A DNA stretch of 64,000 nt from Halomonas denitrificans (GTDB lineage: Bacteria; Pseudomonadota; Gammaproteobacteria; Xanthomonadales; Wenzhouxiangellaceae). The notes beneath the pieces are model-generated. The model searched no databases, was not told the origin of the DNA, and was given only the letters and a program-made list of their open reading frames with translations. A program made the position numbers and the translations under genes. Below, in pieces: positions 1 to 64,000 of this stretch (position 1 is the first letter of the stretch; each line of letters starts with the position of its first letter). The DNA lies in NCBI GenBank assembly GCA_019800895.1, contig JAHVKF010000002.1, forward strand, positions 62,001 to 126,000, written 5' to 3'.

Positions 1-343
1 CGTAGCGGGCCAGCAGGTCGTCCAGCGCAGCGCCGAAGCGGCGGGCGAGCCGCTCTCGCTCGCCGACGCCGGGCCGGGGCGCGCGACGCTCGACGACCAC
101 CGTGCCGGCGCGGCGCCGGAGTTCGAGCCATCCCTCGGCCTCGAGCTCGCGATACGCCTGCACCACGGTGTTGAAGTGCACCCCGAGGTCGCGGGCCAGT
201 GCGCGCGACGACGGCAGCGCATCGCCGGGGCGAAGGTCGCCGTCGAGCAGGCAGCGGCGCAGCCCGCCGGCGATCTGCTGGACCACGGGCACGGAGCTGT
301 CGAGATCGACCACCAGGGTCGGCGAATTCTTTTGTACGGCCAT
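1..343 (-). CDS. GntR-family (YtrA-type) transcriptional regulator, 3' part missing
   Basis: The visible 114 residues form the N-terminal winged helix of a GntR-family repressor. Typical features are the LLDGDLRPGDALPSSRAL segment, the recognition helix around residues 50-62 (HFNTVVQAY) and the wing ending GWLELRRRAGTVV. A short N-terminal arm (VPVVQQIAGGLRR) and the apparent lack of a large effector domain fit the YtrA subgroup, which often controls adjacent transporters or membrane genes. The gene runs off the left edge, so its downstream operon is unseen. ATG at 343 is the only reasonable start. It has no Shine-Dalgarno sequence and lies a few bases from the predicted transcription start, so the mRNA may be leaderless. 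It is divergent from the CHASE-GGDEF-EAL gene. Confidence 0.85.
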   Translation of the reverse strand, partial: MAVQKNSPTLVVDLDSSVPVVQQIAGGLRRCLLDGDLRPGDALPSSRALARDLGVHFNTVVQAYRELEAEGWLELRRRAGTVVVERRAPRPGVGERERLARRFGAALDDLLARY

Positions 344-351
344 CGTGTACA
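333..351. promoter_or_regulatory. Operator-like dyad TGTA-N11-TACA overlapping the GntR start
   Basis: TTTGTAC (331-337) and GTACAAA (347-353) form a perfect 7-bp inverted repeat over a 9-bp spacer. The core is TGTA at 333-336 and TACA at 348-351. It spans the start codon and touches the -10 box, a position suited to autorepression by the GntR protein. It has the same core geometry as the dyad at 382-400. Confidence 0.55.
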
Positions 352-352
352 A

Positions 353-381
353 AGAATACGCCGGGCCGACCCGGACGTCAA
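353..381 (-). promoter_or_regulatory. Predicted sigma70 promoter of the GntR gene
   Basis: On the minus strand TTGACG (376-381) and TATTCT (353-358) are separated by exactly 17 bp. Transcription would start about seven bases past the -10, near 346, leaving almost no leader before the ATG at 343. The boxes are read directly; promoter activity is inferred. Confidence 0.6.
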
Positions 382-400
382 TGTATGCGGCCACCATACA
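382..400. promoter_or_regulatory. Second operator-like dyad TGTA-N11-TACA
   Basis: TGTATG (382-387) and CATACA (395-400) form a 6-bp inverted repeat over 7 bp. The TGTA to TACA spacing is 11 bp, identical to the dyad at 333-351. The two centres are 49 bp apart and bracket the predicted promoter. The site abuts the -35 box and also lies upstream of the divergent gene at 563. Confidence 0.5.
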
Positions 401-562
401 AAGTTCGGCGCCGCGGGGACTGCGACACCGGTCACGGAAACCAGGGCGAATCCGCAGGCGCGCCACAATGCCGGCCGAACGGCGCTGGCATATGGCTCGG
501 TTTCCGTGGCATGCTTCGTGGTTTGCGGCCTCGGCCGCTTCCCGGGGGTTCCCGTTCCGTTC

Positions 563-3226
563 ATGAATCTGCCGCGCCGTTCGTCCCTGGCCCTGACGCT
601 GATCGCGCTCGTCGGCGTGACGGCCAGCACGTGGGCGGCCCTCTGGCTCCACGAGTCGGAGCACCGGCGCAATCGCGCCGAGCTCTCGGAGCAGATGGAG
701 CAGATCGCCGGCACCGTCGCCAGCCAGTTCGCCAAGTACGAAACGCTGCTGCTCGCCGGGCGCGCGCTGTTCGCCGGGTCCGACTTCGTGACCCGTCCCG
801 AATGGGCCCTGTTCACAGCGGAAGTCATCTCGGGCCAGGCCCTGCCCGGCCTGCTCGGCCTGGCCTGGGCCCCCTACGTCGACGATCCGATCGGCCTGGA
901 CCTGCTCTCCGACCAGCGCGCGGAAGAGGGGCTGGCGCCGCTCGAGGTCCGACCGGAGGGCGAGCGACCGTTCTACTGCCCGATCTTCTACAACGAACCG
1001 CTGGAAGACAATTCCTCCTCGATCGGGCGCGACATCTGCGAAGTCGCACCGCTGCACGACGCGCTCCGCCTGACCCGGGAGACCGGTTCGGCCCTGCTGT
1101 CGGCGCCGCTGGACTTCCGCACCGAGGACGGCGAATCCACGCTCGCCGGCTACGTGCTGCTGATCTGGGTGTCCGAGAAGTCGGCCAGCCACACGGGCTG
1201 GATCGCCGCGTCGATCGCCAACGAAGACCTGTTCGGTGCACCGACGGCCGCGCTGTCCGGCCTGCACTTCGCGGCCACGGACGTCACGGACCGGCCCGAG
1301 GTCATCTACGGGGCGACGCCGCCGCCGAACGACGACTGGCTGCATCGCGAAACCCGCGTCGAACGCGAGATTCCGGTGGCCGGCCGGACCTGGCGGCTGG
1401 AACTGGTCGAACCCCCGGTCCCCCTCGGCGCGGCGGCGCTGGTGCTGGTCGGCGGGCTCACGCTGACCGGGCTGCTCATCGCCTACCTGCTGGCCCTGTT
1501 CCAGACCCGAGGCCGGGCCGAACACCTGGCCCACCGGATGACCGAGAAGCTCAGCGAGAGCGAGCAGCTGCTGGCTTCGATCACCGACAACATCTTCGAG
1601 GGCATCTATCGAGGGCGCGCCGAAGAAGGCCTGATCTATGCCAACGAGTCGTTGGCGAAGATGTTCAACTACGACACGCCCGCGGAGATGATCGAACATG
1701 CCGGACCGATCCTCTATGCGCGCAGCGAACAGCGCGACGAACTGCTCGAGCTGCTCAAGCGCGACGGCTACTACCGGGACATCGAGGTCGAGTTCGTCCG
1801 CTCCGACGGGACGCGGTTCATCGGGGTGAACAATGCCGTGGCCACGCGCGACGACGACGGCAACATCCAGTACTTCGACGGCGCCATCTACGACATCACG
1901 GCACGCAAACGGGCCGAGGAACAGGTCCACCGGCTGGCCCACTACGATGCGCTGACCGGCCTGCCCAACCGAGCCATGCTCGACCGGCGGCTACGCCAGG
2001 CGATCAACCATGCACGCTCGTCGAAGCAGTCGCTGGCGATGCTGTTCATGGATCTCGACCACTTCAAGACGATCAACGATTCGCTGGGTCACAGCCTGGG
2101 GGATCAGCTGCTGGTCCAGGTCGCCAAGCGCCTGGGCGGCGGGCTTCGCAGCGACGACTCGGTCAGCCGCCTCGGCGGCGACGAGTTCCTGATCCTGCTG
2201 TCCGACGTCAAGAGCGAAGGCGCTGCACGGGGCGCGCAGCGCATCCTCGGCTTGTTCGCCGAGCCCTTCGACCTGGAGGGCCACGAGCTCCGCGTCACGC
2301 CGAGTATCGGCATCTCGATGTTCCCCAACGACGCGATCGACGCCGAGACGTTGATCCGGAACGCGGACGCCGCGATGTACGCCGCCAAGGAGAAGGGCCG
2401 GGCGAACTACCAGTTCTTCACGCCGGAGATGAACGACCGCGCGCGCGAGCGCCTGACCCTGGAAAGCGACCTGCGCCAGGCGCTGAAGACGGGGCAGCTG
2501 TCGATGCACTACCAGCCGGTCGTGCGGCTGGCCGATCGCCGCATCGTCGGCGCCGAGGCGCTGATGCGCTGGAACCATCCCGAGCACGGCAACATTCCGC
2601 CGTCGCGCTTCATTCCCATCGCCGAGCAGAGCGGCCTGATCATCGAGATCGGCGACTGGGCGATCGCCGAGGCCTGCCGCCAGCTGGCCGTATGGATGAA
2701 GGAGGGCTTCGAGCCGCTGCCGGTGGCGGTCAACGTCTCGGCCCTGCAGTTCTGGCGCGGCGGCCTCGTCGACCAGGTGCGATCGGCGCTCGACGCGAAC
2801 GCGCTCGACGCCGAGTGGCTGGAGCTCGAGCTCACCGAAAGCGTGATCATGCGCGACGCCGACACCGCCAGCCGCGTGATCTCCCAGCTCAACGGGCTGG
2901 GCGTCGGGCTGTCGATCGACGACTTCGGCACCGGCTATTCCAGCCTGAGTTACCTGAAGAAGTTCTCGATCAGCAAGCTGAAGATCGACCAATCCTTCGT
3001 CCAGGATCTCGGCCACGATCCCGACGACGCCGCGATCGTTTCGGCCGTGGTCAGCATGGCCGCGGACCTCGGCCTGCAGGTCGTCGCCGAGGGCGTGGAA
3101 ACCGAAGACCAGCGCTCGATGCTGATCGCCCGCGACTGCGAACTGGCCCAGGGCTTCCTGTTCGATCGGCCGATGCCGGCCGACGCCTTCAGCGCCCGCC
3201 TCCGCGCGGTGGCCACCGAGGCCTGA
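563..3226 (+). CDS. CHASE-PAS-GGDEF-EAL membrane sensor, c-di-GMP synthesis/degradation
   Basis: This 887-residue inner-membrane signalling protein starts at ATG 563, placed just before a signal-anchor segment (LALTLIALVGVTASTWAAL); the open frame extends further upstream only as non-membrane sequence. Order: TM1 about residues 8-27; periplasmic CHASE domain about 45-260 with the typical FVTRPEW segment; TM2 about 290-312; PAS about 330-450; GGDEF with the intact motif at 538-542 and an RxxD inhibitory site (RSDD) five residues before it; EAL at 665-667. The EAL part keeps the residues needed for hydrolysis: the NVS asparagine, the LTES glutamate, DDFGTG, LKID lysine, AEGVE and QGF. Both activities may be possible; which dominates cannot be read from sequence. 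An unknown extracellular ligand is expected for CHASE. It is divergent from the GntR gene. Confidence 0.92.
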   Translation: MNLPRRSSLALTLIALVGVTASTWAALWLHESEHRRNRAELSEQMEQIAGTVASQFAKYETLLLAGRALFAGSDFVTRPEWALFTAEVISGQALPGLLGLAWAPYVDDPIGLDLLSDQRAEEGLAPLEVRPEGERPFYCPIFYNEPLEDNSSSIGRDICEVAPLHDALRLTRETGSALLSAPLDFRTEDGESTLAGYVLLIWVSEKSASHTGWIAASIANEDLFGAPTAALSGLHFAATDVTDRPEVIYGATPPPNDDWLHRETRVEREIPVAGRTWRLELVEPPVPLGAAALVLVGGLTLTGLLIAYLLALFQTRGRAEHLAHRMTEKLSESEQLLASITDNIFEGIYRGRAEEGLIYANESLAKMFNYDTPAEMIEHAGPILYARSEQRDELLELLKRDGYYRDIEVEFVRSDGTRFIGVNNAVATRDDDGNIQYFDGAIYDITARKRAEEQVHRLAHYDALTGLPNRAMLDRRLRQAINHARSSKQSLAMLFMDLDHFKTINDSLGHSLGDQLLVQVAKRLGGGLRSDDSVSRLGGDEFLILLSDVKSEGAARGAQRILGLFAEPFDLEGHELRVTPSIGISMFPNDAIDAETLIRNADAAMYAAKEKGRANYQFFTPEMNDRARERLTLESDLRQALKTGQLSMHYQPVVRLADRRIVGAEALMRWNHPEHGNIPPSRFIPIAEQSGLIIEIGDWAIAEACRQLAVWMKEGFEPLPVAVNVSALQFWRGGLVDQVRSALDANALDAEWLELELTESVIMRDADTASRVISQLNGLGVGLSIDDFGTGYSSLSYLKKFSISKLKIDQSFVQDLGHDPDDAAIVSAVVSMAADLGLQVVAEGVETEDQRSMLIARDCELAQGFLFDRPMPADAFSARLRAVATEA

Positions 3227-3253
3227 GCCGGCTCGTACGTCCTGCCGCGGCCC

Positions 3254-3279
3254 TTCGCTCGCAAGCTCGCTCCCACAGG
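3254..3279 (-). repeat. REP-like element, inverted copy
   Basis: This 26-bp element reads on the minus strand as CCTGTGGGAGCGAGCTTGCG followed by AGCGAA. It closely resembles the REP family common in Pseudomonas and Xanthomonas relatives. It is oriented opposite to the copies at 3379 and 3489 in the same intergenic gap. Confidence 0.7.
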
Positions 3280-3306
3280 CGACTGGATCGAGGGCGCCGG
3301 ATGGCT

Positions 3307-3404
3307 CTCCGCCCGCGAGCGGTCTGCAACAGGCTGGGTTCCGATTGGAGCCAGAAGCCAGAAGCCTGGAGCCAGGAGCCTGTAGGAGTGAGCTTGCGAG
3401 CGAA
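3307..3404 (+). repeat. Intergenic direct repeat A ending in a REP-like element
   Basis: This ~98-bp unit begins CTCCGCCCGCGAGCGGTCT, contains a run built from GAGCCAGAAGCC variants, and ends with a REP-like core (3379-3404). Its near copy lies at 3425-3514. Internal GGAGCCAGGAGCC/GAAGCC reiterations account for most of the length difference. The whole 3227-3834 gap has no convincing gene; it holds these repeats. Confidence 0.75.
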
Positions 3405-3424
3405 TCGATCCAGTCCGCCCACCC

Positions 3425-3514
3425 TCCGCCCGCGAGCGGTCTCCAACAGGCTGGGTTCCGATTGGAGCCAGGAGCCAGAAGCCTCGAGCCTGTGGGAGTG
3501 AGCTTGCGAGCGAA
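3425..3514 (+). repeat. Intergenic direct repeat B ending in a REP-like element
   Basis: Near-identical second copy of the unit at 3307-3404, about 8 bp shorter, ending in a REP-like core at 3489-3514. A partial third start (CGAAAGCGGCCTCCAACAGG, near 3540-3560) follows. Confidence 0.75.
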
Positions 3515-3607
3515 GGGCCGGGTCAGAAAAGCGTTCGCCCGAAAGCGGCCTCCAACAGGTGCTTCGGTCGGCGTATGTGGGGCGGCGGGGAACTGCGAAT
3601 ACACTGG

Positions 3608-3628
3608 GCCCTGAGTCAAGCTCAGGGC
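3608..3628. repeat. Hairpin-forming inverted repeat
   Basis: GCCCTGAG (3608-3615) pairs with CTCAGGGC (3621-3628) over a 5-base loop. There is no T-run on either side, so it is not a classical terminator. It may belong to the repeat-rich gap. Confidence 0.4.
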
Positions 3629-3759
3629 AACGGGGGAAGCAGGCTCTTTCTCGCTTCGGCTTTTCCTCCGCGTCTTCGCGCCTCTGCGGGAGAACGCTTT
3701 TCGCCGTTCCGATTCGAGAACATCGCGTCGAGTGCGGGGCGACGGAGAGAGTCTGCTTG

Positions 3760-3785
3760 TTCGCCTGCAGGCAAGCTCCCAAAGG
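3760..3785 (-). repeat. Divergent REP-like element
   Basis: The plus strand reads TTCGCCTGCAGGCAAGCTCC and then CAAAGG. This matches the inverted REP-like pattern at 3254-3279 with several changes, and it is the fourth such element in about 530 bp. Confidence 0.5.
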
Positions 3786-3834
3786 CGCCTTGTTCGCGGA
3801 CTCAGGAGCGACCGGTTCGGTCGTGATGCGGCGC

Positions 3835-4716
3835 TCAGACCTCGATCGTTCCGTTCATGACCGGCACCGCGTGGCCGCCGACCCGGAGGGCGCGCGGAAC
3901 GCCGCCGTGGACGGTGAGTCGCACGAAGATGCGGCTCGGCCGGCCCATCACCCGGCCCTGCTCGATCGACCATTCGTGGCGGCCGTCGTCCAGCGCGCCG
4001 GCGGCGACGAGGTGGGCCGGCAGACCGGCCGCGGCCGATCCGGTGGCCGGATCCTCGGCCACGCCGATATGCGGCGCGAACATCCTGGCCGAAAACGCCC
4101 CGCGCGCCGGGTCGTCGCTGCTCCATGCGAACACGCCGCAGGCGTTCCCCAACGCCAGCGCGTCCCAGGACGACGTATCCAGGCGCGCCGAATCGAGCGC
4201 TTCGCGGTCGACCCGGGCATACAGGAAGTCGATGCCGGCACCGGCGAAGCGCGGCCGGTAGGCTTCCCTTGCAACGCTGCCCTCCGCCAGGCCGAGCGCC
4301 TGCTCGATCGCGGCCGGATCGGCCGTCCGCTCCAGCAGCCGGGGCCGATTCGGATTCTGGAACTCGGCGTACGGTGCGCCGTTCCGGCTCAGTCGAATCG
4401 GGAACCGACCGGCGGCCAGGTCGAGCTGGAGCGCGTTGCCGCCGCCGCGGGCTCGGGCGAGGGCACAGGCCGCACCCACGGTCGGGTGGCCGGCGAAGGG
4501 AAGCTCCCCGGTCGGGGTGAAGATGCGGATCCGCGCATCGACCTCGTCGTCGTCCGGCTCGAGCACGAACACGCTTTCCGAATAATCGAACTCGCGGGCG
4601 ACGCACTGCATCTCCTCGGTCGACAGGGCGTCTGCACCGAACACGACGGCAAGCGGATTTCCGGCAAATCGACGGTCGGTGAATACATCCCAGGTTTCGT
4701 ACGCAAGTCGGCGCAT
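3835..4716 (-). CDS. PhzF-family isomerase/epimerase
   Basis: This 293-residue cytosolic protein has the two-lobed PhzF (DAP-epimerase-like) signature: the opening YETWDVFTDRRFAGNPLAVV, the catalytic-glutamate region FDYSESVF near residue 46, FTPTGELPFAGHPTVGAA near 68-85, and the C-terminal EDPATGSAAAGL. Family members isomerise small molecules, as PhzF does in phenazine synthesis, but most are of unknown substrate, and no phenazine genes lie nearby. I chose ATG 4716 because homologues start MRRL; ATG 4725 three codons upstream is possible. The gene stands alone, facing the REP-rich gap downstream. Confidence 0.88.
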   Translation of the reverse strand: MRRLAYETWDVFTDRRFAGNPLAVVFGADALSTEEMQCVAREFDYSESVFVLEPDDDEVDARIRIFTPTGELPFAGHPTVGAACALARARGGGNALQLDLAAGRFPIRLSRNGAPYAEFQNPNRPRLLERTADPAAIEQALGLAEGSVAREAYRPRFAGAGIDFLYARVDREALDSARLDTSSWDALALGNACGVFAWSSDDPARGAFSARMFAPHIGVAEDPATGSAAAGLPAHLVAAGALDDGRHEWSIEQGRVMGRPSRIFVRLTVHGGVPRALRVGGHAVPVMNGTIEV

Positions 4717-4755
4717 GGCGATCATCTCTTCCCGGGTTCCGATTCCTCATGGTAC

Positions 4756-4941
4756 TCAAAGGTCGTCGATCCACTCTTGACCCTCGGAAAACGTCCCGGC
4801 CTTCCGCGTGCCGTAATGGAATTCACAGGCCTGGCGTATGGTCCTGAAGACCTCGGACCATTGCAACAGGGTCCGCGTCCCCGTCCCCTGCCGAAACGAT
4901 TCCCGGTGGAGATGCGGCAGTCGAGACCCGGGTGATGGCAC
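4756..4941 (-). CDS. Possible small or remnant ORF, function unknown
   Basis: The reading frame before the stop at 4756 encodes a peptide of natural-looking composition, ending LLQWSEVFRTIRQACEFHYG, then about 15 residues to WIDDL. No other gene covers this stretch, so it is not an antisense shadow. Base composition is lower in GC than the flanks. No ATG or good ribosome site is visible; GTG 4941 would give 61 residues. It may be a small gene, or the tail of a decayed one linked to the nearby REP repeats. I do not recognise the family. Confidence 0.25.
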   Translation of the reverse strand: MPSPGSRLPHLHRESFRQGTGTRTLLQWSEVFRTIRQACEFHYGTRKAGTFSEGQEWIDDL

Positions 4942-4971
4942 CGGTGGTAGATCGCAGTAGAGGGAACGCCC

Positions 4972-6864
4972 TTGACCGAATCGCCCGACAGCCCCGCGCG
5001 AGACCTGCTCGACGCGCTTTCGGATCTCGATGACTCGGGCTGGACGTCCCTGGGCGATGCGTTTCCCGATGGGTATCACCGGCTGATCGACGTGCTCCGC
5101 GGCGAGGTGCCCGGCGCGCTCCAGGCGCTCGACGCGCCCGGCGACGCCCGTCCGCATTCGACCCGATCGCTGGACCATGCGCTGCTGCGCTTGCAGGCGA
5201 TCTACGATGTCCTGCCGGTGGGAATCACGATTCTCGACGAGCACGGCGACATCGTCGACTGCAATCGAACCGCCGAACACCTGCTCGGGATGTCCCGGAC
5301 CGAACACCTCTCGCGCAACTACGCCGAGGGCTGGGAGATCTACGACCGGGACGGCGCCCGCATGCGCCCGGACGACTACGCCGGAGGAATCGCACTGCGG
5401 ACCGGGGAGACCGTCCGCGACCAGATCACGCAGGTCGAGACGCCGAAGGGCCGGATCTGGCTGTCCGTGAGCGCGACGCCGATCCGGGCCGGCGGACTGG
5501 GCGTGGTCATCGCCTACGCCAATATCACGGACCTGGTCCGTGCGCAGCACCAGATCGAGGCGCTGGCCTTTTTCGATGTCGTTACGGGCCTCGCCAATCG
5601 TTCCCTGTTCATGGATGCGCTGCGTCGCGCGGTCGCCGACCGCCGGGCCGGGGCGGCCCCCGATTCTCGATCCGTGGCTGTGGTGCTGATCGACCTGAAG
5701 GGCTTCGCGGAGGTCAACGAGGCCAACGACCACTCGATCGGGGACGAGCTCTTGCGCGCCGTAAGCCGCCGGCTGAGCGACGCGCTACCGGCCACCTGCA
5801 GCCTGGCGCGGATCTACGCCGACGGCTTTGCCGCCATCGTCGAGGGGCCTCCCGACGCGCTGGCCGATCGTGCGCTTCGGGCCATCCGGCATCCGATCGA
5901 GGCCGGGGGACGCACGTTCCGGCTCGACGCACGCGTCGGCATCGCACAGTACCCCGCCGATGGCAACTCCGCGGAACTCCTGCTGAAGAACGCCGAGATC
6001 GCGCTCTGGCGCGCCAAGCAGACCGGCCAAGCGGTGCGGTTCTACGACCAGGCACTCGGCGATCGGCTGGCCCGCAAGATCGCTCTTGCCCATCGGCTCC
6101 AGCAGGCGCTTCGCGGGGACGGACTGGCCCTGTGCTACCAGCCGCAGTTCGAGCTGGCCGGAGGGCGGCTGGTCGGTGCCGAGGCGCTGCTTCGTTGGAC
6201 CGATCGCGACTACGGTGTGATCGCGCCCTCGGAGTTCATCGGCATCGCCGAGGACCGCGGCATGATGCCGCAGCTCGGTCGATGGGTGCTCGAGGCCGCC
6301 TGCCGCCAGCTGGCGCGATGGGACGAGTCCGGTCTCGAGCTGCCGGGCCGGCTCGGCATCAACGTGTCGCCGCTGCAGCTCGATCGGCCGGAATTCGTCG
6401 ACGACGTGCTGGGCATCCTCGAACGGATGGGGACCGACCCCGGGCGCATCGAGCTGGAGATCACCGAGAATGCGGTCGCCAGCGACCCCGTACGCGCGGT
6501 CGAGGTGCTGAACGCGCTGGCGGAAGCGGGTTTCGCGCTGGCGATCGACGACTTCGGCGTCGGCTACTCCTCGTTGTCCTACCTGCGCCGGTTTCGCCTG
6601 GACAAGCTGAAGATCGACCGGTCGTTCATCGCCACGATGACCGAGAACGAAAGCGACCGCGTGATCGTGGAGACGACGATCGCCATGGCACGGAGCCTCG
6701 GCCTGGACACCATCGCGGAAGGCGTGGAAACGCGGGAACAGGTCGAGGCGCTGCTGGCGATGGGCTGCAAGGAGGCACAGGGGTTCCTGCTCGGCAAGCC
6801 GGTTCCGGCCGACGAGTTCGTGCGGCACTGGCTTTCCGACAGCCGAGCATTGCGAGCTCGCTAG
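4972..6864 (+). CDS. PAS-GGDEF(degenerate)-EAL protein, likely c-di-GMP phosphodiesterase
   Basis: This 630-residue soluble protein starts at TTG 4972, preceded by AGAGGGA at a suitable distance. Order: N-terminal region about 1-70, PAS about 75-190, GGDEF about 195-360, EAL about 370-620. The GGDEF motif is replaced by YADGF (residues 282-286), so cyclase activity is not expected; such domains often bind GTP and activate the EAL partner. The EAL domain is intact: EAL at 404-406, NVS, EITEN, DDFGVG, LKID, AEGVET and QGFLLGKP. The PAS domain should sense a cytosolic cue. The gene starts 34 bases beyond the small minus-strand ORF and is followed after 55 bp by a membrane protein gene. Confidence 0.88.
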   Translation: MTESPDSPARDLLDALSDLDDSGWTSLGDAFPDGYHRLIDVLRGEVPGALQALDAPGDARPHSTRSLDHALLRLQAIYDVLPVGITILDEHGDIVDCNRTAEHLLGMSRTEHLSRNYAEGWEIYDRDGARMRPDDYAGGIALRTGETVRDQITQVETPKGRIWLSVSATPIRAGGLGVVIAYANITDLVRAQHQIEALAFFDVVTGLANRSLFMDALRRAVADRRAGAAPDSRSVAVVLIDLKGFAEVNEANDHSIGDELLRAVSRRLSDALPATCSLARIYADGFAAIVEGPPDALADRALRAIRHPIEAGGRTFRLDARVGIAQYPADGNSAELLLKNAEIALWRAKQTGQAVRFYDQALGDRLARKIALAHRLQQALRGDGLALCYQPQFELAGGRLVGAEALLRWTDRDYGVIAPSEFIGIAEDRGMMPQLGRWVLEAACRQLARWDESGLELPGRLGINVSPLQLDRPEFVDDVLGILERMGTDPGRIELEITENAVASDPVRAVEVLNALAEAGFALAIDDFGVGYSSLSYLRRFRLDKLKIDRSFIATMTENESDRVIVETTIAMARSLGLDTIAEGVETREQVEALLAMGCKEAQGFLLGKPVPADEFVRHWLSDSRALRAR

Positions 6865-6919
6865 CCTTCCCCGGACCGGCCGTGTTGCGGAACGCAGGGC
6901 TTGACTGCATCATCGTCGG

Positions 6920-7633
6920 ATGGACGAGTCCTCCCACCGCACCCCACCGGACGCGTCGGCCGATGCCGGCGGCTCGTCGGACCGGGTTCCCGAACACGTC
7001 CACCTGGTTCGTGCCCTGGCCAGCCTGGCGCTGGATTATCTGCGCTGGACCCAGCTGGTGCCGATGCTGTTTTCCTGGACCTTCCTGCTGCTGATGGTCG
7101 CGGCGCTGCTGCTGACCAATTTCCAGGACGCGTCGTTCGCGCTGCTGGAACGCGGCATCGGGGTCTACGAGCGCGTGGTCGGCCCGCTCGACCTCGGACC
7201 GCCAGGCGCGACGGATGACGGGGCAACGAGTGCCACGGGGGCCGCGCCCGGTGCCGCCGGCGGTGCGGAAGACCGCGATGAAGCCGCACCGGCGATGACG
7301 TTCACGGACGAGGACATCCTGCCGGTGGTGCTGCGGGCCTGGGCCCTGCTGGCGCTGGTCGGCTGGCTGTTCGGTGTCCTCCGCTCGATGCTGTTCGGCC
7401 CGCGCGAACCGCGCCGGCTCTGGCCGAAGCTGCGGATCGCGCTGTACGTCGCGATCGGCTGTTCCGGCCTGATGTGGATCGCCTACGCGCTGGGCACGAG
7501 CACCTTCAACGGCGGCATCGCGGGCTGGGCCCTGCTGTTTACCGGCATCCCGCTCGGGGTCTGGCTGGTCAGCGCCTGGAGCCTGACCTTCGGCCACCTG
7601 GTCGGCCGGCTCCAGCGCCACCTGCACGCCTGA
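6920..7633 (+). CDS. Hypothetical inner-membrane protein
   Basis: The 237-residue product has about four hydrophobic segments: near 51-70 (FSWTFLLLMVAALLL), 137-155, 177-196 and 205-226. A loop rich in Ala, Gly, Thr and acidic residues (about 92-130) separates the first from the rest. I do not recognise a family or catalytic motif. It sits 55 bp after the EAL gene and 126 bp before the TPR protein, all on the same strand. A near-consensus -10 box in the second gap suggests the next gene has its own promoter. Confidence 0.7.
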   Translation: MDESSHRTPPDASADAGGSSDRVPEHVHLVRALASLALDYLRWTQLVPMLFSWTFLLLMVAALLLTNFQDASFALLERGIGVYERVVGPLDLGPPGATDDGATSATGAAPGAAGGAEDRDEAAPAMTFTDEDILPVVLRAWALLALVGWLFGVLRSMLFGPREPRRLWPKLRIALYVAIGCSGLMWIAYALGTSTFNGGIAGWALLFTGIPLGVWLVSAWSLTFGHLVGRLQRHLHA

Positions 7634-7724
7634 GCCGTCGATCGTCGATTGCCGAATGTCGATTGCCGGGCGCCCATCGTCGAGCGAATGACGAATGGCG
7701 GTCGGCCGACGACGGTCGCGCCCG

Positions 7725-7730
7725 TATAAT
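7725..7730 (+). promoter_or_regulatory. Consensus -10 box (TATAAT) before the TPR protein gene
   Basis: TATAAT lies 30 bases before the ATG at 7760. No good -35 box is present at 16-18 bp. The same gap contains a short direct repeat of TCGATTGCCG. Confidence 0.4.
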
Positions 7731-7759
7731 TCCGACCACCGATCCAACGGGATGGTCCA

Positions 7760-10132
7760 ATGGCGGCCGAAGGCAAGGGCTTGATTTCCGAACTGTTCGC
7801 GCGCCGCGTGCCGCAGATCCTCGGCGTCTACATCGGCGCCTGCTGGCTGATCGTGGAGATGGGCGAATGGGCCGCCGAGCGGCTCGGAATGGCGCCGGGT
7901 CTGGTCGCCTACGTCTTCGTCCTGATGATCGCGCTGCTGCCGAGTGTGGCGGTGCTGGCCTGGAACCACGGCTCACCGGGTCGGGACCGGTCGCCGCGTT
8001 TCGAACGCGTCTTCGTCCCGGCCAACCTGGTGTTCGCCGTCATCGGCGTGGTCGCGTTCTTCGGCTACGCACCGCCGGGTGCGCCCGGATCGGCGATCGG
8101 TCCGGCCGAGAGCGCCACGGTCGAACGGACCGTGATCGACGAAACCGGCGAGCAGCAGACCTTCACCGTCGCCCGGGAAGGCTTCCATCGCAAGGTCCTG
8201 ACCTCGTTCTGGACGCTCGAGGACGACCAGGCGGCCCCGGACTGGCGCCAGTACGCCGTTGCGTGGCTGCTCGGCGTCGAGCTCAACCGGGACCCGCTGA
8301 TCTCGATGTTCACGCCCTACTCCGCCAACGTCGGACGCGCGTACGCCGAGGCCGGCTATGCCGGCGCGGTCGGCGAACCGCGCGCGCTTGCGGTCCGCCA
8401 GGCCCAGCGCATCGGCGCACGCTATCTCGTTCGAGGCGCGCTCGCCGACGGCGAGGACGGGGTGCGGCTGACGGCGCAGATCATCGATGCGACGTCGGGG
8501 TCGGTGACCGACGAGGTGGAGGCCACCGGCGCGGATGTCATCGAAGCGACCGCGCGGCTGGCCGAGCGCATCGCGCCGCGGGTCACGCCGACGGCGGCCG
8601 ACGGCGAGCAGCGCTTCACGCGCATCCCGTTGGCCGAAGCCGCTACCGCGTCGACCGAGGCGCTGCAGGCGGCGATGGAGGGCTTCAACGCGCTGCATCT
8701 CCGCACCGACTACGAAGCCGCCGAGGCGGGTCTCGGCCGCGCGCTGGAGATCGACCCGACCTTTGCCCTGGCCGCGGTCTGGCTGCACCAGATGCACCGC
8801 GCCAACAACAACCTGCCGGCGTCGATCGAAGCGCTGAACCGGGCGATGGACCTCGAGTACAAGCTCGATTCGCAGACCCGGTTCGCGATGAAGGCCAATC
8901 GCCACGCGCTGGCCGGCGACTACGCCACCGCCATGCGCGTGCTGGCGATGTGGACCGAAGTCCACCCGGACAGCTTCACGGCCTGGACCACGCTGGCCCA
9001 GAACCAGATCACCATGGGCGACGTGGAGGGGGCGGCAGAATCGCTGCGCCAGGCCCGCGCGCTGGATCCGGGCAGCGTGGACGTGCTGCGCCAGATGGCC
9101 GTCGTCGAGCAGCTGGCCGGCGACTACCGCGCGGCGGCCGATCGCCTGCGGGCCTACATCGACGAGGCCCCCGACGACGTGGCGGCGCGCATCGAACTGG
9201 GCCAGGTACTGACCCGCTCCGGCCAGGCCGACGAGGCGCTGGAGGTGTTCGATACGGCCGCCCTGTTGGCCGACGATCCGGCCATGGCGCGTTTGAATCG
9301 CGCGCTGGTGCTGTTGCGCGAGGGCCGCTTCGACGACGCGGGGACGATTCTCGATGCGCTCCAGAACAGCACGGTCGACAGTTCGATCGAGACCGAGGTG
9401 CTGAAGGTGCGGTTGGGCATGCTGGCCTCGACCGGCCGCTACACGGCGATGCTGGAGGAGCTGACGGCCAGCGAGGACCGGGTCCGCCGCACGGTGCCGC
9501 CGGCCCAGTTCTGGAACACCTGGGCGGAGTTGATGCTGAAGCACCACTACGCGTTCGAGGACTACGCGGCAGCACACGCCACGCTCGATCGCGCCGAGGA
9601 CGCGCTCGGCGAACCGTTCAATCGCTTTCTCGCCCTGGACCGCATGCAATTGCTGATCGAACAGGGGCGCCCGGTCGACGAGGTCGAGGCCCAGCTGGAA
9701 CGCCTGCGCTTTTTCGAACAGCAGTTCTCCTTCGGCGGGGTCCTGGCCATCGTCCAATGGGGCAACGCGCTGGCGGCCGCCTATGCCGGAGATACCGAGC
9801 GGGCCGTGGAGACCATGCGCGAAGCCCGCGAGCAGTTCCGCGCCTCGGGGCTGTCGCTGAACATGGAAGCGATGGAACACTTCGATCTCGCCCTGGCCGA
9901 GCTGTTGATCGCCGACGGCCAACAGGCGGAAGCGCGCCGGCTGCTCGACGACCTGCTGGAGCGCCACCCGGCCTTCGCCTCGGCGCGCTGGGAACGGCTG
10001 CAGCTGGCGGTCTCGACGGACCGCGACGCCGCCGCGCGCGAAGACCTGGACGTCCTGCTGGCGCAGTGGTCGGACGGTGATGCCGGGTTCCTGCGCCTCG
10101 AGAAGGCGCGGGCGCTGGACGCGACGCTGTAG
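7760..10132 (+). CDS. Membrane-anchored TolB-like domain plus TPR-repeat protein
   Basis: This 790-residue protein begins with a short cytosolic part, then two or three hydrophobic segments (about 18-38, 44-66, 86-105). A region at about 150-275 follows the pattern of TolB/FlgO-type N-terminal domains: an asparagine-rich ligand-like opening, then GARYLVRGAL and LTAQIIDATSGSV. The remainder (about 290-780) is helical and reads as consecutive TPR units, for example ALEIDPTFALAAVWLHQM and ARALDPGSVDVLRQM. This layout matches adenylate-cyclase-like or CadC-like proteins that have lost the DNA-binding part, and suggests a scaffold in the periplasm or at the membrane. No enzyme motif is visible. 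It is convergent with the K+ channel gene, only 8 bp apart. Confidence 0.7.
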   Translation: MAAEGKGLISELFARRVPQILGVYIGACWLIVEMGEWAAERLGMAPGLVAYVFVLMIALLPSVAVLAWNHGSPGRDRSPRFERVFVPANLVFAVIGVVAFFGYAPPGAPGSAIGPAESATVERTVIDETGEQQTFTVAREGFHRKVLTSFWTLEDDQAAPDWRQYAVAWLLGVELNRDPLISMFTPYSANVGRAYAEAGYAGAVGEPRALAVRQAQRIGARYLVRGALADGEDGVRLTAQIIDATSGSVTDEVEATGADVIEATARLAERIAPRVTPTAADGEQRFTRIPLAEAATASTEALQAAMEGFNALHLRTDYEAAEAGLGRALEIDPTFALAAVWLHQMHRANNNLPASIEALNRAMDLEYKLDSQTRFAMKANRHALAGDYATAMRVLAMWTEVHPDSFTAWTTLAQNQITMGDVEGAAESLRQARALDPGSVDVLRQMAVVEQLAGDYRAAADRLRAYIDEAPDDVAARIELGQVLTRSGQADEALEVFDTAALLADDPAMARLNRALVLLREGRFDDAGTILDALQNSTVDSSIETEVLKVRLGMLASTGRYTAMLEELTASEDRVRRTVPPAQFWNTWAELMLKHHYAFEDYAAAHATLDRAEDALGEPFNRFLALDRMQLLIEQGRPVDEVEAQLERLRFFEQQFSFGGVLAIVQWGNALAAAYAGDTERAVETMREAREQFRASGLSLNMEAMEHFDLALAELLIADGQQAEARRLLDDLLERHPAFASARWERLQLAVSTDRDAAAREDLDVLLAQWSDGDAGFLRLEKARALDATL

Positions 10133-10140
10133 CCTGCGCC

Positions 10141-11862
10141 TCAGCCCGCCTGTTCGCCCTGGTCCCGTTTCTGCTGCCGTCGACGCTGCAGCCAGTCCCA
10201 GAACCAGCCCTGCAGGATCTCCTCACCGGTCAGCGCGTAGGCCAGCGCCTGGTCGTTCTCCATCAGGTTGATCACGCGCTTCGCGACCCCGGGTCGGCCG
10301 GCCAGCAGCAGGCGATCGCCCGATCTAAGCGGCGTGGATTCGTCCGGGAAGACGAGCTGCTCGTCGTCGCGGGCAATCATCAGCACCGAGAGCGGGAGCC
10401 GGCGCTCGCGGTTGCCGGGGTCGCGCAACAGCACGCCCACGGGAACCGGTCGGTCGTCGGCCAGCACCCGCGCCACGGCCGGTGCGCGGCGTGCACTGAT
10501 CCGCCCGGCGGAGATTTCGGGCGGAGCCTGGGTCCCGTGACAGCTCAGGGTTTCCAGGACGGCGCGCGCGAAGCCGTCGTCGGCCTCCAGCAGGTGGTCC
10601 AGGAAGTCGCCCATCAGCGACGAGCGGATCCGGCTGAGGATGGTGCCGGCCACCACGGTGCTGGGCTGGCCGATGAAGTCCGGAGCGGCGGCGCGGAACA
10701 GCTCGTGGGTCGAGAGTCCGTTCTCGAGCGCGCCGAGGAACAGGTCCTCGTTGAGGGCACGCGCGGTCACGATGATCGACAGGTTGTCCGTGTCGTCCGA
10801 CGTGGTCGCAAGGATGCCGACCGCATCCTCGATGCCGGCGTCCTGCAGGTCCTCGGCCTGGGTGCCGACCGCGTCGACGAAACCCGGCGGCGGATCCTGC
10901 GCATCGGGCGCGATCACCGTGACCTCCATCGCCAGATCCCGAAGTGCGGCGTGCATCGCCCGGCCGGTCCGGCCGAAGCCGCACAGGATCCACCGACCGG
11001 CCGGCGGGTGGCGCGTATCGGGAATCCTGGCCCACGGACCCGACGCCAGCCAGTGGTACAGGCGGAACGCATGGGGACGTTCGATGGCGAGCTTCATGCG
11101 CCGGACGAACTCGGTCACCGGCTTGATCACGTGATCGGTTTCGAAGGACCGCATGTTGTTCGCGGTCTCCTCGAGGTCGGCACGGGCATGCACCGCCGCC
11201 TTGTGATTGAGGAGCTTGGCGGAAATCGCCACCCTGAGGTTGGCGCCGTCGTCGCCGGTCACCGCGAGCACCCCGACGCACCAGCGGCTGCGGATGCCGG
11301 CCTCCACCAGGTGGTCCGGCTGCCGGGCATCGGAATGGAACGGAATGACCTCGGCGACGAACTCCTCGATCGACAGCCGCTCGACCTTCTCGGCCTGGTG
11401 CTCGATGACGACGACCGGATGGCCCTGGTCGGTCAGGGCGCGGGTCAGCATCCGGCCCGTGTCGCCGTAGCCGCAGACCAGGTAGAAGGGCTCGTCCAGG
11501 CCGCGCACCGAGCGCTTGCGCTGGGAATGCTTCAGCGCGCGGGAATAGGCCGGGTCCTGGAGCAGCGACACGATCGATCCGATCGAGAACAGCCACGCGA
11601 TCACGGTCACGTAGATGCTGACGATCGTCCACATGCGCTGCGCCGGCGAGAAGTCGTAGGGCACCTCGCCGAAGCCGATCGTGCTGCCGGTGTAGCTGAC
11701 GACGTAGAAGGCCTCGAACAGCGACATGCGCCACGGGTTGCCCTGGTCGTCGACCCCCGGAATCAGGGTGAAGCCGACGGTCGCCAGCGAGTAGGCCGAG
11801 ATCAGCACGATCAACGGCACCCGCATGCGCCGCAGGAACAGGAACAGGAAGGACTCGTTCAT
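10141..11862 (-). CDS. Potassium channel with two RCK (TrkA-N) domains
   Basis: The 573-residue product has two transmembrane helices (about 15-35 and 77-100) flanking a K+ selectivity filter TIGFG (residues 61-65). Two cytosolic Rossmann RCK domains follow, with nucleotide-binding starts VCGYGDTGRM (near 129) and LCGFGRTGRA (near 303), and a TrkA-C-like segment near 490-545. This is the Kch/MthK-type architecture: a tetrameric channel gated by ligands at the RCK ring. It lies 19 bp downstream of a small membrane protein gene on the same strand, so the two are probably one operon. Confidence 0.9.
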   Translation of the reverse strand: MNESFLFLFLRRMRVPLIVLISAYSLATVGFTLIPGVDDQGNPWRMSLFEAFYVVSYTGSTIGFGEVPYDFSPAQRMWTIVSIYVTVIAWLFSIGSIVSLLQDPAYSRALKHSQRKRSVRGLDEPFYLVCGYGDTGRMLTRALTDQGHPVVVIEHQAEKVERLSIEEFVAEVIPFHSDARQPDHLVEAGIRSRWCVGVLAVTGDDGANLRVAISAKLLNHKAAVHARADLEETANNMRSFETDHVIKPVTEFVRRMKLAIERPHAFRLYHWLASGPWARIPDTRHPPAGRWILCGFGRTGRAMHAALRDLAMEVTVIAPDAQDPPPGFVDAVGTQAEDLQDAGIEDAVGILATTSDDTDNLSIIVTARALNEDLFLGALENGLSTHELFRAAAPDFIGQPSTVVAGTILSRIRSSLMGDFLDHLLEADDGFARAVLETLSCHGTQAPPEISAGRISARRAPAVARVLADDRPVPVGVLLRDPGNRERRLPLSVLMIARDDEQLVFPDESTPLRSGDRLLLAGRPGVAKRVINLMENDQALAYALTGEEILQGWFWDWLQRRRQQKRDQGEQAG

Positions 11863-11881
11863 CGCGGACCGGGCGGCGGCT

Positions 11882-12265
11882 TCAGCGCGCCATGCCCGCG
11901 GTCTCGAGCGTCAGCAATACCACCGAAAGCAGGTTGGCCAGCAGGGCGCCGCCCGACAGGGAAACGATCGACGCCATGACGGCCGGAGTCAGCCCATCGG
12001 CGGTCATGTGGGCCGCGATCGCCCAGACCAGTGCCGCGACGATCAGCTGCAGGGTGGCGACCAGGCTCGACGCGAGCAGCACCGCCCCCATGTGCGATCG
12101 CTCGCCGAACTTCAGCACCGTGGCGATCACGCCCACGATCAGCGCCGCGAAGAGTTCGTAGACGTTGTGATGGTCGGGGTTGTCGATGTCGCCGAGGAAG
12201 AACCCGAAGTTCAGGGTCAGGGCCAGCAACACGAAGAAACCGAAGACGACCTTGCTCATGTTCAT
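11882..12265 (-). CDS. Small four-helix membrane protein, DUF6394-like
   Basis: The 127-residue product has four hydrophobic segments and conserved-looking polar elements FFLGDIDNPDHHNVYELF (about 22-39) and LKFGERSHMG. From memory this matches DUF6394 proteins, which are found beside potassium channel genes; that association should be checked. AGGAG lies eight bases before ATG 12265; a second in-frame ATG (M3) follows. It is the first gene of a likely operon with the channel gene, 19 bp downstream, so an accessory role in K+ transport is plausible but inferred. Confidence 0.75.
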   Translation of the reverse strand: MNMSKVVFGFFVLLALTLNFGFFLGDIDNPDHHNVYELFAALIVGVIATVLKFGERSHMGAVLLASSLVATLQLIVAALVWAIAAHMTADGLTPAVMASIVSLSGGALLANLLSVVLLTLETAGMAR

Positions 12266-12326
12266 CGAGCGATCTCCTGCACGCGAGTTCGGGCGTCATT
12301 ATGCACGGCCCGTGCGTGGCGAGCGT

Positions 12327-12503
12327 TCAATCGGGCCGAGGCAGGTCGCTGTCCTCGCCGGTCTCTTCGATGACTACGGCTTCGCCGGGAGGGCCGATGG
12401 ATCGCTCGATGAGAACGCCGATGACGATGCCCCCCGCCACCACGGCGGTTGCGAATGCCAGCGCGCGAACGACATCGAGGAGGGTTTCGTTGCGTCGGGC
12501 CAT
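12327..12503 (-). CDS. Small single-pass membrane protein, function unknown
   Basis: The 58-residue product has one hydrophobic helix (about 12-33, VRALAFATAVVAGGIVIGVL) and an acidic, proline-ending tail. Start ATG 12503; GTG 12509 is two codons upstream. It lies between the K+ channel operon and the propeller-GGDEF gene with small gaps on both sides. No family is recognised and the size makes the call tentative. Confidence 0.45.
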   Translation of the reverse strand: MARRNETLLDVVRALAFATAVVAGGIVIGVLIERSIGPPGEAVVIEETGEDSDLPRPD

Positions 12504-12630
12504 CGTCACTTCGGTGCGCTCGTCGGGTACGGGTCACTGGCCAGCGGCCGTCGCGGACCGCAATGGATGCCTGCGAGGATAGCAGAGCGCTTCGGCGGTT
12601 CGCGCGTGGTTTCCCGGCAGGGGCGCGCGG

Positions 12631-15600
12631 TCAGGTTTCGCTCCAGCGATGCACGCACCAGTGCTCGTCGTCGAGCGCGGCCAGGGCTTCCCGCGTGGCT
12701 TCGACGCTGCCGGTGTCGAGCACCCGGCGCTGGACCTCTTCGGATGCCAGGCTGATCCAGCCGTCCCGCCCGGACCGCTTCATCCGGTACAGGCTCGCAT
12801 CCGCGATTTCCAGCGCGGCTTCCCAGTCGGCCGTGGCTTCATCGCCCATCGGCAGTGTCGACAGTCCGATCGAACAGGTCAGGTGGATCGTCGACCCGTC
12901 GGGCAGCTCGAAGGGGTGATCGTGCAGTGCATCCAGCAGCCGCGTTGCGAGCTGCTGCTGGCTGTCGAGCGTCGCGATCGGCGAGACCACGAGAAACTCC
13001 TCGCCGCCCCACCGGATGCAATAGTCCGAACTGCGGACCACCGTCTGGAGCAGGTCGGCGAACTCCACGAGCACCGCGTCGCCGGCCGAGTGACCGTGCT
13101 CGTCGTTGACCTGCTTGAAGCGGTCGAGGTCGAGCAGTGCGACGCCGGCAGCGCGGGACCGGCCGTCTTCGCGCATGCGGCGCTGGAGATAGGCGATGTG
13201 ACGCGGCAGCTGGTGGGCGATGAAGCGCCGGTTCTTCAGTCCCGTCAGCGCGTCGGACTCGCTCAGTTCTTCCAGCCTCCGATTGCTCGCATCGAGCTGT
13301 TCATTGGCGCGCCGCAGTTCGTCGGTTCGAGACGCCACGATCTGTTCGAGCTGTTTCTGGCGGCGCCGAAGGATCCGGGTTCGTGCCCAGTAGGCGGCCC
13401 AGAGCGCGACCAGTACGACCACGGCGACGAGTCCGCGGAACCACGCCTCTTCGTGCACGTAGGGCGGAACGACCAGCGTTAGCGAAGCCGGCTCGGGGCT
13501 CCAGACCCCGGCGTTGTTGGTCGCCATCACTTCGAACACGTAGTCGCCGGGCGGCAGGTTGGTGTAGTTGGCCGAGCGGGTCTCCGTGACCTCTCGCCAG
13601 TCGTCGTCGAAGCCGTCCAGGCGAACCCGGAACCGCATGCTGTCGGGGTCGCGAAAACTCAGTGCGGTGAAGCGGAACCGCACATCGCGCTCGCCCAGCG
13701 GCAGGCTCACGGACGCACCCACCGAATCGTACTGCCGGGTGCGCGTTTCGATGCGCGTGATGTGGACCTCGGGCGGCGTCCGGTTGGGCTCGATCCGGCC
13801 CAGCGGAACTTCGATCATCCCGTCGAGCGTCGGCAACCAGAGGCGGTTGTCGATCAACACGCCCTTGGCGGTCCCGGCGCCGTTGCAGCAGCGCGAGTTC
13901 TGCGCACCGGCGTGGCGGCTTCCGTTGGACAGCACCATCGAACCGGAGGTCAACGGTGCGTCGCCGGCCGCGAACAGCTCGTCCAGGCGGATCCGGAACA
14001 GGCCCTCGTGGCTCGTGCCCCACAGCCAGCCGTCATCGACGACGAGGTAGAACGCGGTGTCCGACGGCAGCCCGCGCGACGGCGGCACGTGGCGCCAGGC
14101 GCGGTCGCTCCCGCGGACCAGCAGGCCCTGCTTCAGCGTGCCCGCGATGATCCTTCCTTCACCGACGTCGGCGAGCACCGTGAAGAAGGCACTCTCGGCG
14201 ACCGGGGGACCGTCGACCGGTCGCGCGCCGGCGTCGTCGAGCCAGAAGAGGCCCCGCTCCGTCGCCGCCCAGAGACCGTCGTCCTCGGCCAACGTGTAGC
14301 GCACGCTGAGTCGGTCGAGCGGTTCGATCGGCGGGAGGGCGTGCGGACGGAGATCCCGGAGATGGAACAGGCCCTGCTCCGTGCCGACCCAGACCCTACC
14401 CGGCGACGGTTCGCGCAGGCTGTAGACCGTTCCGGTCGCGGGAAAGCCATCGACCGGTCGTGCGCCTTCCGGAGTCAGCACCGCCAGGCCGGCCTCGGTT
14501 CCGATCAGCAGATCGCCGCGCGCGGTCTCCAGCAGTGTGTAACTCGAAGGGTTCGGCAAGTCGCCCTCGTCGACGACGGTTCGGAAGCGCCCGTGTTCGA
14601 ACCGGTCGACGCCGGTCTTCATTCCGATCCAGAGACCGCCGCCTCGAGCCGGCGCCATGGACCAGACGAAGGTGTCGCTGAGCCCCTCGCCCTGGCTCCA
14701 CTGGTTGTACCAGCCCGGCCAGGCGCGATACAGGCCGTTGGTCGCGCTCCCCATCCAGACATTGCCCTCGTGGTCCTCGGCCAGCGCCAGGATCCACGGG
14801 AACCAACCGAGTTCGGCCTCGCCGATCACGTCCCATCGGTCGCCGTCGAGCCGCCGCAGCATGCGGCCGTAGGTGCTGATCCACAGCGTGTCGTGGCGAT
14901 CGACGTAGAGCCGCGACCCGCCCGGCAGCGGTGCGCCGTCCGGCCCGGTCGCGGCCTCGAAGCGACCCTCCGAGAAGGTCAGCGTCGCCTGGTCGGTCAT
15001 CACCCAGAGGCGGTCGCGATGCCAGGCCAGCGATTCGATCGGCTGGTCGACGTAGGCCGGCGGCAGCGGCCAGGTCTCGACCGCGGACCCATCGATGATC
15101 CGGACCAGCAGGCCCTGGCCGCCTGCGTACAGGTCCTTGCCGGCCGCGGCGACGCTGCGGACCTGGACGCGCGGAAGCAGGTGGCGCGCTTGCCCGTCCT
15201 TGTCGAGCAACGGCAAGCCGGGCGCGGCGGCGGCAACGCTGCCGTCGGCGAGCTCGGCGAACCCGTACACCGGCCCGTCGAAGTCCGGTCCGAGGTCGTG
15301 GAACCGGTCGTCTTCGAAAACGCTGACGCCGTTGTGGGTCCCGATCCACAACCGGTCACTCGAGTCCAGGAACAAGGCGTGGGTGTAATTGCCCGCAAGG
15401 CCGGGCGTGGACCCGGTCACGAAGGTCTCGTAGCGCACCCCGTCGAAGCGGGCCAGGCCGACCTGCGTACCGACCCAGAGATAGCCGTCCGGCCCCTGCT
15501 CCAGCGCACTGACGTGACTCTGCGGCAGTCCGTCCTGGATCGACCAGCTGCGCGTTTCCCAGAAGCGGAACGGCTTGTCGTACTGCGCCTGGGCGACGTC

Positions 15601-15693
15601 GCCGACGACCGCAAGCAGGCACGCGGTCCACAGGCCTCGCCAGCCGGCAGGCAGCATCCAGCGGATGAACGATCGGGGTGCGGCAGTCACCAT
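12631..15693 (-). CDS. Periplasmic beta-propeller (Reg_prop/Y_Y_Y) sensor with GGDEF output
   Basis: This 1020-residue membrane protein has a signal peptide (1-36, ends VAQAQ). A long periplasmic region (about 45-660) is built from two-component-regulator propeller repeats, seen as GYLWVGTQVGLARFDG, DRLWIGTHNGVSVFE and GRVWVGTEQGLFHL. A Y_Y_Y domain (about 668-740), a TM helix (about 750-770) and a coiled coil follow. The GGDEF domain carries GGEEF at 896-900 with an RxxD inhibitory site (RSSD) five residues before. It should be an active diguanylate cyclase driven by a periplasmic ligand. In hybrid two-component systems of Bacteroidetes the same sensor drives a histidine kinase. It is monocistronic, 137 bp downstream of the VWA gene on the same strand. 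Confidence 0.9.
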   Translation of the reverse strand: MVTAAPRSFIRWMLPAGWRGLWTACLLAVVGDVAQAQYDKPFRFWETRSWSIQDGLPQSHVSALEQGPDGYLWVGTQVGLARFDGVRYETFVTGSTPGLAGNYTHALFLDSSDRLWIGTHNGVSVFEDDRFHDLGPDFDGPVYGFAELADGSVAAAAPGLPLLDKDGQARHLLPRVQVRSVAAAGKDLYAGGQGLLVRIIDGSAVETWPLPPAYVDQPIESLAWHRDRLWVMTDQATLTFSEGRFEAATGPDGAPLPGGSRLYVDRHDTLWISTYGRMLRRLDGDRWDVIGEAELGWFPWILALAEDHEGNVWMGSATNGLYRAWPGWYNQWSQGEGLSDTFVWSMAPARGGGLWIGMKTGVDRFEHGRFRTVVDEGDLPNPSSYTLLETARGDLLIGTEAGLAVLTPEGARPVDGFPATGTVYSLREPSPGRVWVGTEQGLFHLRDLRPHALPPIEPLDRLSVRYTLAEDDGLWAATERGLFWLDDAGARPVDGPPVAESAFFTVLADVGEGRIIAGTLKQGLLVRGSDRAWRHVPPSRGLPSDTAFYLVVDDGWLWGTSHEGLFRIRLDELFAAGDAPLTSGSMVLSNGSRHAGAQNSRCCNGAGTAKGVLIDNRLWLPTLDGMIEVPLGRIEPNRTPPEVHITRIETRTRQYDSVGASVSLPLGERDVRFRFTALSFRDPDSMRFRVRLDGFDDDWREVTETRSANYTNLPPGDYVFEVMATNNAGVWSPEPASLTLVVPPYVHEEAWFRGLVAVVVLVALWAAYWARTRILRRRQKQLEQIVASRTDELRRANEQLDASNRRLEELSESDALTGLKNRRFIAHQLPRHIAYLQRRMREDGRSRAAGVALLDLDRFKQVNDEHGHSAGDAVLVEFADLLQTVVRSSDYCIRWGGEEFLVVSPIATLDSQQQLATRLLDALHDHPFELPDGSTIHLTCSIGLSTLPMGDEATADWEAALEIADASLYRMKRSGRDGWISLASEEVQRRVLDTGSVEATREALAALDDEHWCVHRWSET

Positions 15694-15741
15694 CCAGTCG
15701 CGATGAAACGGTCGTGTCGAGCGTGACAGTACCAGAATGAA

Positions 15742-15761
15742 CCGGCGCTGCGAAGCGCCGG
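15742..15761. terminator. Hairpin after the VWA gene, weak terminator candidate
   Basis: CCGGCGCT and AGCGCCGG form a perfect 8-bp stem around the tetraloop GCGA. It lies 70 bp past the VWA stop on the minus strand and before the propeller-GGDEF start. Only TTCATTCT follows on that strand, not a T-run. Confidence 0.4.
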
Positions 15762-15830
15762 CGACAAGGGTTCGCGACCTGCACCGGGCCTTTTGTTGCA
15801 GGGATGTGACGCCGATCGCGCGTCCCGCGA

Positions 15831-18800
15831 TCAGTCGTCCAGCGATACCACGCGTTCGTCGCCCGGCGCCAGCTGCAGGTCGCGCACCCAGCGATCGGTC
15901 GCCGCGCGGATACGCACGCTGTACTCCCCCGCCGGCACTTCGACCGGTGCTTCACCGACGAACCCGCGGGCGACCACGTCGCCGGACGCATCGACGACGT
16001 CGAAGGGGATTTGCAACGACTGCTGCAGTGCGTCGTCCAGCGCTTCGGCCTCGTCGGCGTCGAGGTACTCCCCGCCGCCGAGCTCGGCCCAGGACCGGAA
16101 CTCGTTCTTCAGCGCCTCGTCGTCGATGGCGAAGCCGACGATGTTGACGCGCACGTCGACCCCCTGCTCGCCCAGCGCCTCGATCGCCGCGGCCGGATCG
16201 CCGTCGCAGGTTTCCTCGCCGTCGGTCAACAGGATCACGAGACGGCGGCCTTCCGCATCGGCCAGGTCGGATGCGACCGCGGCCAGGGAATCGGCGATCG
16301 GCGTACGGGCCAGGTTGATCGCCTGGATGCTCGCCACCGTGTCGAGGAACGCGGCCTTGTCCAGCGGCGCCAGCGGGACCTCCAGGTCGGTCCGGCAGCT
16401 GCCGGCCTCGCGATGGCCGTATACGCGAAGCGCCAGCGGTATGCCGTCCGGCAGCGCGTTCTGAACCGTGTCCCGGATCGCGGCCCTGGCGATCTCGATC
16501 CGGCGCATACCGTTCATTCGCTTCAGCATGCTGCCGGACGCGTCGAGGATGATCCCCACCGCGCCGCGCGCCTCGGGCGCGATGCCGGCCTCGCCGGCCT
16601 CGACCGCGATCGTTGCCGGCGACGGGTCCTCGACCGTCTCGAAGGCCACCTCGACCTCGAAATCGACCGGCCGCTTCAACCAGGCCACCGCGCGATCGAA
16701 GCCGCGGCTCAGCGCACCGAGCCCGGTGATGTACTCGAAGTGACCGCCGCGGACCCGGGCCCAGTCCTGCATCAGGTCGAGTTCGACATCCGGCTTGCTG
16801 CTGAACGCACCCTCGGAGGTCAGCTTCATCGCGAACACCTGCGGCCGACCTTCGCGCAACGCCGGCCACAGCGCGGCCGAGGTGCTGGTCGCCGCGTCGG
16901 TCAGCAGCAGCACGGCCTTCTTGCCGGGTCGACCTACCATCTCGCGCGCCGCGACCGCCAGCGTGCCCTCGGCGTCGCTGGAACTGGTTTCCTGCGGGTT
17001 CGCGGCCAGCATGCGCATCAGCGGGTACGGGTGTCCCTGCCAGTTGTCGAGCAGCGGGGCGCCCAGACCGAAGGGCAGCAGGTTGACCTCGTCGCGGCCG
17101 GGCTTGATCGTCTCGGCGTAGGTCAGCAGTGCGTTGGTGATCGTCGGCAGCCAGGCCGCCACGCTGCCGGACGTGTCCCAGCTGAAGATCACCGAGCGCG
17201 GCGGTTCGCGGACCTCGAGAAAATACTCGGCACCCGGCTCGATCCAGGCCTCCCAGCGCGCCTCGACGCCGTCATTGTCCAATGGGTACAGCGCCACGTC
17301 GTCGCCGGCCACGTCGATCAGGCGCGGCGCGCCCTCGATCGTCGGCCGGCCGGTCAGGGTCAGCTCCAGGCGATTCTCCGTGCCGGTCGAGGCCAGGCGG
17401 TACCACGACGCGTACTCGTCGAGCAGGGCCCGCCCGGGTTCCGGCGACCCCGGCTGCAGGCGGACTGCGGTGGCCCGCGAATCGTTGTCCGGCCGGGTCG
17501 CCACCGCCGGCGGCTGCGGCGGATCGGCGGCCTCGAAGGGGCCGACATGTGCATAGTGCCCCCACTCGCCCAGCACGCTTTCGCCCGGCGCTTCGAACAC
17601 GCGGATGCGGTCCGGGTACCTGACCGAGCGCGATCCCTCGGGCACGTCGAACTCGAACTTGACGTAGCGCGCCCAGCGCGGCGCGTCGAAGGAGAGCTCG
17701 ACCGGCTGGTCCGCCAGCTCGGCCTCGGCGCCTTCGACCGCGGTCCACGGCCCCAGCGGCGAGCTGGTGGCCACGGCCACCCGGACCGCGACCGGATTGG
17801 TGCCGCCAGACACCTCCGCGGCCATCGGCTCGATGGCCACGGCTTCGATGCGTGCGATGCGTGCGTGCTCGAAGCCCACGACCACCGTGGCGACCTCCGC
17901 GCTCCGCATCGGCGGCGCTGGCGATTCGTCGTCGGAGGCGAACAGGTGGCGCTCGCCGCCGCTGGCCCGGACCCAGGGGTCGGCCCAGACCAGGTGGCCG
18001 CCGTTGACCGGGTCGGCCAGGTCGTAGGGCGCGCCCGGCGGATGCCAGTCGTCGGCGGCGATGACCTTGAACTCGCCGAGCTTGAGTTGCTGCAGCTGGC
18101 GCGTGTCGCCGAGGCTGCCGGTGATCGGGATCAAGCGCGCGTAGCGGGCCGGCACGGGTGAATCGAGGACGAAGGCCTGCTCGGCGTTCTGCGCGGCGAG
18201 CTCGCCGCGCAGCACCGGTTCGAAGACCTGGCCGTCGAGCGACAGCGCGATCTCGAACTCGCGCAGGATCCGGTTCGGGTGGATGGTCGAGGTCGGGTCG
18301 AGCAGGAAGCCCTGCACCGGGACCGGCGCCTCGCCGGCCAGGCGCACGGTCGGCTGCTGGTGCGAGTCCGGACCGTGGGCGCCGGTGCGGATCGAGGTCT
18401 CGGTCCAGCGCCCGTAGCGGGTCAGGCCGTCGAACAGGGGATGGAAGTCGTCGAGATCGTCGTCGTCGATGTTCGGGCTGGCCACGACCTCCGCGCCGAA
18501 GCGGAGCGCGGCGGCATTGAACCCGCCGCGCAGCGGCTCGTCCAGGTCCCAGTGGAACGCAGGGGCCACGGCCGCCGCGTCGAGGTCGGTCTGCACGGTC
18601 GCGATCGCACCGGCGCTGGCGATCCCGTCGAAAGCCCGCACGGACACCTGCACATCGGGGCGCTCGACCGCGTCGGGTGCGATCCCCAGGATGACAGGAA
18701 GCTCGGTCGACTCGCCCGCTTCGAGGCGAATCGAGGCCGGCAGCCCGGACAGCGTCCATTGCCGTGCGGTGACGTGATGAGCCAGCCGGAAGGTCGCGGC

Positions 18801-21200
18801 CGCATCGGACGGATTGCGCACGGTGACCGTGCCGCCGATGCGCTGGGACCAGGGTGAAAAGGCCTGGACCGCGACGTCGTCGATCGCCAGCTCGACCTCG
18901 GGCTCCACGCCCGCTTCCGCGGTGGCCAGCGAGGTCAGGTCGATGTCGTAATCCAGGTTGCCGCTGATCTCGAGGCGGTAATCACCGCCGGGCTGCAGTT
19001 CGGCACGCTCGACGCCAGCTTCGCGGTCGAAGTCGAAGAGGTTGTCCCCCGACCGATCGCCGTCGTAGAGGCGGACGCGCAGTCCGCTGACCCGCGGCAC
19101 CGCGATCGGCGTCGGTTCATCGACCGACGGCAGCCGGTACCAGTCGGCACTGGCCCGGGAGTTGCCGACCCGGCCGATCAACCGACCGTCGGCCGGAAAC
19201 GGTGCGGCCAGGGCCTTCCAGTCGTTGGGCTCCCGGTCGGCGACGCGTTCCAGCCAGTCACCGCGCTCGAGGACCACTCGATACTCTGCATCGGACACCT
19301 CGTAGGGCGAAAGGAAGACGCCGTACTCCCCGGGCGGCAGGTAGCCGGTCCATTCCGAAACCGCGCCCGGCTCGCGATTGCGGCGCAGCTCGATGAAGGT
19401 CGTGGCATCGTCGCCCGTGGTCAGGCGGGTTCGAATCGTGCCGTCGGCCGGGGGCGAAACGCGCAGGCGCACCTTCTCGTGGCCGAGCAGCGTGAAGCGG
19501 TACACGTCGGTGTCGCCGTCCTCGGACAGCAGGCCGAAGTACTCCTGGCCGAAGCGCATCCTGCGCCCATCGGACAGATCGTTGTTCGGCTCGAGCTCCA
19601 TGCCTTCGGGCGGGGGGCCGAGCGGCTGGACGCGGAGCGTGTAGTCCGCGTCTCCCCCGCTGACGGCGAGCAGGTACTCGCCGGGCAGCAGGAACTGGTT
19701 TTCCAACCGCACCCGGGCCTGGCCCGGGGCCGCGCGTTCCTTGGCGATCGTCGCGCCGCCGATCTTCTTCAGGTACAGCTCGTGCAGGCCTTCGCCCTGC
19801 ATCTGCAGGCGCCAGAGCTGCGGCTCGCCGGTCACGTTGAAGCGCCAGTGATCGGTCTCGTGGCCGTCGAAGCGGCCGCGTCCGAAGCCGCGATCGTGCA
19901 GCGGCGCCGGGTGGTCGTGGTGGTCGTTCGGCTCGACTTCCTCGCCGGGCCGGATCGGTCCGAGGTCGGTCCAGGTCAGCTGCCAGTCGACGCCGTCCGG
20001 GCCGCTGTCGGACAGGCGCAGCACGTACTCGCCGGGGGCGAAGCCCAGGGCGAACTTTTCCGTGCGCTGCTCGCCCCGGTTGCAGTGCTGCAGCCGCTTC
20101 ATCGCATGGCGCATCAGGCAGACCTCGATCTTCGACTCGGGCCCGGCTTCGACGGCGAGGTTCCAGCGCTTGCCGGCGGCCTCCTCGTCGACCTCGAAGC
20201 GCAGCAGGTCCGTGTCGCTCTCGTCGAAGCGGCCCTGGATCGTCTCGCCGAAGGGAACGGTAGTCGGCTCGCGGTCGTTGGGCTCGGCTTCACGCCCGTC
20301 GGTGCTGACCGGCGTGCCGCGCGGCAAGGCGACCCACTGGACGCCGGCCTCGGCCTGTTCGGTGCGGATGCGGTAATCGCCGGCCGGCAGGCTCAGGCCC
20401 GGGCGCACCACGGGGCCGGTGCCGTCCGAGGCCAGCGACAGCAGCACTTCGCCGTCCGCGTTCTGCAGTTCGGCGGTCGCCCGATGGCCCAATGCGCTCT
20501 GGAAGGTCAACCCCCAGGCCCGCGCGGCCTCGTCCTCGTCCAGGTCGAAGCCGATCCAGGCCTCGCCCTGGGTCCAGACCACCTGCTTGCCGTTCGGCGA
20601 CATTGCCACCGGGTCCTCGACGCTGTTGTCGTCGTCGAGGACCCGGACCGTGCCGTAGTCGCTCTGCTCGAGCTCGACCGTGTAGGCCCCCTGCCCGTCC
20701 GACTGCGACACGCCGAGGATGTAGACCCCGGGCGGCAACAGCACCGCTTCGGCCTGTACGGCGCGCCCCCCGTCGAGCGCATTGAGGGTCAGGGGATTTC
20801 CGGGCCGCTCGGAAATCGTTTCCGGAATGCGGCCGCGGCCGTCGGCGACGGCGGTGAAGTCGAAGACATCGAGCTGGGTCAGGGCTCCGGCCCGGCCGGT
20901 CAGACGCAGGTTGAAGCGCCGCCCGGCATGGTCCTCGTCGACGATCAGACGATACGCATCCTGGTCCCCGGGCTCGAGCTCGCCCATGATGCGAAGCACG
21001 TCCGACCCGTCCGGCAGGGAGATCGTGACGGCCTGCTGGGGGGTGTCGTTGGGTTCTGCGTCGTAGGCGAGACTTGTTGTGGCCTCAAGCGCCGTCGCGC
21101 GCAGAAGCATGTGGCCAAGCGCGCATGCAGCGAAAAGCAGGAATGCTGCCGATCGCGCGCCTCGGCCGCGAGCCTTGATTTTTCTCGCCGCGATCTTCAT
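15831..21200 (-). CDS. Giant exported protein with PPC-like, discoidin-like and two VWA domains
   Basis: The 1789-residue product starts at ATG 21200, which overlaps the stop of the upstream gene (ATGA); the longer frame to 21251 would run into that gene. A basic N-terminus and hydrophobic stretch (about 18-37) act as signal peptide or anchor. At least five PPC-like units follow in the first ~800 residues, each starting with an EPND or EPNN motif and a D-x-D-x-Y/W-R-F core. Two discoidin (F5/8C)-like stretches lie near 980-1040 and 1105-1215. VWA-1 (near 1338) has a DTSGS motif. VWA-2 (near 1550) has DASGS, a downstream TP and TDGEE, a complete-looking MIDAS metal site. A C-terminal beta domain ends in SLDD. 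Binding of a ligand or partner outside the membrane is expected. It is translationally coupled to the transglutaminase-like gene. Confidence 0.85.
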   Translation of the reverse strand: MKIAARKIKARGRGARSAAFLLFAACALGHMLLRATALEATTSLAYDAEPNDTPQQAVTISLPDGSDVLRIMGELEPGDQDAYRLIVDEDHAGRRFNLRLTGRAGALTQLDVFDFTAVADGRGRIPETISERPGNPLTLNALDGGRAVQAEAVLLPPGVYILGVSQSDGQGAYTVELEQSDYGTVRVLDDDNSVEDPVAMSPNGKQVVWTQGEAWIGFDLDEDEAARAWGLTFQSALGHRATAELQNADGEVLLSLASDGTGPVVRPGLSLPAGDYRIRTEQAEAGVQWVALPRGTPVSTDGREAEPNDREPTTVPFGETIQGRFDESDTDLLRFEVDEEAAGKRWNLAVEAGPESKIEVCLMRHAMKRLQHCNRGEQRTEKFALGFAPGEYVLRLSDSGPDGVDWQLTWTDLGPIRPGEEVEPNDHHDHPAPLHDRGFGRGRFDGHETDHWRFNVTGEPQLWRLQMQGEGLHELYLKKIGGATIAKERAAPGQARVRLENQFLLPGEYLLAVSGGDADYTLRVQPLGPPPEGMELEPNNDLSDGRRMRFGQEYFGLLSEDGDTDVYRFTLLGHEKVRLRVSPPADGTIRTRLTTGDDATTFIELRRNREPGAVSEWTGYLPPGEYGVFLSPYEVSDAEYRVVLERGDWLERVADREPNDWKALAAPFPADGRLIGRVGNSRASADWYRLPSVDEPTPIAVPRVSGLRVRLYDGDRSGDNLFDFDREAGVERAELQPGGDYRLEISGNLDYDIDLTSLATAEAGVEPEVELAIDDVAVQAFSPWSQRIGGTVTVRNPSDAAATFRLAHHVTARQWTLSGLPASIRLEAGESTELPVILGIAPDAVERPDVQVSVRAFDGIASAGAIATVQTDLDAAAVAPAFHWDLDEPLRGGFNAAALRFGAEVVASPNIDDDDLDDFHPLFDGLTRYGRWTETSIRTGAHGPDSHQQPTVRLAGEAPVPVQGFLLDPTSTIHPNRILREFEIALSLDGQVFEPVLRGELAAQNAEQAFVLDSPVPARYARLIPITGSLGDTRQLQQLKLGEFKVIAADDWHPPGAPYDLADPVNGGHLVWADPWVRASGGERHLFASDDESPAPPMRSAEVATVVVGFEHARIARIEAVAIEPMAAEVSGGTNPVAVRVAVATSSPLGPWTAVEGAEAELADQPVELSFDAPRWARYVKFEFDVPEGSRSVRYPDRIRVFEAPGESVLGEWGHYAHVGPFEAADPPQPPAVATRPDNDSRATAVRLQPGSPEPGRALLDEYASWYRLASTGTENRLELTLTGRPTIEGAPRLIDVAGDDVALYPLDNDGVEARWEAWIEPGAEYFLEVREPPRSVIFSWDTSGSVAAWLPTITNALLTYAETIKPGRDEVNLLPFGLGAPLLDNWQGHPYPLMRMLAANPQETSSSDAEGTLAVAAREMVGRPGKKAVLLLTDAATSTSAALWPALREGRPQVFAMKLTSEGAFSSKPDVELDLMQDWARVRGGHFEYITGLGALSRGFDRAVAWLKRPVDFEVEVAFETVEDPSPATIAVEAGEAGIAPEARGAVGIILDASGSMLKRMNGMRRIEIARAAIRDTVQNALPDGIPLALRVYGHREAGSCRTDLEVPLAPLDKAAFLDTVASIQAINLARTPIADSLAAVASDLADAEGRRLVILLTDGEETCDGDPAAAIEALGEQGVDVRVNIVGFAIDDEALKNEFRSWAELGGGEYLDADEAEALDDALQQSLQIPFDVVDASGDVVARGFVGEAPVEVPAGEYSVRIRAATDRWVRDLQLAPGDERVVSLDD

Positions 21201-23629
21201 GGCGTTGCAGCCACGAGTTCCGCGCACCGTGGCAGCGTTGATCGAAAACACGCGCGATAAAGAGGCTGCTCAAGAGCTCGGAGAGCGGGCGCGATCAGAG
21301 CCCCACCCGCTTGCGCAGCCGCGGCGAGAGTGGCACAGACCGGCTGGTCCGGTCCGATTCCTTCAGTGAACAGGAGCATGATGGCCTCGCACGCAACGAT
21401 GGCTGCTGGACCGCCCCCACTCATAAAGGCGTTCTGCAACGCGGCAATCGCCAGCTTCGAATTGGCTCGGCAACCGACATTGATCGCCATGACACAGGTG
21501 ATTCCAACGGTGACCTTGTCGAGCACAACGCGGGCCGGCAGATCAGCAGCGAATATCACACCACCACCCCAACCGTTCGAGGTCACCCCGAGGAGTTCTC
21601 CACTGCTTGGATCAAAATCCCACCAGCTCTGACTCTGCCGACCTGCCAAACTGCGGCCGATCAGGACGATACGTGCCTCGCTCAAAACGGCGCCCATCCG
21701 CGCACGTGCCGCATCGCTTACTCTGACCGACGACAGCTCGTCAGAACTCCTGATCACCTGAAGTCGCGGAACTTCACCTGAAAGCAATTCCGCCGCAGCG
21801 GTTTCACCATTGTCGGTCTGCGCATTGACCCAGCGATCTTCCGCGAGCGACTCCCAGGCACCTGCGGCGAAGGTAGTGGAGCGATCTAAAAGCAATTCAC
21901 CTGTATGGGAGGCCGAAAAGGAACGTCGTGAGTTCCGGACGATATCAATACCGGCTGGTGACTCCGATTCGGCTGACAGGTTGCGATGTATCAGAATCAA
22001 CATCGGCTCATCGAAGAAGCTTGCCTTTCCCGACGCGGTTCGGAACTCGGAAAACTCGCCAAAAAGTGTGTTTCCTCCGAGGGCTTGCCAGTTACGGCGC
22101 TCCTCTCGTAGCACAGGGATTAGCGCTCCATAAGGTTCATCGGCGGACATCGCCCGGTGCTGGGCAAGAGAGGTTTCGATGAGCCCCAGATGCAGACGTA
22201 GCTCACGATCGAGCCTGCGGGCCAGCGCTTGAACTCCGAACATGACAACGGGCTCGATTGATTTGAGCAGGTCTGCCGGTTCAATCGGACTCGTCGGTGC
22301 GGAACGGGCGATCCAGCGTTTGGTCGAGTACCCTTCACCCTGATTCGGGATGTCGATGCCAATTTCTAGCCAGACGCTCTCAAGTGCCATCGCCGTCTCA
22401 GGTGCTTCATCGCTTGCGGCTCCAAGCCCCATCAACGCCGATACTCCTTCGGCGCCTGCGCCACTTACAGATGCGAAGACTCCGGCCATGTTGGACATCG
22501 CAGCGTCGCTGTCCAAAATCAAACCATTCAAGGTGAAACCCTTCGCGCCCGGCGCCAGGGAATCGCCAAAGAACACGACGAAAATCTCGTTGCTGCGACT
22601 GTCTTCCGCGCTTTCTTCCTTGATCGGTTCGGAACCGAATGCGCCTTTCGAAACAATGCGGATCGGCATTACGACGTCGAGAAGATTCGCGGCTGGTCGT
22701 TCCCAACGGCCGGTCAAATCAACTTCTTCGACGGAGTTCCCGATTCGGCGCTGCGCACGCACCTGAAGCCAGATTCTTTGCTGAAATTCCACAGGAACGC
22801 TACTCGCCAGATATTCCTCGGGTTGAATCGACGCGAAGGAACGTGGCTCAACTTCAAAAGCCGGGTGCACCGACCTCCATTCATCGCCAGGACCCATCCG
22901 ATGCTGCACCCAGAAGTAGTCGCTCGCCTCCATTCGAATACGATCCGGCATCGCGACGGGATCCATCGAGATTCCGCTTGCGGTCAGCGCTCTCGACAGC
23001 GAATCCCGAATCTGCGACGCGCGGCCCCGCAGCTCGCTCTCCGCTTCCTCGACTCGAGCACGGCCAGCCGCGACGTCACTCACTCCAGCCAACTCGGCAA
23101 GCCGGCGGATCGCTTCGAAGGCGCCCTCACGGAAAACGATCTGTCTTGCTTCAGGGCGTAACATCTGACCAAGCAGGTCATTTACCTGGTGATCATTCAG
23201 CGTTCCTCGAACGATGCGGGCCTCTGCTCCCGCGTCGCCGAGGAGCTTGGCCAGCAATACTGCCTGGTCCAGCGCGTTGCCCGCACGAACTGCCAACGTG
23301 CCGCGCGGACCGCGCATCAATCCCGGATACTGCTGAAAACGAATTCCGGTGCGGACGAATTCAATCAGACTTTCCGAGTCGAATTCATGGGCAAAAACCA
23401 GGTCGCCGACGGCGAGTTCCTCTTTGTAGAGATGATCGTGCACGGAACGCACCCCGCCCATCCAAGTATGCAATTGTTCGACCGCGCTGGACGCGCTGAC
23501 GGTTTCTGATTCAGCCGGAGCATCCTCAGCAACAGCATTCGAGAAAACGTTTAGCAATATTCCGACAATGCCGCAGAAGATCAGCCTCAAGGAATCGGCG
23601 GAGAGCAGGAATCGTCGTTGTACTTTCAT
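21197..23629 (-). CDS. Exported transglutaminase-fold protein lacking the catalytic triad
   Basis: This 810-residue protein has a signal peptide (about 1-34, ends NAVAED). Residues about 85-260 follow the transglutaminase-like core: GTLAVRAGNALDQAVLLAKL (110-129) then DAGAEARIVRG, DYFWVQ and WRSVHPAF. The expected Cys is alanine (A119), the His of HxW is Tyr (Y238) and the Asp of DP is His (H255), so enzyme activity is unlikely. The rest has a WWDFDPSSGELLG segment and an Ala/Gly-rich hydrophobic C-terminus with several cysteines. Base composition is clearly lower in GC than every neighbour, a sign of separate origin. The stop overlaps the start of the VWA gene by four bases (ATGA). Confidence 0.8.
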   Translation of the reverse strand: MKVQRRFLLSADSLRLIFCGIVGILLNVFSNAVAEDAPAESETVSASSAVEQLHTWMGGVRSVHDHLYKEELAVGDLVFAHEFDSESLIEFVRTGIRFQQYPGLMRGPRGTLAVRAGNALDQAVLLAKLLGDAGAEARIVRGTLNDHQVNDLLGQMLRPEARQIVFREGAFEAIRRLAELAGVSDVAAGRARVEEAESELRGRASQIRDSLSRALTASGISMDPVAMPDRIRMEASDYFWVQHRMGPGDEWRSVHPAFEVEPRSFASIQPEEYLASSVPVEFQQRIWLQVRAQRRIGNSVEEVDLTGRWERPAANLLDVVMPIRIVSKGAFGSEPIKEESAEDSRSNEIFVVFFGDSLAPGAKGFTLNGLILDSDAAMSNMAGVFASVSGAGAEGVSALMGLGAASDEAPETAMALESVWLEIGIDIPNQGEGYSTKRWIARSAPTSPIEPADLLKSIEPVVMFGVQALARRLDRELRLHLGLIETSLAQHRAMSADEPYGALIPVLREERRNWQALGGNTLFGEFSEFRTASGKASFFDEPMLILIHRNLSAESESPAGIDIVRNSRRSFSASHTGELLLDRSTTFAAGAWESLAEDRWVNAQTDNGETAAAELLSGEVPRLQVIRSSDELSSVRVSDAARARMGAVLSEARIVLIGRSLAGRQSQSWWDFDPSSGELLGVTSNGWGGGVIFAADLPARVVLDKVTVGITCVMAINVGCRANSKLAIAALQNAFMSGGGPAAIVACEAIMLLFTEGIGPDQPVCATLAAAAQAGGALIAPALRALEQPLYRACFRSTLPRCAELVAATP

Positions 23630-23804
23630 GGTCTAGCTCCGGAAAAGGGGGCGGGCTGCCGACTCGGCGGCGAGCCAGGCTGACTTCCACTATCCTCTAC
23701 TACGCAGTTTGAGCACAAATCACGCAACCTTTGCCTGCACGGGGCGACACGTCGAGTGGTCGACAGGCCTACCCCGCAGCTGACTTTCGAGAGAATCCTC
23801 AAGA

Positions 23805-24944
23805 ATGACCCTGCTCGTCTTCTACCTCTTCCTCGCCATCGGCGTGTCGTTCCTGTGCTCGATCCTCGAGGCGGTGCTGCTGTCGATCACGCCGTCGCAC
23901 ATCGCGGTGATGAACGAGCAGGGCCACGGGTCCGGCAAGCTGCTGCGCTCGCTGAAGCGCGAGATCGACCGGCCGCTCTCGGCGATCCTGACGGTCAATA
24001 CCTTCGCTCACACCTTCGGCGCGGCCGGGGTCGGGGCGCAGGCGCAGGTGGTCTTCGGCCAGGCGTGGCTGAGCGTGATCTCCGCCGTGGTGACGCTGGC
24101 GATCCTGATCTTCTCGGAGATCATCCCGAAGACCCTGGGCGCGACGTACTGGAAGCGGCTGGCGCCCTTCACCGCCCACACCTGCCGCTGGCTGATCGTC
24201 CTGACCTGGCCGCTGGTGAAGCTGTCGCAGTACATCACCCGCTGGCTGGGCAAGGGCAAGAAGGGACCCACCGTGTCCCGGGAGGAGCTCAGCACCCTGG
24301 CCCAGGTCAGCCGCGACGAGGGTGAACTCGACGAGGAAGAGGCCGGCATCTTCGCCAACCTGATCCGCTTCGGCGCGATTCGGGTCGAGGACATCATGAC
24401 CCCGCGCGTGGTCGTGGCCCGCTTCCAGCAGGACGTCACCCTGGACGACGCGCGCTCCCGCGACGACGGGCTGACCTTCTCGCGCTACCCGGTGTTCGGC
24501 ACCGACGACGAGGACATCACCGGCTACGTGCTGAAGGCCGACATCATGCAGGCCTTGGCCGACGGCCGCGGCCACCTGCCGCTGAAGGCACTGAAACGCG
24601 AGGTGCTGTTCCTGCCGGAGTTCCTGTCCCTGCGCGTGGCGTTCAGCCAGCTGCTGACCGACCAGGAGCACTTCGCGGTCGTGGTCGACGAGTACGGCGG
24701 CTTCACCGGGCTGGTCACGATGGAGGACGTGCTCGAGACCCTGCTCGGCATGGAGATCGTCGACGAGAGCGACACCACCGAGAACCTGCGCAAGCTGGCC
24801 CGCGAGCGCTGGGTGCGGAGGGCCAGGAAGATGGGCCTGGAACTGCCTCACACGGTGATGGCGAACCGGGACGACGCGACGGAGGGCGGACCGGACGATG
24901 CGAAAAAGGACCGCAAGGACGACACCACGACCGACGCCGGCTGA
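23805..24944 (+). CDS. CNNM/DUF21 membrane protein with paired CBS domains
   Basis: The 379-residue product has three to four N-terminal helices (about 2-24, 60-83, 89-111, 126-150) forming a DUF21/CNNM domain with the FSEIIPKTLGA motif. Two CBS domains follow (about 190-320: VEDIMTPRVVVARF, then FAVVVDEYGGFTGLVTMEDV). The CorC/HlyC transporter-associated C-terminal domain of longer relatives is absent; the tail is a short charged stretch. Family members are implicated in Mg2+ or Co2+ efflux and are often misnamed hemolysins. It is convergent with the RND pump gene, 39 bp away, and transcribed away from the transglutaminase/VWA operon. Confidence 0.88.
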   Translation: MTLLVFYLFLAIGVSFLCSILEAVLLSITPSHIAVMNEQGHGSGKLLRSLKREIDRPLSAILTVNTFAHTFGAAGVGAQAQVVFGQAWLSVISAVVTLAILIFSEIIPKTLGATYWKRLAPFTAHTCRWLIVLTWPLVKLSQYITRWLGKGKKGPTVSREELSTLAQVSRDEGELDEEEAGIFANLIRFGAIRVEDIMTPRVVVARFQQDVTLDDARSRDDGLTFSRYPVFGTDDEDITGYVLKADIMQALADGRGHLPLKALKREVLFLPEFLSLRVAFSQLLTDQEHFAVVVDEYGGFTGLVTMEDVLETLLGMEIVDESDTTENLRKLARERWVRRARKMGLELPHTVMANRDDATEGGPDDAKKDRKDDTTTDAG

Positions 24945-24983
24945 AGGGCGGCGGGCAGAGCGCGCGGCCGGGGATCCCGTCGA

Positions 24984-27900
24984 TCAGGTGCGGCGTTCGG
25001 GGCGCATCCACAGGGCGTACAGCGCCGGCACGAACAGCAGCGTGATCGCGGTGCCGACCACGACGCCGCCGATCAGCACGTAGGCCAGCGGCCCCCAGAA
25101 GCTGTCGAAGGTCAGCGGCACGAAGGCCAGCGCGGCGGCCAGCGCGGTGAGCACGACCGGCCGGGCGCGCCGGACCGAGGCCTCGACGATCGCTTCGAAC
25201 GGCACCATGCCCTCGGCCAGGTTGTCGCTGACCTGCTGGGTGAGGATCAGCGTGTTGCGCATCAGGATGCCGGCCAGACCGATCAGCCCCAGCAGGGCGA
25301 CGAAGCCGAACGGCTGGCCGAACACCAGCAGCGCGAGCACCGCCCCGATCAAGCCCAGGGGCGCGGTGGCCACGACCACGAAGGTGCCCGAGAAGGACCG
25401 CATCTGCAGCATGATGAAGATCAGCATCAGCGCGACCATCAGCGGCATCAGCCGGTTGATCGACGCGTCGGCCTTGCCCGACTGCTCCACCGCACCGCCG
25501 ATATCGAGGCGGTAGCCGTCCGGCAGCGAGGCACGCAGGTCTTCCAGCTCGGCCCAGAGCTCGTTGGTCACGTCGTTCGGCTGGGCGCCGGCGATGTCGG
25601 ACTGCACCGCGACGAAGGGCTGGCGGTTGTAGCGCTTGATCACCGGCGGCTCGAAGTCGACGACCAGGCGCCCGAGCTGGGCCAGCGGCACCTTGCGCCC
25701 GTCCCCGGTCTTCAGCTCCAGGCCCATGGGGTCGACGGGCCCGCCGTCGACCTTGCCCCGGACCCGCAGCTGCACCGTGCGGATGTCCTGGCGGATCGCC
25801 CCGACGGCCAGCCCGTGGCTCTGGAACTCGAGCTGCTCGGCGACCTCGCGCGGCGTCAGACCGATCCGGCGCAGGCGCTCGGCGTCCATCTCCAGGAAGG
25901 CCACCGGCACGCGCTCGTTCCATTCCAGGTGCGGATCGAGCGTGGCGGGGTGGGCGTCGACGATGTCGCGGACCCGGTAGGCGATCTGCCGCAGGCGGTC
26001 CGGGTCGTCGCCGACCACCCGGAACACCACCGGCCAGATCACCGGCGGGCCGAAGAGCAGCTGCGAGACCCGGATGCGCGCCTCCGGGAACTCGCCGTCG
26101 GCGATGTGCCGGTTCAGTTCGGCCATGACGCGGTCGCGCGCGTCGTCGTCCTCGGTCACGGCCACGATCTTGGCGAAGGCGGGATCGGGCTGCTCGGGGT
26201 TGGCCGAGATGAAGAACCGCGGCGCACCGGCGCCGACCCAGGCCGAGAGCGAGCGCACCTCATCCATGTCCTCGAGCAGCGCCTCGACCCGTTGGGCGGT
26301 CGCGTCGGTGTTGCCGATGGCCGACCCCGGCGGAAGGAACACGCTGACCAGCACTTCCGGCCGGTCGGAGCCGGGAAAGAACTGCTTGGCCACGGGGCCG
26401 GCCATGCCGGCGACGGCGCCGATCAGCAGGCCCACCGTGGCCACGACCACGATCACCCGGTGCCGCACGCAGGTCTCGACCAGCCGGCGAAGGCTCCGGT
26501 AGGTCGGTGCATCGTAGGGGTCCCGCTCGTGTCCGGCCGCCGTTCCGCGCGACAGCAGTGCCGCGCCGAGCCAGGGGGTGAAGGTCACCGCCACCAGCCA
26601 GGAAATCAGTAGCGCGAAGGCCAGCACCCAGAAGATGTTGCCGGCGTATTCGCCGACCCCGGACCGGGCGAAGCCGATCGGGACGAAGCCGGCGACCGTG
26701 ACCAGCGTGCCGAACAGCATCGGCGCGGCCGTGGCCCGCCAGGCGAAGGCCGCGGCGTCGATCCGCTCCAGCCCCTCGGCGATCTTGACCAGCATCATCT
26801 CGATGGCGATGATCGCGTCGTCGACCAGCAGGCCCAGGGCAATGATCAGGGCACCCAGCGTGATCCGGTCCAGGTTCATGCTGGCGGCGTGCATCAGCAG
26901 GAAGGTCAGGCCCAGGGTCACGGGGATCGCGATACCGACGACCAGGCCGGCGCGGAAGCCGATGGCAAGAAAGCTGACCGCCATGACCACCAGCACCGCG
27001 ATCAGGAACTTGACCTGGAACAGGTCGACGGCCTGGGCAATCGCGTCGGCCTGGTTGGTCAGCACCGACAGTTCCATCCCCAGCGGCAGCCGGGCGCGCT
27101 CGCGCTCGACGAAGGCATCGAGCCGTTCGCCGAGCTCGAGCCCGTTGGCTCCGTCGGCCATGACCACGCCGAGCACCAGCGCGTCCTCGCCGTCGGCACG
27201 GACCAGGAAACCCGGCGGATCCTCGTAGCCGTGACGGACCGTGGCGAGGTCGCCGAGCGTGACCACCCGGTCACCGCCGGCCGTCGGCGCGACGATCGGC
27301 GCGGCAATGGGAATGGCACGCAGCTCGTCGAGGTCGTCGACCCGGTTGTCGAGCCGAAGATGGACCCGCGGCCCGTCGGTCTCCACCTGGCCGGCCGGCG
27401 TCAGCGCGTTCCACGCATTGATCGCGTCGAAGATCTGCGCCGGCGACAGGCCGAGGTTGACCAGGGCGGCGTTGTCGAACTCGACGAACACGCGCTGCGG
27501 CCGTTCGCCGATCAAAAGTGCCTTGTTGACGCCCTCGACCCGGGCAAGGCGGTCGCGCACCTCCTCGGCGACCCGCGTCAGGTCGCGCATCGGCAGCCCG
27601 GGAGCGGTCAGCGCGAGCAGTTGGAAGTAGACATCGGCGAAGTCGTCGTTGACGATGGGGCCGACGACGCCGGCCGGCAGCCTCGGCTGCTCGTCGCGCA
27701 TCCGCTTGCGGACCTCGTAGAACAGCCGCGGCAAGTCCTCGCTGGGCGTGTAGTCGTGGAACTCGACCTGCAGGTCGGCTCGCCCGGGGCGGATCGAGGT
27801 CTCGATGCGATACAGGTTCTCGACTTCCTGGATGCGCTGCTCCAGCCGGTCGACGACCTGGTCCTGGAGTTCATCGACGGTCGCCCCCGGCCACTCGGCC

Positions 27901-28052
27901 GAGACGACCAGCACGCGGACGGTGAACGCGGGATCCTCGGCCCGGCCCAGGGCCAGGAACGCGTACACGCCGCCGAGGACCGACAGGAGCAGGAAGAACA
28001 GCGTGACCGAGCGCTGCTCCACCGCGATTCGCGACAGGTTGGGGATGCTCAC
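24984..28052 (-). CDS. RND-family efflux pump inner-membrane subunit
   Basis: The 1022-residue product has the standard RND layout: TM1 (about 15-34), a large periplasmic loop with PGATVDELQDQVVDRLEQRI, TMs 2-6 (about 340-545), a second loop, and TMs 8-12 to the end. The proton-relay aspartates are present in GLLVDDAIIAIE (TM4). The N-terminal loop sequence (FYEVRKRMRDEQPRLP, NDDFADVYF) resembles TriC-type drug pumps rather than CzcA metal pumps. It should export hydrophobic or toxic compounds by proton antiport together with the adaptor encoded just upstream; start GTG 28052 overlaps the adaptor stop (GTGA). No outer-membrane channel gene is adjacent, so a TolC-like protein encoded elsewhere is needed. 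Confidence 0.92.
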   Translation of the reverse strand: MSIPNLSRIAVEQRSVTLFFLLLSVLGGVYAFLALGRAEDPAFTVRVLVVSAEWPGATVDELQDQVVDRLEQRIQEVENLYRIETSIRPGRADLQVEFHDYTPSEDLPRLFYEVRKRMRDEQPRLPAGVVGPIVNDDFADVYFQLLALTAPGLPMRDLTRVAEEVRDRLARVEGVNKALLIGERPQRVFVEFDNAALVNLGLSPAQIFDAINAWNALTPAGQVETDGPRVHLRLDNRVDDLDELRAIPIAAPIVAPTAGGDRVVTLGDLATVRHGYEDPPGFLVRADGEDALVLGVVMADGANGLELGERLDAFVERERARLPLGMELSVLTNQADAIAQAVDLFQVKFLIAVLVVMAVSFLAIGFRAGLVVGIAIPVTLGLTFLLMHAASMNLDRITLGALIIALGLLVDDAIIAIEMMLVKIAEGLERIDAAAFAWRATAAPMLFGTLVTVAGFVPIGFARSGVGEYAGNIFWVLAFALLISWLVAVTFTPWLGAALLSRGTAAGHERDPYDAPTYRSLRRLVETCVRHRVIVVVATVGLLIGAVAGMAGPVAKQFFPGSDRPEVLVSVFLPPGSAIGNTDATAQRVEALLEDMDEVRSLSAWVGAGAPRFFISANPEQPDPAFAKIVAVTEDDDARDRVMAELNRHIADGEFPEARIRVSQLLFGPPVIWPVVFRVVGDDPDRLRQIAYRVRDIVDAHPATLDPHLEWNERVPVAFLEMDAERLRRIGLTPREVAEQLEFQSHGLAVGAIRQDIRTVQLRVRGKVDGGPVDPMGLELKTGDGRKVPLAQLGRLVVDFEPPVIKRYNRQPFVAVQSDIAGAQPNDVTNELWAELEDLRASLPDGYRLDIGGAVEQSGKADASINRLMPLMVALMLIFIMLQMRSFSGTFVVVATAPLGLIGAVLALLVFGQPFGFVALLGLIGLAGILMRNTLILTQQVSDNLAEGMVPFEAIVEASVRRARPVVLTALAAALAFVPLTFDSFWGPLAYVLIGGVVVGTAITLLFVPALYALWMRPERRT

Positions 28053-29143
28053 GGGGCGTCGTCGCGATCCAGCGCCCGCACCGGCATGCCCGATTCAAGC
28101 AGGTGGGTGCCCAGCGCGATCACTTCGTCGCCGGGCGCCAGGCCGTCGGGCGTCTGGTTGCCAAGGATGCGGGCGTACTCCGTGTCGATATCGACCAGGG
28201 TGACCCGCAGCGGTTGGGCGCGGCCGTCTACGATCCGCCAGACCTGCGGCCCGAGGCCGCGTTCATTGATGGCGCCGATCGGCACCCGAAGCATCGGCGC
28301 GCTGCGGTCGGGTGAGGCATCGAGACCCAGCTCGACCCGGACCACCGAACCGAGCCGGGGGGATGGATCCGGGTCGACCAGGGCATAGCGCGCCGACCAG
28401 GTGCGGGTGGTCGGGTCCGCCGCCCCCGCGACCTCGCGCAGGCGCAGTTCGGCGCCGGCGTCCGGCCCGGTGAGGAGCCGACCCGTTGCCGGTTCACCGA
28501 CCGCTTCGGGAAGGTCGACGGCGATCTCGCGCGGGCCATCGAGCGCCAGCCGGGCCACCGCTTCGCCGGCTGCGACGACCTGGCCGGCTTCCGCCAGCAC
28601 GTCGATCACCACGCCGCCTTCGCGCGCGGTCAGGGTCGCGTAGTCCAGCGCGTTCGTCGCCTGTTCCAGCCGGGCCCGGGCCGCCTCGGCCCGTTCCCGG
28701 GCAGAGGCTTCGGCCAGTTCGAAGCGCTCGAACGCCTGGGCGCTGATGAACTCCCGTTCGAGCAGGTCCCGGTTGCGCCGCGTCTCGCCGGCGGCGGTCG
28801 CCACCTCCGCTTCGGCCGCCTCGAGATCGGCCCGGGCCACCTCGACTGCCTGGGCGAGGTCCCGGGGATCGAGCTCGAACAGCACGTCGCCGGCGGCCAC
28901 GCGCTGGCCGGCATCGATCAGGCGCCGCTCGATCCGGCCGCTGACCTGGAACGCCAGTGGAAGCTCGTGGCGGGCCCGAACGACGCCGGACAACTGGACG
29001 CCCCGACGTTCGGCCGACTCGACCGGTGCCGTGAGCACCCAGCGCGGGGCGGAGTCCCCCGGCGAGGACGACGGCTCACCACACCCGGCCAGCAACAGCG
29101 AGAGCGTCACGGCCGCAGCGAACGCACCCGGAATCCAATGCAT
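28049..29143 (-). CDS. RND efflux periplasmic adaptor lipoprotein
   Basis: The 364-residue membrane fusion protein starts at ATG 29143, followed directly by a lipoprotein signal (AAVTLSLLLAGC, Cys near residue 20); the open frame to 29278 adds no signal-like sequence. It has the beta-barrel, lipoyl and hairpin pattern: LPLAFQVSGRIERRLIDAG, a long Ala/Glu/Arg-rich coiled hairpin (about 90-160), then YATLTAREGGVVIDVLAEAG. It would join the RND subunit to an outer-membrane channel. It is first in the operon and overlaps the pump gene by four bases. It is divergent from the TetR gene, with a dyad in the shared promoter region. Confidence 0.9.
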   Translation of the reverse strand: MHWIPGAFAAAVTLSLLLAGCGEPSSSPGDSAPRWVLTAPVESAERRGVQLSGVVRARHELPLAFQVSGRIERRLIDAGQRVAAGDVLFELDPRDLAQAVEVARADLEAAEAEVATAAGETRRNRDLLEREFISAQAFERFELAEASARERAEAARARLEQATNALDYATLTAREGGVVIDVLAEAGQVVAAGEAVARLALDGPREIAVDLPEAVGEPATGRLLTGPDAGAELRLREVAGAADPTTRTWSARYALVDPDPSPRLGSVVRVELGLDASPDRSAPMLRVPIGAINERGLGPQVWRIVDGRAQPLRVTLVDIDTEYARILGNQTPDGLAPGDEVIALGTHLLESGMPVRALDRDDAP

Positions 29144-29169
29144 TGACAGACGCACCGCGGCCACCCAGA

Positions 29170-29199
29170 CTATTTGTGAACGGACCCGTATCGTAATAG
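29170..29199. promoter_or_regulatory. Nested 30-bp dyad, candidate TetR operator
   Basis: Two inverted repeats share one centre: outer CTATT (29170-29174) / AATAG (29195-29199), inner ACGG (29180-29183) / CCGT (29186-29189). It sits 27 bp before the adaptor start and 124 bp before the TetR start, where a local repressor would act. Binding is inferred. Confidence 0.5.
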
Positions 29200-29322
29200 A
29201 ACCGGGCCGCGATGTGTAGACTCGACGCGATGCCCGCGCAGAATCCGGGCGGGCGTTCTCCAGGAGACCGAACCGCATGAGTTCCCCTCGACACGGGCCA
29301 TCGAACGACCGGCCACGCCGCC

Positions 29323-29970
29323 ATGGCTGACGCCCGTTCGGCCCATCCCGCGCGGACGCGCGGCGTCGGTCGGCCGGTCGACCCGGCCAAGGACCGCGAG
29401 ATTCTCGCCGCCGGGCGGCGGCTGCTGTTCGGGGTCGGCCCCGAGGCCATCACGATGGAAGCGGTGGCGCGCGAGGCCGGGGTCGCCAAGCCGACGCTGT
29501 ACCGGCGTTATGCCAACCGCGACGAACTGATCGCCGCGGTAGCCGAAGCCGAGGCGGAGCGGATGGCGGGCCGTTTCGAGGTGGTCCCGGGCAGCATCGA
29601 CGACCTGCGCTCGGCGCTGGTCGATTTCGGCTGCACCTTGACCGGCTTCCTGCTCAGCGCCGAGCATCTACGCTTCGTCCACGCGCTCGGTGCCTCGGAC
29701 CGGATGCCTCAATCGACCCGGGACTCGATCTACACCCACGGCCCGCGCGGCACCCACGAGCGGCTTGCCGGCTGGCTGGACACGGTCCGTCGACGCGGCC
29801 TGCTCGACTGCCGCGACCCGGTGTTCGCGGCCGAGCAGTTCCTCGGGATGCTGATGGGGCTGGACCTGGTGCGAACGCTGTATCACGTCCCCCTGGTTCG
29901 CGATGCACGCGCGACCGAATCCCGGGTCAGCCGGCTGGTCGACGACTTTCTGCGCCTGCACGCGGCCTGA
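29323..29970 (+). CDS. TetR-family regulator, likely controls the RND pump
   Basis: The 215-residue protein has an N-terminal TetR helix-turn-helix (about 22-68: ILAAGRRLLFGVGPEAITME, then AVAREAGVAKPTLYRRY, the recognition helix). A helical ligand domain follows, with the C-terminal pattern of AcrR-like regulators (AEQFLGMLMGLDLVRTL). An Arg/Pro-rich arm (RTRGVGRPVD) precedes the HTH. It is divergent from the adaptor-pump operon, the usual arrangement for a repressor released by pump substrates. Confidence 0.9.
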   Translation: MADARSAHPARTRGVGRPVDPAKDREILAAGRRLLFGVGPEAITMEAVAREAGVAKPTLYRRYANRDELIAAVAEAEAERMAGRFEVVPGSIDDLRSALVDFGCTLTGFLLSAEHLRFVHALGASDRMPQSTRDSIYTHGPRGTHERLAGWLDTVRRRGLLDCRDPVFAAEQFLGMLMGLDLVRTLYHVPLVRDARATESRVSRLVDDFLRLHAA

Positions 29971-30038
29971 CGCGCGCCGACGCTCGCGCCTGCTCATCCG
30001 GGAAGGACCACCCGCGCGGGGGCCGCGCCGGGTCGGGC

Positions 30039-33000
30039 TCAGCTGCGTTCGGCCTGCGCCTCGATCAATCGGCCGAAGTCCTCGGCCGAGCCCGGGCGGC
30101 CGAGGTGGTATCCCTGGGCCAGGGGGCAGCCTTCCTCGTCGAGGATCGCCATCTGGGACTCGGCCTCGACGCCTTCGGCGATGACGTCCATGCCCAGCGA
30201 CTGGCCAAGGCGGACCGCCGAGACCACGAGCTGCAGATCGGCCGGGTTGTTCTCCAGGCCGTGGAGAAAGCGGCGATCGATCTTGAGCGCGTCGAAGGGG
30301 TAGTCGCGCAGGTAGCCCAGGGACGAGAATCCGGTGCCGAAATCGTCCATCACCATGCCCACGCCGTTTTCCCGCAGGGTCCGCATGGTGCTCAGCACCG
30401 ATTCGGCACCGCTGAGCAACACGCCCTCGGTGATCTCCAGGCTGATCGACGATGGGGGCAGCCCGTGTTCGCGGATCGCCGCGAGCAGGTCGTCGGCCAG
30501 CGCTTCGTCGCGGAACTGGCGCGGCGAGACGTTGATCGACAAGCGCAGGTCCGTATGGCCCTCGGCGTGCCAGGCGGCCAGCTGGCGCAAGCCGGTCTCG
30601 ATCACGAACGCGCCGATCCGGTCGATCAGACCCACGTGCTCGGCCAGCGGGATGAACTCCGACGGGGAGACGTCGCCGAGTGCGGGGTGCTCCCACCGAA
30701 GCAGCGCCTCGGCCCCGACCACGCGCCGGTCGTTGACCCGGACCACGGGCTGGTAGACCAGCGAGAGTTCGCCGCGACCGAGGGCCGAGCGCAGCGCCTC
30801 CTCGATCTCGAGCTGACGCGAGATGTCTTCGTTCATCGCCGCGGTGAAGAACTGGAAGCCGTTGCGGCCCTCGTTCTTGGCGTGGTACATGGCCGTATCG
30901 GCGTTCCGCATGAGGTCGTCGGCCGAGTCCCCGTCCTGGGGAGAGACCGCGAGGCCGATGCTGGCGGTGAGCATGATCTCGCGGCCCTCCAGCGAGAACG
31001 GGTTGCGAAAGGCGTGCAGCAGCTTCTGGGCCACCGTCGCCACGTTGCGCTCGTTGACGCGGTCGTCGATCAGGATCAGGAATTCGTCGCCTCCGATCCG
31101 CGCCACCGTGTCCTCTTCGCGCAGTTCGCCGACGAGCCGCGTGGCGGCCTGCTTGAGAATCCGGTCGCCGACCGCGTGACCGAGCGTGTCGTTGACCTTC
31201 TTGAAATGATCCAGGTCCAGGAACAGCACCGCCACCGGGGCGTTGATGCGCCGCGCGTGACGCAGGCTCTGGTTCAGCCGATCGAGCGCCAGCACGCGGT
31301 TCGGCAAGCCCGTCAGGCTGTCGTAGTGGGCCAGCCGGAACAGCGCTTCGGCGTCGCGCTTGCGTTCGGTGATGTCTTGGGCAAAGCCTCGCAGCCGGGG
31401 CACCGAGTCGTCGCCTTCGTAAAGGTCTGCGTAGACCTTGATCCAGCGCAGTTCGCCGTTGTCGGGCCGGATGATGCGGTGTTCGATGCTGTAGGGCTGG
31501 CCGGTCTCGACCGTCTCGCCCAGCGTGGCCTCGACCCGGTCCCGTTCGCCCGGCGGCGTCAGGGCCAGCACGCTGGAGCGGGTCAGCGCACGGTCGCCGA
31601 CGCCGAAGACCTTTCGCCATTCGTCCGAGGCCTGGAAGCGTTCCGAACCGACTTCCCATTGCCAGCTGCCCAGCCCGGCCAGGGCTTCCGCGTGGCGGCG
31701 CAGGGCCTCGCTGGCCCGCAATCGGGTCTCGACCTCGTTGCGATCGATCGCCGCCCCGACCAGGTCGCCCAGCACCTGCAGCAAGGACGCTTCGCGGTCG
31801 CTCCAGATCCGCTCGCGACGGACCGAGTCGAACCCAACCAGCCCGATCAGGCGTTCACCCGCCACGACCGGCAGCGTGATCAGCGAACGGATGTCCTCGT
31901 CGTCGAAGATCGCCTTCTCTTCGTGCCATTCAGGGCCCAGTTCGGCCACGCTGGAAATCACCACGGCCTCGTGGCGCTTGAGCTGCTCGAGCAGGCGGGG
32001 AATGGTGCTCGAGGGCATGTCCTGCAGGTTGTGCATCTCCGGGGAGATGCCGTCGGCGACCCATTCGTGGGTGTTGGTGTAGCGGGCCAGGTCGTCGCTG
32101 AAGCGGATCAGGTAGGCCCGGTCGACGTCGCACCATCGCCCGATCCGTTCCAGCGTCTCCGACATCACCCGGTCGAGGCTCGACTGGCTCGACTGGATGA
32201 ATTCCCTGGACGCATCGACCATCAGGCGCTGCAGGCCGATCGCGTATTCGAGCCGCTGGTTGGCCAGGTGCTGTTCGGTGACGTCCAGCAGCGCGCCGAC
32301 CAGTCGGTCCCGGCCCTCCTCGTCGCGGATCACGTTGACGTTGTCGCGCAGCCAGACTTCCGTGCCGTCGCGAGCCAGCATCCGGTATTCCATGGTGTGC
32401 GAGCGCCGCGCACGCGCTTCGCGCTTGCAATACGACACCACCCAGTCCCGGTCCTCCGGGTGAATGTGATCCGGCCAGAAATCGGGATCGGCCAGCCACT
32501 CCTCCGCGGTGAACCCCAGCACGCCCTCGATTTCGGGACTGACGAAATCGAACTCCAGCGTATCGGCGTCGGCCTCCCAGAGGACGGCCGCGGTCGACTC
32601 GACCAGCGTGCGATAGATCGCCTGCGAACGAGTCCTTTCTTCGGCTTCGTCCTTCAGCTGGATTCGTCCGCTGATCAGGCGACGCGTGCTGCGCGCCAGG
32701 CGGATGCTGACCGCGATCAGCGCGAGGCTGTACAGGGCCAGAGCGAGGAGAATCCAGTCGTCCGACGGCGTATCGGAGGACAGCAGGCGATGCATGAACG
32801 GCAGGATCGAGCCGGCCAGGAAGCCGACGGCGACCGGCCAGCTGCCGGCGAGATTGACCACGCCGCCGGCCACCATGCCGGCGATCACGAACAGAAGAAG
32901 GCCCTGCTCCGGTCCGGCCTCGGGGCGATACAGCACCCAGGCGGTGCTGCCCCAGACCAGGCCGCCGAGCACGGTGGCGATCGCGAACAGCACCAGCCAG

Positions 33001-33248
33001 CGGCCCGGACGATGATAGTGATCGCGGGTCCGGCGCAGGGAAAGAAGCAGACCGATGCGAAGGGCGGAGACGCCCAGGAACAGGGCGATCCACGCCAGCA
33101 GGGGGCCTTCGGGCCGGATCGGGAAGTGGACCGATGCAAGCAGGGCGACGACCGCGGCGCCGAGGATGACCGACAGCGGCACGCCGTTGAACAGCGCCCG
33201 GACCTGCTCCACCCGGATCCGGTGGGCCAGTGAGTGCCGTCGATCCAT
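30039..33248 (-). CDS. Membrane PAS-GAF-PAS-GGDEF-EAL sensor
   Basis: This 1069-residue protein starts at ATG 33248 (MDRRHSLAHRIR); the longer open frame has no hydrophobic or domain sequence. Six hydrophobic helices (about 20-190) form an integral sensory domain. Order after that: PAS about 215-330 (ends in a PAC-like GALLDVTEQ), GAF about 345-510 (WCDVDRAYLIRF, RSLITLPVV), PAS about 515-650, GGDEF (motif 719-723, RxxD site REED five residues before), EAL (847-849, with INVS, EITEG, DDFGTG, LKID, AEGVE, QGYHLGRP). Both catalytic halves look intact. It would integrate membrane and cytosolic cues into c-di-GMP level. It is convergent with the TetR gene and divergent from the monooxygenase. Confidence 0.92.
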   Translation of the reverse strand: MDRRHSLAHRIRVEQVRALFNGVPLSVILGAAVVALLASVHFPIRPEGPLLAWIALFLGVSALRIGLLLSLRRTRDHYHRPGRWLVLFAIATVLGGLVWGSTAWVLYRPEAGPEQGLLLFVIAGMVAGGVVNLAGSWPVAVGFLAGSILPFMHRLLSSDTPSDDWILLALALYSLALIAVSIRLARSTRRLISGRIQLKDEAEERTRSQAIYRTLVESTAAVLWEADADTLEFDFVSPEIEGVLGFTAEEWLADPDFWPDHIHPEDRDWVVSYCKREARARRSHTMEYRMLARDGTEVWLRDNVNVIRDEEGRDRLVGALLDVTEQHLANQRLEYAIGLQRLMVDASREFIQSSQSSLDRVMSETLERIGRWCDVDRAYLIRFSDDLARYTNTHEWVADGISPEMHNLQDMPSSTIPRLLEQLKRHEAVVISSVAELGPEWHEEKAIFDDEDIRSLITLPVVAGERLIGLVGFDSVRRERIWSDREASLLQVLGDLVGAAIDRNEVETRLRASEALRRHAEALAGLGSWQWEVGSERFQASDEWRKVFGVGDRALTRSSVLALTPPGERDRVEATLGETVETGQPYSIEHRIIRPDNGELRWIKVYADLYEGDDSVPRLRGFAQDITERKRDAEALFRLAHYDSLTGLPNRVLALDRLNQSLRHARRINAPVAVLFLDLDHFKKVNDTLGHAVGDRILKQAATRLVGELREEDTVARIGGDEFLILIDDRVNERNVATVAQKLLHAFRNPFSLEGREIMLTASIGLAVSPQDGDSADDLMRNADTAMYHAKNEGRNGFQFFTAAMNEDISRQLEIEEALRSALGRGELSLVYQPVVRVNDRRVVGAEALLRWEHPALGDVSPSEFIPLAEHVGLIDRIGAFVIETGLRQLAAWHAEGHTDLRLSINVSPRQFRDEALADDLLAAIREHGLPPSSISLEITEGVLLSGAESVLSTMRTLRENGVGMVMDDFGTGFSSLGYLRDYPFDALKIDRRFLHGLENNPADLQLVVSAVRLGQSLGMDVIAEGVEAESQMAILDEEGCPLAQGYHLGRPGSAEDFGRLIEAQAERS

Positions 33249-33398
33249 CTGCTGATCCACCAACGTCGGTCCCCTGCAGCGAACAGAACGGAGCCATCGC
33301 GCGGTCCGGTCCGCGCGAATCAAGCCTTCCCAGTCAACCCCAGGGTCAAGGCTAGGGGAAGCGGCCGCAAAAGGCAAACTCCGCGCTCTGCCACACTC

Positions 33399-33404
33399 TA
33401 GACT
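33399..33404 (+). promoter_or_regulatory. TAGACT -10-like box before the monooxygenase gene
   Basis: TAGACT lies 28 bases before ATG 33433, and the same hexamer occurs before the gene at 36675. No clear -35 box is visible, so this is a weak promoter call. Confidence 0.3.
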
Positions 33405-33432
33405 GCCGGGCAGCCCTCGTTGTGAACTGCCG

Positions 33433-34923
33433 ATGCCTCGATCGAATGCCTCGCACCTCGATGTCGCCGTTCTCGGGGCCGGATTCGGCGGCCTCGGGAT
33501 GGCCTGCCGGCTGCGCGCCGAGGGGGTCCGGAATTTCCGCGTCTTCGATGCGGCCACGGGCGTCGGCGGCACCTGGTGGGTCAACCGCTACCCCGGCTGC
33601 GCCTGCGACGTGCCGGCGCACCTGTACTCGTATTCCTTCGCGCCGAAGCCCGACTGGACCCGCCGCTTCGCGCCCCGGGCGGAGATCCAGGCCTACCTCG
33701 AGCAGGTCGCCCGCGACCGCGACCTGGACCCGCACCTCGAACTCGGATGCAGGATCGAGCGCACCCGCTGGGACGAGGGGCAGGGCCTGTGGCGGCTGGA
33801 CGACGTTCACGGCCGCCGGTGGACCGCCGACGTCGTCGTCTCCGCGCTCGGTGGCCTGTCGCGGCCGCTGCGGCCCGACCTGCCGGGCCTGGACGAGTTC
33901 GCCGGGCGGATCCTCCACACCCAGGCCTGGCCGGACCGCCTCGACCTGGCCGGCCGGCGGGTCGCCGTGATCGGCACCGGCGCGACCGCGGCCCAGGTGG
34001 TGCCCGAGATCGCGCCCGACGTCGAGCACCTGGACGTCTACCAACGCACGCCGAACTGGATCCTGCCCCGGCCCGACCGGCCGATCCGACCCTGGCAACG
34101 CCGGCTCTACCGGCGCGTTCCGCTGCTCCAGAAACTCGTCCGCTTCTCGATCTGGCTCGGCTCGGAACTGCGCGTTCCGGGCCTGGCCTGGTCGACCCGC
34201 CTCGCCGCCGGGCACCGGGCGCTGGCGCTCTGGCACCTTCGCCGCCAGGTGCCGGACCCGGAGCTGCGACGCGACCTGACCCCCGACTACGCGATCGGCT
34301 GCAAGCGCGTTCTGCGCTCCAGCGACTACTACCCGGCGCTTGTGCGCGACAACGTCGACCTGGTCACCGCGCCGATCCGGCGCGTGGAGCCCGATGGCCT
34401 TCGCAGCGCCGACGGCCGGCTGCGGCGCGCCGATACGCTGGTTCTCGCCACCGGCTTCCGCGCCACCGCACCGGTTCCGGGGGGCTTGTTCATCGGCCGC
34501 GGCGGCGTCGACCTTGCCGAGACCTGGGCCGACGGGCCGTCCGCCTGGCGGGGGGTGGCCGTCCACGGGTTCCCGAACCTGTTCCTGCTGATGGGCCCGA
34601 ATACCGCGCTCGGCCATAACTCGGTCGTGCTGATGATCGAGGCCCAGATCGGCTTCGTGATGAAGGCACTGGAGGCGCGCCGCGGCGACGTGCTCGAAGT
34701 CCGCGCCGATGCCCAGCGTGAGGACAACGCCCGGCTGCAGCGACGGTTGGCCGGGACGGTCTGGAACTCGGGGGGCTGCAGCAGCTGGTACCGGCACCCG
34801 GTGTCCGGGCGCAACGCCACGCTCTGGCCGGGCTTCACCTGGACCTACCGGAATCGGCTGCGCGGATTCCGCCCGGCGGCCTTCGACCGGCGCACACCGG
34901 CCGGGCCGCAGGCCGCGAAATGA
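33433..34923 (+). CDS. Flavin monooxygenase, Baeyer-Villiger type
   Basis: The 496-residue product has an FAD Rossmann start GAGFGG (15-20), GGTWWVNRYPGCACDVPAHL, the BVMO fingerprint FxGxxxHxxxW (F156, G158, H162, W166), a second NADPH Rossmann motif GTGATA near 185, and the distal LATGF and NLFLLMGPNT motifs. Type I BVMOs insert oxygen next to a ketone carbonyl using NADPH and O2. Substrate cannot be inferred; family members act on cyclic ketones, steroids or terpenes. It stands alone between the c-di-GMP sensor and a small exported protein gene. Confidence 0.9.
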   Translation: MPRSNASHLDVAVLGAGFGGLGMACRLRAEGVRNFRVFDAATGVGGTWWVNRYPGCACDVPAHLYSYSFAPKPDWTRRFAPRAEIQAYLEQVARDRDLDPHLELGCRIERTRWDEGQGLWRLDDVHGRRWTADVVVSALGGLSRPLRPDLPGLDEFAGRILHTQAWPDRLDLAGRRVAVIGTGATAAQVVPEIAPDVEHLDVYQRTPNWILPRPDRPIRPWQRRLYRRVPLLQKLVRFSIWLGSELRVPGLAWSTRLAAGHRALALWHLRRQVPDPELRRDLTPDYAIGCKRVLRSSDYYPALVRDNVDLVTAPIRRVEPDGLRSADGRLRRADTLVLATGFRATAPVPGGLFIGRGGVDLAETWADGPSAWRGVAVHGFPNLFLLMGPNTALGHNSVVLMIEAQIGFVMKALEARRGDVLEVRADAQREDNARLQRRLAGTVWNSGGCSSWYRHPVSGRNATLWPGFTWTYRNRLRGFRPAAFDRRTPAGPQAAK

Positions 34924-34924
34924 A

Positions 34925-34949
34925 AACGCCGGCGCGGGGCGCCGGCGTT
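34925..34949. terminator. Strong hairpin between convergent genes
   Basis: AACGCCGGCGC and GCGCCGGCGTT form a perfect 11-bp stem with a 3-base loop. It lies just past the stop of the monooxygenase gene and 25 bp past the stop at 34974 on the minus strand, where TTTCA follows. It could stop transcription from both sides. Confidence 0.65.
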
Positions 34950-34973
34950 GCAGAGGCTCCTGCGACCGCGCAC

Positions 34974-35420
34974 TTACGGCGTGTCGTACACCCGGTGCAG
35001 CACGGTCAGGTACCGGGTCGGTTCCCGGTCATCGACGTACTGCTGGAGGATGTGATAACTCTTGCCGGCCTCGACCACCAGTTCGATGGTGTTGTAGTCG
35101 GTGTCCCGGCGCGAGCGCGGGTTTCTCCAGTCGAGACCCGGCGGTCGGCGGACCTTCGACCGGACCGTGATCTCGTACCGGCCGGGCTCGAGCCACAGGA
35201 CATCCCGGTCACCGACGATGTTGCGGCCGTCGATCATGATGAACGTGACCTCGTAGAGCTCGTTGGCCGGGTAGCCGGGAAACCCGACGATCTGCGCGGC
35301 GTCGGGGCCGGGCTGGGTCAGCGGAAGCGCCTGGGCCGGCGACGCGGCGATCGCCGCCAGGGCCGCGAACAGCGTGCCCGCCAGCGCGGCGTGGAAGGAT
35401 GTGCGGAAACGAGTCGTCAT
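34974..35420 (-). CDS. Small exported protein, function unknown
   Basis: The 148-residue product has a signal peptide (about 1-31, ends PAQA). The mature part is a compact beta-type domain with YEVTFIMIDGRNI, WLEPGRYEITVRSKV and VEAGKSYHILQQYV, the pattern of PEGA-like or surface-exposed beta domains. No catalytic motif is visible. AGGAG lies seven bases before ATG 35420. The upstream region carries a phased GAA array at the same distance as the one upstream of the winged-helix regulator gene, suggesting control by that regulator. Confidence 0.7.
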   Translation of the reverse strand: MTTRFRTSFHAALAGTLFAALAAIAASPAQALPLTQPGPDAAQIVGFPGYPANELYEVTFIMIDGRNIVGDRDVLWLEPGRYEITVRSKVRRPPGLDWRNPRSRRDTDYNTIELVVEAGKSYHILQQYVDDREPTRYLTVLHRVYDTP

Positions 35421-35482
35421 GGCGAATCTCCTGTCTGGATGGACGTCGATGGACGTGGAGTCAGAATGCGTCGCGCCTGCGG

Positions 35483-35538
35483 TGAAGTCGATGGAACGGA
35501 CCTGAAATTGTCCGGAAATCGGCGTGAACCAGCCTGAA
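35483..35538. promoter_or_regulatory. Helically phased xGAA repeat array, site 1
   Basis: TGAA or GGAA occurs at 35483, 35493, 35503, 35514, 35525 and 35535, spaced 10, 10, 11, 11 and 10 bp. Tandem sites with this spacing are typical of OmpR/PhoB-type winged-helix regulators. The array begins 63 bp upstream of the start of the exported protein gene. It shares ATGGAACG-N2-CCTGAA with the array at 36535. Confidence 0.55.
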
Positions 35539-35558
35539 GGGCTTTCGATACAGGCCGT

Positions 35559-36473
35559 TCAGAATCCTTCGGCACGGAGTTCCGGCCAGCGCGCGACCAG
35601 GTCGGCGACCAGCGTCTCGGCCACCGCACCGGCCGACACGGGCGCGCCGGGATCACCGACCGCGGTGCCGGTCCAGACCACCTCACCGCGCGGCAGGCGC
35701 AGCAGGCGGGCCTCGATCCGCCAGCCGTCCCGGTCGTTCAGTCGGTCCGGGATCAGGCTGCCCTCGAGCACCAGCGACGCGCCAAGCTCGGCGGCCACGA
35801 ACTCCGTACGATCGCGGCCGGTCAGCGCATCGCCCATCGACGTCCGGCCGATCAGCACCAGGCCGTCGAGCTCGGCCTGCCAGAGCGCCGCCAGCAGCGT
35901 GTCGGCCAGGACCAGGTCGAGGTTGGTCGCATCGACCGCGGGGTCGCCGAGCATCTCGAACGGCACCACGGCCAGCCGGGGCACCGGATCCGCGGCCTCG
36001 TCGCGGTCGATCACCCACCACGCGAGCAGCGCCGCCATCCCCAGCACGATCACCAGGGCGGCGGCCCGTCGCCGGCGCCGCCCCATCGGCGGCTCCGACC
36101 CGCCCGGGTCCGGCGGCGCCGACCCGCTGGCCGCCGGGCTGGGGTCGGCCGGTTCGGTCCGGGGGTCGGCGTGGAAGCGGTAACCGCGGCGCGGCACGGT
36201 CTCGAGCAGCTCATCCGGGGCGCCGGTGGCGCGCAGCGCGTGACGAAGCTCCTTGACCAGCGCGGACAGGCCGGACTCGAAGTCGACGACCCGGTCTTCG
36301 CCCCAGACGGCCCGGCACAGGGACTCGCGATCGATCACCTGTCCGGGACGGGCGAGAAAGGCCTCGAGGAGCGTGGCCACCTGCGGCCGGAGCGTCTGTG
36401 CGCCGCCCCCGGCGCCTTGCAGCGAACCGTCGGAAGGATCGTATTCGAGCCCTGAAAAGCGAATCTGCGCCAT
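35559..36473 (-). CDS. ToxR/CadC-like membrane-anchored winged-helix regulator
   Basis: This 304-residue protein has an N-terminal OmpR-type DNA-binding domain (about 5-102: LRPQVATLLEAFLARPGQVI, then LCRAVWG, LVKELRHALRA, ETVPRRGYRF). A Pro/Ser-rich cytosolic linker leads to a single TM helix (about 137-154, AAALVIVLGMAALLAWWV). The periplasmic part (about 165-300) resembles the TolB/FlgO-type fold: RLAVVPFEML, GASLVLEGSL. Such proteins sense envelope cues while bound to DNA. Phased repeats lie upstream of its own gene and upstream of the next gene downstream, so autoregulation plus control of the small exported protein is likely (inference). Confidence 0.85.
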   Translation of the reverse strand: MAQIRFSGLEYDPSDGSLQGAGGGAQTLRPQVATLLEAFLARPGQVIDRESLCRAVWGEDRVVDFESGLSALVKELRHALRATGAPDELLETVPRRGYRFHADPRTEPADPSPAASGSAPPDPGGSEPPMGRRRRRAAALVIVLGMAALLAWWVIDRDEAADPVPRLAVVPFEMLGDPAVDATNLDLVLADTLLAALWQAELDGLVLIGRTSMGDALTGRDRTEFVAAELGASLVLEGSLIPDRLNDRDGWRIEARLLRLPRGEVVWTGTAVGDPGAPVSAGAVAETLVADLVARWPELRAEGF

Positions 36474-36534
36474 TGCCTCGTGCCTCGCCGGGACGTCCGA
36501 CGACCATTCTGCCGAACGCGCTGGAGAGAACCAT

Positions 36535-36570
36535 GGAACGAGCCTGAATCTTCCCTGAAACGCCGCGGAA
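36535..36570. promoter_or_regulatory. Helically phased xGAA repeat array, site 2
   Basis: GGAA 36535, TGAA 36545, TGAA 36556 and GGAA 36567 are spaced 10, 11 and 11 bp, with weaker AGAA 36527 and CGAA 36574 outside. CCTGAA is repeated 11 bp apart (36543, 36554). The array starts 62 bp before the regulator start. It also lies directly upstream of TAGACT (36605-36610), a -10-like box for the divergent gene at 36675. Confidence 0.55.
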
Positions 36571-36674
36571 ATGCGAACCCGTCATGCCCGACCGCCCGGC
36601 CCGCTAGACTTCGCGATCGGACCGGCCGCCGCAGCGCCGGTCGTACCCTGCGAAACCCCAGCCGGAGAGCCCGC

Positions 36675-37223
36675 ATGACCGAACCCGCCCTCTACGCCGT
36701 CTGCCTCGGGGGCCGCGCCCCGGGCTGCAACGTCGAACTCCACGACGTGGTATTTGCCGTCGGCAGCTCCCTCGAGGACATCCACGGGCAGTTGCTCGAT
36801 CGCTGGTTCGGCGAACCCGGCCGGGTGCACGTCGACGCCTGGGCCCGGGTCGACACCGTACCGGGCTACCGGGTCCACCTGCAGCGCGCGCCGTCCGACG
36901 GCGGACCGCAGCTCTACTTCGTCAACATCGGCGGCTACGCGCCCGGCGAACTGCTCGAACGCCACGCCTACGCGCTGTATGCCGGCGAATCGGTGGCCGA
37001 AGTCAAGGCGAAGGCGAAGGCCGAACTGCTGGCCGGCAGGGACTCGGTGCATCGCGACGACCTCTACGACATCGACGACCTGCTGGCGATCGACCGGGTC
37101 GATGGCTGGCACGTGGCCCTGGAAGCCGATCCGGACGCCGGGGCGCCAGAGATCGTCAACGGCTACTTCCCGCTGCCGCGCGCGACGATCGAGGCCTGGA
37201 AGCGCGAACGAGGACTCGACTGA
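36675..37223 (+). CDS. DUF1543-like protein
   Basis: The 182-residue cytosolic protein begins LYAVCLGGRAPGCNVELHDV and has a second, similar half near 70-110 (LYFVNIGGYAPGELLERHAY), the duplicated pattern of DUF1543. Function is unknown in the family. Start ATG 36675 follows GGAGAG by six bases. It is divergent from the winged-helix regulator across about 200 bp that hold the phased array, so it may be a third target. It is convergent with the DUF2165 gene. Confidence 0.75.
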   Translation: MTEPALYAVCLGGRAPGCNVELHDVVFAVGSSLEDIHGQLLDRWFGEPGRVHVDAWARVDTVPGYRVHLQRAPSDGGPQLYFVNIGGYAPGELLERHAYALYAGESVAEVKAKAKAELLAGRDSVHRDDLYDIDDLLAIDRVDGWHVALEADPDAGAPEIVNGYFPLPRATIEAWKRERGLD

Positions 37224-37239
37224 GCCCCCGCGCGGGCGA

Positions 37240-37743
37240 TCAGCGATGCGGATCGCTCTCGGGCTGGTTGACGAACAGCAGCACCACCGCCGAGGACACG
37301 GCATACATGAATGCCCCCTCCAGCGAGGCCAGCCCGATCTCGGTCTGCCACATCTGGTAGAGCGCACCGCCGAAGGCCATGAACAGGCCGATCCAGAGCA
37401 GCAGCGCCAGGCCGCAGCCGAACACTGCCAGCGTCCGTGCCCGGGCGAACTCGGCGACGCCGCCGGCGCGGGCGTTCCACATCTTCACCGCGCCGACGAA
37501 GCAGAGCACGCCGATCGCGCTTTCCGTGGCGATGACCAGAGCCAGCGCAAGGCCGACCAGCACCGGTGCCGTGACCGGCGGCAGGACGGGCTCGTCGTAG
37601 ATCGCCTGGTCAGCCATCGACAGCACATAGCTCACTGCGGCGAACGCTCCGTCGATGTTGACCAGGTTGCTGATCGCGTAGAAGCCGGCCTGCAGGCCCA
37701 CGGCCAGGACCAGCAGAGTCTTCAGAATACGGATGGCTTGCAT
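37240..37743 (-). CDS. DUF2165-like integral membrane protein
   Basis: The 167-residue product has four hydrophobic helices (about 5-25, 58-82, 103-124, 138-158), with ISNLVNIDGAF and WQTEIGLASLEGAF in the loops, matching the DUF2165 family from memory. Function unknown. It is convergent with the DUF1543 gene, 16 bp apart. The region from its start to the next gene holds three 15-bp tandem repeats. Confidence 0.75.
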   Translation of the reverse strand: MQAIRILKTLLVLAVGLQAGFYAISNLVNIDGAFAAVSYVLSMADQAIYDEPVLPPVTAPVLVGLALALVIATESAIGVLCFVGAVKMWNARAGGVAEFARARTLAVFGCGLALLLWIGLFMAFGGALYQMWQTEIGLASLEGAFMYAVSSAVVLLFVNQPESDPHR

Positions 37744-37880
37744 GTCTCCCTCCGGCGCCCTGCGCCTTCGAGCCCGCTTCGATCCCGCTGACTGCGCTCC
37801 CCGCGCGTCAGCCTAAAGTGCCGCCGAGGCCGCGCGCAAGCTGCGTGGTGCAGCGAGCGCCGGAGGTTCCGGCGACGGAC

Positions 37881-37925
37881 ATGCCGTTGACGAACATGTT
37901 GTTGACGAACATGTTGTTGACAGAC
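37881..37925. repeat. Three tandem 15-bp repeats
   Basis: Three consecutive units: ATGCCGTTGACGAAC, ATGTTGTTGACGAAC, ATGTTGTTGACAGAC. Each contains TTGAC, a -35-like core. They lie 18 bp before ATG 37944 of the CIA30-like gene. There are no spacers, so this is not CRISPR. Confidence 0.7.
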
Positions 37926-37943
37926 GGGGGGCATGCTGCGCAG

Positions 37944-38564
37944 ATGAGGCACCCGATCCACAACCTGTCCATCCTTCTGATCCTCATCGGAGTCGCCGCC
38001 GTGGCCAAGGGCGAGGAACGCCTGCTCGATGATTTCAGCCGCAACGACGGCCGGTCCGCGTTCGGCACGTCCTGGACCGGCTTCACGGACCGTGTCATGG
38101 GTGGCCGCTCCGACCTCGCGGCCGGCTACGTGGTGACCGGGACCGGCCCGGCGCTCCGGATGCGCGGCACGGTCCGGCTGGACAACAACGGAGGATTCGT
38201 CCAGCTTCGACTGCCGCTGGTGCTGGGCCGTCGGCCGCTGGATGCGTCCGCCTTCGATCGCTTCGTGGTCGAGGCACGGGGCCGGCCGGGCCCCTACTAC
38301 CTGCACCTGCGCACCCCGCAGACCCGTCGGCCCTGGGCCTACTACCGGGCGCGACTGGATATCGGCACGGACTGGCGGCGGATCGTGGTGCCGCTGAGCG
38401 AGTTCGATGGGGTGTCGATCGACCGACCCCTGGACGTGTCCCGCCTGCTCTCGGTGGCGCTGGTGGCCTACGGCGAAGCCTTCGAGGCCGACCTGGTGGT
38501 CCGCCGCATCTCGCTCATGGGTCCGGCTGACACGCCGGACAGCGATACAGCCGACGGCCGCTGA
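37944..38564 (+). CDS. CIA30/NDUFAF1-like carbohydrate-binding-fold protein
   Basis: The 206-residue product starts at ATG 37944 with a signal-like helix (about 6-21); the open frame upstream is only the tandem repeats. The mature part matches the CIA30 pattern: DDFSRNDGRSAFGTSWTGFT, DRVMGGRSD, GPYYLHLRTPQTRRPWAYYR and IVVPLSEF. In mitochondria CIA30 assists complex I assembly; bacterial relatives are exported and of uncertain role. Its last 50 bp overlap the 3' end of nei on the other strand. Confidence 0.8.
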   Translation: MRHPIHNLSILLILIGVAAVAKGEERLLDDFSRNDGRSAFGTSWTGFTDRVMGGRSDLAAGYVVTGTGPALRMRGTVRLDNNGGFVQLRLPLVLGRRPLDASAFDRFVVEARGRPGPYYLHLRTPQTRRPWAYYRARLDIGTDWRRIVVPLSEFDGVSIDRPLDVSRLLSVALVAYGEAFEADLVVRRISLMGPADTPDSDTADGR

Positions 38565-39333
38565 CCTCGATCTTCTCGACCGCCCCGTCGCAGGCGAAAC
38601 AGGCCTGGTCCGCGCGCGAGAATACGTAGTGCCGGTAGTCGCGCCGCCTCCAGCCGGCCTTCTTCAGCTGCTCGGCCCGCTCGGGGTCGTTGGTGATGCC
38701 GCCGGTCTCGACCGAGCGCCACATCAGCGTGTGCACGGCCTCGGCCAGATCGCGGCGTTGCTCGTCGTCCAGGTCCAACGGTCGGTGCTTCGGCGACAGA
38801 CAGGCCTCGAACAGGATTTCCGAGCGCAGGTAGTTGCCCACGCCGGCGAGGAAGCCCTGGTCGAGCAGCAGGTGACCGAGCTGCCGGCGGCGGAATTCAT
38901 CGCGCCCGATCCAGCCGGCGATCCAGTCGACGCCGGCCCCGCTGGACAGGACATCCAGGCCGGCGCGCTCGAGAAACGGGTGCGTCTCGCCGGGGTCGAT
39001 CCATGCGATCTCGGACGCGCTGTAGAGCAGCGCCGACTTCCGTTCCGTCGACAGCACGAGCCGCAGCTGCCGACCGGTGTCCGGGCGGCGATCCGGGTCG
39101 CTGAAGATCCAGCGACCGTAAAGCTGGTTGTGGGTGTAGACCCGCGCGCCGTCGTCGAAGGCAAGCAGCAGCGCCTTGCCCAGGGTCGTGACCTCCGGCG
39201 GCGGTCCGCCGACGCGAACTGCCAGCGCGCGATCGACATCGGGAAACGCGCAGGCGGCTTCGGTCAACGGCCGGCGACCGAGCGCACGCTGGATGCGCCG
39301 GGCCACGCGGTACATCTCCGGACCCTCGGGCAT
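38515..39333 (-). CDS. nei: Endonuclease VIII-like DNA glycosylase
   Basis: The 272-residue base-excision repair enzyme begins MPEGPE (catalytic Pro2 and Glu3). The conserved Lys near 53 (TLGKALLL), the helix-two-turn-helix (LLDQGFLAGVGNYLRSEIL) and the C-terminal zinc finger CFAC-N16-CPAC are present. Nei/Fpg enzymes remove oxidised bases and cut abasic sites. MPEGPE and the finger type favour Nei over Fpg. It lies four bases downstream of nothing else on its strand and 4 bp from the DUF423 gene end, which is just upstream; both may be co-transcribed. Confidence 0.9.
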   Translation of the reverse strand: MPEGPEMYRVARRIQRALGRRPLTEAACAFPDVDRALAVRVGGPPPEVTTLGKALLLAFDDGARVYTHNQLYGRWIFSDPDRRPDTGRQLRLVLSTERKSALLYSASEIAWIDPGETHPFLERAGLDVLSSGAGVDWIAGWIGRDEFRRRQLGHLLLDQGFLAGVGNYLRSEILFEACLSPKHRPLDLDDEQRRDLAEAVHTLMWRSVETGGITNDPERAEQLKKAGWRRRDYRHYVFSRADQACFACDGAVEKIEVSGRRLYRCPACQPDP

Positions 39334-39337
39334 CGGG

Positions 39338-39754
39338 TCAGGCGTCGGAGCGGTGGCGCGAAGCGCCGGTGGCCAGCGCGGCCCAGGCCACCGCCAGCCA
39401 GGCCAGCATCAAGGTGGTGCCTCCGAACGGGGTCAGGTAGGTCAGCGCTTCGATGTCGGTCAGCGCCGCCGCGTAGATGCTGAAACTGAACAGCACGGTG
39501 CCGGCGATGAACAGCCACCCGGCCAGTGCGAGGCGCCGGCCTGGGGGCGAAGCGGAACCGGGCCCGCCGGCCAGCACGACCGCCAGCGCGACGACCAGCG
39601 CGGCAAGGGCGCCGACCTGGTGGTAGCGGATCGCGGTCAGGACCCAGCGCCAGGTTTCCCCGTCGAGGCCGGGGCGGAGTACGTGTTCGGCGGCCGCGCC
39701 GACGGCGACGGACAGGAACCCGAGAAGCGCAGCGGCAAGCAACAGACGATTCAT
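39338..39754 (-). CDS. DUF423-like small membrane protein
   Basis: The 138-residue product has four helices and the DUF423 hallmarks: FLSVAVGAAAEHVL near the start, YHQVGALAALVVA in the middle, and TPFGGTTLMLAWLAVAWAAL at the end. ATG 39754 is chosen since hydrophobic sequence starts there; the frame extends 29 codons upstream without features. Function unknown in the family. nei follows 4 bp downstream and another membrane gene lies 31 bp upstream. Confidence 0.8.
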   Translation of the reverse strand: MNRLLLAAALLGFLSVAVGAAAEHVLRPGLDGETWRWVLTAIRYHQVGALAALVVALAVVLAGGPGSASPPGRRLALAGWLFIAGTVLFSFSIYAAALTDIEALTYLTPFGGTTLMLAWLAVAWAALATGASRHRSDA

Positions 39755-39785
39755 GGTCGAGCCGGAACAGTGGAGGAGCGGGCGA

Positions 39786-40217
39786 TTATCCGTCGCCGGG
39801 GTCACGACCACGCGACGACCCGGAGCGCCGCAGCACGGCACGCAGGGCGACGGCCAGCCAGAGCATCACCGACAGGAGCGGCAGGCTCAGCGTGACCGGC
39901 CACCAGGCCTCCGGGGCATCGGAAAAGTTCAGGCGCAGGTTTCCGGCAAGCAGCGCGGACACCGGCAGCCAGCACAGGTTGACCAGCACCAGCAGGCCGG
40001 CGACCACCCGCAAACCGCCCGGCGCCAGCACGTCGAAGGCCAGCGCCGGCAGGATCACGAAGCTCGCCGCGGTCGCCAGGGTGCCGAGCGGCAGGTCGAA
40101 CCCGGGCAGCGACCACTCGAGCCAGCCGGCGCCGGTAGCCAGGCCGGCCAGGGTCAGTGCGACGACCAGCCAGCCTGCGGCGTGCAGCGGAACGCGGTGG
40201 GTCCGGGGGCGTTGCAT
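39786..40217 (-). CDS. Hypothetical four-helix membrane protein
   Basis: The 143-residue product has four hydrophobic segments (about 13-33, 44-66, 70-90, 105-128) joined by short loops. No family is recognised. It lies 16 bp after the GDSL hydrolase gene and 31 bp before DUF423, all on the minus strand, so 41094 to 38515 could be one transcript. Confidence 0.6.
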   Translation of the reverse strand: MQRPRTHRVPLHAAGWLVVALTLAGLATGAGWLEWSLPGFDLPLGTLATAASFVILPALAFDVLAPGGLRVVAGLLVLVNLCWLPVSALLAGNLRLNFSDAPEAWWPVTLSLPLLSVMLWLAVALRAVLRRSGSSRGRDPGDG

Positions 40218-40233
40218 CGTTCGAGGCGCGCGG

Positions 40234-41094
40234 CTAGCGGAAGCGCGTCCGGAAGATCACGTCGAAGCGCTCTTCGAAGTAGCCCTCGAACTGGTTCAGG
40301 ACGATTCCGTCGTAGCCCTCGGCGCTGAGGTGGAAGCAGTCGTCGCCGTCGAGCCGCAGCGCCTGGGTCGGGCTGGGCAACGCGGGATCGCCGGGAGGCG
40401 CCAGCTGGCCCGGCGGGATGCCGTCGTCCGGGAAGCCGAAGCGCCACTGCATCTGGCCGAGATGGCTGACGTGATGGATCCGGGGATGCGCTGCGGCAAG
40501 CCCCGCCATCGCCGCCTCGAAGGTCGTCGAGGCCGAGTTCAGCTCCAGCGGACTCGGCTGGCCCAGGTCGTTCCACAAGGGCTGGCAGACGAACAGGCCG
40601 ACGATGCCGTCGAGCGTGTCGACGAAATTGGGATAGTCGTAGAAGCTCAGCAGGACCTCGACGTCGGGGCGGGCGTCGAGAATGAACGCGGTCAGCTGCT
40701 CGAGGTCGCCATGGACCGCGTCGGTCAGGGCCTGCACCTGGCCGGGCGCCAGCGCGGTGCTCCAGGCGTTCAGGAAATCGTTGCCGCCGAGCGTGACCTG
40801 GACGACGTCGACGTCGCTGCGCAACGCCAGCTCGTCGGCGAGCGCCTGCAAGCGGCCCGGCGCGACCCAGTCGGCGGCGGTGGTGCCCGATTCGGTCGTC
40901 GCCGCTCCGTAGACCTGCACCGCGCCGAAGCCCAGCGCATCGAAGGCCAGCGCATGGGCCTGGTCGGTCCACTGCTGCTCGGCCCAGCTGTCGCCGATCA
41001 GCAGCAGGCCGTCGACGGCCCGCGCCGGAAGCGCGACGATGCCGAGCAGCAGCGCCAGCGTCACGCCGCACGGCCGGTTCCTGATCCAGTCCAT
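40234..41094 (-). CDS. Exported SGNH/GDSL hydrolase
   Basis: This 286-residue protein has a signal peptide (about 1-26, ends LPARA). SGNH blocks are clear: GDSW with nucleophile S36, a Gly in block II, GGND (N near 102) and DxxH (D252, H255). It is an esterase or lipase of the periplasm or outside; substrate unknown. ATG 41094 is chosen for the compact signal peptide. ATG 41139, 15 codons upstream, has a closer GGAG and is possible. Confidence 0.85.
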   Translation of the reverse strand: MDWIRNRPCGVTLALLLGIVALPARAVDGLLLIGDSWAEQQWTDQAHALAFDALGFGAVQVYGAATTESGTTAADWVAPGRLQALADELALRSDVDVVQVTLGGNDFLNAWSTALAPGQVQALTDAVHGDLEQLTAFILDARPDVEVLLSFYDYPNFVDTLDGIVGLFVCQPLWNDLGQPSPLELNSASTTFEAAMAGLAAAHPRIHHVSHLGQMQWRFGFPDDGIPPGQLAPPGDPALPSPTQALRLDGDDCFHLSAEGYDGIVLNQFEGYFEERFDVIFRTRFR

Positions 41095-41248
41095 CGGTCT
41101 CGCCTCGTCCCCGTGCCCGTTGTTCTCCAGCGGATTCATCCTACTCCACCGGCGCGCGCCTTCGCGTGGCGGGCGCTGCGCGTAGCGCGGGGGTGCTCCG
41201 GCTCGGCACTCTCGGGTTCTGAGAATCCTTTCGGCATAATCGGCGCTC

Positions 41249-43957
41249 ATGATTTCCCGTCCCGACGCCCGCCCCGGACCGCCCCCGGGCCCATTGGTCC
41301 TCACACCGACCTCCCGCCTCGCCCGGGCCGAGCGGAAGCGACTGGCGGCCGAGGCCTCGGCGCGCGGCGAGACCGCCTGGCGGACGCCCGAAGTGCTGAG
41401 CATCCCGGCATGGCTGGCCCGGCTCCGCGACGACGCGCTGCTGGTCGGCGCGATCGAGGGCGTGGTGATCGGCGACGACGCGGCACGCGAGATCTGGCGG
41501 GAGGCGATCGACAGCGAAGTCTTCATCGGCGAGCCGCGGGTCGTCGAACTGGCCCAGCGCGCCTGGCGCACGGTGCATGAACATTGCCTGGATGCCCCGG
41601 AGGACTGGCCGGAGGTGCTGCTGTCCGAAGACGCTCGCGCCTTCCAGCGCTGGGTGCGGCGCTTTCGATCGATCGCCCGCGAACGGGACGTGGTCGACGA
41701 ATGGACCTTCGCCGCCGCGCTGCCCGGGCTGATCCGGACCCGTGCGCTGCCGCTGCCCGGCGCGGTCCGCCGGGTCGGCTTCGAACTCGAACCGGTGCCG
41801 CTGGTCCGGGCCCTGTTCGAGGCAATGGCCGACGCCGGTATCGCGATCGCCGACCCGCACGGGGGCCGCGGCGCCGAGCCGTCCGAAGCCGCGACGCCGA
41901 CCGTGCGGGCCTATGCCGACGACGACAGCGAGCTGCGCGCCGCAGCCGCCTGGGCTCGATCGCGCCTGGCCGAGCAGCCCGAGGCACGGCTCGGCATCGT
42001 CGTGCCCGATCTCGCCGCCCGCCTGGGCGCCGTCGAGCGAATCTTCTCCGCGGTCTTCGACCCTCCAGGCTTCGCCCTGGACGACAGCCGCGAGGACCGG
42101 GGCGACGCGGCCTGGCACGTGTCGATGGGGCCCGCACTTTCCGACTGGCCGCTGGTCGCCGATGCACTGCTGGTGCTCGGCCTGGGTCCGAACCGGATCG
42201 AGCAACCGCGCGCCGGTCGGCTGCTGCGTTCTCCCTGGCTGATCGATCACGAACTCGAGCAGCGTCCTCGCGCCGAGGCCGAGGCACGGCTGATGCGATG
42301 GGCGCCCTACGCCCTGACGACCCATGAACTGGCCTTCGAGCTCAAGGCCGCCGGCGCCGTCCGCCTGGCCGAAGCGCTGGAGCGCTGGCGGGCGACGACG
42401 ATCGCGCATCGCGATGCGGCCTGGCCATCGGGCTGGACCGAGCGCTTCCAGACCGAACTGAGCGCGCTGGGCTTCGGCCGCGGGCGAGCCCTGAACAGCC
42501 GCGAGTTCCAGGTGCTGCAACGCTGGCACGACCTGCTCGAGGCCTTCGCCGCGCTGGACGGAACGGTGGCGGGCCCGCTGTCGCGATCGCAGGCGCTGAT
42601 GCGGCTGGCCGAGCGCGCCAGGGGCGTGACGTTCCGGGAAGCCGACCCGGGCAGCGCGATCGAGATTCTCGGCGTCCAGGAAGCCCTCGGCGCCCGCTTC
42701 GACGCCGCCTGGTTGACCACGCTGGACCGCGACGCATGGCCGGCGGCGGCTCGCCGTGACCCGCTGATTCCGGGTCCGATCCAGCGGGCCGTGCCGTCGA
42801 GCACCGCCGAGGGCTGCCGTGCCCGTGCCCGGGCCGAGCTGGCCGGCCTGGCCCGGATCGCACCCGAACTGCACGGCAGCTTCGCCCGCGGCGACGACGA
42901 GATTCAGCGCCGCTGTACCCCGCTGCTGGACGCAGACCCGATTCAGGAGACGATCGAGACGACGATCGAGACGACAATCGAGGCGACCGACGAAGCCGGG
43001 GCCGCCGCCCCGGTCGAACTCGAGGTCGTCGCCGAAGACCGCAGAGCGCCTCCGCTGGAGCGGGCCGAGATCCGGGGCGGCACCGCGGTCCTGCGTGACC
43101 AGTCCGCCTGCCCCTTCCGCGCGCTGGCGGTCCATCGCTGGGGCGCCCTCGACCTGGCGCCGCCACGCCCGGGCCTGGACGCCCGGCTTCGCGGCACGCT
43201 GCTGCACCGGGCGCTCGAGGCGTTCTGGCGGAAACTCGAAGACCGAGACGCGCTGCTCGCCCTCGACGCCGCCGATCGCGCCGCGCGAATCGAAGACGCG
43301 GCCGCCGCTGCGCTCGACGGCGTGCTGGAGAAGCACCGGCTGACCTTGAGCCGCGCCGGGCGCGCTCTGGAACAGCGCTGCACGGAGCGCCTGCTGGACC
43401 GGTGGCTGGACCTCGAGCGCGATCGCGGTCCGTTCGAAGTGATCGCGCGCGAGAAGAAGATCGCCCTGCGCTTCGGTCCGCTGACCCTGTCCGGCACCAT
43501 CGATCGCATCGACCGGACCCCGGCCGGCCCCCTGCTGATCGACTACAAGACCGGCTCCAGCGGCCGCAACGCCTGGCGCCCGAGCGCCCGGATCGACGAT
43601 CCGCAGCTGCCGGCCTATGCCCTGAGCATGGACGAGCCACCGGCCGCGCTCGCCTTCGCCCGGCTGCGTCCGGACGATCTCGGCTTCGACGGCCTGGCGC
43701 GCAACGATGTCGGCGCGCGCGGCGTGGCCGAGCTCGCCGGTCTCGGCGGGGCGTGGAAAGGCGTCGACGATTTCGATGCCCTGCTCGCCGACTGGAGAAC
43801 GGCGCTGGATGCGCTGGCCGAGGACTTCGCCGCCGGCGCGGCGACCGTGGACCCGCGCGAGGCCAAGGTCTGCGGCGACTGCCACCTTCACGCCCTGTGC
43901 CGCATCCACGAACGCGACCCGCTGGCCGGGAGCGCCGATACGGAGGGCGCCGAATGA
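41249..43957 (+). CDS. AddB-like nuclease subunit with iron-sulfur staple
   Basis: The 902-residue protein has an inactive helicase-like first two thirds and a C-terminal PD-(D/E)XK nuclease (GTIDRID, then DYK at 765-767). Four cysteines C621, C875, C878 and C884 surround the nuclease as in the AddB 4Fe-4S staple. With the AddA-like protein it should process double-strand breaks for RecA loading. It fits the gammaproteobacterial group called probable DNA repair protein. A repeat-coded linker (residues about 568-579) joins the two halves. Its stop overlaps the next start by four bases. Confidence 0.85.
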   Translation: MISRPDARPGPPPGPLVLTPTSRLARAERKRLAAEASARGETAWRTPEVLSIPAWLARLRDDALLVGAIEGVVIGDDAAREIWREAIDSEVFIGEPRVVELAQRAWRTVHEHCLDAPEDWPEVLLSEDARAFQRWVRRFRSIARERDVVDEWTFAAALPGLIRTRALPLPGAVRRVGFELEPVPLVRALFEAMADAGIAIADPHGGRGAEPSEAATPTVRAYADDDSELRAAAAWARSRLAEQPEARLGIVVPDLAARLGAVERIFSAVFDPPGFALDDSREDRGDAAWHVSMGPALSDWPLVADALLVLGLGPNRIEQPRAGRLLRSPWLIDHELEQRPRAEAEARLMRWAPYALTTHELAFELKAAGAVRLAEALERWRATTIAHRDAAWPSGWTERFQTELSALGFGRGRALNSREFQVLQRWHDLLEAFAALDGTVAGPLSRSQALMRLAERARGVTFREADPGSAIEILGVQEALGARFDAAWLTTLDRDAWPAAARRDPLIPGPIQRAVPSSTAEGCRARARAELAGLARIAPELHGSFARGDDEIQRRCTPLLDADPIQETIETTIETTIEATDEAGAAAPVELEVVAEDRRAPPLERAEIRGGTAVLRDQSACPFRALAVHRWGALDLAPPRPGLDARLRGTLLHRALEAFWRKLEDRDALLALDAADRAARIEDAAAAALDGVLEKHRLTLSRAGRALEQRCTERLLDRWLDLERDRGPFEVIAREKKIALRFGPLTLSGTIDRIDRTPAGPLLIDYKTGSSGRNAWRPSARIDDPQLPAYALSMDEPPAALAFARLRPDDLGFDGLARNDVGARGVAELAGLGGAWKGVDDFDALLADWRTALDALAEDFAAGAATVDPREAKVCGDCHLHALCRIHERDPLAGSADTEGAE
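42950..42985 (+). repeat. Three 12-bp tandem repeats inside the AddB-like gene
   Basis: ACGATCGAGACG twice, then ACAATCGAGGCG. They encode a repeated TIET-type linker between the inactive helicase part and the nuclease. In-frame length means gain or loss of units would keep the protein in frame. Confidence 0.75.
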
Positions 43958-46900
43958 GCGATCGCGAACAGCGCCGCCACGCGGTGCGGCCCGACCGGTC
44001 GGTGATCGTGCAGGCGCCGGCCGGCTCGGGGAAAACCACGCTGCTGGTCGAGCGCTTCCTGGCCCTGCTCGAGACCGTCGACGCGCCGGAAGAGATCCTG
44101 GCGATCACCTTCACCCGCAAGGCGGCGGCGGAGATGAAGCAGCGCATCCTGCGCGTGCTCGAGCCCGGCTTCGCCAGCGACGCACCCCACGAGCGGGGCC
44201 TGGTGGCCTGCGCGGAGCGCCTGCGCGACCGGGTCGTCGAGTGGGACCTGCTGGCCAACCCGCAGCGCCTGATGATCCGGACCATCGACTCGTTCAGCCA
44301 CTACCTGGCGCGCAGCATGCCGGTCGCCAGCCGGCTCGGCCCGGTGCCTGCACCGGCGGAAGATACCCAGCCGCTGTACCGGGAGGCGGCCCGCCGCGTG
44401 CTCGACCGGATCGGCGAGAACACGGGAAGGAAGAGCGACTCGGGCGACGAGGGGGACGGACTGGCGGCCGCGCTGGAACGGGTGCTGCTCTGGCGCGACC
44501 ATCGCACCCAGGACGTCGAAGACCTGCTCGTCGATCTGCTGAAGCGTCGGGAGCAGTGGCTGCGTGCCCTGACCGTGACCGCGCCGGAACGCGACGCACT
44601 GGAAGCGGTGCTCGACGGCCTGGTCCGCGAGCGCCTGCACGCGGCGCGCGACGCGCTGGACGACGCCCTCGCCGCCGTCGGCTGCCCGCCCGAGGACCTG
44701 GCCGCGCTGCTCGACTTCGCCGCCGGACAGCTGCGCGCCGACGATGGAGCGGGCGGCTTGCGCGAGTGGCCCGGGGGCGGCCTGCCGGACCCCGAGCCGG
44801 AGGCCCTTGCCGGCTGGAGAGCGCTGGGCGATGCGCTGCTGACCCAGGCCGGCAGCTGGCGCAAAAGCGTCGACAAGCGCGCCGGCTTCCCGCCGAAAAC
44901 CGAAGAAAAGGACCGGATGACCGCGCTGCTCGAGGACCTGCGCGAATTCGACGCCGTGGCCGAACGCCTCGATGCGGCGCGCACGCTGCCGCACCCCCGG
45001 TACGACGACCGCGAGTGGGCCGTGCTCGAGGCACTGATCCAGGTCCTGCGCCAGGCCGCCGCCGAGCTGGCCGTGGTGTTCGCCGAGCGTGCGCAGACCG
45101 ACTTCACCGGGCTGTCCGGCGCCGCGCTGACGGCGCTGGGCGACGACGAGGCCGGCTACACGGACCTGGGCTTGTACCTGGACCGGCGGATCCGGCACAT
45201 CCTGGTCGACGAGTACCAGGACACCAACTGGGCCCAGTTCCACCTGCTGGAGAAACTGACCCACGGCTGGGAACCCGATGACGGCCGCACGCTGTTCCTC
45301 GTCGGCGATCCCATGCAGTCGATCTACCGCTTCCGCGAGGCCGAGGTCGGGCTGTTCATGCGCACCCGCGACCGCGGGATCGGCGACCTGGTGCTCGACG
45401 ACGTCCGCCTGACCCGCAACTTCCGCTCGCGGGCCGAAGTCGTCGACTGGGTGAACGAACGGCTCGGGCCGGTGTTTCCCGATCACGAGGACATCGCTGC
45501 CGGCGCGGTGGCCTACGCGCCGTCGGAGGCCGGCCGTGGCGCCGGCGGGCGAGTCGAGCTGCACGCCCTGCCCGACGACGCCGCGGAAGCCGAACGGATC
45601 GCCCGCCTGCTGGGCGAGGCGATCGACGCCCACCGTGACGACGCGAACTGGCGCGCCGCGATCATCGTCCGCTCGCGCAACCACCTGCAGGCGATCCTGC
45701 CGGCCCTGAAGCGTCACGGCCTGCCGTTCCGCGCGGTGAAGCTCGACCCGCTGATCGCGCGGCCGGTGGTCCAGGACCTGCTGGCGCTGACCCGGGCGAT
45801 CCGCCTGCCCGCCGACACGGCCGCGCTGCTGGCCGCGCTGCGCGCGCCATGGTGCGGCCTGCGCCTCGCCGACCTCCACCGGCTGGCCGGCGACGGCGCC
45901 GACCCGCACGCCGCCGATGCCATCCTCCGCCTGGACGGCGACGCGCGAGCGCGTGCGGAGCGGGTCTACGCGGCCCTGGAGCGGGCTCGGGGCCGGATCG
46001 GGCGGCGGCCGCTGCGCGCGCTGGTCGAAGGAACCTGGCTTCGGCTGGGCGGCCCGCACCTGCTGGAACACCCGGACGCCGACCGCGCCGATGCCGCGCA
46101 GTACCTGGACCTGCTCGAGAGCGCCGAAGCCGACGGACTCCTCGACGACCTCGGTGCGTTCGAAGAGCGACTCGCGGCCGGCTACACGGCAGGGGCCACC
46201 GTCCGAGATCCGGCGGCCGATGGCGTCCGGCTGGAGATCCTGACCATGCACGGGGCCAAGGGCCTGGAGTGGGATCTCGTCGTGCTGCCGCAGCTCGATC
46301 GCGGCACCGGCGGCAGCCAGCGCGACCTGCTCTACTGGCTGCCCTTCACCCGGCCCGACGGCGACGAGGCCGTATTGCTGGCGCCCCTGCGCGCGGCCGA
46401 TCAGCCATCCAACAGTCCGCTGATCGACCTGATCCGGAACGAGCAGCGACAGCGCGAGGACTACGAAAGTCAGCGCCTGCTCTACGTGGCCGCCACTCGC
46501 GCCCGCGAGCAGCTGGTCCTGACCACGGCGCTGGATCCGGACCGCAAGGGCGGGCCGAAGCCCGGCCGCGGCACCCTGCTCGAGCGACTCTGGCCGGGGT
46601 GCGGGACGGACTTTCTCGACGCACTGGCGGCGGAGGCCGATCCGCCGGCTTCCGCCGCGCCCGGGGTCGCGACACCGGCGGTCCCGGACCTCAGGCGCGC
46701 TCCCGAGGGTTGGCGCCCCAGGCGGGACGAGGCGCTGGCCTGGGCGCCGGACCTGCCGCCGCGCGAGCGCGAGGTCGAGATCGAGTTCAACTGGGCCGGC
46801 GCAGAAGCCCGTCGGACCGGCCAGGTCCTGCATCGCCTGCTCGAACACGTCGGGCGGATCGGTGTCGAGGCGGTCGTCGACGACGATCGAGACGGATTGA

Positions 46901-47322
46901 TCGCCCGCATCCCGGCGCTGCTGCGGGCGATCGGGACCGGTCCCGAGGCGCTGCCGGCCAGTCGTACGCTCGTCCGCGAGGCCTTCGAGCGTACCCTGGC
47001 CAGCGAAACCGGCCGCTGGATTCTCAGCGGCGACCATCCCGAGTCGGCCTGCGAGCTGCCGCTGAGCGGCGTCGTCGACGGCCGCCTGGTCAATGCCGTG
47101 ATCGATCGCACCTTCGTCGATGGCGACGGCGTCCGCTGGATCATCGACTACAAGTCCGGCTACCACGCCGGCGGCGACCTGGAAGGCTTCCTCGGCGAAG
47201 AGGCCGCCCGCTACGACGTCCAGCTCGGCCTGTATCGGCGCTTGTTCGAACAGCTCGGCGAGACCGGGATCCGCACGGCGCTGTACCTGCCGCGGCACGA
47301 CCGGCTGGTGGAGACGGGCTAG
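43954..47322 (+). CDS. AddA-like UvrD-type helicase-nuclease
   Basis: The 1122-residue protein starts at ATG 43954 (overlapping the upstream stop as ATGA). Walker A APAGSGKTT lies near 20-28, then FTRKAAAEM, the helicase motif II VDEYQDTN (near 420), GDPMQSIYRF, LTRNFRS, LTMHGAKGLEWD and VAATRAREQL. A C-terminal PD-(D/E)XK domain has VIDRTF and IDYKSG (D1065, K1067) and YDVQLGLYRRL. It would unwind and trim broken DNA ends together with AddB-like. RecBCD is absent from this window. Confidence 0.9.
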   Translation: MSDREQRRHAVRPDRSVIVQAPAGSGKTTLLVERFLALLETVDAPEEILAITFTRKAAAEMKQRILRVLEPGFASDAPHERGLVACAERLRDRVVEWDLLANPQRLMIRTIDSFSHYLARSMPVASRLGPVPAPAEDTQPLYREAARRVLDRIGENTGRKSDSGDEGDGLAAALERVLLWRDHRTQDVEDLLVDLLKRREQWLRALTVTAPERDALEAVLDGLVRERLHAARDALDDALAAVGCPPEDLAALLDFAAGQLRADDGAGGLREWPGGGLPDPEPEALAGWRALGDALLTQAGSWRKSVDKRAGFPPKTEEKDRMTALLEDLREFDAVAERLDAARTLPHPRYDDREWAVLEALIQVLRQAAAELAVVFAERAQTDFTGLSGAALTALGDDEAGYTDLGLYLDRRIRHILVDEYQDTNWAQFHLLEKLTHGWEPDDGRTLFLVGDPMQSIYRFREAEVGLFMRTRDRGIGDLVLDDVRLTRNFRSRAEVVDWVNERLGPVFPDHEDIAAGAVAYAPSEAGRGAGGRVELHALPDDAAEAERIARLLGEAIDAHRDDANWRAAIIVRSRNHLQAILPALKRHGLPFRAVKLDPLIARPVVQDLLALTRAIRLPADTAALLAALRAPWCGLRLADLHRLAGDGADPHAADAILRLDGDARARAERVYAALERARGRIGRRPLRALVEGTWLRLGGPHLLEHPDADRADAAQYLDLLESAEADGLLDDLGAFEERLAAGYTAGATVRDPAADGVRLEILTMHGAKGLEWDLVVLPQLDRGTGGSQRDLLYWLPFTRPDGDEAVLLAPLRAADQPSNSPLIDLIRNEQRQREDYESQRLLYVAATRAREQLVLTTALDPDRKGGPKPGRGTLLERLWPGCGTDFLDALAAEADPPASAAPGVATPAVPDLRRAPEGWRPRRDEALAWAPDLPPREREVEIEFNWAGAEARRTGQVLHRLLEHVGRIGVEAVVDDDRDGLIARIPALLRAIGTGPEALPASRTLVREAFERTLASETGRWILSGDHPESACELPLSGVVDGRLVNAVIDRTFVDGDGVRWIIDYKSGYHAGGDLEGFLGEEAARYDVQLGLYRRLFEQLGETGIRTALYLPRHDRLVETG

Positions 47323-47324
47323 AA

Positions 47325-47440
47325 ACGGGGCGAGGGGCTCGGGGGCAGCGACTCGTAAAACCCGCGGTTTCGGCGCCGGGGTTACTTCTACTTGCCCCTG
47401 ATCCCTGTTCCCTGTTCACTCGCCCCTCGTCCCTGCCCCG
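47325..47440. repeat. Inverted-repeat element 1 (G-rich arm, hairpin, C-rich arm)
   Basis: A G-rich arm (about 47325-47347) is followed by the hairpin AAACC-CGC-GGTTT (47358-47370) and a C-rich arm (about 47391-47440) of CCCCT and TCCCT steps. The same order occurs at 48011-48145 after the lipoprotein gene. Confidence 0.5.
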
Positions 47441-47510
47441 ACGTCCCGGTTCAGAAAGCATTCAGCCGTCGCGGGAAACAATGGCGCCTGCAATGAACCG
47501 GAGAACCGCG

Positions 47511-48002
47511 ATGATGCGCCGATTCCTGATCTCGATTCCGCTTGCCGGGATGCTGTTCCTGAGCGGTTGTGCAACGACGGCGGGACCGCGCGAGCAGAAC
47601 GGCGCGGTCCTGGGCGCCGCCCTGGGCGGGCTGTTCGGCGCTGCGGCCAGCTACTCGCGCCACAACGACTACTACCACGGCGGCGACGGCTTCAGTACCG
47701 CCGCGATCGTGATCGGCGCGATCGCCGGGGCCGCGATCGGCGGCGCGATCGGACGCAGCATGGACGAGCGCGATTACGCCCACGCGAGCTACGCGATGGA
47801 GCATTCGCGCACCGGCCAGCCGACCCGGTGGCACAACCCCGATACCGGCTACGACTACTCGATGACGCCGACCGATACCTACTACGGCGAAACCGGCCCC
47901 TGCCGGGAATACGTCATGGAAGCCACGATCGGAGGCCGGCCGGAAACCGTCTACGGCACGGCCTGCCGCCAGGCGGACGGCAGCTGGAAGATCGAGGATT
48001 GA
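47511..48002 (+). CDS. Glycine-zipper lipoprotein
   Basis: The 163-residue product starts at ATG 47511 (GGAG at 47500 gives seven bases spacing). The signal MMRRFLISIPLAGMLFLSGC carries a lipobox with Cys20. Residues about 32-50 and 64-82 are two glycine-zipper helices (GAVLGAALGGLFGAAAS, IGAIAGAAIGGAIG), and the C-terminal half (YREYV-type, ATIGGRPETVYGTACRQADG) resembles 17-kDa surface antigen/OmpA-like lipoproteins. It probably anchors in the outer membrane. Both flanks hold related inverted-repeat elements. Confidence 0.85.
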   Translation: MMRRFLISIPLAGMLFLSGCATTAGPREQNGAVLGAALGGLFGAAASYSRHNDYYHGGDGFSTAAIVIGAIAGAAIGGAIGRSMDERDYAHASYAMEHSRTGQPTRWHNPDTGYDYSMTPTDTYYGETGPCREYVMEATIGGRPETVYGTACRQADGSWKIED

Positions 48003-48010
48003 GGCTGAAA

Positions 48011-48145
48011 GGCAGGGGCCAGGGAAGAGGGGTCAGGGACGAGTGAAAACCGGTGCTGACGACGAAGGGTTTTCGCTGTTTCACTAGCCCCTAGGCCCTA
48101 GCCCCTCGCCCCTGGTCCCTTTCCCCTTTCCCCTTTCCCCTTCCC
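48011..48145. repeat. Inverted-repeat element 2 (G-rich arm, hairpin, C-rich arm)
   Basis: G-rich arm 48011-48043, hairpin GAAAACC (48045-48051) / GGTTTTC (48068-48074), C-rich arm 48087-48145. The minus strand of the C-rich arm contains several G3-G4 runs separated by AAA, which could form a G-quadruplex. Confidence 0.55.
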
Positions 48146-48157
48146 GCTGCCGTCCGG

Positions 48158-48640
48158 TCACCACCCCCGCGTGCCGGGGCCGCCCTTGAACGGCCCCTTG
48201 ACCCAGCTCAGGATCCAGCCGCCGTAGAAGTCCCCTTCCTGCGGCTGGACGCGCTCGCCGGCCACGAAGCACGCGCTGACCCTGCGGGCGTAGAACGAGA
48301 CGTGGCCCTCGAGCCGCTGATCGGTCGGGTCCGGGTAGGCCCAGCAGGCATCGTCGATCCGGCCCGTGCGAGTTTCCAGATGCCAGTACCGCGCCTGGCC
48401 CTTCCACTCGCAGAACGTCCGCGTGTCGCTCGGAACCAGGCGGTCGAAGTCCACGTCGTCCGGCGGGATATAGAAGCACGGTGGGTGGGAAGTCTCCAGC
48501 ACGCGAACCGCGTTGCGGGTGTCCGCGAGCACATGGTCGCCGTGTTCGACGCGGATCGGCCAGTCGATCGCCTCGATTCGCGGCGGACGTGGGTAGTCCC
48601 AGACGGACTCGGCATCGGGTAGCGGGGGATTCAGGTCCAT
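48158..48640 (-). CDS. DUF427-domain protein
   Basis: The 160-residue soluble protein has the DUF427 pattern: a beta-rich core with VLADTRNAVRVLETSHPPCF, CEWKGQARYW, AWAYPDP-like and GWILSWVKGPFKGG at the C-terminus. Function unknown in the family. It is monocistronic. Its 3' end abuts the inverted-repeat element. Confidence 0.85.
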   Translation of the reverse strand: MDLNPPLPDAESVWDYPRPPRIEAIDWPIRVEHGDHVLADTRNAVRVLETSHPPCFYIPPDDVDFDRLVPSDTRTFCEWKGQARYWHLETRTGRIDDACWAYPDPTDQRLEGHVSFYARRVSACFVAGERVQPQEGDFYGGWILSWVKGPFKGGPGTRGW

Positions 48641-48823
48641 GCAGGCAGCCTAGGGGGCCGCCGTCGACCCGTCGTCAACAACCCGTCCTCGATATCCCGC
48701 CCGAGGCAGCTCGCCGCTGCGGGGCCTGCGCCTCGAACAGGGCGCGCGCCAACCAACGGCACATGTCCTGCGCCGTCCCGGGGGCGATACTCGGGCCTCG
48801 ACTCTTCCTGCAAGGACCCGCCC

Positions 48824-50932
48824 ATGCATTGCCGGCTCGCGATCCGACGTCTCCTTCTCTCGGCCGTACTGGTCGGGCCCATCTTCGCTCTCGCCCAGGA
48901 GGACCTCGCCGAGGCCGCGACCGGGCCCACCGCAACGCCGGCAGCGGCGAGCAGCGATACCGAAGACACCGCGGCACGCGACTTCGAATGGCTGCGCGAA
49001 CCGGGCTTCGATACGGTCGTCTGCCCGTTCCGCGGTGCGATCGACTACGACCCGGGCCGGATCGAATGCGGCCTGATCCGGGTTCCGGAGAACCGCGAAG
49101 TCGACGACAGCCGGACGATCGAACTCCTGTTCGCCCGCATCAAGGCAACCGGCGAGGACAAGGAAGGGGAACCGGTCGAGATCCGCGACGACCCGATCGT
49201 CTACCTCACCGGCGGGCCCGGCGTGTCGATCCGCACCTACGTCGATCGCTTCAAGGATCACACGGTGATCCAGCAGCGCGACCTGATCGTGCTCGAACAG
49301 CGCGGCATCGCCAACTCGGGCGATTTCTGCCCCTTCTGGGGCGCCCGCAACCGGGCCGACCGGATTCGGCCCGAATTCAAAGACGCGCAGCGCGCGGCCC
49401 TGGACGACGCGCGCGAATGCATCGAACGCGCGCGCGGCGCCGGCATCGACCTATCCGGCTACCACACCTTCGAAAACGCCCGCGATGTCCGCGCCCTGCG
49501 ATTGGCCCTGGGCCTGGACTCGTGGAACGTCTGGGGCATTTCCTACGGCTCCGTGCTCGGCCAGGCGGTGCTGCAGGTCGACCCGGACGGCGTACAGGCC
49601 ATGGTCATCGACGCGATCGTGCCGCTGGACCTCGAAGCACTGATGCGCCTGCCGCACTGGTACGCACGGCTGCTCGATCGATTCTTCGAGGCCTGTGCCG
49701 CGCAGGACGGCTGCGCAGATGCCTATCCGGACCTGGAGGCGCGCTATCGCGACGCGATCGCGACCCTGCTCGAGCGTCCCGTGGAGGTCGACGTTCCGGC
49801 CGGCGAGCTGTATCCGGACGGACGCGCCTGGATCTTCCAGGACGTGATCGCCGGCCTGCCGTTCGGCGTTGCCTACGAGCAGAAGACCCACGCGGCGATC
49901 CCCGCCCTCATGGACGGCCTGGCCCGCCAGGTCGAGCAGGGCAACGAGGCCTTCTTCCGGGCCATCGCGCTGGCGGCCGACGACGGCATGGGTATCTCGG
50001 TGAGCATGGGCATGGCGGCCGGCGTGCGCTGCCTGGACGGCTACTTCGAGAAGAACGCCGCCGAGGCGTCCCGTGACGAAGCCGAGCATCCGCTGCTGAG
50101 CGCGGCCTTCGGCGGCGCCGAGTTCCGTCGGGAGGCCGCCGACCTGTGCCGCGAACTCGGCCTGGCACCGCGCGACGCCTCGCAGTACGCGCTCCGCGAC
50201 ACGGATGTGCCGCTGGTGATCGCCAACGGCGCCTGGGACCCCATCACCCCACCACCGCTGGCGCGCTACGTGGCCGAGAAGATGCCGTCGGCGCGCTACG
50301 TCGAGTTCCCCCATGCCGGCCACGGCCCGACCCGCTCGATCGAGTGCGCGGGCGGCTTCATGAATGCGTTCTTCGACGATCCCGGCGCCGAACTGGACAT
50401 GGACTGCGTCGAGGACGGCGAGGAAGCCGCCGAGTACATCACCGCCTACCTCGCCACGGACGCCGCGCAGCACGCCTTGATCCTGGCCGAAACCGACGAG
50501 AAGCGCCTGGCCATGCACGCCGGCTGGATCGGTGCATCCCTGGCCGGGACCCTGGTCGGCCTGCTGGTTCTTCCCACGGCATGGGCATCGCGGCGCCTGG
50601 ACCGGAGGACCGTCGCCCGCGCCGGCCGGTCCCGCCTGTGGACCGGCCTGGCGGCGCTCGCCGCAGTGCTCTTCGTGGCCGGCCTCGGCATCGGCGGCGC
50701 GCTGACCGCGAAAACGACCCCGGTCCTGCTCCTGTTCGGGATCGCCGGGCCGGCCCCGTGGACCGCGTGGTTCGGGCCCCTCGCCGCATTGATCGGCCTC
50801 TGGGCGCTGGTCTCGGTGATCCTGTACCGGAAGGCGCTACCGCGGGCCACCACGCTCGGCCTGGTGCTGACCGCTTCGGCATCGATCAGTGTCGGCGTGT
50901 TCGGGTGGGCCTGGGACTTGTGGCCCTTCTGA
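48824..50932 (+). CDS. Exported alpha/beta hydrolase (TAP-like) with C-terminal membrane tail
   Basis: The 702-residue protein has a signal peptide (about 1-24, ends ALAQ). Residues about 55-540 form an alpha/beta hydrolase of the tripeptidyl-aminopeptidase-like group: GGPG oxyanion motif, GISYGS nucleophile S240, GAWDP D472, and GHG H500. The last ~140 residues add four hydrophobic helices (about 565-700), not usual for the family, which would anchor the enzyme in the inner membrane. Likely an esterase or peptidase on small substrates. It is convergent with the diguanylate cyclase gene. Confidence 0.85.
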   Translation: MHCRLAIRRLLLSAVLVGPIFALAQEDLAEAATGPTATPAAASSDTEDTAARDFEWLREPGFDTVVCPFRGAIDYDPGRIECGLIRVPENREVDDSRTIELLFARIKATGEDKEGEPVEIRDDPIVYLTGGPGVSIRTYVDRFKDHTVIQQRDLIVLEQRGIANSGDFCPFWGARNRADRIRPEFKDAQRAALDDARECIERARGAGIDLSGYHTFENARDVRALRLALGLDSWNVWGISYGSVLGQAVLQVDPDGVQAMVIDAIVPLDLEALMRLPHWYARLLDRFFEACAAQDGCADAYPDLEARYRDAIATLLERPVEVDVPAGELYPDGRAWIFQDVIAGLPFGVAYEQKTHAAIPALMDGLARQVEQGNEAFFRAIALAADDGMGISVSMGMAAGVRCLDGYFEKNAAEASRDEAEHPLLSAAFGGAEFRREAADLCRELGLAPRDASQYALRDTDVPLVIANGAWDPITPPPLARYVAEKMPSARYVEFPHAGHGPTRSIECAGGFMNAFFDDPGAELDMDCVEDGEEAAEYITAYLATDAAQHALILAETDEKRLAMHAGWIGASLAGTLVGLLVLPTAWASRRLDRRTVARAGRSRLWTGLAALAAVLFVAGLGIGGALTAKTTPVLLLFGIAGPAPWTAWFGPLAALIGLWALVSVILYRKALPRATTLGLVLTASASISVGVFGWAWDLWPF

Positions 50933-51016
50933 CGCTTCTCCGATTCAGGGAGCGGAATACCGGTGCCGAGGGCTCGCGCCGGGGGATCCACCCCGGCCGC
51001 CCGCTCCCGCCTGCGC

Positions 51017-52093
51017 CTACTCGCTTCCGAGATTGAGCCGGTCGGTCTTCGGCGAGATCGGAACGGGGCGGACGCCGTCGCCGGCGTCGGCGACCTCGAT
51101 CCGGTCGCGGCCGGCCTGCTTGGCGCGGTACAGGGCCCGGTCGGCGCGGGAGACCCACGCCGGCCAGTCCTCGCCCGGCTGCAGCATGGCGACACCGGCC
51201 GAAAAGCGGAGCACCTCGCCGCCGAAGGCCAGCCGGCCCGAGACCCTGGCATGCAGCCGTTCGACGGCGCGCCGGGCCGAGTCAGCGTCGTCGCCTTCGA
51301 GCAGAACCACGAACTCCTCGCCGCCGAAGCGGTAGAAGCCGTCCTCGGCCCGCAGCGTGGCGCGGACCGCGTCGGCGAAGCTCTGCAAGGCTTCGTCGCC
51401 GGCTTCGTGACCCTGCTCGTCGTTGATTCGCTTGAAGAAATCCAGGTCGAGCAGGACCAGCGTGAACGGACGCCCGGTGCGCCGGTGGCGCGCGATCGCG
51501 GCATTCAGGTCGCGGCGCATCATCCGCCGGTTGCCGGCAAAGGTCAGCGGGTCCTGAAGCGCCAGCAGTTCGAGCTGGTCCTGGTAGCTGGCCAGGCGGT
51601 GGGCGAAGATCCATGCGAAGGTCGTGACCAGCAGCGCAGTGACGACATAGGTCACGCCTTCGAGGGTCGACTCGAACAGGCTGGTCTCGATGATCAGGAC
51701 CGTGGTCAGGATCAGGTTGGCGACCAGCGCGAAGCGACGGGAAGTCAACAGGAAGTTGACCCAGAGCACGACATAGCCCCACAGGATGCCGGTCCGGCCG
51801 AACATGGCGGTCGACGCGATGCAGGCCACGACCGTGGCGGCGCAGAAGAAGATGCCGGCGCGGCGGGTCCGGCCGGACTTCAACGCGTAGACCAGGACCA
51901 GCAACATGCTGATGACGATCATCAGGTTGACGGTGCCGCCGAAATAGAACCCGAACGCGTAGCGATAGATGACGAAGCCGGTGACCACCAGCGAGGCCAG
52001 CAGTCCGAACAGCACGATCATCGAGAACTGGTAGTCCTCGCGGAACTGCTTGCGCACGCGCGACCAGTCGATACGGCGGCTGGATTCGGTCAT
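51017..52093 (-). CDS. Membrane diguanylate cyclase
   Basis: This 358-residue protein starts at ATG 52093. Five or six TM helices (about 22-182) are followed by a short linker and a GGDEF domain with GGEEF at 257-261. The RxxD inhibitory site (RAED) lies five residues before it, so feedback-regulated cyclase activity is expected. The conserved ALQDPLTFAGNRR and LDFFKRINDEQGHEAGD segments are intact. It is divergent from the M36 protease gene across a region holding a 20-bp perfect palindrome. Confidence 0.92.
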   Translation of the reverse strand: MTESSRRIDWSRVRKQFREDYQFSMIVLFGLLASLVVTGFVIYRYAFGFYFGGTVNLMIVISMLLVLVYALKSGRTRRAGIFFCAATVVACIASTAMFGRTGILWGYVVLWVNFLLTSRRFALVANLILTTVLIIETSLFESTLEGVTYVVTALLVTTFAWIFAHRLASYQDQLELLALQDPLTFAGNRRMMRRDLNAAIARHRRTGRPFTLVLLDLDFFKRINDEQGHEAGDEALQSFADAVRATLRAEDGFYRFGGEEFVVLLEGDDADSARRAVERLHARVSGRLAFGGEVLRFSAGVAMLQPGEDWPAWVSRADRALYRAKQAGRDRIEVADAGDGVRPVPISPKTDRLNLGSE

Positions 52094-52171
52094 GGCGTCG
52101 AGTCTCCGGACTTCGACCGCTGGGTGAGAAAAGTGTACGCCATCGCCGGCGCCGCTCGATGCGCAGGGGAC

Positions 52172-52191
52172 CGACCGGCCCGGGCCGGTCG
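52172..52191. promoter_or_regulatory. 20-bp perfect palindrome between divergent genes
   Basis: CGACCGGCCCGGGCCGGTCG is its own reverse complement over all 20 bases, 79 bp from the cyclase start and 82 bp from the protease start. Equal distance to both starts suggests a shared operator, but a chance GC palindrome is possible. Confidence 0.35.
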
Positions 52192-52272
52192 CGCCGGACA
52201 TCGCTTCGTGCCAGAATGGTCGGCGGGGGACGCACCGATTTCCACGATCAATACCCGAGGGATAGCACCGTC

Positions 52273-54528
52273 ATGAATTCGATTCGACACGGCCTGCTGC
52301 TGGCCGCGCTGGGGCTCTGCGTTTCCGTCGCCGCTGCGACTTCACCGGAACAACGGGCACTGGTCGCGCTGGCCGAACGGGCCAATGCGCTGGATCTGCG
52401 CGCCGGCGATCTCGCCGACGTCCGCATCCGCGATGCCTACACCAGCCGCCACAACGGCATCACCCATGTCTGGCTCCAGCAGTACGTCGACGGGCTTCCG
52501 GTGGCGCTGGGCGTGGCCAACGCCAACGTCGGGCGCGAGGGCGACGTCCTCAGCCTGCACAGCCGGATGAGTTCGAACGCGCTCGCGCGCACGGCGCGGC
52601 GTTCGCCGACGCTCGACGCGGTCGAAGCCGCGCTTCGCTACGGGCGCGAACGCGGTCTCGACGGCTCGGTTCCGCCGCAGGTCATCGCGCGCTCCAGCGA
52701 CGAGGACCTGCTTCTGTCGGGCGGATCGCTGGCCGAAGGGGAGATTCCGGCACGCCTGTCGTGGTACGAACACAAGGGCGATCTCCGGCTCGTCTGGGAC
52801 CTCGCGGTCGACCATCGCGGCCATTCGGACTGGTACAACGCGTTCGTCGACGCGCACAGCGGCGAGATCCTGTTCGCGGTCAACTGGACGCAGGAGGCGA
52901 GCTACCGGGTCTTCCCGGAGCCGCTCGAGCACCCCGGCGAAGGTCCGGACCAGGTGGTCGTGGATCCGCACGACCCGGACGCCTCGCCGCTGGCCTGGCA
53001 CGACGACGGCAGCCAGACCTACACCGACACCCGGGGCAACAACGTCCGCGCGCAGGAAGACACGGATGCCAACAACAGTGGCGGCCGACGGCCGGACGGC
53101 GGGGCGGCGCTGGTGTTCGACTTCCCGATCGACCTGACCACCCAGCAGCCGAACGAGTACGAGGAGTTCGCGGTCACCAACCTGTTCTACTGGAACAACC
53201 GCATCCACGACGTGCTCTGGCACTTCGGCTTCGACGAGCCGGCCGGCAATTTCCAGGTCGACAACTTCGGCAACGGCGGCCTCGGCAACGACCTGGTCAT
53301 TGCCGATGCGCAGGACGGCTCGGGCACCAACAACGCCAACTTCTCGACCCCGCCGGACGGTTCGCCGGGCCGGATGCAGATGTTCCGGTTCACCGGGTCC
53401 AGCCCGGCCACGCTCACCGTCGACGCGCCGGCCGCGAGCGCCGGTGACTACGTCGCGGCCGCCGCCGGCTTCGGCGCCGCCGTTCTCGATCCGGGCACCA
53501 GCGGCACCTTCGAACGGGTCTCGGACGGCTCGGCCATCCCCGACGAAGGCTGCGGCCCGCTGACCGGCTTCACCGCCGGCAACATCGCGCTGGTCCGGCG
53601 CGGCAATTGCCAGTTCGGCACCAAGGCGCTGAACGCCGAGAACGCCGGCGCCGCGGCCGTGGTCGTGATCAACAACAACGGTGGGAACGACACGCTGACC
53701 ATGTCGGCCGGCAACGACGGCGGCCAGGTGACGATTCCCGTGGCGATGATCGGCAACCAGGACGGCGACGCGATCGTGGCCGACCTGGGCGGCACGGTCA
53801 CCGGACGGCTGTACAACGACAGCGGCGCCGGCCTGGACCGCGACTCCGATCTCGATGCCGGCATCATCGCCCACGAATACGGCCACGGCGTCTCCAACCG
53901 CCTGACCGGCGGCCCGTCGGCGGCGTCGTGCCTGTTCGGCAGCCAGCAGGCCGGCGAAGGCTGGAGCGACTTCCTGGCCCTGTGGTTCACCGCCAAGGTC
54001 GGCGACTCGGCCGAGGACCTGCGCGGCATGGGCAGCTGGGCGACCTTCCAGGACAACGTGCCCGGCGCAGGCATCCGCCCCTGGCCCTACACGCGCGACA
54101 TGAGCGCCAACCCCGCGACCTACGAATCGATCGGATCGGTCAGCGTGCCGCACGGCGTCGGTACGGTCTTCAATACCGTGCTGTGGGACCTGTACTGGAA
54201 CCTGGTCGACAAGTACGGCTTCGACCCCGATTTCATCGACGGCAACGGCGGCAATCACGTCGCGATGCAGCTGGTCCTCGACGGCATGAAGCTGCAGCCC
54301 TGCGGTCCGACCTTCCTGGATACGCGCGACGCGATGCTGCTGGCCGACCAGCAGACCTACGGCGGCGCCAACCAGTGCGAGATCTGGCAGGCCTTCGCCC
54401 GCCGCGGCATGGGCGTGGACGCCGACGACGGCGGTGGCCCGACGTCGCTGAGCGTCACCAACGGCTTCGAAATGCCGGCGGCGTGCAACGAGAACTTCTT
54501 CTCCGACGGGTTCGAAGCATCGCGCTGA
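52273..54528 (+). CDS. Secreted M36 (fungalysin)-type metalloprotease with PA insert
   Basis: This 751-residue protein starts at ATG 52273 with a signal peptide (about 1-21, ends VAAAT). A FTP/PepSY-like propeptide (to about 210) precedes the catalytic region. A PA domain (about 410-515: AGNIALVRRGNCQFGTKALN) is inserted before the zinc motif HEYGH (534-538); the third ligand is in GEGWSD (E562). The protein ends in AACNENFFSDGFEASR, a short tail shared with the S8 protease at 59571. Degrades extracellular protein, presumably activated by propeptide removal. A strong hairpin follows the stop. Confidence 0.9.
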   Translation: MNSIRHGLLLAALGLCVSVAAATSPEQRALVALAERANALDLRAGDLADVRIRDAYTSRHNGITHVWLQQYVDGLPVALGVANANVGREGDVLSLHSRMSSNALARTARRSPTLDAVEAALRYGRERGLDGSVPPQVIARSSDEDLLLSGGSLAEGEIPARLSWYEHKGDLRLVWDLAVDHRGHSDWYNAFVDAHSGEILFAVNWTQEASYRVFPEPLEHPGEGPDQVVVDPHDPDASPLAWHDDGSQTYTDTRGNNVRAQEDTDANNSGGRRPDGGAALVFDFPIDLTTQQPNEYEEFAVTNLFYWNNRIHDVLWHFGFDEPAGNFQVDNFGNGGLGNDLVIADAQDGSGTNNANFSTPPDGSPGRMQMFRFTGSSPATLTVDAPAASAGDYVAAAAGFGAAVLDPGTSGTFERVSDGSAIPDEGCGPLTGFTAGNIALVRRGNCQFGTKALNAENAGAAAVVVINNNGGNDTLTMSAGNDGGQVTIPVAMIGNQDGDAIVADLGGTVTGRLYNDSGAGLDRDSDLDAGIIAHEYGHGVSNRLTGGPSAASCLFGSQQAGEGWSDFLALWFTAKVGDSAEDLRGMGSWATFQDNVPGAGIRPWPYTRDMSANPATYESIGSVSVPHGVGTVFNTVLWDLYWNLVDKYGFDPDFIDGNGGNHVAMQLVLDGMKLQPCGPTFLDTRDAMLLADQQTYGGANQCEIWQAFARRGMGVDADDGGGPTSLSVTNGFEMPAACNENFFSDGFEASR

Positions 54529-54551
54529 CGCGCTGACGCGCCGACGAAGAT

Positions 54552-54587
54552 CGACACGGGCGGCCGGTCCGACCGGCCGCCCTGTCG
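54552..54587. terminator. Long hairpin between convergent genes
   Basis: A 16-bp stem (CGACA-GGGCGGCCGGT / ACCGGCCGCCC-TGTCG) with one bulged C and a 3-base loop lies 24 bp past the M36 stop. It lacks a T-run but is placed to end transcription from both the protease and the MBL gene. Confidence 0.6.
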
Positions 54588-54624
54588 GTTGCGTGGTTCG
54601 AAAGTGCGGGTCGCGGGACGCGCG

Positions 54625-55605
54625 TCAACCGCCCTTCATGCCCCGGACGTTCAGTTCGACCCAGCGTTCGGGGCCGATGAACCCGCCGCCCCAGAAATCG
54701 TCGAAGTCCGCCGTCGGCGCTTCGGCCTGGATGGCGTCGAGTTCGAGACCGGCTTCGAGGTGCTGCTGGAGTCGCCGGAGCACGGTGGCCAGCATGTCGC
54801 GGTATTCGCGGACCTGCTCGCGCTCCAGCACCGGCCCGCCGTGCCCGGGGATGAACCGGGTCTCGTCGTCCGCCATCGCCAGCATTCGATCGACGGCGTC
54901 GACCATGCCGGTCAGGCTGCCGCCGGATCCGTAGTCGATGAACGGGTACATGCCGTAGAACACGATGTCGCCGGTATGGATGACGTTGGCTTCGCGGAGA
55001 TGAACCACCGCGTCGCCGTCCGTATGGGCACCGGGCAGGTGGATGGCGTGGACCGTGTGTCCGCCGAGATGGAACGTCACTTCGTCGTTGAAGGTCACGA
55101 CCGGAAGCGCCGCGTCCGGTGCCGGCGGCACGTCCATGTCGAAGAACTCCATGAACTGGCCGGCCGAGAGACGTTCGCGCACGTTGTCGTGGGCCACGAT
55201 CAGGGAACCGGACTCCGCGAGGTTCTCGTTACCCCCGGTGTGGTCGCCGTGCCAGTGGGTGTTGAAGACGAAGCGCACGGGCGCATCGGTGATGCCGGCA
55301 ACGGCCGCTCGAATCTTCTCGGTCAGCGGCGCATACTGGTCGTCGATCAGGAACGCCCCCTGCTCACCGACGACCAGTCCCAGGTTGCCGCCCGCGCCTT
55401 CGAGCACGTGGACACCGTCCACGATCGCGGTCGCCCGGATCTCGACTTCGGAAAAATCGCGCTGGGCCGCGACCGGTGCCGCCAGCGCGAGCAGCACGGC
55501 GAGGGTCGTGACGAGTAGCGGCGCGGACAGGGAACCGGGCCGGCGCATCGGCAAGCCGGCCGGAGGATTCACGGCGCTGGAGCGCCGATGGGAGGGGGTC
55601 TTCAT
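54625..55605 (-). CDS. Exported metallo-beta-lactamase-fold hydrolase
   Basis: The 326-residue protein has an N-terminal signal region (about 24-48, ends PVAAQ). The metallo-beta-lactamase zinc motif is THWHGDH, followed by HLPGAHTDGD, HTGD and PGHGGP. This is the exported MBL group that includes quinoprotein relay and B-type relatives; the substrate is unknown. ATG 55605 has AGGAG eight bases upstream; ATG 55548 is the alternative. It is divergent from the FHA-EAL gene. Confidence 0.88.
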   Translation of the reverse strand: MKTPSHRRSSAVNPPAGLPMRRPGSLSAPLLVTTLAVLLALAAPVAAQRDFSEVEIRATAIVDGVHVLEGAGGNLGLVVGEQGAFLIDDQYAPLTEKIRAAVAGITDAPVRFVFNTHWHGDHTGGNENLAESGSLIVAHDNVRERLSAGQFMEFFDMDVPPAPDAALPVVTFNDEVTFHLGGHTVHAIHLPGAHTDGDAVVHLREANVIHTGDIVFYGMYPFIDYGSGGSLTGMVDAVDRMLAMADDETRFIPGHGGPVLEREQVREYRDMLATVLRRLQQHLEAGLELDAIQAEAPTADFDDFWGGGFIGPERWVELNVRGMKGG

Positions 55606-55644
55606 GGTCGATCTCCTGGCCTGGGCCATGCTGCACAAAGGTCC

Positions 55645-55673
55645 AATATAGCCCCTTGCCGGAATTGCGCGAA
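55645..55673 (-). promoter_or_regulatory. Candidate promoter of the MBL-fold gene
   Basis: On the minus strand TTCGCG (55668-55673) and TATATT (55645-55650) are 17 bp apart, with the -10 some 40 bp before ATG 55605. The -35 match is poor. Confidence 0.3.
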
Positions 55674-55815
55674 GATGGAGGTGCGTGCCGGAGCGGTCGA
55701 GCCCGGGTGGGCAGAACGACGACCGGGCCGGCGTTCGGCGATGGATGCGAAGTTCTCTCGCGTGCGCGATGGATGTAGTATCGGGCAGGCTGTGCGAAAC
55801 GATGGTGCTGACTGA

Positions 55816-56913
55816 ATGGCTCGGAGTGTGTATCTCGAAGGCTTCGCCGGCCGAGGCCGGCCGCCCAAGCGCTTCGACCTGGTCTCGTTCCCGGCCGAGA
55901 TCGGGCGGCACCCCGATTGCGCGATCCAGCTCAACGTGGCGCGCGTGTCGCGCCGCCACGCCAGCATCGAGCGGCTGCGCAACGGGCTCGTGATCCGCGA
56001 CCTCGGCAGCACCAACGGCACCTTCGTCAACGGCGAGCGAATCAATGCACCGACCCCGATGGGCCACGGCGACGTGGTGCATATCGGCGACCAGGAATTC
56101 CGCCTGATCGAGGACGAGGCCGAGGACGGACCCGCGCCCGACGAGGCCACCCGGGTCGGCATCAGCGCCCTGCCGCACGATTTCCCGACCCGCGTCCGCG
56201 AGTTCAACGAGCTCCTGGACAAGGAAATGGTCTGCGCATTCCACCAGCCCATCGTCCATGCCGACGGCCGCCTTTTCGCTCATGAACTCCTCGGACGCGC
56301 GGTGCACCCGGCCTTCGAGGCCGCTCCCGGACCGATGTTCATGCTGGCCGAAGCGATCGGCGAGCAGGTCCGTCTGAGCGAACTGTTCCGCCGCCGCAGC
56401 TTCATGGAAGCCGAGGCACGTGGGCTCGACACACCGCTGTTCTTCAACATCCACCCGGAGGAATGCCGCGACCCGGGGCGGCTGCTCGGCGAGCTGAAGG
56501 CGCTCCGGAAGAAGCATCCCGGCCTCGACCTGGTGTTCGAGGTGCACGAAGCCGCGGTCACCGACCTGGACGTCATGGCGCGCATCCGCGAGACCCTCAC
56601 GGACCTCCGGATCGGCCTGGCCTACGACGACTTCGGCGCCGGCCAGGCACGCCTTCAGGAATTGATCGAAGTACCGCCCGACGTGCTGAAATTCGACATC
56701 GCGCTGGTCCAGGGGCTGGAAGGCCCGGAGTCGCCGAAGTACCGGCTTCTCGAATCGCTGAACACGCTGATCCAGGATCTCGGCGCGAAGACCCTGGCCG
56801 AGGGCGTGGAAACCGAGCAGCAGGCCGAGGCCTGCCGCGCGATCGGCATCGACTACATCCAGGGCTTCTACTTCGGCCGACCCGAACCGGTGATGCCTTC
56901 GTCCGAGGCCTGA
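55816..56913 (+). CDS. FHA-EAL fusion, phosphothreonine-gated c-di-GMP phosphodiesterase
   Basis: The 365-residue soluble protein has an FHA domain (about 25-95) with the phosphothreonine-binding set GRHP, VSRRHA and STNGTFVNG. A linker leads to an EAL domain (about 130-355). The signature is HELLGR (E157) instead of EAL, but the other catalytic positions are kept: N in FFNIHP, E in VFEVHE, DDFGAG, LKFD, AEGVET and QGFYFGRP. Hydrolysis of c-di-GMP is plausible. FHA domains bind phosphorylated partners of Ser/Thr kinases; such a kinase gene ends 34 bp away on the other strand. No GGDEF domain is present. Confidence 0.88.
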   Translation: MARSVYLEGFAGRGRPPKRFDLVSFPAEIGRHPDCAIQLNVARVSRRHASIERLRNGLVIRDLGSTNGTFVNGERINAPTPMGHGDVVHIGDQEFRLIEDEAEDGPAPDEATRVGISALPHDFPTRVREFNELLDKEMVCAFHQPIVHADGRLFAHELLGRAVHPAFEAAPGPMFMLAEAIGEQVRLSELFRRRSFMEAEARGLDTPLFFNIHPEECRDPGRLLGELKALRKKHPGLDLVFEVHEAAVTDLDVMARIRETLTDLRIGLAYDDFGAGQARLQELIEVPPDVLKFDIALVQGLEGPESPKYRLLESLNTLIQDLGAKTLAEGVETEQQAEACRAIGIDYIQGFYFGRPEPVMPSSEA

Positions 56914-56947
56914 CCCTCCGTCTCGGGAGGCCGGGCCCGCCCGGGCA

Positions 56948-59218
56948 TCAGCCGGCCGCCGAGGCCGCCCCGGCGCGCAGGGCGCGCAGCCGGGTGATCA
57001 CATCTCGAACCACGGACCGGGACGCCTCGCGGGCCTTGTCGTCGGCGTTCAGGCCCACGTACTCCAGCCGCTCGCGCAGCATCGGTCCCAGGTTGCGACG
57101 CTCGTGCAGCACCACCACCCGCACCTGCAGGTTGGCCAGGTACTGGTAGTCGGTGCGGCCGTAGAAGTTCAGCTCGCGCTCGCCGGCCGGCACCACGTCG
57201 GCGAACACCAGGATATCGGCGCCTTCGTCGGAGGCCGCGCGGACGATGTCGGGCAGCGATTCCGCGTAGCTCATGCCGTCCATCAACTGCTCGTCGAGCA
57301 GTTCGAAGGACGCCCGGTTCAACGCCCGCTCGAGCTCGTCCTCGATCGCCGAAGCGACCGCCGGGTCGCCGGCTGCCATGACCACGATGCGGGGGGCCGC
57401 CGGGTTCCAGGCGCGCGGCCGCTCGTTCCTCGCCGGCGACGTGACGCGCGCCACGGCCTGCTCCGTGTCGAGGGCGGGCGTTTCCAGTTCCGCCGGCGGC
57501 TGCTCCGACGCTTCCGCCGCGAACCCTGCATCGCCCGATTCGGCGCGACCGGCCACTGGGTTCATCGACGAGGCGGTCGAAGCCACGACGCGTTCGGTTG
57601 ACGCCGGAGCCGCGCCATCGGCGCCGACCGCATCGCCGGCATCTGCCGTCGAGCCGCTCGCCGACGGCCGATTCGAAGCGATCGAATCCGCGTCGTCGGA
57701 CGACGCCTCGCTCGCCGGCTCGACCGCGAAGCGGAAGCCAGCGCCGTCGCTCGATGCAGCGGCATTGTCCACGGCCGAATCGATCGTGGACTCGCCTTCT
57801 GAGCCGGAGGCCACGCCGACCGGCTCGGAGGATCCCGTCGCCGCAGCGGCCAGGGCCGCCGAATCATCGGGCCCGGAGGGTTCGGCGTTGCCGGCCCCGG
57901 CAGCGGTCACGGACTCGTTCATCGAATCGTCCATCGCGTTGCCCATCGATCCGCTGGCTTCATCGGCCGGACGACCGACCGCCGTCCCCGACGCGGCCAG
58001 GCTGCGAGCGTCCGTGCCGCTCGGCTCGGCCTCGATCACCGCTTCCGGACCGTCCTCGCTCCCGCCGAACCAGGCCAGCAGGGGCTTGTCGCTGCCGGCC
58101 AGCAGGTACCAGGTCGATGCGGCCGCACCGCTGAGCACCAGCAGGAGGAACAGCGCCGCGACGGCCAGGCCCTTGCGCGAACCGCCCCCGGCAGGGAAGG
58201 CTTCCGTGGTCGCCGTCGGCGGCGCGGTGCGGACCGTCGGCGGCCCTCCGCTGCCCTCGCCCGTCCGTGCCGGCATCGGCGTGGTCGCGGCCACGGTCGC
58301 GGCGTTCGTCGACGCCTCGTTTTCCGCGGCCGCACGGGTCGCGGTCGGTCCGGTGGTCTCGACCGCGTCGTCGAGGACCACGGTCTTGGCCCAGCGCGGC
58401 TCGCGTCCGGCCCGGTAGTCCTCGATGTCGCTGATCAGTTCGTTGCAGTGCTGGTAGCGCAGCTTCGGCCGCTTGGCGATCATCTTGGCGAGGATCTTCT
58501 TGATGCCCTCGTCGACGTTGGGGTTCAGTTCCTTGATGTCGGGAATCTTGGCTTCGACCACCTTGGTCATCATCTCGAAGGGACTGTCGGACTTGAACGG
58601 GATGTCGCCGGTGAGCATCTCGAACAGCACGACGCCCATGGAGAAGATGTCCGAGCGCTGGTCGACCTCCTGCGACAGGCAGACCTCGGGCGACAGGTAG
58701 CTGGGTGTGCCCATGCCGATGCCGGTGGTGGTCAACCGCGTCTCGGCGTTCTCGTCGCGGGCGATGCCGAAGTCGACGACCTTCACGCCGCCGTACTTGG
58801 TCAGCATGATGTTTTCGGGCTTGATGTCGCGGTGGACCACGCCCTTGTCGTGGGCGGCAGCGAGGCCGTTGGCGGCTTCCTGTAGGATCTGCAGCGCACG
58901 GACCGGCTGCATCTGGCGCTCGCGCTGGATCAGCGCCTTGAGCGAATCGCCCTCGACGTACTCCATGACGAAGTACGGCTGGTCCTCGTGCCGGTCGACC
59001 CGGAAGACCTGGACCAGGTTCGGGTGGTTGAGGTCGGCGACCACGCGCGCCTCGCGCATGAACCGTTCGGAAACGGCCTCGTCCTCGAGCAGCTGATTGC
59101 CGAGCATCTTGATCGCCACGTAGCGCTGCAGGCTTTCCTCGCGCGCCTTGTAGACGACACCCATGCCTCCGCGTCCCAGTTCGGAGACGATTTCGTACGG
59201 TCCGATCTTCTTGGCCAT
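56948..59218 (-). CDS. Transmembrane Ser/Thr protein kinase
   Basis: The 756-residue protein starts with a complete eukaryotic-like kinase domain (about 5-265): glycine loop GRGGMGVVY, K37, HRDIKPEN (HRD 129-131, N136), DFG 149-151 and the activation-loop end TPSYLSPE. A TM helix lies at about 350-373. The outer part is a long low-complexity Ala/Ser/Gly/acidic linker, then a folded C-terminal domain (about 620-750: RIVVMAAGDPAVASAIEDEL, ADILVFADVV, YLANLQVRVVVL) that resembles TolB/CsgG-like folds. A good candidate to phosphorylate the FHA-EAL partner or envelope proteins. The two genes converge. Confidence 0.9.
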   Translation of the reverse strand: MAKKIGPYEIVSELGRGGMGVVYKAREESLQRYVAIKMLGNQLLEDEAVSERFMREARVVADLNHPNLVQVFRVDRHEDQPYFVMEYVEGDSLKALIQRERQMQPVRALQILQEAANGLAAAHDKGVVHRDIKPENIMLTKYGGVKVVDFGIARDENAETRLTTTGIGMGTPSYLSPEVCLSQEVDQRSDIFSMGVVLFEMLTGDIPFKSDSPFEMMTKVVEAKIPDIKELNPNVDEGIKKILAKMIAKRPKLRYQHCNELISDIEDYRAGREPRWAKTVVLDDAVETTGPTATRAAAENEASTNAATVAATTPMPARTGEGSGGPPTVRTAPPTATTEAFPAGGGSRKGLAVAALFLLLVLSGAAASTWYLLAGSDKPLLAWFGGSEDGPEAVIEAEPSGTDARSLAASGTAVGRPADEASGSMGNAMDDSMNESVTAAGAGNAEPSGPDDSAALAAAATGSSEPVGVASGSEGESTIDSAVDNAAASSDGAGFRFAVEPASEASSDDADSIASNRPSASGSTADAGDAVGADGAAPASTERVVASTASSMNPVAGRAESGDAGFAAEASEQPPAELETPALDTEQAVARVTSPARNERPRAWNPAAPRIVVMAAGDPAVASAIEDELERALNRASFELLDEQLMDGMSYAESLPDIVRAASDEGADILVFADVVPAGERELNFYGRTDYQYLANLQVRVVVLHERRNLGPMLRERLEYVGLNADDKAREASRSVVRDVITRLRALRAGAASAAG

Positions 59219-59243
59219 GCCACCCTCCCTTCGGATGGTCGTT

Positions 59244-59258
59244 CGCCCGGTTCGGGCG
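59244..59258. repeat. Hairpin in the leader of the kinase gene
   Basis: CGCCCG-GTT-CGGGCG lies 26 bp before the kinase start on the minus strand, flanked by TTCG and TTCG. The divergent gap 59219-59570 has no gene. It holds this hairpin, a second near 59534-59550 before the protease start, and no convincing sigma70 boxes. Confidence 0.35.
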
Positions 59259-59570
59259 TTCGATGATCATACGCCGCTGGACCCCCGGTTTCGAGGCGGG
59301 CCCGGCGGCGGTCCGGGGCCCGGAACGGGTCCGCTGCCCGTACGCTTCCGAAGGGGTCGCGTCGACGCGGATTGCCCGTTGTCGTGGTTCCAGTCTCCAC
59401 GTACGCACTGAACCCCGACTGAACGACACGGGACGACGGAATTCCGGGCCCGGAGACCCTTTCCGGCCGCAGCGACCGGCCCGATGCGCGCAATCGCTCG
59501 CGCCGGGCGGCAAGTTTTGCTACCGTTCCCGATGCCGCTTCGAAGGCGGCGTCGACCAAGGTACGAATCC

Positions 59571-61862
59571 ATGCGGAACGTTTTCTTCGCGGCCGGCCTG
59601 GCGCTGGTCCTGTCCCCCTACGCGCTCGCGGGCGAGACCTGGCTGCGCATCGACCGCCCGGACGCGTCGCTGCGGGCCGATCTGCCGGCCGCGGCCATCG
59701 AGTATCCGGGCTTCGTCTGGCTGCCGGATGACACCGGCGCGTTCCGGCACCAACGTGCCGGCGGGCGGCTGCACGCGGTGGCCGACCCCTTCGCCATGCG
59801 GATCGACGGCCAACGGGTCGACCCCCGGCTGGCCTTCGGGCCCGCAGCGCAGGGCGCATGGCGCGGCACCGCGCGAACCGAGGCCGATTTCCGCCTCGTC
59901 CAGTTCCAGGGCCCGATCAAGGGCGAGTGGCTGGAGGCCCTGCGCGGGGTCGGCGCCGAGCCGATCCAGTACATCGCGCCGTTCGGCTACATCGTCTGGG
60001 CCGACCAGGACGCGGTCGCCCGCGCCGCGACCCTGGCGCGGGTCCGCTTCGCCGGGGAGTTCCCACCGGTGCTGCGCGTGCCGGTGCAGGCCCGCACCGA
60101 CGCCGACCCGCACCCGTACGCGATGGCGTTGATCCACGCCGGCACCGCCGAGCGCGTGCTGGCCGCCCTGCGCGACGCGGGCGCCCGGACGACCGATGCG
60201 GTGCAGCGGATCGACCCGAACCTCGCGACGGTCCAGCTGCACGCGTCGCCCGACCTGTTCGAATCCCTCGGCCGGGTACCCGGCGTGCTGTCGATCCAGC
60301 AGATCGGCCAGGACGCCGGTCCGCGCGGCGAGATGAGCCAGCAATCGGTGGTCGGCGGCTGGGACGCCGGACTGCTGATCCAGCCGGGCTACCTCGACTG
60401 GCTGACCCCGACCGGCCTGGACGGCAGCGGCGTCACCGTCGGCATCGTCGACGGCGGGATCCTCCAGACCCACCCGGACCTCGTCGACAACATCGTCCCC
60501 TGCGTGCCGGGGGGGATGGGCGCGAACAGCTGCAGCGACGCCAGCGACAGCCACGGCACCCACGTGGCCGGCGCGGTGGGCGGCACCGGCGCCTCGGGAA
60601 CGGTCGATGCGGCCGGCTTCCTGCGCGGCCAGGGCGTGGCGCCCGGCGCGTCGCTGGTCGAACAGCGCTACGGCCCGTTCCTCGGCGGCGGACCCGGCGG
60701 CATGGCGCCGAACGGCATGCTGACGATCTATGCCGACTCGGAGGCCAGCGGCGCCCAGCTGACCAACAACTCCTGGGGCCCGACCGGCACACCGCAGGGC
60801 TACGACATTCCGACCATGGAGATCGACATGATCAGTCGGGACGCGGACCCGGTCGAGCCGGGTCAGCAGCCGGTGCTGGCGGTCTGGTCGATCATGAACG
60901 GCAACGGCGATTCGGGCGGCGCCTGCGCGCCGAGTTCGCTGGGCTCCCCGGACGAGGCCAAGAACCTGTTCGCGGTCGGCTCGACCCGGCTGCAGTTCAG
61001 CAACGGCACCCAGGACCTGGATTTCTTCAGCGTCTCGGGCAACAGCGCTCACGGCCCGGCCTGCGACGGCCGCCAGGTACCGCACATCGTCGCCCCCGGC
61101 TGCCGGACCGACTCGACCAGCACCGGCGGCTCCGGCTACGGCCTGTCCTGCGGCACGTCGATGGCCTCGCCCGTGGTCTCCGGCAGCGTCGCCCTGTACT
61201 GGGAGCACTACCGCAATCTCCATGCGACCGACCCCAGCCCGGCGCTGATCAAGGCGGTGTTCACCGCGGCCGCCACCGACCTGGTCGGCAATCTCGATGC
61301 CGACAACGGCACCCTGGGCCACCGGCCCGACCGCAAACAGGGCTGGGGACGGCTGGACCTGGACGCGGTGATCAACCCGCCGCAGTCGGTCGTCACCTTC
61401 GACCAGCAGACCGTGTTCGACGCCACCGGCCAGGACTGGAGCATCGTCCTCACCCCCGAGGATCCGGCCGAACCGGTGCGGATGATGCTGGCCTGGACCG
61501 ACGCGCCCGGACCCGGCACGGGCGGCACGTCGCCCGCCTGGGTCAACGACCTCGACCTGTCGGTGACCGCCTCGGCGGGCGCCTACCTCGGCAACGTGTT
61601 CGGCAGCGACGGCTTCTCGGCCACGGGCGGCGGCCCGGACCCGATGAACAACCTCGAAGGCATCCACCTGCGGCCCGACCAGCACAACGGCCAGCCGTTC
61701 ACGATCGAGGTCCTCGCCGCCAACATCGCCGAGGATGCGCTGGACGTGCACGACCCGCAGTCGCCGCGCCAGGACTTCGCACTGGCCTGCTACAACTGCC
61801 TGGCCGAGCTGCCCGAGGACCTGTTCGCGGACGGCTTCGAATCGCCGGCCGGCGCGCCCTGA
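59571..61862 (+). CDS. Secreted S8 (subtilisin-like) serine protease
   Basis: This 763-residue protein has a signal peptide (about 1-20, ends YALAG). A long N-terminal prodomain-like region (about 25-265) precedes the catalytic triad: D294 in GIVDGGI, H328 in SHGTHVAG and S530 in GTSMASP, with N in the NNSWGP segment. A C-terminal beta domain (about 610-740: LAWTDAPGPGTGG, VNDLDLSV) is as in kp43-like subtilases. The tail CYNCLAELPEDLFADGFES, then PAGAP, ends with the same F-x-D-G-F-E as the M36 protease. It is followed after 10 bp by asnB. Confidence 0.92.
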   Translation: MRNVFFAAGLALVLSPYALAGETWLRIDRPDASLRADLPAAAIEYPGFVWLPDDTGAFRHQRAGGRLHAVADPFAMRIDGQRVDPRLAFGPAAQGAWRGTARTEADFRLVQFQGPIKGEWLEALRGVGAEPIQYIAPFGYIVWADQDAVARAATLARVRFAGEFPPVLRVPVQARTDADPHPYAMALIHAGTAERVLAALRDAGARTTDAVQRIDPNLATVQLHASPDLFESLGRVPGVLSIQQIGQDAGPRGEMSQQSVVGGWDAGLLIQPGYLDWLTPTGLDGSGVTVGIVDGGILQTHPDLVDNIVPCVPGGMGANSCSDASDSHGTHVAGAVGGTGASGTVDAAGFLRGQGVAPGASLVEQRYGPFLGGGPGGMAPNGMLTIYADSEASGAQLTNNSWGPTGTPQGYDIPTMEIDMISRDADPVEPGQQPVLAVWSIMNGNGDSGGACAPSSLGSPDEAKNLFAVGSTRLQFSNGTQDLDFFSVSGNSAHGPACDGRQVPHIVAPGCRTDSTSTGGSGYGLSCGTSMASPVVSGSVALYWEHYRNLHATDPSPALIKAVFTAAATDLVGNLDADNGTLGHRPDRKQGWGRLDLDAVINPPQSVVTFDQQTVFDATGQDWSIVLTPEDPAEPVRMMLAWTDAPGPGTGGTSPAWVNDLDLSVTASAGAYLGNVFGSDGFSATGGGPDPMNNLEGIHLRPDQHNGQPFTIEVLAANIAEDALDVHDPQSPRQDFALACYNCLAELPEDLFADGFESPAGAP

Positions 61863-61872
61863 GCCGACCGCC

Positions 61873-63576
61873 GTGTGCGCCATCTTCGGCATCCTCGGCC
61901 CGATCGACGGCGCCGGCCTGCGCGGCGATGCGCTGGCCCGCTCGAAGCGCCAGCGCCATCGCGGGCCCGACTGGTCCGGGGTCCACGAGGACGACGGCGC
62001 GCTGATCTGTCACGAGCGGCTGGCGATCGTCGACCCGCTCAGCGGCGCCCAGCCGCTGTATTCCACGGATCGCGAGCGGGTGCTGGCGGTCAACGGTGAA
62101 ATCTACAACCATGCCGCGCTGGAAGCCGAGCACGGCCTGGCCGACCGGCTGCAGACCGGCTCCGACTGCGAGGTGATCCTGCCCCTGTCGTGCGTCCTCG
62201 ACCCGGTCGAGCTGTGCCGGGCGCTGAACGGCATCTACGCGTTCCTGCTGTGGGACCGCCGGCACGACGACGGGCGCGGCCGCTACCTGGTCGCGCGCGA
62301 TCCGATCGGCGTTATGCCGCTCTACTGGGGTCGCGATGCGGACGGTCGCCGGGTGGTGGCCTCGGAACTCAAGGCCCTGCACGACCTGTGCGAGGACGTC
62401 GAGGCGTTCCCGCCGGGCCACGTCTACGACTCGGCGACCGACACGCTGACGCGCTTCTTCGACCCGGCCTGGCGGCACCGCATGCCGACCGCGGGCGACG
62501 ACGCCCTCGACGATGTGATCGACGGAGAGGACGAGGCGGTCGCCGCGCTGGCGGAAACGCTGGAGGCCGCGGTCACCCGCCAGCTGATGTGCGACGTGCC
62601 CTACGGCGCGCTGCTCTCCGGCGGCCTGGATTCGTCGATCATCGCCGCCCTGGCCGCGCGCCACGCCGCACGGCGGATCGAGGCTGCCGAGGCCGAGCCG
62701 GCCTGGTTCCCGCGCCTGCACACGTTTTCCGTCGGACTCGAAGGCAGCCCCGACCTCGCCGCCGCGCGCCTCGTCGCCGACCATATCGGCTCGGTCCACC
62801 ACGGCTTCGAGTACACGCTCCAGGAAGGGCTCGACGCGCTGGTCGACGTGATCGCCCACCTCGAGACCTACGACGTGACGACGATCCGCGCCGCCACGCC
62901 GATGTTCCTGATGGCGCGCCGGATCAAGGCCATGGGCATCAAGATGGTGCTGTCCGGCGAGGGCGCCGACGAACTGTTCGGCGGCTACCTCTATTTCCAC
63001 AAGGCGCCGAACGCACGCGAATTCCACGAAGAGACCGTGCGCAAGGTCGACGCCCTGCACCGCTTCGACTGCCTGCGCGCGAACAAGTCCACTGCCGCCT
63101 GGGGCGTCGAGGCCCGCGTGCCGTTCCTCGACAACGAGGTGATCGCCACGGCGATGCGGATCGACCCGGCGCTGAAGATGGTGGGCCCGGGGCGCATGGA
63201 GAAGCACCTGCTGCGCCGCGCCTTCGCGCACTTGCTGCCCGAGTCGGTGGCCTGGCGGCAGAAGGAGCAGTTTTCCGACGGGGTCGGCTACGGCTGGATC
63301 GATGCCCTGCGCGACCACGCCGAACAGCGCGTGGCCGACGCGGAGCTGGCCGACGCGGCGGCGCGCTTCCCGATCAACCCGCCGGCAACGAAGGAGGCCT
63401 GCCTGTACCGGTCGATCTTCGCCGAACTCTATCCGTCCGACGCCGCCGCCCGCACGGTACCCGGCGGCAAGTCGATCGCCTGCTCGTCGGAAGCCGCGCT
63501 GGCCTGGGACCCGGAGTTCGCGAACCGCGCCGACCCGTCGGGCCGGTCGGTGGCAGGGGTTCACCGCGGAGAGTGA
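61873..63576 (+). CDS. asnB: Asparagine synthetase B, glutamine-hydrolysing
   Basis: The 567-residue enzyme must start at GTG 61873, because the next codon is the catalytic Cys2 (CAIFGI); no ATG gives it. The N-terminal amidotransferase domain has RHRGPDWSG, HERLAIVDP and NGEIYNH; the synthetase domain has the pyrophosphate loop LLSGGLDSS, then SGEGADELFGGY and EARVPFLD. It makes asparagine from aspartate, ATP and glutamine. Length is that of AsnB-type enzymes. Only 10 bp separate it from the S8 protease stop, suggesting co-transcription of unrelated functions. Confidence 0.93.
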   Translation: MCAIFGILGPIDGAGLRGDALARSKRQRHRGPDWSGVHEDDGALICHERLAIVDPLSGAQPLYSTDRERVLAVNGEIYNHAALEAEHGLADRLQTGSDCEVILPLSCVLDPVELCRALNGIYAFLLWDRRHDDGRGRYLVARDPIGVMPLYWGRDADGRRVVASELKALHDLCEDVEAFPPGHVYDSATDTLTRFFDPAWRHRMPTAGDDALDDVIDGEDEAVAALAETLEAAVTRQLMCDVPYGALLSGGLDSSIIAALAARHAARRIEAAEAEPAWFPRLHTFSVGLEGSPDLAAARLVADHIGSVHHGFEYTLQEGLDALVDVIAHLETYDVTTIRAATPMFLMARRIKAMGIKMVLSGEGADELFGGYLYFHKAPNAREFHEETVRKVDALHRFDCLRANKSTAAWGVEARVPFLDNEVIATAMRIDPALKMVGPGRMEKHLLRRAFAHLLPESVAWRQKEQFSDGVGYGWIDALRDHAEQRVADAELADAAARFPINPPATKEACLYRSIFAELYPSDAAARTVPGGKSIACSSEAALAWDPEFANRADPSGRSVAGVHRGE

Positions 63577-63622
63577 TCGCCGTCGCTGCCGGCAGCCTGC
63601 CCGGCAAGGCGATCGCACGGCT

Positions 63623-64000
63623 TCAGGAACCCGCGTGCTTCCTGTGCCGCCATCTCGCAAGGCCGCCCCGGAGCGGCACGCCGATCAGCAGCAACGCCAT
63701 CGGCACGAAGATCCACGGGTTCAGCGAGGAGTCGGGTTGGAGCGCAGCCCACAGCATCCAGGCACCCCCGCCACCGAACACCAGGAGCCCGAGAAAAACG
63801 AGTTCGGGCTCGCGCTCGGCCGCCTGCTTCGCACGCCATTCGTCGAGTCCGGACGACGCGCGATCGACCAGTTCGAGATGGTTCGCATGGCGAGCGACCC
63901 AGATGGCGTCCAGCCCGGCAACCACCAGTGAGTTGACGAGAACGAAAGCGAACGCGTACAGCGCCTCGACCGCATCCGGCGACCCGAGATGCGGAGCGAA
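63623..64000 (-). CDS. Membrane protein, 5' part missing
   Basis: The visible 125 residues are the C-terminal part of a protein entering from beyond the right edge. Hydrophobic segments occur near residues 13-30, 65-83 and 92-108, separated by a charged stretch (ARHANHLELVDRASS). The frame is open through 64000, so an apparent GTG at 63925 is probably internal. No family is recognised. It is convergent with asnB. Confidence 0.55.
   Translation of the reverse strand, partial: FAPHLGSPDAVEALYAFAFVLVNSLVVAGLDAIWVARHANHLELVDRASSGLDEWRAKQAAEREPELVFLGLLVFGGGGAWMLWAALQPDSSLNPWIFVPMALLLIGVPLRGGLARWRHRKHAGS

Follow-up and report, generated by a model that had tools for sequence, protein, structure and literature searches.

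Two short arrays of evenly spaced xGAA units lie in the window (the whole stretch of 64,000 nucleotides analysed here, from Halomonas denitrificans, Wenzhouxiangellaceae), one ahead of a gene for a predicted membrane-anchored regulator and the other ahead of a neighbouring gene for a small exported protein. Which protein do these arrays serve, and which genes would it control through them? The initial annotation took them for the operator of the regulator itself, explaining autoregulation, control of the exported protein and perhaps control of a divergent DUF1543 gene, within a small undescribed envelope-sensing circuit.

Two phased arrays and the proteins beside them

Both arrays were found where they had been reported, with the same spacing of 10–11 bp and the same distances to the genes. 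Read on the plus strand, the xGAA cores of array 1 start at 35483, 35493, 35503, 35514, 35525 and 35535 (steps of 10, 10, 11, 11 and 10), the first lying 63 bp from the ATG of the exported gene (35420); those of array 2 start at 36535, 36545, 36556 and 36567 (steps of 10, 11 and 11), the first lying 62 bp from the ATG of the regulator gene (36473). In the 3.21-Mb home genome the two arrays hold the only mismatch-free copies of the core that they were said to share, ATGGAACG-N2-CCTGAA; with two mismatches it occurs at 11 further places (reversed control pattern, four matches). Since both genes are on the minus strand, the arrays are better read as the reverse complement, in which TTTCAGG-like units stand head to tail. 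The genome scan proposed earlier was run with this reading: TTTCAGG-N4-TTTCAGG-N4-TTTCAGG, with at most three mismatches, matched the whole home genome three times, always inside the two arrays (two of the matches overlap, in array 2), and the control pattern matched nowhere. Not every xGAA core belongs to such a unit: GGAA at 35493 and at 36535 is part of a second conserved element, TTCCATGG, and TGAA at 35483 lies within the promoter spacer, in low-information columns. The features of the locus are as follows.

34974..35420, minus strand: small exported protein of 148 aa, the proposed target (model pLDDT 82.5; strong matches in 26 of 43 genomes)
35463..35468, minus strand: putative -10-like box of the exported gene, CATTCT (at the fixed column 62–67 after the array in relatives)
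35488..35529, minus strand: candidate operator of the exported gene, with units at 35529-35523, 35518-35512 and 35507-35501, then TTCCATCG at 35496-35489
35539-35533, minus strand: extra unit, CTTCAGG, upstream of the exported gene's operator
35559..36473, minus strand: regulator of 304 aa (PF00486, E 6.7e-14; model and fold search; ortholog in 25 of 43 genomes)
36506..36511, minus strand: putative -10-like box of the regulator gene, CAGAAT (placed by eye, one base off the common column)
36530..36571, minus strand: candidate operator of the regulator gene, with units at 36571-36565, 36560-36554 and 36549-36543, then TTCCATGG at 36538-36531

The regulator consists of an OmpR-type winged helix (approximately residues 1–107), a predicted transmembrane helix (133–156) and a C-terminal TolB/FlgT/PelC-like domain. 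Its DNA-binding domain, recognized from the start as OmpR-type, was recovered by Pfam (PF00486, E 6.7e-14) and was present in all 16 orthologs scanned, in each as the sole Pfam match at E ≤ 0.01. Neither these Pfam scans nor the model revealed a receiver domain, and the winged helix starts at the N terminus, both as expected of the ToxR/CadC class. The structural model (mean pLDDT 85, pTM 0.53) has one hydrophobic helix, at 133–156, between the DNA-binding and outer domains; the nearest solved relatives of the DNA-binding domain are ToxR, then CadC and PhoB, and in a fold search on the model the outer domain resembled FlgT, PelC, TolB and GNA1162. By sequence and predicted structure, the regulator is a new ToxR/CadC-like member, and from its predicted topology we infer that it may sense the state of the envelope.

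The exported protein has a signal-like N terminus followed, in the model, by a beta-rich domain. It scored 17.2 bits against the DUF2846 cut-off of 34.3, and four of 17 relatives matched that family at E ≤ 0.01 (best E 0.0024); a search of its fold against the PDB gave no match at E ≤ 0.001 (best 3.8e-3). Members of its family were found at E ≤ 1e-8 in 77 of 250 genomes of the order, 43 of them outside Wenzhouxiangellaceae, where no match was stronger than 4.2e-24. In some genomes two exported copies accompany the regulator, as in L039 (3987-4439 and 4510-4962) and in G015, where they lie on both sides of it.

Conservation of the array with the regulator ortholog

The first 16 loci served to define the TTTCAGG unit by eye, and each promoter was scored by its best three-unit match (out of 21) at an 11-bp step within 300 bp upstream of the exported gene. 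On the sense strand, exported-gene promoters scored 16–21 in all 25 genomes that carry a regulator ortholog, including the nine outside the first 16 (G043, G050 and G052-G058; 16–20 of 21); in a named genome, that of Thioalkalivibrio sp. XN8, the array scored 17. The step was specific: all 25 promoters reached at least 16 of 21 at step 11, and none of the remaining steps between 8 and 16 brought more than one of the 25 to that score. No promoter (0 of 25) reached it when the antisense strand was scored, and four of 1,750 control windows did so (half-overlapping windows, at two places). The arrays are genuine, and a chance origin is ruled out by the spacing, by genomes that had no part in defining the unit and by the control windows.

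On the coding strand the layout consists of about three TTTCAGG units at an exact 11-bp step, then TTCCATGG, then a -10-like box. Tabulating the columns of the 25 sites gave TTTCAGG-N2AA-TTTCAGG-N2AA-TTTCAGG-N4-TTCCATGG, followed by 20 mostly uninformative columns and CAnnnT. Measured from the CAnnnT box, CCATGG falls on the -35 region, with the units extending upstream of it; the distance from the end of CCATGG to the start codon, with start codons chosen by a simple Shine-Dalgarno rule, was 56–75 bp in 21 of the 25 genomes and 82–100 bp in the other four. The -10-like column matched TATAAT at 2.92 of 6 positions, compared with 1.14 for random positions, and the best -35 match was 2.92 of 6 against 2.31 for random, so that a -35 element is not clearly lacking.

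The array tracks the regulator. A 16-sequence profile recovered orthologs from 25 of the 43 family genomes, all at E ≤ 6.6e-69, and the ranking resumes at 6.8e-36 with longer open frames. Full-length orthologs were identified in 15 of 40 relatives (E ≤ 4.4e-43); in a scan of named genomes, the closest relatives among the best 80 loci listed belonged to Wenzhouxiangella and Wenzhouxiangellaceae. Strong matches to the exported protein (E ≤ 7e-33) occur in 26 of the 43 genomes, among them all 25 with the regulator, and weak relatives (E 2.3e-24 to 2.4e-14) in eight more. The one strong case of loss is G005, in which the exported gene (E 8.4e-56) is kept, no regulator ortholog is found and the array is missing (10 of 21 upstream of the gene and at most 12 across the whole 3.4-kb locus). 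Arrays were likewise absent from the four genomes with weak exported relatives that were scored on the sense strand (11–14 of 21; the other four of the eight gave no locus). Where the assembly does not place the two genes side by side (about 10 kb apart in G055, on different contigs in G053, G057 and G058), the array still stands before the exported gene, and it therefore follows the promoter and is not tied to the regulator gene's end. The observation that was to overturn the earlier proposal, relatives with both genes and no array, did not occur among the 25. Relatives that have the regulator keep the array, and it is absent without the regulator, which makes it with high probability the landing site of the membrane-anchored regulator, and the proposed control of the exported gene by its OmpR-type neighbour gains from the same distribution. 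At the level of sequence comparison we regard conservation, exact spacing, absence without the regulator, promoter geometry and near-exclusive occurrence at this locus as established.

Autoregulation is less general. Eight of the 24 regulator genes that could be scored (that of G055 is at a contig edge) have an array of their own, at 16–20 of 21, and the other 16 have none (10–13 of 21 on the sense strand), including that of XN8 (10 of 21). In G015, G020 and G021 an array-bearing exported gene directly precedes the regulator; elsewhere the preceding gene, judged by eye from translations, resembles FtsB in several genomes and, in G002, MutM. The autoregulation proposed earlier is thus retained for the home genome and for eight of 24 genomes, with three more by way of the preceding exported gene, and abandoned as a general rule: it is likely in the home lineage, from the array before the gene, and lineage-dependent overall.

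Further targets were sought with a model (R1) of 33 sites, that is, the 25 exported promoters and the eight regulator promoters with at least 16 of 21. In the home genome, with 150 of 326 first-look candidates scored, it found only the two arrays at E ≤ 10. A scan of 43 genomes, with at most 150 first-look candidates scored in each, yielded 33 matches at E < 1e-3, 31 of which are training sites and 32 of which lie at the regulator/exported-gene locus; the non-training match at the locus is a second array before the second exported copy in G015. Two training sites scored weakly (G057, E 0.06; G001, E 0.04), and the best match in the 18 genomes without an ortholog had E 0.0066. The one match outside the locus (G054:C126:34809-34849, equivalent to L208 1307-1347; E 2e-4) carries CCATGG and precedes a frame that reads by eye as an exported Sel1-repeat-like protein; at 12 loci of homologs in other genomes the best three-unit score anywhere was 12–16 of 21. 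The model scan of the 43 genomes found no wide regulon, and in the home genome the exported gene's distant copy lacks an array (11 of 21). Control of the divergent DUF1543 gene (36675-37223), which had been tentatively proposed, is unsupported, because the TTTCAGG units are oriented towards the regulator gene and DUF1543, present in 19 of 43 genomes, adjoins the regulator only in the two closest, G000 and G004; we reject it as a conserved target. Farther along the window, at approximately 37886-37922, a short direct repeat (gttgacgaacatgtt-like) precedes a frame that ends at 38564.

Probable mode of action and relation to known regulators

The layout suggests a simple mechanism. The ToxR/CadC-like regulator, anchored in the membrane, would bind the arrays flanking its own gene, its winged-helix domain occupying TTTCAGG half-sites head to tail in 11-bp steps, in a row that would end at the TTCCATGG element over the -35 region. 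A signal reaching the outer domain would then lead it to switch on the gene for the small exported protein and, in the home lineage and some others, its own gene. Physical binding, activation, the signal and the role of the exported protein are parts that we infer; as a whole, we consider it highly likely from the sequence comparison that the arrays are operators through which the regulator activates the gene of the exported protein and, in certain lineages, its own.

The regulator might instead use the same operator as a repressor, covering the -35 region and releasing it on a signal, and a place for TTCCATGG over that region beside a well-conserved -10 column would suit this arrangement. Against it, the units extend upstream from the -35 region, as they do for activators that replace the -35 element, such as PhoB, and the -35 match is just slightly above random. 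ToxR is known as an activator, a repressor or a coactivator, according to PMC8517210, a versatility that leaves repression some room. We regard repression as possible though rather unlikely, and we prefer activation to it with moderate conviction.

A different OmpR/ToxR-type protein, for example a paralog, could also bind the arrays, the linked regulator having other sites. Arrays of similar units, reaching 16 of 21, occur at nine of 60 paralogous regulator regions, and a paralog could therefore bind those of the window. Yet the array follows the ortholog (25 of 25 genomes with it, none of one without it and none of the four with weak exported relatives), and the two paralog regions tested in the home genome are without an array (10–11 of 21), which makes this reading improbable. 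That the arrays merely reflect shared ancestry of intergenic DNA, with no binding function, is scarcely credible: the genes are adjacent in most genomes and the DNA between them would be co-inherited, but the window proteins are just 37–59% (regulator) and 37–47% (exported protein) identical to their relatives, most spacer columns are low in information and the units high, the step is exactly 11 bp and the array is retained where the genes are apart.

The proposed circuit can be set beside three known systems. PhoB binds 11-bp head-to-tail half-sites over the -35 region at the pho box, and its DNA-binding fold (1gxp, 1gxq) is similar; the window regulator differs in being membrane-anchored and in its half-site, and with no receiver match and a winged helix at the N terminus it is not a PhoB-type two-component response regulator. 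CadC of Escherichia coli has the order predicted here of N-terminal DNA-binding domain, transmembrane helix and C-terminal sensor, and 5ju7 matches the DNA-binding domain, whereas the outer domain and the neighbouring genes are different; the regulator falls far below the cut-off of the NCBIfam CadC model (23.4 versus 400 bits). The nearest solved relative of the DNA-binding domain is ToxR, also membrane-anchored with an N-terminal winged helix, the regulator model matching the ToxR–DNA structures 8b4b, 8b4c and 8b4d. For ToxR of Vibrio cholerae, PMC8517210 gives the tox-box as TNAAA-N5-TNAAA, likewise a direct repeat, and TTTNA, the reverse complement of TNAAA, fits the TTTCA of the window. 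The tox-box as given there has a 10-bp step, however, a spacing that we reject for the window array (step 11 in 25 of 25 promoters versus one of 25); the array is also made of about three units plus TTCCATGG, and its regulator has a TolB/FlgT/PelC-like outer domain and apparently very few targets. A literature search, judged from its listings, returned no description of this circuit, in agreement with the earlier view of it as undescribed.

Repeats at 11-bp steps beside distant regulators

Similar arrays accompany some distant regulators. In Mesorhizobium, TTTCAGG triple arrays (L089, ~100-145, 19 of 21; L118, ~2955-3000, 18 of 21) lie where a distant ToxR/CadC-like regulator gene begins and point away from it, and at L118 the divergent frame (2514-2867, minus strand) reads as a small exported protein. 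The exported family of the window itself gave no match at E ≤ 1e-3 at 63 distant regulator loci or at two family loci (L050 and L055).

Three-fold repeats were also counted at each step from 8 to 16 with no sequence preference. Step 11 stood out in the set of distant loci (61 of the 63, L112 and L070 being left out; z 5.4) and in 60 regions of paralogs from the family and the order, hand-picked from the matches listed before their DNA was seen (z 6.8), with all other steps within 1.6 in both sets, z values that are inflated by the relatedness of some loci (L089/L118, L079/L084 and several paralog groups). At least six of eight identical columns were found in seven of the 60 paralog regions at step 11 and in none or one at other steps. 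The 42 regions before distant regulators gave z 3.5 at step 11 and six cases of at least 5; for 69 intergenic regions elsewhere in the distant loci the values were −1.4 and no such case, and since their other steps ranged from −2.4 to 1.8, a z near 2 is meaningless here. The nine paralog regions that reach 16 of 21 with the window's unit all do so pointing away from the regulator and none toward it, and at steps 9, 10, 12 and 13 one region in all reaches that score. The TTTCAGG unit is therefore not private to the window's regulator.

Among 12 loci chosen for high score, the nearest divergent frame was judged by eye to encode an exported protein in eight, a membrane-bound protein in two and neither in two. 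Within L231-L290 and L291-L302, triple repeats at 11 bp precede genes of paralogous ToxR/CadC-like regulators, and most of these repeats face a divergent gene whose product is exported or membrane-bound. The majority of regulators in both sets have no clear array, and 11-bp repeats beside distant ToxR/CadC-like regulators are a tendency, not yet a rule. We lean, somewhat beyond even chances, towards a general operator code across phyla. ToxR/CadC-like regulators with TolB-type outer domains would use at least three direct repeats in 11-bp steps, each built around a TGA(A) core (in many cases CYTGAWW, which reads TTTCARG on the opposite strand); the repeats would lie next to the regulator gene and in most cases face a neighbouring divergent gene whose product is exported or membrane-bound.

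For a membrane regulator that had not been studied, comparison alone has supplied a probable operator, a proposed target and the layout of the promoter. If the general code is true, the targets of many orphan membrane regulators could be readable from sequence; if the wider 11-bp signal holds, it would allow target prediction for a large and mostly unassigned class of regulators, and would open the question of how half-site letters depend on the recognition helix.
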